From: a virus
Virus record (IMG/VR): IMGVR_UViG_3300025293_000011
Span: 1-39,540 of that record
DNA: 39,540 bases
Strand: one strand, 5' to 3'
Part shown: piece by piece, positions 1 to 39,540 of the stretch
Layout: each line of letters opens with the position of its first letter
Numbering within the stretch: the stretch's first letter is position 1
Program-made: the position numbers and the translations under genes
Notes under the pieces: model-generated
Database searches by the model: none
What the model was told of the DNA's origin: nothing
Seen by the model: only the letters and a program-made list of their open reading frames with translations

Positions 1-40
1 GACGTTACCCCAGCTAAATTCTCGAGCACGGTAAAAAACA

Positions 41-77
41 AAAAAGCCCTCTAAGTCTTTGACCTAGAGAGCTTTTT
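41..77 (-). terminator. Host tRNA-Asn terminator, displaced by integration
   Basis: Read on the minus strand, an AAAAAGC-T-CTCTA arm pairs with TAGAG-G-GCTTTTT across a short loop, with G-U wobbles, and a run of T follows. This is a rho-independent terminator, and its A-rich 5' side makes it potentially bidirectional. It lies just beyond the left att copy, where the 3' flank of the interrupted tRNA-Asn gene should be, so it is inferred to be the original host terminator, now about 39 kb from its gene. Confidence 0.75.
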
Positions 78-78
78 A

Positions 79-127
79 TGGCTCCGGCGGTAGGGATCGA
101 ACCTACGACCAATTGATTAACAGTCAA
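79..127. repeat. attL: displaced 3' part of tRNA-Asn
   Basis: These 49 bases are identical to 39414-39462. They hold the tRNA 3' CCA, acceptor 3' strand, T arm, variable loop and most of the anticodon arm, but not the 5' half. The match stops at base 128. This is the copy pushed away when the phage integrated and supplied its own tRNA 3' end on the other side. It is not a working tRNA gene. Confidence 0.93.
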
Positions 128-497
128 AATAAAATTGTTCCAAATCAGAAGGTTAACACTTTTCGGAGGATATCCCACGCCAAACAATTTCAAAGAGATA
201 GAGTTGTTTAGCGGTCAGCAACAGACAGCCCAAACTTGACAGCAGAACCAGGACTGTTGTCATTGCTATAGGGTCTGAGCACTCGCCTTGGACGGTCCTG
301 ATAGAGTATCGCTAAAGAAAGTTTCGATGTCGAACCTGTGAATTCAAGAGATTTTGGTAAAGCCGGAAGAGCCACTAAGTGGGTGTCAGAAATTTCGACC
401 TTCTTCATATAGTAGCATGATTCCCCCCAGTCAGCCTTTCGCAAATACACGTTTGGAGAAAAAAGTCTTGATTATAGTGGAATGGTCTAAGCCAGGA
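128..497. other. AT-rich stretch between attL and the cargo gene
   Basis: No convincing gene is seen in these 370 bases. The composition is much AT-richer than the rest of the prophage. An inverted 8-mer (AAATTGTT at 132-139, AACAATTT at 183-190) may be part of the left attachment arm. A weak -10-like TATAGT lies at 473-478, shortly before the ATG at 498. A minus-strand reading frame (ATG 408 to 208, 66 codons) is open but has no clear ribosome site or recognisable product. The cargo frame is also open upstream to a TTG at 354, with an ATG at 417. Confidence 0.5.
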
Positions 498-1265
498 ATG
501 ACGATCGACGATCTCAAAATAGAAGATTCCCGACGCATAGGCAATCAAGTAAGAATGCTTGAGGGCTGCATTCAAGAGGCTAATGCTGCACTTAATATGT
601 TCGAAAAATCCATGGAGAGGAGTCGACCGGAGTTTGACGACAAGCTTGCTGAATTTGAAATGAGACTGAAAATTTCACGCGAAACCGAGGAGGAATTATA
701 TGCAGACGGCATCTTCCCAACGGATACAAAATCGAGTGACTACTATCAGGAATACGATCGACGCCGCGCTCATGTAGAAGATGTTGTGCGCCACAAGATG
801 TGGGCTAGCGGCTATCTTCCATCAAGCCTCATCAGCATTGAACCGTTTATAATCGCTAAGGCTTTTATTCATACACTCGATATATTCGGCAAATTCTTGC
901 GCGATATTGCTCAGGACTCTGCAGCACCGAAGGGTATTTCCGAAATTGAAAAAACATTCTACAAGGCGCTTCCCGATCTTAAGGAGGTGCGAAATTCCAT
1001 TCAACACGCCGAAGATCGCTCTAAAGGCATGGCTAGACAAAAGAAAATCGATCTGAAGAAAGTGGACACAGGCAAGATGGCCATCGAAGGCAAGGTTTTT
1101 GTATCCGCTGGCCTAATGGATAATAAATTTGGGGTAACGATGGCCGATGGCCACTACGGTGCGATTGAGATTTCAGCCGAAACTGTCCATGTGATGCTGA
1201 ACGCATTATTGGGAGTTTACTCTGAGTTTAAGTGGAGCGGGTGGAAGCAAAGATTTCCAAATTGA
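498..1265 (+). CDS. Cargo protein with HEPN-like R-N-x3-H motif
   Basis: A 255-aa, mostly helical, charged protein. Base composition is far more AT-rich than the phage core and it is read opposite to the adjacent late genes, the usual signs of a moron. Residues 165-170 read RNSIQH and are followed by AEDR, inside a helical stretch after about residue 110. An arginine followed by a polar residue and a histidine four residues on is the signature (Rx4-6H) of HEPN ribonuclease-type domains, common in toxins and phage-defence proteins. The last 70 residues look beta-rich. No signal peptide or membrane segment is seen. The start is uncertain: ATG 498 has an AGGA directly before it, while TTG 354 and ATG 417 would add a poorly structured N-terminus. 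A HEPN role is inferred from the motif only; the family is not recognised. Confidence 0.7.
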   Translation: MTIDDLKIEDSRRIGNQVRMLEGCIQEANAALNMFEKSMERSRPEFDDKLAEFEMRLKISRETEEELYADGIFPTDTKSSDYYQEYDRRRAHVEDVVRHKMWASGYLPSSLISIEPFIIAKAFIHTLDIFGKFLRDIAQDSAAPKGISEIEKTFYKALPDLKEVRNSIQHAEDRSKGMARQKKIDLKKVDTGKMAIEGKVFVSAGLMDNKFGVTMADGHYGAIEISAETVHVMLNALLGVYSEFKWSGWKQRFPN

Positions 1266-1376
1266 TAATCGAGCGCGCTCGAAGATGCGCTTTGGCTAGA
1301 ACAATTTCATCGCCCCTTAATCGCAATTCGTTTTCATGTCATATCAAATACTTTCATGGCTCTAAGGGTTGTTCAC

Positions 1377-1565
1377 CTAGATGCCGCCGTAACTCCCGTC
1401 GAGGTTCAGTGTCTCAGTGATAGCCAATATCTTTCCGTTTGCGCATTGGGCATTGGCCAGATGCTCGGTCGCCAGCACGGCGAGAACTCGGTAGGTCCGC
1501 GCCTCGCGATTACTGATTGGACAGGGCGTTAGTGTCTCGACCGGGATCGGCGGCGGCAGGTACAC
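1377..1565 (-). CDS. Rz1-like outer-membrane spanin, probably truncated
   Basis: The 62-aa frame starts at GTG 1565 and stays open upstream only to 1613, after a stop. The proline-rich start (YLPPPIPVE), the LTPCPIS segment and the LATEHLANAQCANGKI segment are the pattern of small Rz1-like outer-membrane spanins, which link outer and inner membranes in the last step of lysis. A true Rz1 needs a signal peptide and lipobox cysteine. The in-frame sequence has GSC just upstream of the GTG, but the hydrophobic run IPLLLAAA is encoded in a different frame at about 1579-1602. A frameshift or a junction with the cargo segment probably removed the functional N-terminus. It follows the holin as the last lysis gene; no intact Rz partner was recognised. 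Confidence 0.55.
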   Translation of the reverse strand: MYLPPPIPVETLTPCPISNREARTYRVLAVLATEHLANAQCANGKILAITETLNLDGSYGGI

Positions 1566-1711
1566 GATCCGGTCGCTCTGGCAGGAGCCGCGGCCAGGAG
1601 CAAAGGTATGGTCTCACAAAAAAATGCCCGGCGTTCGCTTACTAGACACAGTGATCGAACTGCCTCTGCCCTAGCATGCCCGTCTCATTCATTTTCAGCA
1701 GCAGATCCCGC
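1566..1711. other. Gap between holin and spanin remnant
   Basis: These 146 bases hold no complete gene. On the minus strand, an out-of-frame hydrophobic run that looks like a lost spanin signal peptide lies near the distal end. A 16-codon frame (ATG 1691 to stop 1644) and a T7 tract (minus strand, about 1617-1623) are also present. The region looks like an old junction or decayed sequence. Confidence 0.4.
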
Positions 1712-2203
1712 TCACCCCTTCCGCCCAAGGATAGCCGTCTTCGCCTTCGACCCTGACGATGATCCGAAGTAGAAGGCCACGACACTCGATACGGCGCCGC
1801 CCAGCAGCCCCGTAAGGGTCAGCAGCACCTCGCGGACCCCCTCGGGCGGCTCGACGAACATCATGGCCGCTAGGACTCCGAAAAAGCCCAGGATGATCGC
1901 GCTCGCCAGGATCACCGGGAACAGCTCGCCCTGCGCCGCGCGCCGCGCGTCGGCACGGTCCTCGGCTTCGACGCGCAGCCTGGCGGTATACTCCGCCTCG
2001 AGCGCGCGCAGAGCCTGCATGGCTTCGGGCGTGGGGTTGCGCAACGCGTCGGCCAGAACCGCCTCCGGCGCGTCCTCTCGGCCGAGCACCTGGCGAGATA
2101 CCTCACGGATGATCTTGCCGCCGGGCAGCTCTGACAGGACAGCGCCGGCCACCGTGGGCGCATGCTGCCGGATCGCGTTCGAAATCGTCTGTCCGATATT
2201 CAT
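1712..2203 (-). CDS. Holin, three-TM-type (GTA_holin_3TM-like)
   Basis: A 163-aa protein. Residues 1-92 are helical and charged, with AGAVLSELPGGKII and a VLADALRNPTPEAMQALR segment. Two clear hydrophobic segments follow at about 95-117 and 126-147, and the tail is basic (GSKAKTAILGRKG). This matches the 3TM-type holins found next to endolysins in alphaproteobacterial phages and gene transfer agents. Its role would be to form membrane lesions that release or trigger the endolysin. The ATG at 2203 overlaps the endolysin stop as ATGA, which fixes the start and suggests coupled translation. Confidence 0.8.
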   Translation of the reverse strand: MNIGQTISNAIRQHAPTVAGAVLSELPGGKIIREVSRQVLGREDAPEAVLADALRNPTPEAMQALRALEAEYTARLRVEAEDRADARRAAQGELFPVILASAIILGFFGVLAAMMFVEPPEGVREVLLTLTGLLGGAVSSVVAFYFGSSSGSKAKTAILGRKG

Positions 2204-2982
2204 GCCGCTGCCTCCTGCGCGGGGTGGAAAGGGGTGTCGGGGATCGCGTCCCACTTTAGGAAGGCCTTCTCCAAGCGGCCGTGATAGTTGTGCGTAGCGT
2301 AGCCGGGACCGTTGTAGCCCCGGGCGAACCCGCGCCAGTCGCCGCGGCGCAGCTCGTCGTCTAGGCCGGCCGCGATGATGTAGGAGACCATGGCGTTCAG
2401 GTGGTGTTCCTCGTCCTCGGCGAAGTGCTCGACCATGGCCCGGGCGGTGGGATAGCCGGCCATCTGGCAATTGAAGCCCATGATCTGGCCGAGGCCCCAG
2501 CTGCAGGATCGCAGCGCGGCGTCCTCGTCGATCTCCATGGCGGCCATGAGGCGCGGATAGCTGTCGGCGGGATAGTTGCGGCGCCAGCTGCGGTAGGCCA
2601 GCCCCTGGGCGACGGCACGGTCGCGGGCGGGGCCCGGCCCGAGCTCGCGGTAGAAGATGTGCGGCTCGAACAGCATCGCGACCCGGCCCTGGCTGTCGAA
2701 CCCGGATCCGCGCGCCTCCACGTCCATGACGGCATGCAGGTGGTCCTCGCCGACGCCGATACGCGCGCCGATCCGCGGAAGGTCGATGTCGTCGAGGCGC
2801 CTGGCTGCACCCTTGAACCTCACCGGCGCGCTGGCGCCCGCCGCGTCATCCGCCCCCTGCGACGCCCAGAATGCGGTCTCGGCCGACCGAGTGCGCCGGC
2901 CGCGGATCCCGTCCTCCGGCCCCGCGTCGAAGCCAAGCTCGTTCAGCGCAGCCTGTAGCGTGCGGATGATCGTTGTGTTCAT
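2200..2982 (-). CDS. Endolysin: N-acetylmuramidase with N-terminal peptidoglycan-binding region
   Basis: A 260-aa lytic enzyme. Residues 1-50 (RTLQAALNELGF, then GIRGRRT) look like a peptidoglycan-binding repeat. The rest matches the N-acetylmuramidase family DUF3380: a VMDVEARGSGFD segment with the likely catalytic Glu, the FEPHIFYREL segment, SWGLGQIMGFN, and ARGYNGPGY near the end. It should cleave the glycan backbone of host peptidoglycan at lysis. There is no signal peptide, so it needs a holin for release. The start at ATG 2982 is set by a strong GAGGGACC ribosome site and by the ATGA overlap with the upstream gene; an upstream in-frame extension is arginine-rich noise. Confidence 0.88.
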   Translation of the reverse strand: MNTTIIRTLQAALNELGFDAGPEDGIRGRRTRSAETAFWASQGADDAAGASAPVRFKGAARRLDDIDLPRIGARIGVGEDHLHAVMDVEARGSGFDSQGRVAMLFEPHIFYRELGPGPARDRAVAQGLAYRSWRRNYPADSYPRLMAAMEIDEDAALRSCSWGLGQIMGFNCQMAGYPTARAMVEHFAEDEEHHLNAMVSYIIAAGLDDELRRGDWRGFARGYNGPGYATHNYHGRLEKAFLKWDAIPDTPFHPAQEAAA

Positions 2983-3458
2983 TGGTCCCTCCAGTCGCCG
3001 ACGGCGAACGTGTTTGTCTGGCGGGCCGGACCGCGCGGGCAATCGGTGTGCGTCACCAGGATCTCCCAACCGGTCGGCTCGATGGTTTCGGGGCGGACGA
3101 TGATCCACGGCCCCCATGTCTCGAGGCGGTCGGATGGCGGGCGGTTGCCGCCGCGCCAGATCGGCAGCTCGGGCGTGGCGTCGAGCGGCGCCCAGGCCCG
3201 CGACCCGTCTTCGCGGATCACGTAGGCCGTCAGGTGATCGAACTGGCAGCGATGCTTCTGCATCCAGCCCTGAACGATGAGCCCGCCCAGGCCGACCTCC
3301 TGGGCCGAGACGGACACTTGCGAGAAGGGCGTCATGTCCATCAGGTCGCGATACCAGCGGTATTCCGGCAGGCGCTCGGACCAGGCATAGGCCCCGATCA
3401 TCGCCACCGCGATAAACGGGGTCATCGACTTGCGAACTGCTGCCTTAGTCTTGTCCAT
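2979..3458 (-). CDS. Membrane-anchored lysis-cassette protein, function unknown
   Basis: A 159-aa protein with a short basic N-terminus and one hydrophobic segment at about residues 12-26. A soluble, tryptophan-rich domain follows, with three cysteines. The arrangement fits an inner-membrane anchor with a periplasmic domain, which could make it an inner-membrane spanin or a lysis regulator, but no family is recognised. It overlaps the endolysin by ATGA and the upstream holin-like gene by 14 bases, so it belongs to the lysis operon. Confidence 0.7.
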   Translation of the reverse strand: MDKTKAAVRKSMTPFIAVAMIGAYAWSERLPEYRWYRDLMDMTPFSQVSVSAQEVGLGGLIVQGWMQKHRCQFDHLTAYVIREDGSRAWAPLDATPELPIWRGGNRPPSDRLETWGPWIIVRPETIEPTGWEILVTHTDCPRGPARQTNTFAVGDWRDQ

Positions 3459-3750
3459 TGCCGCCCCCGAATTTCTTGCGGATCAGCTCCTTGACGAACT
3501 CGCGGTCGCTGAAGAGCGCCGTGCCCACGTCGAGCGCGATGAGGATGAAGGCCATGAGCCCGACCGCTGCCAGGATCTCATTGCCGCGCGTGTAGGCGGC
3601 GGCCGTGGGCGACAAGGCCAGGGTCAGCAGGGCCGAGGCGATAGTCTTGCCGACGCTGGCGGCCAGCGTCTCGGTCTTGCGGTCGCGCATGAAGATGTAG
3701 ACCAGCATCCCGACGAAGGCGGCCCAATACTCGTGGGGCTTGTCGAACAT
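3445..3750 (-). CDS. Small membrane protein, putative holin or antiholin
   Basis: A 101-aa protein with three hydrophobic segments at about 8-22, 34-52 and 59-78, and a charged tail (REFVKELIRKKFGGG). Size, topology and position at the head of the lysis cassette fit a small phage holin. Because a second holin-type gene lies at 1712-2203, this one may be the main holin or its antagonist. The start at ATG 3750 follows a strong GGAGGG site; a longer upstream frame has no ribosome site and overlaps the tail fibre gene. Confidence 0.72.
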   Translation of the reverse strand: MFDKPHEYWAAFVGMLVYIFMRDRKTETLAASVGKTIASALLTLALSPTAAAYTRGNEILAAVGLMAFILIALDVGTALFSDREFVKELIRKKFGGGNGQD

Positions 3751-3781
3751 CACAGCCCTCCCTTGTTCCGCAATTTGCCGG

Positions 3782-6700
3782 TCACGACACCACCGCGCGG
3801 TCGGTGACGCGGCGCCAGTTTGTGCCGTCCGAGAAAGCGAGGACCGCGCCGCCGGATTCATCCGACACGTAGGCGATGGCACGGTTGCCCGGCGAGGACG
3901 CCGGCGGCAATTCCGCGACGGTCAGCGACGGCGGCCGCGGGAAGGCGGTGAACGTCGCCCGCGTGCTGGTGAAGGTGACTGCGGCGGAACCGCCAGCCGC
4001 GATGCCCAGCTCGTTCGCCCCGGCTAGATAGATGCCGGTGTCCGTGTCCGAGCTGAAGTATGAGCCGGGGCTCGCCGCGCTGCCGCTGTCCATGGCGCCG
4101 GAGCTGCGGATCCGCTCGAAGATGCTGTTGTTGTTCGGGGCCGTGACCCCGTAGGACGACCCGCTGAACCGCACCAGGTTGTTGTCGCAGCTGCCCTGCT
4201 CGAACACGACCCGATCGAGCCCGTTCGAGTGGACCCGGAAATCGTTGTATTCCGCCGGCGTGACAACCGGGTCATCGTTCTCGTCGTTGCCGTCGTGCTC
4301 GTCGAACTCGATCGCCCGAAACTTGGTCGGGTCCCAGGAGCCCTGACCCTGACGATACGCTTGCAGGTCCTCGTTGAAGCCGTGGGCGGTGATGCTGCCG
4401 CCGCAGCCCACCGATCCCTCGAAGCGGGATCCGGCTTCGCCCGACGCATAGACCGCCGCATCGGCATCGGCCGGCAGGTAAAGGCCGCTTTCCATGGCGA
4501 TGATCTGGTATTGCGCGCCCACCTCGACGGCGCTCTTGACCGGCCATTGGCAGCGCCAGGCGTTCACCCGCGCCTGGACGGCACGGGCCGACGGGTCGGC
4601 CGTGTAGGTGAAGCCGCTGCCCGGGAAGGTCGCCGGCACGGGGCTCCATCCCTCGACGCACTCGCGCGCAATGATGTCGCCGAAGATCTGCTCCATGCCG
4701 CGCTTGACGGCGGCGACACGGTTGCAGCGCAGGCCCCGCGCCTTGATCTCAACCGTGTGGCCGCGATCGGCGCCCGGCGTGCTCGACGCGGTGTAGTAGA
4801 CGACCTGGTCGGGGGCCCCTTGCCCGCGCACGTCGATTTTGGCGTTGTCGCCCAGGATGAACAGCCCGCAATCGCCGCCGGCCTTGCCCTCGCGGAAGTC
4901 CGGGCCGTGGTAGAAGAACGCGCCATTGATGAGGGTCTGGCGGGTCGAACTGCCCACAGACACGCGCATGATGTCGTTGCTGTTCAGGTTCCCGCGCGGC
5001 ATGTTCTGCGCGTCGAAGACGCCGCCGAAGATCTCGAACGTCTTGTTCTCGCCGGCGATGCTGGTGAAATCGAACATGGGCGTGTTCGATGCCGCCCAGC
5101 CCTCGAGGGCGATGAACTTGGCCCCGCCCAGGAACAGCTGCATGTCGGCCGTGGGCGGCGCCTCGACGGTCGTTCCGAGGTAGTAGGCCCCCGGCTTGGC
5201 GTAGAGCCGCTTGCCGCTCTCGATCGCGTAGAGGATCGCTTCCTCGATCCGCGGCTGGCTGTCTGTGCCGGCATCGTTCACCGGCACCCCGAAATAGCTG
5301 AAGTCGAACGCGTCGCGCGCCGGCACCAGGCCGGGCAATGCCGGCAGATCGGTGGCGCCGGCCGCGCCGACCAGCTCGGCCCCGTCGACGAAGACCCGCT
5401 CTTCCGCGACCAGCTGGTTGCCGGCCGCCAGCCAGTCCTCGAGGTTCTGGCGATCGACGAAGGTGTTGTCGATCCGGGTGCCCTTGCTGAACGGCGACAC
5501 GTTGACGTCGCCCTTGTTGAAGCGGCGGATGTTGCGCAGCGTGGCGCCTTCGCAATAGGTGTCCGCGTCGCCCTGGATCAGGATGACCGGCGCCGCATTC
5601 ACGGTGTTCGACGTGGCATAGACGTTGTCGATCAGCGGCGTGACCACGTTGCCGTAGATCGCCACGTCGGCATTGGCGCAGTCGTGGCTGTCGATGTTGC
5701 GGAAATCGAGCCCCTTCACCACCGTGCGCAGCGTGTAGGTCGCCAAGCCAGCCAAAGGCGCGGTGCCGACGGGCGTGGTCCAGGTCAGCACGTTCTTGCC
5801 ATCCACCACGTCGTGCGTGGCGATCCGCCTGACCTCGACCGCCGACCCTGCGCCGTCCGGATCGAAGGCCAACGGCGCCCCGGTCATGGCGCCGGCCTGG
5901 TTGTGCCAGGGCACCGGGAACTGGCCGACCACCATGCTGGTGGTGGTGCTGCCGGCAAGCACCGGGGCGTCGACCTCGGTGTAGACCGGCAGGTTGCGGA
6001 AGTCGGCGTAGATGACGTTGAACTTGGTGCGGTAGGCGATGGTCCGCCCGATCCGGAAGTTGCCGGCCTCGACCGCGCCGATGAATTGGTCGTCTGTGGC
6101 GTGCATACCGTAGCCGCAGTCTTCCAGATACATGAGCCCGATGTCCCAGCCGAACGGGTTCTCGCTGATCAAGAGGGCCTTGTCGCAATGCCGCGCCTCG
6201 AGGCGATCCACGCGCCAGCCCGGCGCCCGGATGCCCATGGCGAACTCGCAGTTGTCAGCCTGGATCAATTTCACCAGGCAATCGACCGCGTTCCCGTGCA
6301 TCCCGAAGGCGGCGTTCCAGGCTTGAACCGCGCGAATGCCTTCGAAGATGCAATGACGCCCGATGCCGTGGGCGCCGTTGCGGGTCCAGTCCGCCAGGTG
6401 CTTGCCGCCGGTGCCCGAGACGAAGCCGAACCGGCCCTTGGTGGTGCCGTTCTTGGGCGTGAGGCCATACTGAACAGCCTCCGACGCGCCCTTCTTGTCG
6501 AAAACGCAGTGCAGCGGCCCGCTCTCGGGCTCGTAGCAGTTGTCGAAAACAAGGGCCTGGTAGTCCACGCGGTCGGTGGACAGCTGCTCGATCGATGGCC
6601 GCATGCACCATGTGAAGTCGATGCCGCCGAGACCCGCCGTCAGCGGGCGCCGACCGGGTCCGGTGATGAACAGCATCCCCTTCATCTTGATGCCGAGGCG

Positions 6701-7933
6701 CCAGTGGATCTTTCGAAGCGTGGGCGACGTCGGCAGCGTCTGCTCGAGCGGCTCTTCGATCGTGAACTGGGTGGCGCTCAGCACCTCGCGCACGGTGACC
6801 ATCTGGCCGCGCTTTTCGTTGGTGGCGTCGTGGCCCAGGTCGCGCGGATCCTCGGACGCGATCATGTCCACGTCGCCCTCGATCAGCCCGTGGGCCGTGC
6901 TGGTGGTGACGGTCACGAGCGTCTTTGCGTCGTCCACCTGCGTCTCGGTGATCGATGCGATCGAGACCGGAGTGTCCTCGCGGCCGGCGAAGAGGATCAT
7001 CGGCACACCGCCCGGATCGGCGTCGGTGTTCGCCACATTGGAGAAGTCCAGCCGCGCGCCGTTCCACACGAAGGTAACGAAATCGACGTCCGGCAGCAGG
7101 CGGCTATCCATGCGGTAAGTCGCGCCGGGGCGGGCGTGGATCTCCTGCCCGCCGGCCGCCTCGATGAAGGCCAGCGCCTTCGCCTGGCAGTCCGTCGCGC
7201 CGGTCGGGTCCATGCCGGCATGGTCGAAGGTCCAGCGATCCGCCGGCACCCAGCTGCGCCCGTCCGATGTGGTCAGTGTGCCCGCGCCCGACGTCACAGT
7301 GAAATTGCACACAACCCCGAAATTCAGGACGGAAATGACCTGGACCGGCGCCGGGATGACGGCGGCCTGGGCCGCAGCCAGGCTTTCATACGGCTTGCCG
7401 ATCGAGGCACTGGCGGCCGCGGCGACGGCCGAGGCCTGGGCCGTTTCGATCTGCTCGCCGGTGGGTCCGTTCTTCCAGCCATCGGCCGTGGCGATGAGAA
7501 CCTGGTTCTCGACGGGCAGCGGCATCCGGAGCGGGCTGCCATCGCCCTCGCCCAGGGGCAACTTCGGCGCCCGGGCCAAGCTGCGCTCGAGGTCCTGCAA
7601 GGCGAGCGTGTTGCGGTCGAGCTGACGTTCCAGCCCCTTTTCGCGGACGCCGGCCCCAAGCCAGCCTTGTTGCTTTGCCGTGGATCGATCGATGCGCAGG
7701 GTTTTGCCCGCGTGCGCCAGGAGCGCCGTGGCGGTCAGCGTGACGCTGCCATTCTCTGCCGGCCCGGCCGGCGAGACGGTATAGTCCGCGGCCGCCAGCA
7801 CGGTGATCCCGTTTTCATCTTCCACCGTGACGATCAGGTCGCTGGCGCTGTCGTAGGCGTTCTGCGTGGTGAACGGCCCTGCGGACGCGATGGCCGGATA
7901 GGCGGGCGGCGGATTTGCGACGTCCACTGTCAT
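3782..7933 (-). CDS. Tail spike/fibre with T7-fibre-like N-terminus and two beta-helix regions
   Basis: A 1383-aa receptor-binding protein. Residues 1-150 resemble the T7-type fibre N-terminus that attaches to the tail: a DYTVSP segment, TLRIDRST, and the helical DRNTLALQDLERSL segment. Near residues 240-280 a DPTGATDC/ALAFIEAAGG/ARPGATYRM run has the form of the start of a pectate-lyase-like right-handed beta helix. A second such start lies at about 869-921 (DAGTDSQPRIEEAI, LYAKPGAYYLGTT). The C-terminus has SDTDTGIYLAGANELGI, then a small FSDGTNWRR end motif, both usual in trimerising phage tail spikes. Depolymerase activity is possible but no catalytic site is assigned. ATG 7933 follows GGAGATCTGCA and overlaps the upstream stop by 4 bases. 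Confidence 0.87.
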   Translation of the reverse strand: MTVDVANPPPAYPAIASAGPFTTQNAYDSASDLIVTVEDENGITVLAAADYTVSPAGPAENGSVTLTATALLAHAGKTLRIDRSTAKQQGWLGAGVREKGLERQLDRNTLALQDLERSLARAPKLPLGEGDGSPLRMPLPVENQVLIATADGWKNGPTGEQIETAQASAVAAAASASIGKPYESLAAAQAAVIPAPVQVISVLNFGVVCNFTVTSGAGTLTTSDGRSWVPADRWTFDHAGMDPTGATDCQAKALAFIEAAGGQEIHARPGATYRMDSRLLPDVDFVTFVWNGARLDFSNVANTDADPGGVPMILFAGREDTPVSIASITETQVDDAKTLVTVTTSTAHGLIEGDVDMIASEDPRDLGHDATNEKRGQMVTVREVLSATQFTIEEPLEQTLPTSPTLRKIHWRLGIKMKGMLFITGPGRRPLTAGLGGIDFTWCMRPSIEQLSTDRVDYQALVFDNCYEPESGPLHCVFDKKGASEAVQYGLTPKNGTTKGRFGFVSGTGGKHLADWTRNGAHGIGRHCIFEGIRAVQAWNAAFGMHGNAVDCLVKLIQADNCEFAMGIRAPGWRVDRLEARHCDKALLISENPFGWDIGLMYLEDCGYGMHATDDQFIGAVEAGNFRIGRTIAYRTKFNVIYADFRNLPVYTEVDAPVLAGSTTTSMVVGQFPVPWHNQAGAMTGAPLAFDPDGAGSAVEVRRIATHDVVDGKNVLTWTTPVGTAPLAGLATYTLRTVVKGLDFRNIDSHDCANADVAIYGNVVTPLIDNVYATSNTVNAAPVILIQGDADTYCEGATLRNIRRFNKGDVNVSPFSKGTRIDNTFVDRQNLEDWLAAGNQLVAEERVFVDGAELVGAAGATDLPALPGLVPARDAFDFSYFGVPVNDAGTDSQPRIEEAILYAIESGKRLYAKPGAYYLGTTVEAPPTADMQLFLGGAKFIALEGWAASNTPMFDFTSIAGENKTFEIFGGVFDAQNMPRGNLNSNDIMRVSVGSSTRQTLINGAFFYHGPDFREGKAGGDCGLFILGDNAKIDVRGQGAPDQVVYYTASSTPGADRGHTVEIKARGLRCNRVAAVKRGMEQIFGDIIARECVEGWSPVPATFPGSGFTYTADPSARAVQARVNAWRCQWPVKSAVEVGAQYQIIAMESGLYLPADADAAVYASGEAGSRFEGSVGCGGSITAHGFNEDLQAYRQGQGSWDPTKFRAIEFDEHDGNDENDDPVVTPAEYNDFRVHSNGLDRVVFEQGSCDNNLVRFSGSSYGVTAPNNNSIFERIRSSGAMDSGSAASPGSYFSSDTDTGIYLAGANELGIAAGGSAAVTFTSTRATFTAFPRPPSLTVAELPPASSPGNRAIAYVSDESGGAVLAFSDGTNWRRVTDRAVVS

Positions 7934-10422
7934 TGCAGATCTCCAAGGGCGTTGGACAATTCGGGGGCGCGATCGGGTGCGGCGGCACCACGATCCCACC
8001 AGGTGCGGGTCCCGTAGGTGCGCTCGCGATTGCGTTCCTGGCGGCGCCAGGCGTCACGCGCTTCGGGATCCAGCATCAGCTGCAGCTGGTCGGCGACCAG
8101 GCGGTCGAACGCGACGCGCGTGGGCCAGAAGCTCGAGGCGACCGGCGTGTTGTAGCGCAGGAAATTCGCGGCATCGCGGCCGAAATAGGTCTCGCGGCCC
8201 TCGATCGCGGCGGTCGTGTTGGCCACGAGCGGGCGGATCACGTCGCCACCGAACCCGGCAACCGGGCCCGCAAGGGTCTGTTCGATCCCGCCGCCAAAGC
8301 GATTTTTCTCGGAGAACAAGAAGTCGCTGAAGATCCCGAGGCCACCCGCCTGGATCTCGGCCGCCAGCCAGAACTTGGCCTCGTCCATGGGTCGGGGATC
8401 CCTGCCCTTCGCCAGCTCCTTCAGCTGCAGCGCCAGGGCGCCCATGACCAGGGTGGAACTGCCCATGACCACCAGGTATTTCGCCTTGCCCAGCGGGGTC
8501 GGGATCGCCTGGAACAGCGCGATCTGCCCCATGGTGAAGCTGAGCGCGTAATTCTTGAAGCCGGCGGTCGATCGCAGAAACTCGCCGCCGAGGAAACCCG
8601 GCCGAGTATCGCCCAAAAATTCTGCCGTGCCGCGCATCCGCTTCGACGGGATGAACAGCTCGACCTGGTCGGCCAGCGCGGACTGCAAGCGCAGCGCCAG
8701 GTCCTCGGCCTCGGGACGGGGCAGCGCGGTCTGGTGCTCGAGCCACCAGAAAGGCGAGATAAAGTCGGCGCCGCCATCGGTCACATATCGGCCGTCTGGC
8801 GCGCGCAGGGCATCCCAGTCCGCCTCGGTAATGCCGTGCCGGCGCAGAAGGTTCTGCAGCATGCCGTCGACATCGCCAAGCGCGAGACCAGCCTGGCTGG
8901 CCAGGTGGCCGGCCGTCTCCATCTGCACCGACAGGCGCATAGTATCTGTCCAGACACCCAGCCCGCTGGCGCGGATGGTGAAGCCAGACAAGCGCGACAG
9001 CGTGTCATTGGCCACCACGTCGTTCGTCAGACGCGCCGAGGTCGACGCGATCGACATCAGCGTCTCGGCCACGAACCCCATGCGCCGGGCATCCTCGCGG
9101 CCGGCGGATGACGCCACCTGCCCCACCACGCGCGACAGCATGTTGCCAGGATGGCCCCGCATGACGGTCGCCGCCGTGGTAATTGTCGCCAGGTCCGAGA
9201 CGGCCGACAGGGTTGCGGATCCCAGCTTGGTCGCCACGTTCAGGTGCCGGATCCCGGAAAAGAACCGCGCCCACCCTTCGCGCTCCGTTTGGTTGACGGC
9301 GCCTGTTGCGTGGGCCAGCAGCGTGCGTGCTCGCTTCACCCGGCTATCGACCCGCTCTTTGAGCTTTCGGTCGCCCGACACTTCTGCGCGGCGCGTCGCC
9401 ACCTGCGTCGCGAACTCCAGCCCGGCGGTCGGATTGGGCCCGAACACCTGCATCAGAGCGATGTCCCGGGCCTGGACGTCCAGTCGGCCCAACATGGACG
9501 AAAGCGGGTCAGACATGCCGAACTCTGCGTTGTAGTCCCACCAGGCATCGCCGTCGCGGAAATGCAGCCGGCGCGGCTCGTCGCGCTTGCGATACATGGC
9601 CGCCCCGCCGAAGGTCATCGCCGGTTCCCGGGTGTCCCATCCGCGCGTGGTGATCCCGCGATACACGTCCTCGAGAAACGTCCGCGCGGCCGCCTTGCTC
9701 GGCGTCTTGCCCTCGGGCGCAAAGGGCCGCCCCGTGGAAAAATCGTCGATCCGGGACCAGTCGAGCTTGTCGAAGATCCGCGACGCCCAGGCGTCGAAAC
9801 CGGCATCCTCGATCGCGCGCGCGTCGTGCGTATGTCGAAGGCCGTAATCGGCGAGCTCGCCGATGTCGCCGCCGAGTGCGTTCATCTTCTGGCGCTGCCA
9901 GCCCTGAACCTTGCGAACAGATGCGGCGTAGGCCTTCGCGATGTCGCTGCCACTGTCTTGGCCGTGGAGCTCGCGCACCACGTTGCGCAGGATCACCGGG
10001 TCACGGGACCGGCCCAGTACGTTCTGGCCGTAGGCGCGCAGGCCGTCCTGCAGATCGGCCCGGATCCGGGCCTGCAGGGCATCCTGCAGGAACCGCAGGC
10101 TCTGCCCCTCGTAAGTCGATCCCGGCACGGTCTCGAACATGTCCAGGAGCGCCGTCGCCACGTCCGGCGTCGTCTCGAGCCGCGCCTTGATCTCGCGCAT
10201 CTTGCCCAGCTGGTTCAGAACCATGTGCCTGCGCGACCGCCGCTGCCGTCTGGTTGCCTCTTTCAGGTCGGCAGCGGCGGCCGCCTCGGCCTGGTGGCGC
10301 GGCAGAAATCGCTCGTAGTGGGCCACCTGGCGTTCGTATTCCGCACGGGCCGCATCCGCGCGGCCCTGGTCGATATCCCCTGCGGCGACCGCGTCTGTCA
10401 GGCATTTGCGCATGTCAGCCAT
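7930..10422 (-). CDS. Internal virion protein (ejection protein, T7 gp16-like role)
   Basis: An 830-aa, largely helical protein. The N-terminal 90 residues are rich in charged helices (RADAARAEYERQV, then a KEATRRQRRSRR stretch). A long middle part follows, and a hydrophobic segment at about residues 665-690 includes VVMGSSTLVMGAL. It lies between the tail fibre and two other internal proteins, as T7-like ejection proteins do. It is inferred to be part of the complex that leaves the capsid and forms a conduit across the cell envelope. ATG 10422 follows AAGGGACCGCCG, and its first 8 bases overlap the stop of the upstream gene. Confidence 0.75.
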   Translation of the reverse strand: MADMRKCLTDAVAAGDIDQGRADAARAEYERQVAHYERFLPRHQAEAAAAADLKEATRRQRRSRRHMVLNQLGKMREIKARLETTPDVATALLDMFETVPGSTYEGQSLRFLQDALQARIRADLQDGLRAYGQNVLGRSRDPVILRNVVRELHGQDSGSDIAKAYAASVRKVQGWQRQKMNALGGDIGELADYGLRHTHDARAIEDAGFDAWASRIFDKLDWSRIDDFSTGRPFAPEGKTPSKAAARTFLEDVYRGITTRGWDTREPAMTFGGAAMYRKRDEPRRLHFRDGDAWWDYNAEFGMSDPLSSMLGRLDVQARDIALMQVFGPNPTAGLEFATQVATRRAEVSGDRKLKERVDSRVKRARTLLAHATGAVNQTEREGWARFFSGIRHLNVATKLGSATLSAVSDLATITTAATVMRGHPGNMLSRVVGQVASSAGREDARRMGFVAETLMSIASTSARLTNDVVANDTLSRLSGFTIRASGLGVWTDTMRLSVQMETAGHLASQAGLALGDVDGMLQNLLRRHGITEADWDALRAPDGRYVTDGGADFISPFWWLEHQTALPRPEAEDLALRLQSALADQVELFIPSKRMRGTAEFLGDTRPGFLGGEFLRSTAGFKNYALSFTMGQIALFQAIPTPLGKAKYLVVMGSSTLVMGALALQLKELAKGRDPRPMDEAKFWLAAEIQAGGLGIFSDFLFSEKNRFGGGIEQTLAGPVAGFGGDVIRPLVANTTAAIEGRETYFGRDAANFLRYNTPVASSFWPTRVAFDRLVADQLQLMLDPEARDAWRRQERNRERTYGTRTWWDRGAAAPDRAPELSNALGDLQ

Positions 10423-13400
10423 CGGCGGTCCCTTCGATCGGGCAGCCGTCGATCGCGCGCTGCAAGGCGTCATCGGCCTCGAGGTCGTCCAGCGCTTCGC
10501 GCACGCTCATGCGCGACCCATCGTCCAGCGTTATCTCGAGGTCGCCGAAATCGTCGGCCAGGTCGAAACCGTCTGTATTGCCTGGCGCGGCATCATCCCC
10601 TATATCTGGGGTGGAGGTATCCCCCATGTCAGATCGAACATTCGTCAATTGGGACGGACGGCCCGCGGTGCTGTTCTCAGTCGCCCGGGGCGAGGCGCTG
10701 GCGCTTCTCGAGCCCGGCGGCAGCTGGGAAGCGGTCGACGCGCTCGACGTATCCCACACCGCATCGGTACTGCCGTCGGAAGCCGCACTGGTCGACAGGT
10801 TCGCGGGTGCGTTCGGATCGTTCGAGGTGCCGAAGAGCTTCGCGATCGACGGGTCCTCGCGGCGCAGCGCCTCGGCATAAAGCGCACGCATCTGCTGCGT
10901 CAGCTCTTCGATTTCATCCGGATCGCTTGAAGACCGCGCGCGCGTGTAGAGCTTGTGGCCCGTCGCCTTTTTCGCCTTCAGCAGTTCGGGCGACCAGATC
11001 TGGATTTCCGCGATCAGGCCGCTCTCGGTCTGCAGCAAGACCTTTCGATCGGCATAGCCCTCGGGGGTCAGGGTCCAACCCTCATCAAGGATCCGACCGC
11101 CGCCTTTCAGACCCTGCACAACCTGGTCGGCCTGTTCGGCCGTGTTGACCAGAAACCCGCCGCGCACAATATCAGTCAGCTCGCGGACGCTGCTGTAGCG
11201 TTTTCGCTCGATCTTGGCCGCGGCGGTGTCCATGTCTTTCAGTGCCGCTGCCGTGAATGTCGCGCCGGCATCGGCGGCGATGCGGTCGCCCAGCTCGTCA
11301 AGCTGCGTCTTCGCGCCTGGAGCCAAAAGATACAGATCATCCAGGCTGTCGGCCGGCTGATCGTCCTTCATCTGCCGCAGCTCGGTCACCGGATCAGTGG
11401 TCTGGCGCGACAAGGGCCGGTTGAATTCCTGCTCGAGGGCGGCATCCGCAGCCGCGGCCTCGTCGCTCATCGCACCGTCGGGGAAGGTGTCGTCGGCCGG
11501 ATCCGCCGCGGCCGCGATCGGTTGCGGGCGCTCGGCCGGCGCCGCGCCGATGGTGTCCAGGTCACCGAAGGCCTCGCTGTCGATCGCCTTCAGCGCGTCC
11601 AGCGGGCCGGGCGTTTCCGAGAACAAGGCGGCATCCGTGGTTCCGATGCGCCTCGCCTCGGCCGCGTAGCGCGTCAGGAGCTCGGCAACCTGGTCGGCCC
11701 GGGCTGCACGCCCTCCCTTGTAGAACCGCCGCGCCAGCGCGGCCGTCAGGGGCGCGACCGCGCCCTCAAAGAGATCTTCATCGGCAAGCATTTCCGCCAG
11801 GATGTCCGCCGGTCGGCCGCCGGCCTTCGCGACAATTCGGGCTTCCGCGATGATCCGCATCGCGTCGGTTACATGGGCGGTGATGTCGAATTCCTGCCGC
11901 AGCCGGCCGTCGCCGACCGCGCCGCGCAACGCAGCCCAGCCGGGCGCCGCCTGCTCGAGCGCTTCCATCAAGCTCAGCAATTCGCCTGCGCCGGTCTCGG
12001 CATAGCGCGACAGGATGTCGGGCGCATCGAAGGCGCGCGCGAAAAGGGCCTGGCGAATGCGACGCTGTCCTTCATCGTTCAGCGCACCGGTCGCATCGAC
12101 CAGCCCGCTGCGCTCGGACTGGGGCAGGCTGTCTAGGGCGCGGCGCACGAAGGGCGCATTCTCCGATGCGGCCAGGGAACGGGCGGGATCGAACAAGGCG
12201 ACCGTATCGGCATCGATCGCGCGGGCATCTGCAGCGGCGCGCTCGGTCGCCGACATGCGCGCCACGGCGGAGCTGTTGGCGGCGCGCACGAACTGCTGCC
12301 GTGCCTCCGGTGACAGCTCCGAGCTCCGGCGGGCAATCAATACGGGCTGATCCACGCCCTCGGGAATGGTGAAGCCGGCGGCCTCGATCTGCTGGCGGTA
12401 GGCATCGGCGCGGTTCGGGTTGCGCTCGAAGGCGCGCTGGATCGCCATGACGCGGCCATTGCCGCTTTCGATCACGTTGTCGGGCCCGACGATGGGCGCG
12501 CCCCGATCGGCCTCGGGCGAGGGCATCAGCCGCGCGGGATCCAGCCTGGCGGCCATTTCGGCTACCTGCTCATCGCTCGATCGACGGCTACGGTCGCGCG
12601 GTTGGAGATCTCCGCTGGCCCGGATCAGGGATCGCGCGTCGACCACCTCGTAATCCACGTCGATCCGCAGATCGTCGCCGGCCGTGACCTGGTCGCGCTG
12701 GGTATAGCCACGCCGATCGCCATACGCGATATAGTCGGCAGACCCGGCGTCGGGCGCGGGCCCATCGGACGGCCTGACCGCCGTATCGCGTGGGCCGCGG
12801 TATCCTTCCCAGGCACCGGTGCCCTGCTCTCTCCAGATCCACCACCCCAGTCGATCCTGCAGCGCCTCGGTCATGATCTCATCGCCGCGCAGGCCCAGGC
12901 CCTTCTTGGCGGCGCGCAGCGTCGTGCCGACGATCTGGTAAGCGCCCATGGGCGTCGCGACACGCCCGATCCGGGACTTCACCCACTGGCCATATCGACC
13001 GCGCGGGGCCGAAAAAGCGATGGCCTCGTCGACGGTCATTTCCGTCAGCTTCACATCGGCGAAGCGTCCGCCGGGTCGGTTCTGGAAACTGAACAGCGCG
13101 TCGTAATCACCACCGCTCTCGCCGGCGAAGATCCCGTTCCGGATCTTCTCGGGGATGACCTGGCCGGGCGGGTAGATCGGATCGATGTCGACCTCGCGCC
13201 CCTCGTTCATGGCCTCTTCGGAAGTATCGACAGCGTCGCCGAACGTGACCTGGTCGGCCTCGGGCGGGCGGCGCGTGCCCGTGGTTGACTGTCGCGTGCG
13301 GCGAATATCGAAATACCGTTGCGCAGCCGCGACGCCCCCGCCCAGGGCACCACCCAGGATCCCGGCCGTGCCCAGGGACAGCGCAACCTCGCCGGCGCCC

Positions 13401-13999
13401 ATGGGCAGATCCAGCTCGTCGGCGACGGCGAACTGGCGCGGCAGCGTCGCCGCCTCGGTCGCCACGCTCACGCCGGCCTCCACGCCGGCGGCCACGCCGA
13501 TCCGCGTGCCGGCCGCGACACCGAAGGGCAGCGATGCCAGCGTGCTTTCATCGGTCACACCGGCCCAGAGATTGCCCAGGATGCCGGCCGCAGCGCTGCC
13601 ATTGTCCAGGATGTCCTGCTGCGCCTCGTATTCAGCCTGGCGCAGGGCGGTCACGCGGTTTTCGAACTCTTCCGGCGTGGTCGGCAGATCGTCGTAGCGG
13701 CCGTCGGCATCGTTCTGGCGCAGGGCCGCGACGCGATCCGTGGCATAGGCGACCTGGGCGTCGACGATCCTGTCGAAGGATCCGAGGGTGAAGCTGGGTC
13801 CGTCGCCATAGGCGGACCCGAGCCGGTCAGAAATCTCGGCGATGGCCTGCTGCCGATCGACATTGCGTCGGTTGAAGCTGTCCATCTCGATCCGCGCGGC
13901 GGCAACGCCTGCGCTGAACGTCTCGCCGAAATCCGAGGGCAGACGGGTGAGCGGATCAAGCTGGCTGGCGGCCTCGGCATTGCGCAGCATGAAGCTCAT
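10415..13999 (-). CDS. Large internal virion protein with muramidase-like, ParB/DdrB-like and RelA/SpoT-like regions
   Basis: A 1194-aa multi-domain protein. Residues about 285-390 look like a lysozyme/transglycosylase: Glu294 in FAGESGG, then TPMGAYQIVGTTL. This would let the ejected protein cut peptidoglycan, as T7 gp16 does. Residues about 448-600 match the DdrB-like ParB superfamily (VVDARSLI, IVGPDNVIESGNGR, QFVRAANSS). Residues about 905-1035 resemble a RelA/SpoT synthetase fold: Asp943 in ELTDIV, Tyr982 in EGYADRK, Glu998 in AEIQIW, then KATGHKLYTR. The extreme C-terminus is acidic and low-complexity. It overlaps its upstream neighbour by ATGA. The assignments rest on motifs; the RelA/SpoT-like part could be a fold relic or an active toxin or modifying domain. 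Confidence 0.8.
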   Translation of the reverse strand: MSFMLRNAEAASQLDPLTRLPSDFGETFSAGVAAARIEMDSFNRRNVDRQQAIAEISDRLGSAYGDGPSFTLGSFDRIVDAQVAYATDRVAALRQNDADGRYDDLPTTPEEFENRVTALRQAEYEAQQDILDNGSAAAGILGNLWAGVTDESTLASLPFGVAAGTRIGVAAGVEAGVSVATEAATLPRQFAVADELDLPMGAGEVALSLGTAGILGGALGGGVAAAQRYFDIRRTRQSTTGTRRPPEADQVTFGDAVDTSEEAMNEGREVDIDPIYPPGQVIPEKIRNGIFAGESGGDYDALFSFQNRPGGRFADVKLTEMTVDEAIAFSAPRGRYGQWVKSRIGRVATPMGAYQIVGTTLRAAKKGLGLRGDEIMTEALQDRLGWWIWREQGTGAWEGYRGPRDTAVRPSDGPAPDAGSADYIAYGDRRGYTQRDQVTAGDDLRIDVDYEVVDARSLIRASGDLQPRDRSRRSSDEQVAEMAARLDPARLMPSPEADRGAPIVGPDNVIESGNGRVMAIQRAFERNPNRADAYRQQIEAAGFTIPEGVDQPVLIARRSSELSPEARQQFVRAANSSAVARMSATERAAADARAIDADTVALFDPARSLAASENAPFVRRALDSLPQSERSGLVDATGALNDEGQRRIRQALFARAFDAPDILSRYAETGAGELLSLMEALEQAAPGWAALRGAVGDGRLRQEFDITAHVTDAMRIIAEARIVAKAGGRPADILAEMLADEDLFEGAVAPLTAALARRFYKGGRAARADQVAELLTRYAAEARRIGTTDAALFSETPGPLDALKAIDSEAFGDLDTIGAAPAERPQPIAAAADPADDTFPDGAMSDEAAAADAALEQEFNRPLSRQTTDPVTELRQMKDDQPADSLDDLYLLAPGAKTQLDELGDRIAADAGATFTAAALKDMDTAAAKIERKRYSSVRELTDIVRGGFLVNTAEQADQVVQGLKGGGRILDEGWTLTPEGYADRKVLLQTESGLIAEIQIWSPELLKAKKATGHKLYTRARSSSDPDEIEELTQQMRALYAEALRREDPSIAKLFGTSNDPNAPANLSTSAASDGSTDAVWDTSSASTASQLPPGSRSASASPRATENSTAGRPSQLTNVRSDMGDTSTPDIGDDAAPGNTDGFDLADDFGDLEITLDDGSRMSVREALDDLEADDALQRAIDGCPIEGTADG

Positions 14000-16089
14000 G
14001 GGCCCACCGCCTGCAGCAGCGCCCGAAGGCTGAAGGTGAACTGTGCGCCGGCATCATTCAGCAAGACCTCGGGCCGCCCACCACTCCGCGGCCGAACGAA
14101 GACGTAGGTATCGTCACCCACCGCCTGCAGCTGCATGCTGGCCATGGTCGCGGCATCGGGCAGCTCCCCCAGGATGTCGGGTCTCTGCCCGTTGCTCGCC
14201 TGCCCCAGCTGCGCCAGAAGGGTTTCCGCATCGAATTGGTTGGTCGCGGTCTGGCGCGGACCCGTGGCCACCTCCATGATTCCCAGCCGATCGAGGGTGT
14301 CGTCGACCCGGTCGGCGGCAACGCCTTGCGGAAGGATCGTCCGCATGCCCCGAACATCCTGCACGCCGCCGCGGGCCGAGCGGCTGTCCGCCTTGCCGAT
14401 GCCGCCCATGACCTCGTGGAAGGCCTGCTGATAGACGTCTTCGTCGAACCCTTCGTCGGGATCGACGCGCCCCATGCGCCGGGCATAGAGCGCATCGGCC
14501 GCGGCGACGGCCGCCTGGCGGTAGGCCTCGCCGCCGGGAATGTCCGTGAACACCGTCTCGATCACGCCGAAAGCCGTCTCGGCGCGATCGGCGATCGGGG
14601 GCAGCTTGATGTTATCGCGCGCCAGTGCCTCTTGCCCGCGCAGGATCTCGGCCGACAAGCCAACCGACCCGCTGGCGCTGGCCAGCATACCCACATGACC
14701 CAGGAGCGGATCGCCCGTGACGCCGACCAGGCTGTCGGGACCGTCCGACGGAAGGGTGCCGGCAAGTGTAGCCGCCAGGACGGCCCGCTCTCGGGGATCC
14801 TCGGTTGCCTGAAGGCGCGACTTCAGCTCGACCCGTTCTTCAGCGGTAAACACCGTGGGCGTGTCGGTATAGCCGGCGTCGGCCAGCTCGTACCCTTCGC
14901 GCACGCGGCGAAGGACGTCCCGGCCGAGCCCCGCCGGCCCAGCGTCGAAATCCAGCGGGGCGTCATCGATCAATCCGCGTGCGGCGGCCGAGGCGATGGG
15001 ATCCTTCGCGAACTCGTCCAGCGTGTCGTCCAGCGTTTCGCGCAGCACCTCGAGCCGTTCGGTCTGCCACGGCCGCGCCAGGGACCGCCCTTCCTCGGCC
15101 TCGATCAATGCGCGCAGCTCGCCGGGCGTTTTCAATTGCAGCTGGCCCTGTTCCTCGCGCAGATCCAGCGCCGCCGCGGTGCGGCCGAACTCCGGGTGCT
15201 GCTGGTAGGCGGGATCGGCCAACTTGCGTTCATCCACGGCCTCACGCCCGGCGGCGGCAATTTCCCGGATGGCGACCAGGTCCTCGCCGATTTCGCGCTG
15301 TCGTGTCTCCGCCGCCTTCTCGGCTTCACGCGCCGCCGCGGCGGCCTGGCGCTCGAGGGCGCCCGTGGCCTGGTTTCGGTAGCGGGCCAACGTATCGCCG
15401 GAAAGCCCGTCGAAGTCGCCGGCGTCGGCCGCGGTGATGAATGCCTGCGGGTCCTCATCGATGAGGCCGATCGCCCGGGCATTGGCGACATCACCGCGCA
15501 GCCCTTGTCGCTGAAGCTCGGCCGTCTCGGCGTCGATCACGCCCGCGGCCAGGTTCTGGGCGATGATGTCCTCGCCTTCCGCGACCAGGGCCGCGCGGGT
15601 CTCGGGATCGGCACTGGTTGCGACCCGCGAGGCCGTGTCGGAATAGCGCAGGAAATTCGCTTGGCGTTCGGACTGGCGCAGCGCCAGCGTGCGCTTGCCC
15701 AGACTGAAGCCCTGCCGGTTGGCGAGCTCCTCGAATGTCAGCTCGAAATCGGCAGCGTTCTTCGGATCGACCGCGCCAGGCGTGCCATCGGGCCCGCCCA
15801 GGTATCGGCCGCGCAGATCTTTGACGCCGGACTGCCAGGCGGCTTCGGCCTGGTCCGGATCGCCCATGGCCTCAACCGACAGGCGCAGATCGTTCATGTC
15901 GGCCGTCAGATCGATCGTGTTGCGCTGGCGGGACCGCTGCAGGCGATCGGTTTCCAGCGCCGTGCCGACCTGCAGCGCCGTGTCGCCCAGGTCTGCAATG
16001 GCGGCGCCGAGCTGCGGGGTCTGCAGTTGCGGCGCGCGGGCGGCGCGACCGGGATCGGTCCCGGCGGTGGGCACGACCATGCGGGTCAT
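13996..16089 (-). CDS. Internal virion protein (T7 gp15-like role)
   Basis: A 697-aa protein made almost wholly of alpha helices, rich in Ala, Arg and Glu, with coiled-coil-like runs such as EREAEKAAETRQRE-type sequence near residues 260-290. There is no membrane segment or signal. It sits between the small gp14-like gene and the large muramidase protein, the same order as T7 genes 14, 15 and 16. On that basis it is inferred to be the middle ejection protein that assembles a tube in the periplasm. It overlaps both neighbours by ATGA. Sequence similarity to T7 gp15 itself cannot be shown by eye. Confidence 0.7.
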   Translation of the reverse strand: MTRMVVPTAGTDPGRAARAPQLQTPQLGAAIADLGDTALQVGTALETDRLQRSRQRNTIDLTADMNDLRLSVEAMGDPDQAEAAWQSGVKDLRGRYLGGPDGTPGAVDPKNAADFELTFEELANRQGFSLGKRTLALRQSERQANFLRYSDTASRVATSADPETRAALVAEGEDIIAQNLAAGVIDAETAELQRQGLRGDVANARAIGLIDEDPQAFITAADAGDFDGLSGDTLARYRNQATGALERQAAAAAREAEKAAETRQREIGEDLVAIREIAAAGREAVDERKLADPAYQQHPEFGRTAAALDLREEQGQLQLKTPGELRALIEAEEGRSLARPWQTERLEVLRETLDDTLDEFAKDPIASAAARGLIDDAPLDFDAGPAGLGRDVLRRVREGYELADAGYTDTPTVFTAEERVELKSRLQATEDPRERAVLAATLAGTLPSDGPDSLVGVTGDPLLGHVGMLASASGSVGLSAEILRGQEALARDNIKLPPIADRAETAFGVIETVFTDIPGGEAYRQAAVAAADALYARRMGRVDPDEGFDEDVYQQAFHEVMGGIGKADSRSARGGVQDVRGMRTILPQGVAADRVDDTLDRLGIMEVATGPRQTATNQFDAETLLAQLGQASNGQRPDILGELPDAATMASMQLQAVGDDTYVFVRPRSGGRPEVLLNDAGAQFTFSLRALLQAVGP

Positions 16090-16628
16090 GCCAGGAGGTC
16101 CGGCCAGACCTCGGGCGCCCCACGCAGAAGCCGACCGGCCCCACTGAACATGCCCTTGATCACGCTCTGCTTGCCCTGGGCGCGGACCAGGCGCGCGCTA
16201 TTGGACAATTCCGTGTCGGTCGCTGCACCACGCTGGCGCACGCTTTGCGAGGCGAACGCAAGCTCCTGCGCTGCCGTCTGGCCAAGATAGATTGCCGTGG
16301 GGCTGCCGACCGACACGCCCCGCGTCGCAAAGCCAGCGCGCTGTTGCGCGGTCTGCGCACGCATTTTCTTCCGGGTGCGATAGTCCTCGACCGCGTTCAA
16401 CCGGGCTTCTTCCTTGCGCTGGGTCTCGATCGCCTGAGCCTGGGCTTCGGCAGTCCTCGACGCCTGAATGCCCTGGACGACTGGGCCGACAACGCTGCCG
16501 AGAAGCCCGATGGTCTGCAAGGCGCCGCCGATGCCGGCCGACGCTGTCGCAGCCCCGGCCGCGGCCCCGGCCGCGGTCGTGGCCCCGCCTGCGCCCGCCA
16601 GGGCGCTCAATGCCGGCAGGATGCACAT
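16086..16628 (-). CDS. Internal virion protein (T7 gp14-like)
   Basis: A 180-aa protein. The first 65 residues are a hydrophobic Ala/Gly-rich stretch able to insert in membranes. Helical residues follow (EAQAQAIETQRKEEARLN, then RAGFATRGVSVGSPTAI). The ATRGV-x-x-GS pattern is typical of the small internal core protein of T7-like podoviruses, which is ejected into the outer membrane at the start of infection. Its start overlaps the stop of the upstream tail gene by one base (TGATG). Confidence 0.75.
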   Translation of the reverse strand: MCILPALSALAGAGGATTAAGAAAGAATASAGIGGALQTIGLLGSVVGPVVQGIQASRTAEAQAQAIETQRKEEARLNAVEDYRTRKKMRAQTAQQRAGFATRGVSVGSPTAIYLGQTAAQELAFASQSVRQRGAATDTELSNSARLVRAQGKQSVIKGMFSGAGRLLRGAPEVWPDLLA

Positions 16629-19066
16629 CAGGGCCCCATTTCTTCGATGTCGGCGAAAAAGCCGAGGACAGTCATCGGGGCACCGCCTTGCGGTGTGAAA
16701 CGCAACCTCACGTCGTTGCAGGTGCCGGAAACCACGTCGGTCAGGATCGTGGCGTTGTCGGTGACCGCGGCATCGGACAGGACCGTGCGCCGGACCAGTG
16801 GTTTCGCCGGACCGATGTTCACCGCTCCCCTGGCGTCACGTTCCGCAGCCTGAACCAAGCCGCCGGCCGTTTTGTAGATGGCGACTGCCGCGTTATGCAG
16901 CCGGCGGCCACGGCCGCGCGCGTCACCATCCCGCGCCGGCGCGGTGATTGGCAGCGTCTCGGCGAAGTGGGTCGGGTCGAAGAGCCCCAGTGCAACGGTG
17001 GACGCGGCATAGGCGAGCTCGACATCCCCGTTTGCATCAGAAGTCAGATCTGCCTCGTCGCCGATATCGGTCCACGCGCGCAGCTCGGTGAGCGGAAGAT
17101 GTGTGGCCGAAAACGCGGTGCGCGCCGGATCGGCCTCGACCTCGAGCGCGCAGAACAGGTGCGTGCTGTCGGTCAGCACCTCGACCAGGCGGCGGGTGGA
17201 GCCGGCGATCGTCCGTTCGACCACCATGCTGACCTGGTCGGCGGTGCCGTCGGCGTTCGGGCTGACGCTCAGATCGAGGACGCGCCCGCCGGCAACCGGA
17301 ACGACCGCCCAGCCCAGGACGTCCTGGTCGGGATCGAACACCATGGCGATCAGGTCGCCCCCGTCGGTGCGCATCCATGCCGTGCGCAGGGGCGCGCTCT
17401 GCCACACGATTTGAACGATGCCACGCGCGCCCAGGTGGGCCGCCGGCAAGGACAGCTCGATCGGCCGGGATCCGTCTTCCTCGAAGCTGTATAGGATCCG
17501 GTTCACGCGGGCATTGTCGCGCGAAATGTAGATCGGATCCCCGAACGCCAGGATGGGCGACGTATCCGCGACCCCGTCATTGGCGACCAGCTCGGTGTCG
17601 AACGTGGTCGGACCGATGGCTTCGCCCGACACGCTGGAAAAAACGCGCCACACTTCGCCCAGGGCGCCGATGAAAAGTCCCCGCCGGGCCCGCTGCAGCC
17701 AGAAAAGGCGGTTTTTCCGGCCGTCACTTTCCAGCTCGAAGGCGAAGCTCGCGTCGGCCTCGCTGCCTGGCAGGAAATCCTCGAAGGCGTTCTGCGTCGA
17801 CGCCCAGACCGTGCGCGGCTCGTCGGGCGACGAAATCGCGAACAGGCGACGCTCGTAAAGCGTGATCGCGCGCGGGTACCCGTAATCATCGGACCAGGCG
17901 CTCTCGGACCAGCGATAGCTGGGATCGTCGATGCAGGGCTGGGGGATGGTCCGCAGGACCTCGGCCTTGGCCTGGTTGGCGCTCAGAACCTCGGTGACGC
18001 GGAACACGCCCTCGAGGGTCGAGACAAATCGATATTTCGTCCCCTTCGACGCGTCGGTTCGCCGGGTGCCGGCTTCGTGGGTCGGCGGGTTGATCCCCGA
18101 ATGATTGCCCTCGACCAGCTCGTAGATCTTGTCGTCATAGGTGACCAGGTCGCCGTCCCGGGCGTTGTCGTCGTTGCCCACCCACAGGGGCACGTTGGAA
18201 AAGTCGGTGGGCCGGATCAGGAAGACGCTGCCGACATGGCTGTCGCGGAAGACGTCGCCCACGGCCGTCAGATCGATATTGCCCTCTGAAGCCGTCGCGT
18301 ACTCATAGCGCCACCGGGCGGTGTAGATCGGATCGGTTCCCCAGCTGTAATCCTGCTCGCCGGACGTATGCGTGGGCGGGGTCGGCCCGACGGCCCCGGC
18401 ACTCAGTGCGCCGGCATCCACCCGAACGCCGAGAAAGGTGTAGACGCGGCCGTTGTGGCGGCACAGATCTCCGATCGTCAGTGTCTGCTCGGCCGTTTCG
18501 TCGCCGGTCGGCGGGCTACCAGTCCACAGGACGACGCTGCCGGAGACGGCGCTGCACTGGATCGTCTTGGCTTCGTCCAGGTTCTGGACACGGAAGGGTC
18601 CGCTCCGGAAATCGACCGCCGCAATCGTCCAGTCGTCCAGGGCCAGTCGGCTGATCTTGTGCATCGGCTGCCGACCGTCGACCACGTAGATCACATCGCC
18701 ATCTTGCGCGGTATCGAGGTTTGCCAGGTCCGTCTCGAGATACGGCGTCTCGAGCTCGAACGGCGCACCGTCCTTCTCGACGACGGATCCGTAGCGCCAG
18801 ATCCGCATGACCCCGTCCGTGAATTCCAACTCGACCGCGTCGTTCAGGGCGAATTCGAACGGGATCCGCCGGGCTTTCAGATCTTGCCGGGTGCTGCCCT
18901 GGTAGATCGAGCCCGGCGCCCGGGTGAACGCACCCTGGCGCAGCGGGATGAAGCCCCGACAGGCTGCCATGCCGGTCTTGAACCGCTGGAAATCATCCCG
19001 CGCGAAGAGCAACGGGTCGATCTCGCCGCCGGAAAAGGTGTTCTGGACAACGCGCGCCCGGGTCAT
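16628..19066 (-). CDS. Tail tubular protein B (nozzle, T7 gp12-like)
   Basis: An 812-aa, beta-rich protein. It starts with a motif typical of podoviral nozzle proteins (NTFSGGEIDPLLFARDDFQR, then CRGFIPLRQGAFTRAPGS), followed by a long domain of short strands. In T7-like virions six copies form the lower tail tube and hold the fibres. ATG 19066 was chosen because it overlaps the tail tubular A stop as ATGA; an in-frame start 15 bases upstream exists. It is followed directly by the internal protein genes. Confidence 0.85.
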   Translation of the reverse strand: MTRARVVQNTFSGGEIDPLLFARDDFQRFKTGMAACRGFIPLRQGAFTRAPGSIYQGSTRQDLKARRIPFEFALNDAVELEFTDGVMRIWRYGSVVEKDGAPFELETPYLETDLANLDTAQDGDVIYVVDGRQPMHKISRLALDDWTIAAVDFRSGPFRVQNLDEAKTIQCSAVSGSVVLWTGSPPTGDETAEQTLTIGDLCRHNGRVYTFLGVRVDAGALSAGAVGPTPPTHTSGEQDYSWGTDPIYTARWRYEYATASEGNIDLTAVGDVFRDSHVGSVFLIRPTDFSNVPLWVGNDDNARDGDLVTYDDKIYELVEGNHSGINPPTHEAGTRRTDASKGTKYRFVSTLEGVFRVTEVLSANQAKAEVLRTIPQPCIDDPSYRWSESAWSDDYGYPRAITLYERRLFAISSPDEPRTVWASTQNAFEDFLPGSEADASFAFELESDGRKNRLFWLQRARRGLFIGALGEVWRVFSSVSGEAIGPTTFDTELVANDGVADTSPILAFGDPIYISRDNARVNRILYSFEEDGSRPIELSLPAAHLGARGIVQIVWQSAPLRTAWMRTDGGDLIAMVFDPDQDVLGWAVVPVAGGRVLDLSVSPNADGTADQVSMVVERTIAGSTRRLVEVLTDSTHLFCALEVEADPARTAFSATHLPLTELRAWTDIGDEADLTSDANGDVELAYAASTVALGLFDPTHFAETLPITAPARDGDARGRGRRLHNAAVAIYKTAGGLVQAAERDARGAVNIGPAKPLVRRTVLSDAAVTDNATILTDVVSGTCNDVRLRFTPQGGAPMTVLGFFADIEEMGP

Positions 19067-19647
19067 TTGCGCGCCTCGCATACCCAGTCACCGTCGGGCA
19101 TGGCCCCGTCGATCGCGTGGTGCGACGCGCTGTGGCTGTCGTGACGCTTGGCTGCTGCCAGCAGATCGTTCAGCTCGACGCGCAGATCCGCGCGCTTGGT
19201 GCGCGACCCGACGAATTTCGGCGACAGCAGGACCGCCATCTGGGACGCGATCGCCGTCTGCAGGAACGCGGGCAACTCGGCCTCGATCTCGATGCGGCGG
19301 GTGTAGATCACCGAAAGCCCGCCGTCCTGCTCGGCCCGCAGGATCTTGCCATCCTTGCGCCACGCCCCCGTAGCGATGACGCGTCGCAGGGTCAGGCAGT
19401 CGGACGGCAGGACGTAGGCCACCGGTAAATCGGGGTCCTGCGTCGGCGCCGAAGAGACCGGCAGGCTGGCGAAGGCCCGGGCGTCCGACCAGTCGTAGTG
19501 TTCCAGTACCATGTCGCGCGCCTTCGGGTAGACCTGGGCCGCTTTCGCCGCTTCCGAGCTGTCATCGCCGAACGACGAAATCTCGGCCTTCTCCATGAAG
19601 TCGAAGGCCTGGGCGACGATGGTGCTGGTGGCGATATCGACGGTCAC
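19063..19647 (-). CDS. Tail tubular protein A (adaptor, T7 gp11-like)
   Basis: A 194-aa protein with the segment AAQVYPKARDMVLEHYDWSD near residues 36-55, the hallmark of the T7 gp11-type gatekeeper that joins portal and nozzle. PVAYVLPSDCLTLRRV follows, also usual in the family. The start is GTG 19647, preceded by GAGGGGCGCGC. It lies between the capsid module and tail tubular protein B, the T7 order. Confidence 0.85.
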   Translation of the reverse strand: MTVDIATSTIVAQAFDFMEKAEISSFGDDSSEAAKAAQVYPKARDMVLEHYDWSDARAFASLPVSSAPTQDPDLPVAYVLPSDCLTLRRVIATGAWRKDGKILRAEQDGGLSVIYTRRIEIEAELPAFLQTAIASQMAVLLSPKFVGSRTKRADLRVELNDLLAAAKRHDSHSASHHAIDGAMPDGDWVCEARK

Positions 19648-19700
19648 GCGCGCCCCTCGGGGTCAGGCGCAGCCCGGGCAGGTGGCCCGGGCCACGTGTC

Positions 19701-20159
19701 TCAGGGGGCCAGGTAGGCGATGCGGAACGGCATCGATCCGGCGCCGGTGGCGTCGGCTTCGGCGTGCGCCCAGATCTCCACATGGCCGCCGGGATCCTTC
19801 GCCAGGCCCAGCACTTCCCAGATCATCTTGCCGTGCGCGGCGTCACCGAACGCAACGGGCGTGACGATGTTCTCGGTCGCCTTGGTCTGGTCGACCAGGG
19901 CGTCGGTATCGGTTTCTGTCCCGATCACGACCTGGGCGAAGCCCCAGTTCTCGACATCGAAGGCGGTGTCGTCGTGCAGCAGGGCCGTCGACGGGATCGA
20001 CGCGAGGTGGAACTTCGACCCGTTCAGGTCGTCGGACGCGTTGGCGACGGTACCGGTGGCGACGATCAGCCGGCCGCGGGCCTTCTGGGGATCGGCCGGG
20101 ACGGAGCCCGGCGACATGGGATCGTGGATCAGGTCGGAGCTTTTGTTTGCGACGGGCAT
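19701..20159 (-). CDS. Putative virion protein next to the major capsid gene
   Basis: A 152-aa protein, beta-rich and without membrane segments. Its middle has LASIPSTALLHDDTAFDVENWGF and its end reads MPFRIAYLAP. It directly follows the major capsid gene and has a perfect AAAGGAGG ribosome site, so it is likely made in large amounts. Decoration protein or minor head protein is a guess from position; no family is recognised. Confidence 0.72.
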   Translation of the reverse strand: MPVANKSSDLIHDPMSPGSVPADPQKARGRLIVATGTVANASDDLNGSKFHLASIPSTALLHDDTAFDVENWGFAQVVIGTETDTDALVDQTKATENIVTPVAFGDAAHGKMIWEVLGLAKDPGGHVEIWAHAEADATGAGSMPFRIAYLAP

Positions 20160-20194
20160 GTCGTGCCCTCCTTTCAGCTGTCAGGAGGGGTCGC

Positions 20195-20220
20195 CCAGCG
20201 GGTGCCAGGCGACCCGCTGG
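20195..20220 (-). terminator. Hairpin after the major capsid gene
   Basis: Perfect 9-base arms (CCAGCGGGT and ACCCGCTGG) with an 8-base loop lie just downstream of the capsid stop codon. No T tract follows, so it may be a partial terminator or an mRNA-stabilising structure that sets the ratio of capsid to downstream proteins. Confidence 0.45.
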
Positions 20221-20223
20221 ATA

Positions 20224-21168
20224 TCACTCGGCGCAGCGGATGACCCGCACGCCGCCGTCCTGCACGCGGCCGGCGGCCGGGTAGCAGTCGACATGCGCGT
20301 AGGGCAGGTTCTTGGCGGCCGTGTCGTTCCACATGTCGCCCTCGACGTCCTGCCAGAAGCCACAGACGATCTCGGACTTCAGCCAGATCGGGCACAGCCG
20401 GTAGCCGTTCGGATCCTTGGGCAGGCGGTTGGTGAAGAGCCAGTTGATGCCCAGCAGCTTGCCCGGCTTGCCCTCGCGGATGTTCTCGACCTCGAACGGG
20501 TTCAGCGACGTCTTGGTCTCGATCGCCAGGTTGATCAGGTCGGTTTTCTGCTTGGGCGTGATCAGGCCGTAGACCTCTTCGTCGGTCTCGAGACCGAAAT
20601 CCTCGAGCTCCATGCCTTCGGTGGCGCCCCGCAGCTTGCCGGTCGTCAAGCCCGTATGGGTTCCGCCCACGTCGAAATCGGATGCGATGTAGTTCGCGGC
20701 CGGCAGCGACACGGTGCTGGTGGGCGTCTTGCCTTCGTAGACCGGGCCCAGGATGCCGCCGCCATACAGGCGGTACTCGCCGTTCGGGGCCTTCTCGATG
20801 CCGAGGATCGTGTCGAAGACGCCGCGCTCGACGGCCTTCAGGTGCGCGGTGATCAGCTGCGAGCTCGGATCCTGCGACTGGTCGAACTTTTCTTCCTTGG
20901 TGATGTATTGCCCGCTCTCGATGACGCCCGGGCGGACCAGCCAGCGGCGCGACCGCTTCGGCGGGTTCTCGGGATTGCGGCGCCCGTAATCCTCGCCGCG
21001 CAGGTAGTCGATCTCGTTGATCAGATCGGCCATGTCCTGCGCTTCGCCGGTGCAGGTGACGGTCGTGACGGCCGCGCGCAGCGGGTTCGACATCTGCTGC
21101 GCCGTCATCTTGATGTTGTTCCGGAAGGTCAGCTTGTGATGCGGCTCGACCAATTGACGATAGGACAT
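20224..21168 (-). CDS. Major capsid protein
   Basis: A 314-aa protein. The N-terminus (SYRQLVEPHHKLTFRNNIKM) and the arrangement that follows resemble the podoviral phage capsid protein family with HK97-type fold. Supporting segments are RRWLVRPGVIESGQYITKEE near 75-95, SSQLITAHLKAVERGVFDTI near 103-122, and a C-terminal part with CPIWLKSEIVCGFWQDVEGD. It follows the scaffold gene, as in T7-like head modules. ATG 21168 has a GAGGGG site 6 bases upstream. A 200-base structured leader precedes it, the only long gap in the head module. Confidence 0.88.
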   Translation of the reverse strand: MSYRQLVEPHHKLTFRNNIKMTAQQMSNPLRAAVTTVTCTGEAQDMADLINEIDYLRGEDYGRRNPENPPKRSRRWLVRPGVIESGQYITKEEKFDQSQDPSSQLITAHLKAVERGVFDTILGIEKAPNGEYRLYGGGILGPVYEGKTPTSTVSLPAANYIASDFDVGGTHTGLTTGKLRGATEGMELEDFGLETDEEVYGLITPKQKTDLINLAIETKTSLNPFEVENIREGKPGKLLGINWLFTNRLPKDPNGYRLCPIWLKSEIVCGFWQDVEGDMWNDTAAKNLPYAHVDCYPAAGRVQDGGVRVIRCAE

Positions 21169-21369
21169 GCCCTACCCCTCTCGAAAAATCATGTGTGTGA
21201 GTTTTCGGAGGGGTTGCCCGGCAACCGGACCCGCCCTGACCGTATCGTGGCCTGACCGCCGGACCTTATCCGGAGCAGAAGGACCCGACGCACGGGTTGC
21301 CCTTCAAACGAAACATGGCCGCAAATCTAGCGGCCATGTCAAGAACTTTCCGAAATATGGTGGCTTTCG
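21169..21369 (-). promoter_or_regulatory. Structured leader of the major capsid gene
   Basis: This is the only long non-coding gap within the head and tail operon. Besides the terminator-like hairpin at 21313-21339, it has the inverted repeats CCGGA/TCCGG (21259-21273), GGTTGCC/GGCAACC (21212-21226) and CGAAAA/TTTTCG close to the capsid ribosome site. No convincing -35/-10 pair is seen. It probably sets the capsid mRNA level by attenuation, processing or stability. Confidence 0.45.
21313..21339 (-). terminator. Terminator-like hairpin between scaffold and capsid genes
   Basis: On the minus strand, ACATGGCCGC and GCGGCCATGT form a perfect 10-bp stem with a 7-base loop, followed by TTTCGTTTG. 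The shape fits an intrinsic terminator reading leftward just after the scaffold gene. As the capsid lies downstream, it can only be partly effective or overcome by antitermination. Confidence 0.55.
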
Positions 21370-22398
21370 CTATTTCGCAGCGAGCTTCGACAGCTCGGTG
21401 TAGCGCTTGTGCAACCGGTCGAAATCGTGCCCGGGCTGGCCGGTCCGCTTCGCCTTGATCGCCTTCTGGTAGTCGCTGTCGGGCTTCATCATGGCCTCGA
21501 GCTCCGCACGCGCGTCCGCCGGCGTCGTGCCCAGCGTGGATCCGCCGTTACGAAGCCCCGCTGCGCTGTCGTCACCCATCATCTGGCCGATGGCCGCGAA
21601 CATCTTGATGGTGTTGGCGTCGCCGGTCTTGGCCGCCAGGACGCCCGACAATGCGGAAATGGCGTCGCCGTCCAGCCCGGCCTCGGCCGCGATCGCGCTG
21701 GCCGCCTGCTGCGCCTGGGCGACTTTCGCGCTGTATTGGTCGCCCCAATCGGATTGCAGCGCTTCCTGCAGCTTGGTGTTGGCCAGGCTCGCCTCGGTCT
21801 CGGCATCACCCAGCATCTTGGCCATGTGCCCGGCGAAAAGCTCGGTCATCCCCGCCATCTGGGCTTGCGTCATGCCGAGCTCGTGGGCCTTTGTTCGCGC
21901 CACGCCCTCGAGCTGTTCATCCCAAGGCTGATCCTTCGGCCAGCTCTCTGGCTTGGCGATGTCATACTTGTCGGCCGCCTCGGGGATCCCGAACACGTCA
22001 CCGTTGGCTTTCAGCCACTCGGCCACGTCCTGCCCCTCCTTGGGACGGTCCATCAGCTGATCGGCGGGCTTGCCCAGGCGCTTCTCGGCGTTGCTGTAGA
22101 AATCCGCCAGCTTCCCGATCGCCTCGACGGGATCGTCGACGGTCAGGCCTTTCGCCTGCAGCATCTGCCGGGTCTGGTCGTTGAACCGGTCGCCCTTCCA
22201 CCAAGGCGCCGCGCCGCCATCGCCGCCGCTCCCGCCCGCCCCTTCGCCACCGGTTCCGCCGTCGCCGCCCGTCCCTTCGCCGCCAGTACCACCGTCGCCG
22301 CCTTCGCCGCCGGCACCGCCGCCGGATCCGCCTTCGCCTTCGCCCTCGCGCAGGATCTCGCGCCAGCCGGGCCGCCCCAAAAAGCGATCAATCGTCAT
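21370..22398 (-). CDS. Capsid scaffolding protein
   Basis: A 342-aa protein. Residues 18-65 are a low-complexity Gly/Glu/Asp linker built from GG(E/D)GG-type repeats. A helical body with coiled-coil character follows (LGDAETEASLANTKLQEALQ, AQAQQAASAIAAEAGL), and the end is basic (LHKRYTELSKLAAK). Position just before the capsid gene, high helix content and a basic C-terminus are the usual features of podoviral scaffolding (head assembly) proteins. ATG 22398 follows AAGGAG. It overlaps the upstream gene by 11 bases. Confidence 0.85.
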   Translation of the reverse strand: MTIDRFLGRPGWREILREGEGEGGSGGGAGGEGGDGGTGGEGTGGDGGTGGEGAGGSGGDGGAAPWWKGDRFNDQTRQMLQAKGLTVDDPVEAIGKLADFYSNAEKRLGKPADQLMDRPKEGQDVAEWLKANGDVFGIPEAADKYDIAKPESWPKDQPWDEQLEGVARTKAHELGMTQAQMAGMTELFAGHMAKMLGDAETEASLANTKLQEALQSDWGDQYSAKVAQAQQAASAIAAEAGLDGDAISALSGVLAAKTGDANTIKMFAAIGQMMGDDSAAGLRNGGSTLGTTPADARAELEAMMKPDSDYQKAIKAKRTGQPGHDFDRLHKRYTELSKLAAK

Positions 22399-22711
22399 AT
22401 CTCTGCTCCTTCAGCATGTTCTGGATGTCGGTTTGCGTGACGTTGCCGGCCGACAGAAGCTGCACGGCCAGGTCGCGCCGGCCGGCCTCGTAGGCCAGGC
22501 GGTAGGGGTCGATCGGCGCCGGCGACGGAAAGCCTTGGTCCACCTGGACCGGCTGCGTCACCATCAGGCCGCCGTGGACGATCAGGTCGCCCATCAGCTC
22601 TTCGTCGCGGGCGAAGGCCCGGCTCCACCGCGCGGCAAAGCCGGTCGCCGCTTCGGGCACGTGCTGCGGAAAGATCGACCGCAGCACGGCCAGGGGGTTG
22701 GAAATTTTCAC
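22388..22711 (-). CDS. Small conserved head-module protein, function unknown
   Basis: A 107-aa protein from GTG 22711, which overlaps the upstream stop as GTGA. It has an FPQHVPEAATGFAARW segment and a C-terminal VTQTDIQNMLKEQRYDD helix. It lies between portal and scaffold, and this place in T7-like genomes often holds small head genes. No family is named. An upstream in-frame start would add ten residues but breaks the overlap pattern. Confidence 0.68.
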   Translation of the reverse strand: MKISNPLAVLRSIFPQHVPEAATGFAARWSRAFARDEELMGDLIVHGGLMVTQPVQVDQGFPSPAPIDPYRLAYEAGRRDLAVQLLSAGNVTQTDIQNMLKEQRYDD

Positions 22712-22965
22712 GGGTGTTCCCCCGTGATGATCTGCCAACAAGGCGCATCAAGTTCACCAACCGGGACGCGCTCGATCGGCATACCCATGAACTTCGGCCC
22801 GAGTTCTGGAATAGTATGGTCGCTTGAAGCGGCCACAGAACTATCCAGCGACATTTGCCGCATCAGAATGGGGTAAGCGTCCTGCGTAATCTTTAGCTTC
22901 TGAAACTTGTATCCCTCTTCGGCCAGCCGAGAGTATTCAGCCTTTATCTGATCAATCATTGACAT
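22708..22965 (-). CDS. Small AT-richer protein between portal and scaffold
   Basis: An 85-aa soluble protein (MSMIDQIKAEYSRLAEEGYK at the start) with lower GC and different codon choice from both neighbours. It overlaps the portal stop by one base (TGATG) and its downstream gene by GTGA, so it is translated with the head genes. The unusual composition suggests a recent insertion (moron) that was fitted exactly into the operon. Function unknown. Confidence 0.68.
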   Translation of the reverse strand: MSMIDQIKAEYSRLAEEGYKFQKLKITQDAYPILMRQMSLDSSVAASSDHTIPELGPKFMGMPIERVPVGELDAPCWQIITGEHP

Positions 22966-24614
22966 CAGCCGCCCTCCCCGCCCTGCATGGCCGCGCCAGC
23001 CTGCGCCATGTCGCGCAGGGCGGCCCCACCATCCTTGGCCATCTGCGTCGCCTGCAACGCGGCCATCTGCTCTTCGCGCTCACGGGCGCGCGCCGCCGCG
23101 ACTTCGCGCGGTAACAGAAGGCGCTGCGGCAGCGACGGGCTGGCCTCGTGCAGGACCTCGGCGTAATCGTCGGCGCTGATCCGGTCCATGAGCTCGGGCT
23201 TCACCTGCGCCAGCGGCAGAAGGTCCCCCAGGATATACCGCCGCACCGAAGACGCTTCCGATGCTTTTAGCGCGAGGGCAGTCTGCGACGTGTAATGCAC
23301 CTGCAGCGGAACATCACTGGGCGTACCCTCGGGCGCCGGGTCGATCTGCCCCGCGCGCAGCAGCATCCGGAACCGCCGCTCGAATTTCGGCGCGGCATAT
23401 TCCTCCATGATCCGGTCGGCATGCGGCGCCCAGTTGCGCAGGCGCGCTTCCTCGATGACCCGGTTCTCGTCGTCCGAAATCCCGGTGCGCCCCGTGAGGC
23501 TCATGACCGTGTAGTAGAACGCGTCCTTGATCTCTTCCTGCTTCGCGCGCTTTTCCTCGATCGTCAGCCCGATCGAGCCCGTGACGTCGTCCGACTGGAT
23601 TAGGCGCTGACCGCTGGGACTGATCGCCCCGTAGACCACCGCGCCCGGGCGGAACGTGCCGTTCAGCGGGACCGCGTCGCGATCGGGCGCGAACCTGGTC
23701 GGATCGGCCGCCCGTTGCGCTGCACGCAGGGTCGCGTCCTCCATGCGGTTGTTCACGCGGGCCGATGCCAGGGCGATGAAGCCGGGGCCCGTCCCATAGG
23801 TCATCCCGCTGTCCACGTCCCAGCGCGGGAAGTTGAACGGCATTTCGTCGTAGCCCGCGACGCGCACCAGGCTTTCCTCGACCTCGCAGGCATAGATCGA
23901 CAGCCAGCGCTTGCCCCGCGGGCCCAGGGCGCGCGGCACGAACTGGTCATTGCGCACCACGTGCTGGTAGTATGTGTGCTTCTCGGTCGATCCCTTCTCG
24001 GCGAGCTCCTGGACCTTCGGCGGCAGCGCCTTGAATTCCCGCGCGGCCTGGCGCGGGGTGAGCTTGAAGCGCCGCACGACCTCGTCCACGCGGCCGTGGA
24101 AATCGACCGACACGACCAGCTCGGCCAGGGACAGGGTCACGTCCAGGAACCGGCGATTTTCCCGGTCCATCTGGTCGTAGGTCCCGGCGTTGCCGAAGGC
24201 CGAAAGATCGGCATAGGCCTGGTAGCTCGAGGGGTAGAAGCTCGACATCGACGGGCTGAAGCTCGCCATGACCTTGGCCGTTTGCCGGTCCAGCCAGTCG
24301 GCGAAGCGCGGCCAGCGGTTCAGATCTTCGTCCGGGGTCCGCAGCCCGCCCCAGCGCGTGGCCGGGTTGGTGATGCCGGCATAGATGCCGGCCGCGAAAT
24401 TGCCGTGGGCGACCACGGGCGCACTCGACAGCGGCTTCGATAGCTCGCGCATGGACGGGCTGTCGAGGCCGAAGCCGCCCCGCTGCGGCCGGATCAGCCG
24501 GGCGATGTCCTCCCAGTCCTGCTCGTAACGGCGCCGCTCGACGATCAGCTCGCCCCAGCGGTCCATCGCGGCCCGGGCGCGCGGATCTTGCGCGATGACC
24601 TGGTCGGGCTTCAT
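22965..24614 (-). CDS. Portal (head-tail connector, T7 gp8-like)
   Basis: A 549-aa protein. The N-terminal WGELIVERRRYEQDWEDIARL, the FAAGIYAGITNPATRWGGL region, the FGNAGTYDQM segment and a C-terminal YAAPKFERRFRMLLRAG helix match the podoviral head-to-tail connector family. Twelve copies form the DNA channel at one capsid vertex and bind the terminase during packaging. The last 60 residues are a Gln/Ala-rich helical tail. It overlaps its upstream neighbour by ATGA. Confidence 0.9.
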   Translation of the reverse strand: MKPDQVIAQDPRARAAMDRWGELIVERRRYEQDWEDIARLIRPQRGGFGLDSPSMRELSKPLSSAPVVAHGNFAAGIYAGITNPATRWGGLRTPDEDLNRWPRFADWLDRQTAKVMASFSPSMSSFYPSSYQAYADLSAFGNAGTYDQMDRENRRFLDVTLSLAELVVSVDFHGRVDEVVRRFKLTPRQAAREFKALPPKVQELAEKGSTEKHTYYQHVVRNDQFVPRALGPRGKRWLSIYACEVEESLVRVAGYDEMPFNFPRWDVDSGMTYGTGPGFIALASARVNNRMEDATLRAAQRAADPTRFAPDRDAVPLNGTFRPGAVVYGAISPSGQRLIQSDDVTGSIGLTIEEKRAKQEEIKDAFYYTVMSLTGRTGISDDENRVIEEARLRNWAPHADRIMEEYAAPKFERRFRMLLRAGQIDPAPEGTPSDVPLQVHYTSQTALALKASEASSVRRYILGDLLPLAQVKPELMDRISADDYAEVLHEASPSLPQRLLLPREVAAARAREREEQMAALQATQMAKDGGAALRDMAQAGAAMQGGEGG

Positions 24615-24808
24615 GCCGGCGCCCCCAGCTGCTGGGTGGTTCGGCCCGCAGGGATCCCCACCGGGCTCGTGAGGATCGAGGACGCCCGGCTTGCGCGCGC
24701 CCGGCGCAGACGCGCCTCCATGTCACTGCCCTGCGTGGCCTCGCGGTTCGGGTTGGCCGCGATGATCTGCGGCGCGGCACTGACCTTGGGCTTGGAAAAC
24801 ATGCACAT
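24611..24808 (-). CDS. Small MCMF-type phage protein
   Basis: A 65-aa protein starting MCMFSKPK and ending in a basic helical segment with RLRRARASRASSILT. Small proteins with a Met-Cys start, Pro/Lys-rich linker and an R-x-S-S/T-I-L-T motif are common just upstream of portal genes in podoviruses, with no known function. The start follows AAAGGACCCCTGAA, and its stop overlaps the portal ATG. Confidence 0.72.
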   Translation of the reverse strand: MCMFSKPKVSAAPQIIAANPNREATQGSDMEARLRRARASRASSILTSPVGIPAGRTTQQLGAPA

Positions 24809-24809
24809 T

Positions 24810-25316
24810 TCAGGGGTCCTTTCGGTTGGTCCAGGCGAATTGAAGGAAGCGGTCGGCCCCGCCCGCGCCGAAACCGGGCAGGTTGGCCTCGAATTCGAAC
24901 CCGCAGTAAAACAGGAAATCGGGCGCTGTCGGGTGACGGTCCCAGCAACGCACCTCGACGCGATGGATCCCGGCGTCGTCGCAGAAGACGGGCATGTCGC
25001 GGCGGATCTGCACGGCCGCCGCGGCGATCGCGCGACGAAAGGTCTGGTGGCACCGGGCGAGCATTGCCGCTTGGGCGACGCCGGCCTGCCCCGTGTTGCC
25101 AAGGATCAGCAGGGCGAAGGGCTCGCCGCCCCGTCGCTGATCGCGCAGCACCAGGGACAGGATCGCGGCGGCCTGCGCCCCGCGCCAGTCCCCGAAAAGG
25201 TCAAGATGATCGGCGCCGCCCCCGCGCACCGCCTGGGCTTCCAGCCAATCGCTGTGGTCCAGCCTGGCGAAGATCGCCAGCGCGGCGTGGTTGTCGAAGG
25301 GGGCGGCCTCGATCAT
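24810..25316 (-). CDS. Small virion-module protein, possibly DUF2833/gp13-like
   Basis: A 168-aa soluble protein. It has an HSDWLEAQAVRGGGADHLDLFGDWR segment near residues 20-45, LALLILGN-type strands in the middle, and ends with LPGFGAGGADRFLQFAWTN. The layout of alternating strands and helices resembles the DUF2833 family, which includes T7 internal protein gp13, with an acetyltransferase-like fold. The match is by eye only and uncertain. It lies upstream of the portal gene. Confidence 0.6.
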   Translation of the reverse strand: MIEAAPFDNHAALAIFARLDHSDWLEAQAVRGGGADHLDLFGDWRGAQAAAILSLVLRDQRRGGEPFALLILGNTGQAGVAQAAMLARCHQTFRRAIAAAAVQIRRDMPVFCDDAGIHRVEVRCWDRHPTAPDFLFYCGFEFEANLPGFGAGGADRFLQFAWTNRKDP

Positions 25317-25320
25317 CGGA

Positions 25321-25605
25321 TCAGCCCAGTCCCTGGGCGATGCGGCGCGCGCGGTTGCCCCAGTTCTGGATCGCGCGCCCCATGGTGCCGCGGGTGCCGA
25401 CCTCGAGCTTGGCGATCTTCACGTAGATCCGCCCCTCGGACGTCTCGCGCGATTTCATGCCCTCTTCGGTTTCAAGCCGGTGGATCAGGTCCGTCCGACC
25501 GGGATCGGGGAACCCCGAAATCAAGTCAGCGATGCGCCTCAGCTCATCGGTGTCGTATTTGGGTTTCCGCTTAGCGGCGGGCTTCTTCTTGGTCGTTTCA
25601 GCCAT
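25321..25605 (-). CDS. Small basic protein, function unknown
   Basis: A 94-aa protein with a Lys/Pro-rich start (KKKPAAKRKPK) and a helical body, ending RAIQNWGNRARRIAQGLG. A strong AAAGGAG ribosome site precedes ATG 25605. Its charge suggests contact with DNA or with an acidic partner protein. It belongs to the packaging and head gene group by position only. Confidence 0.7.
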   Translation of the reverse strand: MAETTKKKPAAKRKPKYDTDELRRIADLISGFPDPGRTDLIHRLETEEGMKSRETSEGRIYVKIAKLEVGTRGTMGRAIQNWGNRARRIAQGLG

Positions 25606-25623
25606 GGGATCGGCTCCTTTCGG

Positions 25624-25929
25624 TCAGAGGGAAAGACAGCCGGCGCAGAACAGCACCAGCGATACGATGGGCATGACGCCCTGAAGGGTCACCACGGCCC
25701 GCGTCTCGGCGATCGCGGCGTCAGGATCGGCGATCAGGAACATGCCAATGGCCCAGCTGATCGCCAGCGCGACCGCGGCCGCGATCAGTCCGCAGATGAA
25801 CCAAAGGTTCACGCTGTCGCCGAGGTTGCCGATGATCGCCATGAAGGCGTTCAGCAGAACCAGCCCCTCGATCGCGAAGGCTCCCAGCCGCTGCACCGCG
25901 CGCGCCTGGATCTTCTGATAGTCGGTCAT
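25624..25929 (-). CDS. Three-TM membrane protein in the packaging module
   Basis: A 101-aa protein with three hydrophobic segments at about 17-35, 43-66 and 82-101 and an extra-membrane ADPDAAIAETR loop. It is holin-like in size and topology but sits between terminase and portal genes, far from the lysis genes. ATG 25929 follows GGAGGGATGCA and overlaps the terminase stop as ATGA. Function unknown; a second lysis or superinfection role is possible. Confidence 0.7.
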   Translation of the reverse strand: MTDYQKIQARAVQRLGAFAIEGLVLLNAFMAIIGNLGDSVNLWFICGLIAAAVALAISWAIGMFLIADPDAAIAETRAVVTLQGVMPIVSLVLFCAGCLSL

Positions 25930-27740
25930 TGCATCCCTCCGTAGGGGCTCAGGACATCCCAGCTGGTGGTCAGGCCGCCCTGGGACTTCGGCGGTCGGCG
26001 GCTGCCGGGCATCTGCCCGGCCTCGCCCTCGCGGCGGCGCTTGTCGTCCAGCCGCGACATGTAGGGACTGATCCCATCGGCCCGGTGCGCGGAAAGCAGC
26101 AGGTACTGCACCGCGTCCATGACGTTGGCCTCGGTCAGCTGCTTGTTCGGGACCTTGCGCTTGTCGCCGTTCCGGTCGACCTCTTCGGTCCAGACGTACC
26201 GGGCCTCGAACCCGCGGATCAGGAATTTGCAGCTAGGATCGATCAGCAGCCCGGGCTCGCCGGCCTCGAGCGGCGCCTCGAGGGCCGCGCGCACGGCCTC
26301 GAGGCGCGGCTGGATCCGGTTCGTGCCGATCCGCTGCGGCCGGATGTGGAAGCCCGCTGCGCGCCCGACCATCAAGTTCCAGGTGGCGTTTTCGTCGGCG
26401 GCCTGGCTGGCGCCGTGCTCGCCCGCCATGTCGCCCCAGCCGGCCTCGATCCGGCCGTTCGGGCAGCGTTCGTCCAGGAGCTCGGACAGCCGCGTCCCGA
26501 ACACATGGGCAAACAGCCGCTCCCGCGGGAAATGCAGCTCGGCCAGGATGCGCCATCGCCAGAAGCCGGCCGGCTGCGCAATGACAGCCGCACCCTTGAA
26601 GCCCTGGTCGAGACCGATCCGGATCGGCAGCTGCGGATCGAAGGGGATCGTCTCACTGGCCACGTGGATCCGGCGCTGGAACTCGCGGCCGAACACCGGC
26701 TCGCCGGCCTTCAGGTAAACGACCTTGTTGTAGACCAGCCGGTCGATCATGTCGCCGCGGCCGGCCAGGCGCATGGACGCGATCTGGCGGCCGTAATAGC
26801 TGGGCGACAGGTTCTGCACGTTCTCGCAGCCCTGCTCGCCGTAGCCTGGCTGGCGATAGAAGCTGATCCGGATGGGCTTCGCACCTTCAGGCAGCGCGGC
26901 GGTCAGCTCGGCCGCCATGCGATTGCGTTCGTCCTCGTCGTGGTAGACCCGGAAGGTCCAGTTGTCCTCGTCGGGCGCGTTGAAGTCGCAGCAGATCTGA
27001 CCGTAGCTGCGCAGGATATCCGCCAGCCCGGCGAAGTGTTCGCGCGACGGGTAGCGGTCGATCCGGCCAATGCCCACCGTCAGGATGTCGACCGGCATGG
27101 TATCGGCTTCGTTCAGGACGATATCGGTGGTCTGAACGCCCCGCATCGATGCGATAACGTCGTCGCCGAAGGCCATGAACTTGGCCGTGAACTCGATGGG
27201 CCCGTGCTCGTCCTCGAACTGGATCACGTGGGTCACCGGATCGCCGCGGCCGCCAGACCAGGTCCCGAGGCTTTTCGGGAAAGTCTCGAGGTATGACGGG
27301 ATCGTCGTCGACCACAGCTGGCGGTAGGTCTCGCGAATGAACAGGACCTTGTAGCGCCGCACGCCGTCGACGGTGGACCGGGGCATCATGATCGCCCGGC
27401 GCCGGCGGGACTTCATCAGCGTCGTCGTCTTCCCCGAGCCCACCGGGCCCTGGATCCCGATCACGTCGTCGTCGGACCAGTAGAAGTTTTCCGCGATCGG
27501 GCCAGGGAAGGTGCTGTCGTCGATCCGATCAAAATCGGCCTCATCTGCGAACTTGCGCCCCAAGGCGCTTTCGTCCAAGCTCTCGATTGCCTCTTTCGCC
27601 AACAGCCCTTCCAGCTGCGCGCCCATGCTCCCCGTGTCCGCACCCATGCGGCCAGCGGGTGTTGATCCCCCCCACCCCTCGTTCGGGGCGGTCCAGAGGC
27701 CCCCCTGACCCCCGACCCGTCGTCCCAAGGTTACGCTCAT
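25926..27740 (-). CDS. terL: Terminase large subunit (T7-like)
   Basis: A 604-aa packaging motor. The Walker A motif GPVGSGKT is at residues 98-105, the Walker B-like DIVLNEAD at 206-213, and the nuclease domain begins near RIGLDQG with Asp378. A long N-terminal linker (residues 1-50) rich in Gly precedes the ATPase. The family cuts concatemeric DNA and drives it into the prohead through the portal. ATG 27740 was preferred to an in-frame GTG 6 bases upstream because it gives the ATGA overlap and better spacing from an AGG. Confidence 0.92.
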   Translation of the reverse strand: MSVTLGRRVGGQGGLWTAPNEGWGGSTPAGRMGADTGSMGAQLEGLLAKEAIESLDESALGRKFADEADFDRIDDSTFPGPIAENFYWSDDDVIGIQGPVGSGKTTTLMKSRRRRAIMMPRSTVDGVRRYKVLFIRETYRQLWSTTIPSYLETFPKSLGTWSGGRGDPVTHVIQFEDEHGPIEFTAKFMAFGDDVIASMRGVQTTDIVLNEADTMPVDILTVGIGRIDRYPSREHFAGLADILRSYGQICCDFNAPDEDNWTFRVYHDEDERNRMAAELTAALPEGAKPIRISFYRQPGYGEQGCENVQNLSPSYYGRQIASMRLAGRGDMIDRLVYNKVVYLKAGEPVFGREFQRRIHVASETIPFDPQLPIRIGLDQGFKGAAVIAQPAGFWRWRILAELHFPRERLFAHVFGTRLSELLDERCPNGRIEAGWGDMAGEHGASQAADENATWNLMVGRAAGFHIRPQRIGTNRIQPRLEAVRAALEAPLEAGEPGLLIDPSCKFLIRGFEARYVWTEEVDRNGDKRKVPNKQLTEANVMDAVQYLLLSAHRADGISPYMSRLDDKRRREGEAGQMPGSRRPPKSQGGLTTSWDVLSPYGGMQ

Positions 27741-27949
27741 GGCCACACCTGCGGGTCGGCCGAAACGCTGTATGGGGTCACACAGGGGGGCATAGGGCCA
27801 GGGGCGGCGACGCCCCCCCGGGGGGTCACGCGCGCGCGCGCCTGGCGCGCCTGGTGCGCGCGATCGAGGCCGCGCGCGTCCGTCTCCGGTTGATTTTCGA
27901 TCAACTGGGCTGGGGCCGTTTGGCCCTTATTTTGCTGGGCTTTCGTCAC
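27737..27949 (-). CDS. Small protein between the terminase subunits
   Basis: A 70-aa frame from GTG 27949, overlapping the small terminase stop as GTGA and the large terminase start as ATGA. Overlaps at both ends argue that it is translated. Its DNA is extreme: a C7G6 run (27813-27825), six CG repeats (27829-27840) and a GGCGCGCC palindrome. The protein is Ala/Arg/Pro-rich with no recognisable domain. The DNA may matter more than the protein, for example as a packaging site. Confidence 0.55.
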   Translation of the reverse strand: MTKAQQNKGQTAPAQLIENQPETDARGLDRAHQARQARARVTPRGGVAAPGPMPPCVTPYSVSADPQVWP

Positions 27950-28599
27950 TCCGTCCGACCCTCGCTGTCCGACGCATCGGCGTCGTCTTCTCTAACCTGC
28001 TGATTTCGCTGCATTTCATGCGCCACGTCCGCCGGCATCATCCGACGGCTCGCCGGCGTCACGTCGCGGGCCCGATCGGCGGGATCGCCGGTGGGCTGCC
28101 GGGCCGTGAAGATGGCAACGGGCTGGGTCACGTGGACATCGGGCGTCACCTTGGGCGCGCCGTAGGGCATCAGCGCGTCGGAGGCGCGCAGCTGGGCCGT
28201 GTAGCACTGCTGGAAGACCTCGAGCCGCTTCGCCAGGCTCACGCGGTCGCGCTTGATCGTCCCGTCCTTCAGCTCGTCGGGCTCGGCACCGTGCCGCGCC
28301 CAGGACAGGATCCGCTCGGCCTGCTCCATGGCGGTGGCGATGGCGTCCTTGCCGGTGGTCAGGCCCGCGATTTCGGCCAGCTGCTGCTCGGGCAGGCGAT
28401 AGCCCTGGGCGGCCAGGAACTCGCGCAGCTGGCTCAGCTGCTTGCCCTTGCCGCGCGTCGGCCGGTCTCCCTGGTCCGCCGCGCCGCTGTCCTGCTCGTC
28501 GGGCAACAGCGACAGCTGCTCCTGCAGCGCCCGGTCGTGGTCGAGGCGTTCCGCCGCCTGCCGCGCCAGCGCCTGGTATTGCGTGTCACGACCGGGCAT
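27946..28599 (-). CDS. terS: Putative terminase small subunit
   Basis: A 217-aa protein directly upstream of the large terminase. Residues 45-95 form a helical region with FLAAQGYRLPEQQLAEIAGL, which could be a DNA-binding helix-turn-helix. A middle helix (SLAKRLEVFQQCYTAQLR) could be the oligomerisation part, and a charged flexible tail follows. Size and place fit a small terminase that recognises phage DNA; no exact family is named. ATG 28599 was chosen over a TTG one codon upstream. It is the first gene after the putative origin region. Confidence 0.68.
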   Translation of the reverse strand: MPGRDTQYQALARQAAERLDHDRALQEQLSLLPDEQDSGAADQGDRPTRGKGKQLSQLREFLAAQGYRLPEQQLAEIAGLTTGKDAIATAMEQAERILSWARHGAEPDELKDGTIKRDRVSLAKRLEVFQQCYTAQLRASDALMPYGAPKVTPDVHVTQPVAIFTARQPTGDPADRARDVTPASRRMMPADVAHEMQRNQQVREDDADASDSEGRTE

Positions 28600-29023
28600 C
28601 AAAATGCACCCTTTTCAACGATTACAAAGGCATAGCCAGCCGCCACGACAGTTTCGGCCGAGTGTCGTGGGCCTGTCGTGGGCCTTGTCGTGACCTTTCT
28701 TTCCATCTTTTCATAGAGATAAGAGAGAGCCACGACGCCACGACGCAGAAGACACGTTACCGCCATCGCGCGGGCGCGCGCATGCGCACACATGTGAGAG
28801 ACGCTGAAAACCTGTCGTGGTGTCGTGGATGCGAGGTAAAGCATTGATCTCGAACGATATTCGCCCACGACACGCCCACGACAACGGCGATAACGGCTGT
28901 CGTGGCGTCGTGGCCCCGAACCCACCGGCCAAAGGCCCAGATCCGCGAAAATATAGGCCTGCCCACGGGTGCGGGTGCGGACAAGGCGGCGCGATATCAG
29001 GGGGTTGCGGGCCATCGTGAGGG
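28600..29023. other. Putative replication origin region
   Basis: These 424 non-coding bases lie between the helicase and small terminase genes. They contain the octamer cluster listed separately and an AT-rich tract (about 28694-28729, CTTTCTTTCCATCTTTTCATAGAGATAAGAG-like) that could melt easily. The place beside the replication genes and the iterated sites suggest the origin. The region must also carry the mRNA leader or promoter for the late genes, but no clear -35/-10 pair is seen. Confidence 0.55.
28643..28913. repeat. Iteron-like cluster of TGTCGTGG octamers
   Basis: Twelve copies of TGTCGTGG or its complement, some with one changed end base, start at 28643(-), 28663(+), 28674(+), 28686(+), 28730(-), 28738(-), 28813(+), 28821(+), 28865(-), 28876(-), 28898(+) and 28906(+). 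Most lie in tandem pairs spaced 8, 11 or 12 bases, and the pairs alternate in orientation. Further copies at 29041, 29053 and 29069 run into the 3' end of the helicase gene. Spacing near one helical turn suggests cooperative protein binding. Confidence 0.85.
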
Positions 29024-30952
29024 TCAGCCTAAATCGTCGATGTCGTGGGGAAGGTCGTGACGCGCGGGCGTCGTGGCGTCTCGGCCGTCGCGGTCCATTG
29101 GGAAGGACAGAAGGCCGGGGATCGATGTGAAGGGCACGTAGTGGCCACGCGACGCGACGCCGGCGAGGGTCAGGGCCTTGGTGCGCTCGGCGCCGGTCAG
29201 GCGGCGCGCGGCCTGCGCCCAGACGCCGTTTTCCCAGGCGCTGCCCTCGAAGAGCCGGCACAGGCCGCTGAACGGCTTGTTCGGCAGGAACAGCTGCGCC
29301 GCTTCGCGCTCGCCCTGGACGCGAAGGCCGATCTTGGCCAGGTGGCCGTTGGCGGCCTTGGCCTTGTCGCGGGCGTCGAGGTCGTCGGTGAACAGCTGGC
29401 GCGGCGCGCCGGGCAGCATGGCGGCCGCCATAACCCATTGTGCCACGGTGAACTGCTCGCCGCGCCGGTACGGATCGAAATACTGCGACAGCAGCCAGGT
29501 CAGCATGTCCTCGGCATTGCTGCCGACTTCTGTACTGTCCTCGACGATAACGCGCGCCATCTTGGCCGCCCAGTTGTCCAGGACATCCTGCTGGGGCAGC
29601 TCGGCGCTGTGGGCCATGTCGGCCATGGCCAGGACGGTGGCGTAGTTGTCGGCCGCGCGGCCGGTCTGCTCGTGACGGGCCAGCGCCGCGCGCCACAGGT
29701 CCAAGCGCGCGTCCCAGGTGGGCCAGCCGTCGATCAGGCGCTGTCGCAGCCTGGCGCCCAGCGTGCGCAGCCGGCGCGGGTTCAGATCGGGTTTCGGCGC
29801 GCCCTGGGGCAGCCGGTCCAGGTCCAGTAGGATCAGGCGGGATCGGTCCTGCGACGGCATGTCGGGCACCAGGATCGAGCTGAACAGGAAACAGCTGTAA
29901 GCGTTCGACTGGTAGCCTTTCTGGTCCGACGATCCGCGGAAGATCTGGCCGCCCGATGCGGCGCGGCGCGCGAGCTCGATGACGGCACGCGTCTTGCGCG
30001 GGTTTTCGGGATCCGGCTCGAACTCGTCGATCGCCACGGGCAGGCTCGAGAAGCCTACGACCGACCGGATCCCGGCCTCGGTGGCGTCGCTGGCCTGTTT
30101 CAGGCCCGTCTCGCCACCGTGCAGGTAGGACAGCAGCTGCTGGAACGATGACTTGCCGGTAGCCTGGTCGCCGGTCAGCCAGCCGACGGGCCGCCAGCTG
30201 AGCGCACCGCCCAGCATCTGGGCGCAGATCAGACCCAGCGCCAGGTGCGCGTCGACATCCGGCCGTCGCCAATTCCAGGTCTCGATCAGCTCGGCGATGG
30301 TTGCGGCTGCATCGGTGCGCCCGGTGGATGCGTCGCCCCGCGGGGTGCGGGGCGCGGCCGAGTAGACCTTGCCCTGGTAGACGCCCGGCGGCATCCACTG
30401 GCCGCCGATCAGGACCTCGTCGCCGGCATGCAGCACCAGGTTGCCGTCATCGTCCGTCCAGGCACCGGTGCCGCGCACGGCGCCAGTCGGATCCCACACG
30501 CCGCACTCGTCGCAGGCGGCCATCATGATCGAGCTCGTCACCTGGGCGTCGAAGGCATTGCGCCGGGGGACGCCGTCTTTTCCGTAGCTCGGGAAGTGAT
30601 GGGCCAGCAGCGCCAGGCGCCCGCCGAAAAGTGACAGGATCTTCTGGTTGTCGTGCTTGGTGACGGCCCTCAGCTGGCCACGGACGTCCAGGTACCAGCA
30701 GGCATCGCCGTTGACCCCAAGAGGTATGACCGGGCACCCGTCGAAAATCGTGCCATGCGCTCGTCCACGACCGCGCTCACCGCCGCCGTCACTGCAGGAT
30801 GGATCGGCCTCGGCATCGTTCGGCCGAGCGCCTTCATTTGTTCGAGCGTCATCGCTCGGCCGTCCGCTGTCATCATTCCGACCATCGGGGATCTCCTCGG
30901 GTGCGTTGCGCAGCTCTTCTGCGAGTTGGCTCAGTGGGGCGGTGTCGGTCAT
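29024..30952 (-). CDS. Replicative helicase-like ATPase
   Basis: A 642-aa protein. The first 65 residues are acidic and disordered. Residues about 66-200 form an N-terminal domain with four cysteines. An AAA-type/SF3-like ATPase core has Walker A GDQATGKS at 261-268 and a Walker B-like LPVAIDEFE at 304-312; FSSILVPDMPSQDRSRL follows with a likely arginine finger. The helical C-terminus runs to the stop. With the TOPRIM primase encoded upstream, it is inferred to unwind phage DNA. ATG 30952 overlaps its upstream gene as ATGA. Its last codons lie in the iteron-like repeats. Confidence 0.8.
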   Translation of the reverse strand: MTDTAPLSQLAEELRNAPEEIPDGRNDDSGRPSDDARTNEGARPNDAEADPSCSDGGGERGRGRAHGTIFDGCPVIPLGVNGDACWYLDVRGQLRAVTKHDNQKILSLFGGRLALLAHHFPSYGKDGVPRRNAFDAQVTSSIMMAACDECGVWDPTGAVRGTGAWTDDDGNLVLHAGDEVLIGGQWMPPGVYQGKVYSAAPRTPRGDASTGRTDAAATIAELIETWNWRRPDVDAHLALGLICAQMLGGALSWRPVGWLTGDQATGKSSFQQLLSYLHGGETGLKQASDATEAGIRSVVGFSSLPVAIDEFEPDPENPRKTRAVIELARRAASGGQIFRGSSDQKGYQSNAYSCFLFSSILVPDMPSQDRSRLILLDLDRLPQGAPKPDLNPRRLRTLGARLRQRLIDGWPTWDARLDLWRAALARHEQTGRAADNYATVLAMADMAHSAELPQQDVLDNWAAKMARVIVEDSTEVGSNAEDMLTWLLSQYFDPYRRGEQFTVAQWVMAAAMLPGAPRQLFTDDLDARDKAKAANGHLAKIGLRVQGEREAAQLFLPNKPFSGLCRLFEGSAWENGVWAQAARRLTGAERTKALTLAGVASRGHYVPFTSIPGLLSFPMDRDGRDATTPARHDLPHDIDDLG

Positions 30953-31260
30953 CCTCGGGGCCACCTGCGGTCATACTTGTCGATCGCGGCGATCAGCAGG
31001 GCGGCGGCGCGCACCATGTTTTCGCGGGGGCCGCGCGGCTTCCACCACTTGAAAGCGAAGGGCCAAACGTTGGCTGCGATGCCCGGCCGTGCGAGACCGC
31101 CGGCCGCCAGGGCATAGCTCGCGGCCGCCATGGGCAGCGCGCGCTCATCGTGATTGTCGTCGTGGCCATCGTCGAAGCCCTCGACGAACAACTGCCGATC
31201 GCGCTCGGTCAGCACATCAACGGCGCCGCGGCTTAGATCTTTCGTGTCGATAATGCTCAT
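30949..31260 (-). CDS. Conserved phage early protein (WPFxxKWWKP type)
   Basis: A 103-aa protein with the pattern ALPMAAASYALAA in the middle, then WPFAFKWWKPRGPRENMVRAAALLIAAIDKYDRR. This pattern recurs in small early proteins of many unrelated temperate phages, whose function is unknown. ATGA overlaps at both ends place it between the helicase and the small protein gene upstream. Confidence 0.75.
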   Translation of the reverse strand: MSIIDTKDLSRGAVDVLTERDRQLFVEGFDDGHDDNHDERALPMAAASYALAAGGLARPGIAANVWPFAFKWWKPRGPRENMVRAAALLIAAIDKYDRRWPRG

Positions 31261-31481
31261 CTGCGCCTCGGCGATTTCGTGATGCGCTTCGACCCTTCCA
31301 GGACCGCTTCCGCGTCCCAGATCTGGATGCCGTAAGCCGTCAAAACGCCTGCCACGGCGGGCTGAAGCGCATGGCAGAAGGTCAGCTCGTCAGCTCTGCT
31401 GCAGGCGCAATTATCCCTGCCGTTCTGCGAAATGCAGATGCTGCGAGCTGCGCCAGCCATGCCGAGCCGATCATTGATCAT
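31257..31481 (-). CDS. Small cysteine-containing early protein, function unknown
   Basis: A 74-aa protein with four cysteines in its first 40 residues (SICIS, NCACS, TFCHA), possibly a metal-binding knuckle, and a helical end. ATGA overlaps at both ends show that it is part of the replication operon. A later in-frame ATG (31460) is possible. No family is recognised. Confidence 0.65.
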   Translation of the reverse strand: MINDRLGMAGAARSICISQNGRDNCACSRADELTFCHALQPAVAGVLTAYGIQIWDAEAVLEGSKRITKSPRRR

Positions 31482-32641
31482 GCCGCGCCCTCGCCCATGG
31501 CCACCACGCCGCCGGCGCCGGCTGCGCGCAGCGCGTCGTTCAGGTCCTTGCCGCCCTGCCCGTTCTGCCAGACGGCGACGGCGCGTCCTTGGTTGAGAAA
31601 CGCACGGCGCGCACGCTCGAGCTGCTTTTGCGCCTGCTCGCCTTCGTCGCGATCGGCAATCAGCGTCACGCGGGTCACCGCCGGCGGCAGCACCACGTTG
31701 GCCAGGTTGCCCAGGCTGATCGCGGCCAGGACCCTATCCTCGGGCACGACCAGGGCGCAGCTCAGCGCGTCCTCGATGCCCTCGGCGATGAACACACGGG
31801 TGCCGTGCGGCGCATCCTTCAGGCTCGGCGGTTGACCACCGCGCGGGCCGGCGCGGGTTCCGCGCCAGACATGGATCGCGCCACCGCCATACATGCCCAG
31901 GACTTTCTTGGCATTCGGCACCGGTGCCTTGTCCCAGCGGCCGTCGGATCCCAGCGCCAGATAGGTTCGGTGGCAGGCGACGACCTGGCCCTTCGCGTCC
32001 ACCACCGGGGCCACCATCGCGGGATAGCTGCCCTCGATCACCTCGCCGGTTTCGGGATCGGTGTGGCTGTAGAAGCAATCGCGCAGATAGCGCAGCACGC
32101 GGATCCGGCGCGGAAGACGCGCCAGGTCGATGCCGCGCCGGTCGCGCAGATACTGGCCGACGGGTGTGCCCTCAATGCCGTCGACGCCCGAAAGCCACAG
32201 GGCCTTGGCCTGCCGGGCGCGGCGATCCGCGCGCTCGCGCTCGTTGCGCTCGGCCTGGGCGCGGCGTTCCTTCGCCTCGGCCGCGGCGCGTTCCCGCTGG
32301 GCGCGGGTGGCAGGATCCACCGTCTCGAGCCCCAGGAACGCCCGGGCCTCGCGCAGCGCGCCGGCCAGGTCGCAGTTCAGATGCAGCTGGATCAGATCCA
32401 GAAGGTCACCGCCCTGCCCCGTTGCGTGGTCATGGAACCGGCCGGCATAGGGTCCGGACAGGTTCACATAGAAGCTGCCGACATTGCGATCGACGCGGCC
32501 GGGGTTCAGCGTGAAATACTTGCCCTTGTCGGTGTAGCTGCCAGGCGCGGCCGGCGCGTAGGTCTGCGCGACCCGGTCCACCTGGGCCAGGAGCATATGC
32601 TTGATGTCGTCGATGCTGTGGGCGTAGCGGCGGTCAGACAC
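31478..32641 (-). CDS. DNA primase with TOPRIM domain
   Basis: A 387-aa protein. An N-terminal zinc-ribbon-like domain lacks the usual cysteines (residues 30-85, with AGRFHDHATGQGGDLLDLI). A long charged helix follows at 110-145. The TOPRIM domain has EGIEDAL at about 287-293 and the metal-binding LIADRDEGE at 327-335. It would lay down RNA primers for phage DNA synthesis with the adjacent helicase. The GTG start at 32641 is fixed by GGAGG five bases upstream and an 8-base overlap with the preceding gene; an ATG 21 bases further up has no ribosome site. Confidence 0.85.
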   Translation of the reverse strand: MSDRRYAHSIDDIKHMLLAQVDRVAQTYAPAAPGSYTDKGKYFTLNPGRVDRNVGSFYVNLSGPYAGRFHDHATGQGGDLLDLIQLHLNCDLAGALREARAFLGLETVDPATRAQRERAAAEAKERRAQAERNERERADRRARQAKALWLSGVDGIEGTPVGQYLRDRRGIDLARLPRRIRVLRYLRDCFYSHTDPETGEVIEGSYPAMVAPVVDAKGQVVACHRTYLALGSDGRWDKAPVPNAKKVLGMYGGGAIHVWRGTRAGPRGGQPPSLKDAPHGTRVFIAEGIEDALSCALVVPEDRVLAAISLGNLANVVLPPAVTRVTLIADRDEGEQAQKQLERARRAFLNQGRAVAVWQNGQGGKDLNDALRAAGAGGVVAMGEGAA

Positions 32642-33485
32642 TGACACCTCCGGACAGCGCATGCAGCACTGCGAAGGCCTCGTTCACGCTTTCGCTGGGG
32701 ACCAGCTCGCGACGTCGCTGCCGGACCTGGTCGACGCTACACCCGATCGCCGCTGCCATGGTCGCAGGGCTGGCCCGCTGGGTGACCAGGCGGACAAGAT
32801 CGCGGTCGAGCTCGTCCGACCAATTGAAGGGCAGCTCCCGCGGCGCATCGTCCGTGGTCTGGGTCTGATCCTTGACCACGGCGCCCGCTGCCTCGGCGTT
32901 GTGGTGGATGGCTTCACCGCCTTGGCCCGACCCGTTCCGGTCGGGTTTCGTCGCAGCGGCTTCCCCATCGCTCCCCTCGGTATGTCCCGACACAGGTGGT
33001 GCAGCGGCATCCGGAAGATCCGGCGTTGCTTCACGCTCCCACTGCGCCCTCATGCGCCTGATCTTGTAGTGCGTGCCTGGCACCGGACGCCCCAGCTGGG
33101 CCGCGATATCCTCGATCGAATGCCCCGCCAGGAACATCGTCTTGGCAGTGGCGAGCTCAGCTTCGGTCCAGCGCGCACCGGATTTCGGCGTGTCGACGCA
33201 TTGCGTCTCGGCGCTGGGATGAAGGGGCCCGGAAGATTGCTGCGCTTCCTCTGGCTCTGGGCGCGGGGGTGACAGCGGCCCCTTCATCGCAGCGCCGGGC
33301 AGCACGCCCGGCAGGGACAGGTCCAGCGTGATGACCAGGCCGTCGACCTTGACGTCAACGGTGACCCCGTCGTCCTCGATGTCAGCGATGAAATCCGACA
33401 CTTGGGACACGGCATGGCGGGCGCATTCCAGCGCTTCGATCTGCTCGACCAGGCTCCGTTCCATCGCGCGCAGATCCCCCTTCAT
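32634..33485 (-). CDS. DNA-binding protein with two SANT/Myb-like helix-turn-helix domains
   Basis: A 283-aa protein. The first domain is at about residues 104-147 (ARWTEAELATAKTMFLAG, then IEDIAAQLGR and THYKIRRMR). The second is at about 220-262 (FNWSDELDRDLVRLV, then MAAAIGCSVDQVRQRR). Both have the Trp-x2-Glu start and three-helix pattern of SANT/Myb or GcrA-like domains. A low-complexity Pro/Ala-rich stretch lies between them. It may be the regulator or initiator that recognises repeated sites such as the octamers at 28643-28913; this is inference from position. ATG 33485 overlaps its upstream neighbour as ATGA. Confidence 0.75.
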   Translation of the reverse strand: MKGDLRAMERSLVEQIEALECARHAVSQVSDFIADIEDDGVTVDVKVDGLVITLDLSLPGVLPGAAMKGPLSPPRPEPEEAQQSSGPLHPSAETQCVDTPKSGARWTEAELATAKTMFLAGHSIEDIAAQLGRPVPGTHYKIRRMRAQWEREATPDLPDAAAPPVSGHTEGSDGEAAATKPDRNGSGQGGEAIHHNAEAAGAVVKDQTQTTDDAPRELPFNWSDELDRDLVRLVTQRASPATMAAAIGCSVDQVRQRRRELVPSESVNEAFAVLHALSGGVSV

Positions 33486-33793
33486 GCCGCAGCCCCGCGC
33501 AGCGCGTCCAGGGCATGCCCGGTGCGCCAGGTCAGCACGGCCTCGAGGCGGGCGCGCACGGCGTATTCCGCATGGCACGCACCGCGCACGGATTGCCTGG
33601 CGCTCAGGAAATTCTCGGCCGCGGTAACCAGCGGCCCGACATACAGGTGCTGGGCATTCGCCTTTTTCACCGCATCGCGGACGATTTCGACCATCAGGTA
33701 CTCGTGCGGAGCCGGCCGCACGTGACTCACGAAGATCGCGGCCAGCGCGTTGATCAACACGTGATCGTTGGGTGTCAGGCGCAGTTCATCCAT
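33482..33793 (-). CDS. Small early protein, function unknown
   Basis: A 103-aa helical, soluble protein (DELRLTPNDHVLINALAA at the start, LEAVLTWRTGHALDALRG at the end). ATG 33793 overlaps the preceding gene by 8 bases and its stop overlaps the next gene by 4, as in the rest of this operon. No motif is recognised. Confidence 0.7.
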   Translation of the reverse strand: MDELRLTPNDHVLINALAAIFVSHVRPAPHEYLMVEIVRDAVKKANAQHLYVGPLVTAAENFLSARQSVRGACHAEYAVRARLEAVLTWRTGHALDALRGAAA

Positions 33794-34079
33794 GGATGTC
33801 GCACCGCGCGTAATCGACCGGATCCGGCCGGGTCGCCCGCTCGATCGCATCCAGCAGCCAGGCGCCCCGCTCGGCGATCGCGGCCGGGTCGTGGGTGATC
33901 AGCAGATACTGCGTCGCGAAGTCACTGACGGCCAGAAACAGCGCGTCGTCCTTCCGCAGCAGCTGCTCGGCCACGGCCTGCAGCTCTTCCACGTCCGCGC
34001 CGGTCATCTGGCCGGACTTGGCGCGCAGGGCGACGGTCGAGGCCTGCAGGCCGACCTGGACACGCGGCGAATAGGTCAT
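33786..34079 (-). CDS. Small early protein, function unknown
   Basis: A 97-aa helical protein with a GADVEELQAVAEQLLRKDD segment and an acidic C-terminal helix. Starting at ATG 34079 gives an ATGA overlap with the preceding membrane protein gene. It may work with the next gene, which overlaps it by 8 bases. No family is recognised. Confidence 0.7.
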   Translation of the reverse strand: MTYSPRVQVGLQASTVALRAKSGQMTGADVEELQAVAEQLLRKDDALFLAVSDFATQYLLITHDPAAIAERGAWLLDAIERATRPDPVDYARCDIHG

Positions 34080-34447
34080 GCGCCCACCCCGTGCGAGGGA
34101 CACTTGGGAATGGGGCGGGCGCTCCCGGTGGGGACCGGGATTTCAGCGAACGCGGCGGGCGAGCCCCAGGGCGCCGCGTCCGCCCGGCCCGCGGAAATGC
34201 TCGAAACGCGGGCCGAAAGGAAGGGAAAATCCCCGCGCGAGCTGCCTTCGCGCGGGGAGGTGGCGGCCCGGGAGGATTGGGCCGCGAGGCTCGGTTCGGC
34301 AGGCAGTGCCGTCCGAGACGTCTCGAATGCAGGGGCGCGCCGCTCGTGGCGCTTGACCGCGTCCGCGACCAGCCAGGCCCAGGCCGCCACTCCGGCCAGG
34401 ATCACCCAGGCCAGGAACCGCTGCGAAGGGGGCATCGCGGGCTTCAT
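34076..34447 (-). CDS. Small single-pass membrane protein
   Basis: A 123-aa protein with one hydrophobic segment at about residues 10-30 (FLAWVILAGVAAWAWLVA) followed by a basic HERR. The rest is low-complexity and rich in Ser, Pro and Ala, so it is probably disordered. It overlaps the Cro-like gene as ATGA. Early membrane proteins like this may act on the host or on superinfecting phage; the function is not known. Confidence 0.65.
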   Translation of the reverse strand: MKPAMPPSQRFLAWVILAGVAAWAWLVADAVKRHERRAPAFETSRTALPAEPSLAAQSSRAATSPREGSSRGDFPFLSARVSSISAGRADAAPWGSPAAFAEIPVPTGSARPIPKCPSHGVGA

Positions 34448-34725
34448 GCCGCGTCGTCCTGACGTGCGGCGAGGATGGCATCGACCTCGGCCCGCGTGGC
34501 GCCGCGGATCAGGTGCTCGGCCGTGAGGCCCAGGCCGCGCGCGTCGGAGTAGTCGAGAAGGCGGCGCATGGATCGAGCGGACGGAATGTCGCCAGCATCA
34601 CGCCACGCAGAAGGGTTGACCCACTTGAACGCTGTCTTGCGGTCGAAGCCGGCTGCGATAGCGACGTCCTCTATGGTGCCAAGTAGGCACTTTGCCACTT
34701 CCACTGGTGTAAGGTTCGCACTCAT
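34444..34725 (-). CDS. Cro-like regulator
   Basis: A 93-aa protein, first gene of the leftward early operon and divergent from the CI-like repressor. Residues 8-45 (EVAKCLLGTIEDVAIAAGFDRKTAFKWV) have the helix-turn-helix of Cro/YdaS-type regulators, and the helical end has SARSMRRLLDYSDARG. It should repress the repressor gene and tune early transcription. No ribosome site precedes ATG 34725, and the promoter match ends so close that the mRNA may be leaderless. One operator palindrome (34677-34689) lies inside its 5' coding part. Confidence 0.78.
   Translation of the reverse strand: MSANLTPVEVAKCLLGTIEDVAIAAGFDRKTAFKWVNPSAWRDAGDIPSARSMRRLLDYSDARGLGLTAEHLIRGATRAEVDAILAARQDDAA
34677..34689. 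promoter_or_regulatory. Operator-like palindrome O1
   Basis: TGCC-AAGTA-GGCA, a perfect 4-bp-armed palindrome inside the 5' end of the Cro-like gene. It shares the TGCC-N5-GGCA form with four other sites near the two early promoters, so it is probably a repressor-binding site. Confidence 0.65.
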
Positions 34726-34732
34726 ACGCAAG

Positions 34733-34761
34733 ATGTAGGCGAAATGAATTCCTACTGTCTA
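34733..34761 (-). promoter_or_regulatory. Leftward early promoter (cro)
   Basis: On the minus strand, TAGACA (34756-34761) and a weak CTACAT (34733-34738) lie 17 bases apart. The expected start point falls at about the cro ATG (34725). This supports a leaderless transcript, in line with the missing ribosome site. It is the likely promoter for all leftward replication genes. Confidence 0.5.
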
Positions 34762-34789
34762 GGCACATTTTGCCTTTTCGGCACATCAT
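34760..34789 (+). promoter_or_regulatory. Rightward repressor promoter (cI)
   Basis: TAGGCA (34760-34765) and CATCAT (34784-34789) lie 18 bases apart, back to back with the cro promoter. Operator O2 fills the spacer, so bound repressor would also silence its own gene. Both boxes are poor matches and need mapping. Confidence 0.4.
34771..34783. promoter_or_regulatory. Operator-like palindrome O2
   Basis: TGCC-TTTTC-GGCA in the cro/cI gap, just behind the -35 box of the cro promoter and inside the proposed cI promoter. It has the same form as O1. Confidence 0.65.
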
Positions 34790-34803
34790 TTTTCCGTGCG
34801 GAG

Positions 34804-34816
34804 TGCCTACTTGGCG
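34804..34816. promoter_or_regulatory. Operator-like palindrome O3
   Basis: TGCC-TACTT-GGCG, one base off the palindrome, directly upstream of the repressor ATG at 34821. GCCAAGTAGGCACT of O1 recurs here in inverted orientation. Confidence 0.6.
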
Positions 34817-34820
34817 GTTG

Positions 34821-35438
34821 ATGGATGAGAAGTGGTTCAAAAAGCGCCAGAAAATGGCTGGCGTGACTGCGGGAGACATAGCCGCCGAACTGGGTCGTGA
34901 TCGCTCCGCTGTCTCGAAAATTTACACTGGACACCGCGCCATGTCGCTTGAATGGGCCAAGGCCTTTGCCAAAGTCCTTCGCGTCCCGCTCGATGATGTA
35001 CTCAGCCACGCGGGCGTGCTGGACGGCGATACGCCCCACAAGATCGGCCAGGGCTTTTCTGAAAGCGACGCCGTGCCCTTCGCCCACAAGCGCGACACCG
35101 ACGCGCGCAAGACCGCCATTGTTGCAGCCTTCGGCGGCGACCGGCCCGGCATCGACGCCTGGGAGGTGCGCCAACCGTCGCTGGCCTTCATGGGGTACAT
35201 GCCCGGCGACGTGATTTTGGTCGACACTCACCTCTCCGAGCTGACGAAGGCCGGCGATGTGGTGCTGGCACAGATCTACGACAACGGCGCGGGCGGCGCG
35301 CGCACGGTGCTGCGCCGCCACGAACCCCCTGTTTTGGTGGCTTTTGGCCCCGATACCGATGACCGCCGCGTGCATGTGGTCGACAACAATAACGTGGCCA
35401 TTCGCGGCAAAGTCATCGCCAGTTGGAGAGGTTCATGA
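34821..35438 (+). CDS. CI-like phage repressor with S24/LexA-type C-terminal fold
   Basis: A 205-aa protein with an XRE-type helix-turn-helix at about residues 12-55 (TAGDIAAELGRDRSAVSKIYTG) and a C-terminal LexA/CI-like domain at about 114-200. Aligned to LexA by its PGD motif (128-130), Ser120 falls at the nucleophile position. However, the Lys expected in a TVKR-like motif is Leu164 (RTVLRR). The repressor may therefore not cleave itself, and induction may not follow the RecA/SOS route. It keeps the prophage silent by binding the TGCC-N5-GGCA sites. ATG 34821 has only a weak ribosome site. The exported protein gene follows with an ATGA overlap. Confidence 0.85.
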   Translation: MDEKWFKKRQKMAGVTAGDIAAELGRDRSAVSKIYTGHRAMSLEWAKAFAKVLRVPLDDVLSHAGVLDGDTPHKIGQGFSESDAVPFAHKRDTDARKTAIVAAFGGDRPGIDAWEVRQPSLAFMGYMPGDVILVDTHLSELTKAGDVVLAQIYDNGAGGARTVLRRHEPPVLVAFGPDTDDRRVHVVDNNNVAIRGKVIASWRGS

Positions 35439-35977
35439 TCCGCACAACCGCTATTGCTACCGGCATCTGCGCCACCCTGACCGTGGGCGCCCTGGCACAG
35501 GGCATCAGTCCGAACGACTACACAGTTGTGATGCTCGATAATTTCTACGGAATGTGCCTTCGTCCCGACTTTCGGTCACAAGATCTGAAAGATTTCGCAC
35601 GCGAAATGGGATGGCCAGAAGCTCCGACTGCGCTGATGAACACCCAGCGGCTCATGTCAGGGGACGCTATGGATGGGTGGGTGGCCGTTGGACCCAAGGT
35701 CGATTGGCTTCCAGATGTTGAGATGCCATTCATCGCCATGACAACCAAAACGGAGACGGCTGAAGTTTGCGGGGCCTTTTTCCGACACGCCCAAGGCGAC
35801 TTCTTTGTTGAACGCTTCGAAGAAGAGACCGGAGCAGTACGCTTAGAGAGCAAAACGATGATGGGAGCTACAGAAATCTTGTATGAGATCGAAGACCTGC
35901 CGAGCGCTGGAATAATGATCAGGACGCCGCGAGATGGCAAAGATGTCCAGGCCTTCGCGGTGTACCCTCTGCGCTAA
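35435..35977 (+). CDS. Exported protein co-transcribed with the repressor (lysogenic cargo)
   Basis: A 180-aa protein with a Sec signal peptide: basic start MIRT, hydrophobic segment, and likely cleavage after Ala21 (GALA-Q). The mature domain has two cysteines (GMCLRPD and EVCGAFF) that could form a disulfide bond. It lies in the repressor operon (ATGA overlap with the repressor stop, good GGAGAGG ribosome site) and is more AT-rich than its neighbours. It should therefore be made during lysogeny, which suggests a lysogenic-conversion or superinfection-exclusion role. No family is recognised. Confidence 0.78.
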   Translation: MIRTTAIATGICATLTVGALAQGISPNDYTVVMLDNFYGMCLRPDFRSQDLKDFAREMGWPEAPTALMNTQRLMSGDAMDGWVAVGPKVDWLPDVEMPFIAMTTKTETAEVCGAFFRHAQGDFFVERFEEETGAVRLESKTMMGATEILYEIEDLPSAGIMIRTPRDGKDVQAFAVYPLR

Positions 35978-35980
35978 TTT

Positions 35981-35993
35981 TGCCTTATAGGCA
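35981..35993. promoter_or_regulatory. Operator-like palindrome O4
   Basis: TGCC-TTATA-GGCA, just after the exported-protein gene and upstream of the rightward operon promoter. Same form as O1 to O3. Confidence 0.65.
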
Positions 35994-36002
35994 CATTTTG
36001 CT

Positions 36003-36031
36003 TTGACAGTGCAAAGTGGGCACCTTACTTC
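36003..36031 (+). promoter_or_regulatory. Promoter of the rightward excisionase/integrase operon
   Basis: A perfect TTGACA (36003-36008) is followed after 17 bases by TACTTC (36026-36031), a poor -10 match. The next gene starts at 36065 after AAGGAGG. An inverted repeat CTGTGC/GCACAG (about 36031-36049) lies near the expected start point. Operator O5 lies exactly in the spacer and O4 upstream, so the promoter should be shut by the repressor in lysogens. Confidence 0.6.
36010..36022. promoter_or_regulatory. Operator-like palindrome O5
   Basis: TGCA-AAGTG-GGCA, one base different from the TGCC-N5-GGCA form, located between the -35 and -10 boxes of the rightward promoter. Confidence 0.55.
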
Positions 36032-36064
36032 TGTGCACGGAACGCACAGAAGGAGGGACCGCTT

Positions 36065-36433
36065 GTGCCAAGCCTGGAAACCAAGAACCCGCTGGGGGGC
36101 TTCGCAGCCGCCGTGCGGTGGAAGATCCTCGACGGCGACAGCCTGAACTGCGCCAGCGATGCCGAGGCCGAGGTCGACCCGGCCGAGCGGGACCGCCGCT
36201 TCGACCTGGCCGCACGCCTGGTCTGCCGGAATTACCAGATCAGCCTGCTGGAAGCCCGGGTTTACCTGGACGGCCACTGCGGCTCGATCTTCGGCCACCA
36301 GGTCGGCAACCTCATGCTGCAGGGCGACGACTTCGACACCGCCCTCACGGTGGCGCTGGCCGCCGGCTTGCCGCTGTTGCGCCTGCGGACCGGCCGCGCC
36401 GGCTTGCCCCTTGATACGCGAGTGGCGGCATGA
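36065..36433 (+). CDS. Small early protein, function unknown
   Basis: A 122-aa soluble protein from GTG 36065, which has AAGGAGG eight bases upstream. It contains WKILDGDSLN, a DPAERDRRFDLAARLVCR helix and an LRLRTGRAGLPL end. It is the first gene of the rightward operon, repressed by the predicted operators. No family is recognised. Confidence 0.7.
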   Translation: MPSLETKNPLGGFAAAVRWKILDGDSLNCASDAEAEVDPAERDRRFDLAARLVCRNYQISLLEARVYLDGHCGSIFGHQVGNLMLQGDDFDTALTVALAAGLPLLRLRTGRAGLPLDTRVAA

Positions 36434-36699
36434 GCGCGGCCCGCGAAATCCCCAGCCTGCCCGCAGCCGACCCGGCCACGATCAGCGATCAGCTGCTCGA
36501 GACGCTGATCGGCATAGCCGAGGACGCGCGCACCGGCGCCACGACCGAGGACAAGGCCGCGCTGCTGCTGATCTGCGCACAGCCCTGCCTGGAAGAGCTG
36601 CTGGACAGCCGCCGCCGCGCCGCCGCCGGGCTCGAGCTCGTGCCCGACATCACCCCGTCCAACGTGGTCCCGCTGCTGGGACCGGGGGACCGGCCGTGA
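36430..36699 (+). CDS. Small early protein, function unknown
   Basis: An 89-aa, mostly helical protein (ETLIGIAEDARTGATTEDK, then CLEELLDSRRR). It overlaps the upstream stop as ATGA and the downstream start as TGATG, which points to coupled translation. No motif is recognised. Confidence 0.68.
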   Translation: MSAAREIPSLPAADPATISDQLLETLIGIAEDARTGATTEDKAALLLICAQPCLEELLDSRRRAAAGLELVPDITPSNVVPLLGPGDRP

Positions 36700-37004
36700 T
36701 GTTCCGCGACGCCGATCACCGCAGCCGGATGCTGGCCGCAGCGGACAAACTCGAGGCCGAAATCGACGCTGTTCCATCCGTGGCGGATGTTGGTCATGCG
36801 CAATATCACCAGCGGGTCAACGCGCTGATGACGGACCTGCTGCAACGCGGATCCGACAGACCGACAACCTGCGCCGCCGACCACAACGGCGGGCGGTTTC
36901 GCCTGCACGGTGTCCGCGCCACGTCGACGTCCGGCCTTATCGGCGCGATCCGCAACTGGATCGCCCGCGTGCGGGACGAAGCGCGGAAAGAGGCGCCACT
37001 ATGA
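36699..37004 (+). CDS. Small early protein, function unknown
   Basis: A 101-aa protein from ATG 36699, which overlaps the upstream stop by one base. It is helical and basic at the end (RNWIARVRDEARKEAPL), so it may contact DNA or a partner protein. Its reading frame stays open a long way upstream, but the overlap and the small neighbours support the ATG. Confidence 0.65.
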   Translation: MFRDADHRSRMLAAADKLEAEIDAVPSVADVGHAQYHQRVNALMTDLLQRGSDRPTTCAADHNGGRFRLHGVRATSTSGLIGAIRNWIARVRDEARKEAPL

Positions 37005-37264
37005 CCCGCCGCCTGGACGAACGCGACGTCGCCGCGGCCATGCTCGACGGCGAGCTGGATCCGTATCAGGTGCTGCAGCTCTTCGCCGGCGGCGCGACCG
37101 ACCCCACGCTGAACGACCTGACCCGCAGGGCCAGCCGCGACTGCCGGCTGTCGCTGGTGCCTGACAACCAATTCCTGCGCCTCTGTCGCGCCCTGCAGAA
37201 CGGCGTGACCAGCGGCCAGGCCGCCCGCCACTGGGACAAGAACCCCGAACTTCGCGCATCGTAA
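37001..37264 (+). CDS. Small early protein, function unknown
   Basis: An 87-aa protein with an ERDVAAAMLDGELDPYQVLQ start and a helical SGQAARHWDKN end. ATGA overlap with the preceding gene. A 105-base gap follows, with an imperfect hairpin (GGGGC/GCCCC around CCGAT/ATCGG, 37285-37320) that may set apart expression of the excisionase and integrase. Confidence 0.68.
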   Translation: MTRRLDERDVAAAMLDGELDPYQVLQLFAGGATDPTLNDLTRRASRDCRLSLVPDNQFLRLCRALQNGVTSGQAARHWDKNPELRAS

Positions 37265-37369
37265 GCCCCTGCCAGGGCCGCGACGGGGCCTGTCGGCCGA
37301 TCCTTCTCATCGGACGCCCCGCCACCGCCCGCCGCACCGACAGCGCGGCGGGCCGGAAAAGGAGAGACC

Positions 37370-37648
37370 ATGCCGGATCCCACTTTCATCGACGCCACTG
37401 GTGTAGCCAAGATGCTGGACTGCAGCCGCGCCACATTCCTGCGCCGGCGCGACCAGCTTGAGGCAGACCATCGCTTCCCGCTACCCATGCCGCATATTCA
37501 GTCGCCCCTGAAATGGCGCCGCAGCCAAGTCGCCGCCTGGATCGACCAGAACGGACTGCCCCGTGACGTGACGCCCGAACTGCCGCCCGAGCTGACGCCC
37601 ACCGGCGGCAACGTGGTGCGCCTCATGCAGAAGGCGGTGACGGCTTGA
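37370..37648 (+). CDS. AlpA-like excisionase / DNA-binding protein
   Basis: A 92-aa protein with a MerR/AlpA-type helix-turn-helix (FIDATGVAKMLDCSRATFLRR, then SPLKWRRSQVAAWIDQ). Such proteins act as recombination directionality factors, bending attachment-site DNA, or as activators of integrase genes. The strong GGAGAGACC ribosome site precedes ATG 37370, and its stop overlaps the integrase TTG (TTGA). Being just before the integrase and under the same promoter fits a role in excision. Confidence 0.78.
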   Translation: MPDPTFIDATGVAKMLDCSRATFLRRRDQLEADHRFPLPMPHIQSPLKWRRSQVAAWIDQNGLPRDVTPELPPELTPTGGNVVRLMQKAVTA

Positions 37649-38814
37649 GCAAGCCGCCGATCCCCAAGGCCAAGATGCCGCCTCGAGGCCGCCAGCGTGC
37701 GCGGGCCGACGGCAGCTGGCGCGTCTGGTGGGAACCGGAAACCGCGCTGCGAGCCAATGGCTGGAAGCCGGTCCAGCTGTCGGCCGACAAGCCGACCTGG
37801 TCAATGCGCGAAATGGAGCGGCTGAACCGTGAAGTCGATCGCGCCCGCGCCGGCAAGACGCCGGCGCGCACCGGCGGCCGATCGATCGACGCCGTGATCC
37901 ACCGGTACCGGGCCGAGGCCTTCCCAGACCTGGCCCCGAAGACGCAGAAAAGCTACGACGCCCTGCTGCGCCTCATATCGGCCAAGTGGGGCGAGGATCA
38001 CGTCTCGGACTTCACGAAGCCGGTGATCTACAACTGGTACCAGGCGCTGCTGCGGACCGGCAGTCCGCGTCGCGCCCAGGCGCTCGTGCGCATGATGTCG
38101 AGCCTCATGGGCCACGCCGAGCTGCTGGGCTGGCGCGCAGAGGACAGCAACCCATGCCTGCGGCTCAAGATGCGTACCCCGAAGCCGCGCAAGCGCACCG
38201 CGAACTGGGACGAGATTGATGCCCTGGTGCAGGCCGCTGACGCGCTCGGCTGGCCGGTCATGGGCCAGATGGTGCTGTTCGCCACCTATCACGGCCAGCG
38301 CGAGACGGATCTGATCCTGGCACGCCGCGCCGACTTCCGCCGGCAGGACGTGCAGCTGCCCGGCGATCCCGCGCCGCGTAGCCTGTGGCTGTGGCAGCTT
38401 ACCAGGTCGAAGCGCGGGACCGAGGGCGTTCTGCCCGTCCACGACGCCTGCGCCCCCATGCTCGATGTCCGCGAAGACCTGGCACCGGCCGAGCCGATTT
38501 TCGCTGATCCGGTCAACGACGGCCCGTTCAATGAAGAGACATTCCAGACCCGCTGGCAGCGATTGCGCGCCACGGCTGCCGAGGGCCTGCCCAGCGTCGC
38601 CACCCTGCAATTCCGAGACCTGCGGCGAACCTTCGGTGTCATGGCCCGCTCGGCCGCCGTCGGCCGGGACGATATCGGCGACGTCCTGGGCAACTCGGCC
38701 GCGCGGGATCCGCTCCTGGGCGAAACCTACATGCCAGCCGACTTCCCCGCCGCCATGCGCGCGATCGGCGCGATCGCCAGGCCCGTTGCGGGGCCTGAAA
38801 AGAAGAAGGCTTAG
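37645..38814 (+). CDS. int: Tyrosine recombinase (integrase)
   Basis: A 389-aa phage integrase. An N-terminal arm-binding part is followed by a core-binding SAM-like domain (about 80-175) and the catalytic domain. Catalytic residues read as Arg219 (GQRETDL), a probable Lys256 (RSKRG), Arg327 (FRDLRRT) and Tyr362 (GETYMP). The usual box-II His is Arg324 and the His/Trp site is Asn350, changes seen in some phage integrases but worth testing. It should recombine within the tRNA-Asn core repeat found at both ends. The TTG start overlaps the excisionase stop; an ATG at 37675 is an alternative. Confidence 0.9.
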   Translation: MSKPPIPKAKMPPRGRQRARADGSWRVWWEPETALRANGWKPVQLSADKPTWSMREMERLNREVDRARAGKTPARTGGRSIDAVIHRYRAEAFPDLAPKTQKSYDALLRLISAKWGEDHVSDFTKPVIYNWYQALLRTGSPRRAQALVRMMSSLMGHAELLGWRAEDSNPCLRLKMRTPKPRKRTANWDEIDALVQAADALGWPVMGQMVLFATYHGQRETDLILARRADFRRQDVQLPGDPAPRSLWLWQLTRSKRGTEGVLPVHDACAPMLDVREDLAPAEPIFADPVNDGPFNEETFQTRWQRLRATAAEGLPSVATLQFRDLRRTFGVMARSAAVGRDDIGDVLGNSAARDPLLGETYMPADFPAAMRAIGAIARPVAGPEKKKA

Positions 38815-38819
38815 GACCG

Positions 38820-39059
38820 ATGAACCAGCAGATCGGCCCCGCAGCGATAACTCGCCATGGCATCTTTGGATTACAGGTATGCGTCCCGTCTGACTGGACG
38901 GACGACCAGGTCGTAGACTTTGCCGAGACGCAGGCTCCGAGCGGTACGGAAGATGGATGGAAGATCCGCCGCGAAGACAGCCCGGATCTTCGCGGCGACC
39001 CGGAACGAGTTCAGTGCTCGAAGCATTCCACCCATGTCCATATCATGCTGGACGCTTGA
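38820..39059 (+). CDS. Small conserved phage protein
   Basis: A 79-aa protein with FGLQVCVPSDWTDDQVVDFAE, DGWKIRREDSP and VHIMLDA segments. Proteins with the same layout recur in alphaproteobacterial prophages; their role is not known. A short TAGGACCG ribosome site precedes it, 5 bases after the integrase stop. Confidence 0.7.
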   Translation: MNQQIGPAAITRHGIFGLQVCVPSDWTDDQVVDFAETQAPSGTEDGWKIRREDSPDLRGDPERVQCSKHSTHVHIMLDA

Positions 39060-39107
39060 TCCAGCTCAGCGATGTCCATCGGAGACGAGCAAGGAAGGAC
39101 CAAGCGC

Positions 39108-39398
39108 ATGAATGCGGCAACAGGACCCGGAAACACGTTTGCCGACATCGCCGCGCGCCATGCGGTCGACGTCACCCAGGAATTCGAGAAGGACGGCGCG
39201 ACCTACTATCGCCGTCGCTTTCTCAGCTTCGACCAGCTCGAGGACTTTTTCATCGCGAACCTGTTGGGCGCGTCCGTCAAATCCAAGGTGATCGGCCGCA
39301 CGCTGATCTGGTGGATCCCGTCCGTGGAAACGCTGTCCGACTCGGACGGTGTCGGACAGTCGGACGGTGCCGCAGTGCGGCGAAAGCCAAGTAGCTGA
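39108..39398 (+). CDS. Small protein at the right end, function unknown
   Basis: A 96-aa protein; ATG 39108 was preferred because AAGGAAGGACC lies upstream, while an ATG at 39072 has no ribosome site. It has a YYRRRFLSFDQLEDFFIANLLG segment and an acidic repetitive end. The end is coded by the TCGGAC repeats at 39333-39365. It is the last gene before attR; function unknown. Confidence 0.68.
   Translation: MNAATGPGNTFADIAARHAVDVTQEFEKDGATYYRRRFLSFDQLEDFFIANLLGASVKSKVIGRTLIWWIPSVETLSDSDGVGQSDGAAVRRKPSS
39333..39359. repeat. Hairpin with TCGGAC repeats near attR
   Basis: CTGTCCGAC (39333-39341) and GTCGGACAG (39351-39359) form perfect 9-base arms around a 9-base loop. TCGGAC recurs at about 9-base steps through 39365. 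It lies in the end of the last gene, about 55 bases from attR. It may be an integrase arm site or a weak terminator, or just coding repetition. Confidence 0.45.
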
Positions 39399-39413
39399 TT
39401 TAATTGGGAAATT

Positions 39414-39462
39414 TGGCTCCGGCGGTAGGGATCGAACCTACGACCAATTGATTAACAGTCAA
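39414..39462. repeat. attR: phage-supplied 3' part of tRNA-Asn
   Basis: Exact copy of 79-127. Joined to the host 5' half at 39463-39488, it rebuilds a complete tRNA, so integration did not destroy the tRNA gene. The repeat core spans the anticodon loop through CCA. Confidence 0.93.
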
Positions 39463-39488
39463 CTGCTCTACCGCTGAGCTACGCCGGA
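39414..39488 (-). tRNA. tRNA-Asn (anticodon GTT)
   Basis: The minus-strand 75 bases fold perfectly: acceptor TCCGGCG/CGCCGGA, D stem GCTC/GAGC, anticodon arm GTTGA-CTGTTAA-TCAAT with GTT, T arm GTAGG-TTCGATC-CCTAC, and an encoded CCA. It reads asparagine AAC/AAU codons. Its 5' 26 bases are host DNA and the rest is from the phage. Confidence 0.96.
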
Positions 39489-39498
39489 ACACGTGGGG

Positions 39499-39527
39499 CG
39501 TATAGCAAGGGTGTTCGGGGGCGACAA
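39499..39527 (-). promoter_or_regulatory. tRNA-Asn promoter (host)
   Basis: On the minus strand, TTGTCG (39522-39527) and TATACG (39499-39504) lie exactly 17 bases apart, ten bases before the tRNA 5' end. This is an ordinary sigma-70-type promoter in host flanking DNA. Confidence 0.7.
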
Positions 39528-39540
39528 GAGGGCCGGGAGG

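Follow-up and report, generated by a model that had tools for sequence, protein, structure and literature searches.

An iteron array whose spelling covaries with the C-terminal hairpin of a neighbouring helicase: a putative phage replication origin

Genes and repeats at the locus

The window analysed here is a virus record of 39,540 bases (IMG/VR IMGVR_UViG_3300025293_000011, positions 1 to 39,540). A Toprim primase gene, a helicase gene, an array of octamers, a TerS-like gene and the large terminase gene follow one another in minus-strand order, which bears out the preliminary description in placing the octamer cluster between the replication genes and the terminase. The features are as follows.

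25926..27746, minus strand: terminase large subunit
27946..28602, minus strand: TerS-like protein of 218 residues, adjoining the array in relatives too; function assigned from its place
28643..28913, no strand: iteron array of 12 sites in alternating groups (TGTCGTGG or one-mismatch variants), proposed replication origin
28643..28650, minus strand: outermost single iteron
28663..28693, plus strand: three-iteron group (28663, 28674, 28686), spacing 11 and 12
28694..28729, no strand: AT-rich stretch that may act as a DNA unwinding element (64% AT; window 34%)
28730..28745, minus strand: inner iteron pair (28730, 28738), spacing 8
28746..28812, no strand: array centre, holding a 23-bp alternating purine-pyrimidine tract (28774-28796, by eye)
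28813..28828, plus strand: inner iteron pair (28813, 28821), spacing 8
28865..28883, minus strand: iteron pair (28865, 28876), spacing 11
28898..28913, plus strand: outer iteron pair (28898, 28906), spacing 8
29024..30964, minus strand: proposed initiator helicase (phrog_21086), model fold like SCCmec Cch, T599 in a C-terminal hairpin
31478..32662, minus strand: Toprim primase (DUF7146 and Toprim_3), presumed replication partner
32634-33578: D5-like double-HTH protein with two SANT/HTH-like segments (phrog_323)

The window contains 10 exact copies of the octamer TGTCGTGG, against an expectation of 1.5; nine lie within 28643-29048 and the tenth, at 1777, is isolated. The preliminary description counted twelve octamers in 271 non-coding bases, a number that stands if one-mismatch variants are included but not for exact copies, as 28643-28913 holds 8 exact copies and four with one mismatch (TGTCGTGA at 28686; CGTCGTGG at 28730, 28738 and 28906). 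The cluster is non-random, as was claimed: the 421-bp intergenic region contains 8 exact copies and 12 at up to one mismatch, whereas 1000 dinucleotide shuffles of this region gave at most 1 exact and at most 4 near copies. These shuffles, together with the geometry conserved in some 90 loci (see below), leave virtually no room for a chance or low-complexity accumulation of repeats, in favour of which nothing was found. The spacings of 8, 11 and 12 bases, the alternating directions and the AT-rich tract between the groups were likewise confirmed. Three more copies reported within the helicase gene are indeed present (29041, exact; 29053, two mismatches; 29069, one mismatch), but they are not counted as array members, because those at 29041 and 29069 were seen, among the relatives, only in a Palleronia prophage with an 89% identical helicase. 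There is just one array in the window, and its 12 sites lie directly downstream of the helicase gene end (29024). No DnaA boxes (TTWTNCACA) were found in the window, and its GC skew, showing no clear switch, is uninformative.

None of the 10 scanned members of the TerS-like family, which includes orthologues such as L033:6155-6700, matched Pfam. A QNQ-like motif is seen repeatedly close to the C-terminus in this family, and its distant members have an AT-hook-like motif, GRGRPxGxxNKRT. Proteins resembling the D5-like double-SANT/HTH protein are present in some relatives.

The array in related phages and prophages

Related loci were fetched by helicase, TerS and TerL. Roughly 100 related phages and prophages carry arrays of the same geometry (104 loci called), of which some 80-90 non-redundant loci entered the conservation comparison. 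The loci fetched by helicase or TerS mostly carry one array each, and so do the TerL-fetched loci that carry the helicase; in BcepC6B and other TerL relatives with different replication genes no array was judged comparable. The nearest relative, the prophage of Palleronia pelagia DSM 26893, keeps the array and the same octamer, while in the next one, the Phycocomes zhengii locus (helicase 62% identical), the array is kept with all repeats of TGTCGTAG type. What is conserved at the same place in relatives is thus the layout of the array, but often not the octamer itself; the criterion set in the preliminary description, octamer conservation in close relatives, is better put in terms of layout.

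Read along the genes, the first half of the layout consists of two forward repeats, two reverse repeats 11-12 apart and two forward repeats 8 apart. After a centre of ~50-100 bp there follow two reverse repeats 8 apart, two or three forward repeats (spacing 12, 11) and one reverse repeat, which makes the whole nearly two-fold symmetric. The general form of the repeat is NNNNN-AC-N; its spelling varies between phages, but within a phage the copies have all changed together. Over 84 loci, 31 different versions of the four bases preceding AC were counted, with at least 44 changes of spelling on the helicase tree. Exceptions to AC, with orientation set by the layout, are AG in MinM1 and AT in two loci, L173 and L058; for near-palindromic repeats the orientation was taken from the 8-bp pairs. 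The L058 repeats (GTTATCCAC) can be taken for DnaA boxes, but this locus shares the layout of Bdellovibrio phage phi1422, and its assignment is ambiguous.

An AT-rich interval lies to the right of the centre, with 67% AT against 36% locally, and exceeded the local value in all 60 arrays measured. The alternating purine-pyrimidine run of the centre has a mean of 20.3, compared with 6.3 in shuffles; these means are approximate, because the centre was mis-assigned in a few loci (e.g., L033, L034, L037). The tract at 28774-28796 in the middle of the window's array is Z-DNA-prone, and such tracts are common in the array centres of relatives.

Covariation of the repeat with the helicase

The structure model of the window helicase (pLDDT 83.5) found its best match in SCCmec Cch (5dgk_B; Z 16.7, rmsd 5.8, 421 aligned residues, model 64-617), followed by SaPI5 Pri-Rep (7om0, Z 15.4) and then by MCM and pox D5/E5 helicases. 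By this predicted fold the protein belongs to the Cch/SaPI Rep structural class. Pfam DUF927 gave no match for the window helicase and matched 8 of 36 relatives, with a best E of 9.7e-5. Residue T599 is placed by the model in a C-terminal beta-hairpin (strands ~593-600 and 603-611), possibly a winged-helix wing; for the C-terminal domain by itself, fold matches were only weak (best Z 3.7).

The repeat bases were compared by adjusted mutual information (AMI) with about 1,020 columns of the helicase, the TerS-like protein and the primase. The top column was helicase T599 against base 3 (AMI 0.612, z 6.7; background 0.089, sd 0.078). Arg, Lys or His at residue 599 goes with G at base 3 (41/44), Thr with A (26/26), and Tyr, Gln, Leu, Met or Ile with C (7/7). 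On a helicase tree from which the C-terminal part had been left out, 8 independent pairs (A/not-A against T/not-T) gave 7.5 in the same direction and 0 in the opposite one (median p 0.016), and the nearest pairs agreed (10/11 vs 6/30, Fisher p 6.5e-5). The association can be followed between close relatives: the helicases of L109 and L143 are 88% identical and differ in T or R at 599, matched by A or G at base 3. It also holds, as R with G, in three phage isolates that were not part of the training set.

In a strictly tree-controlled comparison with post hoc residue sets, T599 again led (6.0 pairs in the same direction, none in the opposite one; association 0.96), but one TerS column came close in pairs (5.9), with a looser association (0.79); in the overall association none of the TerS columns stands out for base 3. 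For bases 1 and 5 the top columns, P611 and A604, are weaker; both lie within the same C-terminal hairpin, the link of A604 with base 5 being not significant on the helicase tree. The covariation of N440 with base 4 was rejected as phylogenetic (0 of 9 independent pairs on the tree), and a robust partner was found for base 3 only. The covariation of these sequences makes a strong case for the helicase as the reader of the array, though not a closed one, owing to the close TerS column, to orientation calls that partly relied on AC itself, and to the double-HTH protein (32634-33578) being outside the columns compared. The same pattern makes the C-terminal domain, through the T599 hairpin, a candidate for setting iteron specificity.

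A putative origin, packaging and known replicons

Conservation at the same place, the AT-rich stretch, the covariation with the C-terminal hairpin of the helicase and the presence of arrays next to more distant helicases where no terminase gene is annotated all support the origin proposed in the preliminary description. We consider it very probable that the array is an iteron-based replication origin of SaPI/SCC type, read by the DUF927-like helicase of the phage. The octamers would be recognised by the beta-hairpin of the helicase C-terminal domain, and helicase subunits would gather on the array's two halves, which face opposite ways, perhaps forming a double hexamer. Melting of the AT-rich stretch at 28694-28729 would follow, the helicase would load itself, and the Toprim primase would prime at the array. 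Under such a mechanism the concerted change of the repeats within a phage would stem from their all having to fit a single hairpin.

The late-promoter control region named as an alternative gained nothing, as no sigma-70-like promoter was detected in 28500-29200. The array does lie upstream of the terminase genes, and the phage does encode a D5-like regulator, the double-HTH protein, that could read a late-gene control region there; however, the repeat covaries with the helicase, and each locus has a single array, not one for every operon, which renders such a function highly improbable.

The main rival is a packaging site, because the array also lies tight against the TerS-like gene. The array would then be only a pac or cos packaging start recognised by the adjoining TerS-like protein, resembling the pac of phage P1, where short repeats lie on both sides of the cut. 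The gap between array and TerS hardly varies (median 60 bp), whereas the distance from helicase to array, with a median of 201 bp, exceeds 600 bp in 20 of 89 cases and reaches 3.4 kb. Moreover, in two rearranged loci (L173:1256-6644 and L174:2175-6437; order array-TerS-primase-helicase-TerL) the helicase lies downstream of TerS and the array stays with TerS, and the array was present at TerS-family loci with enough upstream sequence. Against packaging alone, the covariation singles out the helicase hairpin, a conserved interval rich in AT is typical of origins, and arrays occur beside helicases without an annotated terminase nearby. In phi1422 and in Acinetobacter phage Acjo_20 the array adjoins a distant helicase, and no named terminase was found among the annotated genes of the fetched stretches, most of them 'hypothetical'; the L058 contig has an array and no TerL match; in MinM1 the array directly follows the helicase and the terminase lies ~1.3 kb further on. 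Two TerS-family loci whose contigs gave no helicase, L177 and L169, have no array, although they may be fragments. A search among the loci L078-L136 for TerS without the helicase did not separate an origin from a packaging site, as those with enough upstream sequence had both helicase and array. While the constant linkage to TerS raised packaging as the main reading, the covariation and the arrays without an annotated terminase nearby lowered it, and packaging as the sole function appears improbable. A variant compatible with the origin, in which the array doubles as origin and packaging site, would account for the helicase covariation as well as for the tight TerS linkage; with no TerS column prominent as a reader of base 3 in the overall association, it is unlikely.

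The origin proposed here had been called one of a new type, which applies in part. SaPI Rep and SCC Cch2 already follow such a scheme, being self-loading helicases that recognise, through the C-terminal domain, iterons lying immediately after their own gene; Cch2, a member of the D5 family, binds direct repeats there with that domain, and its putative origin has only three iterons (AAGTG), while Cch (DUF927) is related to the SaPIbov1 Rep initiator and is assigned no origin in the same paper (PMC7581432). The likeness to SaPI Rep/ori (SaPIbov1, SaPI5 Pri-Rep) lies in iterons that immediately follow the helicase gene, though displaced in some relatives, and in the model match to SaPI5 Pri-Rep, whereas SCCmec Cch is the closest structure. 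The system described here differs in its carriers (phages and prophages instead of satellites), in the Toprim-type primase, in its quasi-symmetric layout of 12 sites and in the extent of diversification, with many iteron spellings across the family. A search of the open-access literature, with most subscription journals outside its reach, found no paper describing the array.

In satellite phage P4 (alpha/ori-crr) a primase-helicase also reads short repeats, and the P4 repeat GGTGAACA likewise ends in AC-A; however, alpha is one fused protein and its repeats form two separated sites, whereas here primase and helicase are separate genes and there is one array. T7-type promoters, many per genome, co-evolve with one RNA polymerase and thus share the relation of many sites to one reader, although function and protein differ.

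The phage family carrying the array is large and unusually diversified. It is possible, rather than probable, that this family comprises dozens of distinct origin 'addresses', each with a matching hairpin and a simple residue-to-base code, whose diversification would reflect a selective advantage of escaping cross-recognition by prophages or satellites in the same host, much as in immunity groups. If so, initiator specificity would be predictable from sequence. Initiator-origin specificity has usually been studied one replicon at a time; ~100 natural helicase/array pairs with one layout and varied letters bring the reading code, and the way origin specificity evolves, within reach of direct tests. 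The array also offers a means of locating origins in phages of the same family.

Two further repeat clusters were observed. Pasteurella phage Pmp11 (L072) has nine TGCGAA direct repeats in a single direction within terS (21461-21649), which look like an ordinary pac site. In Vibrio phage VA-RY-3 (L074), nine AGGATA repeats at 6793-7040 run in mixed directions with a differing layout and are separated from the terminase by small genes.
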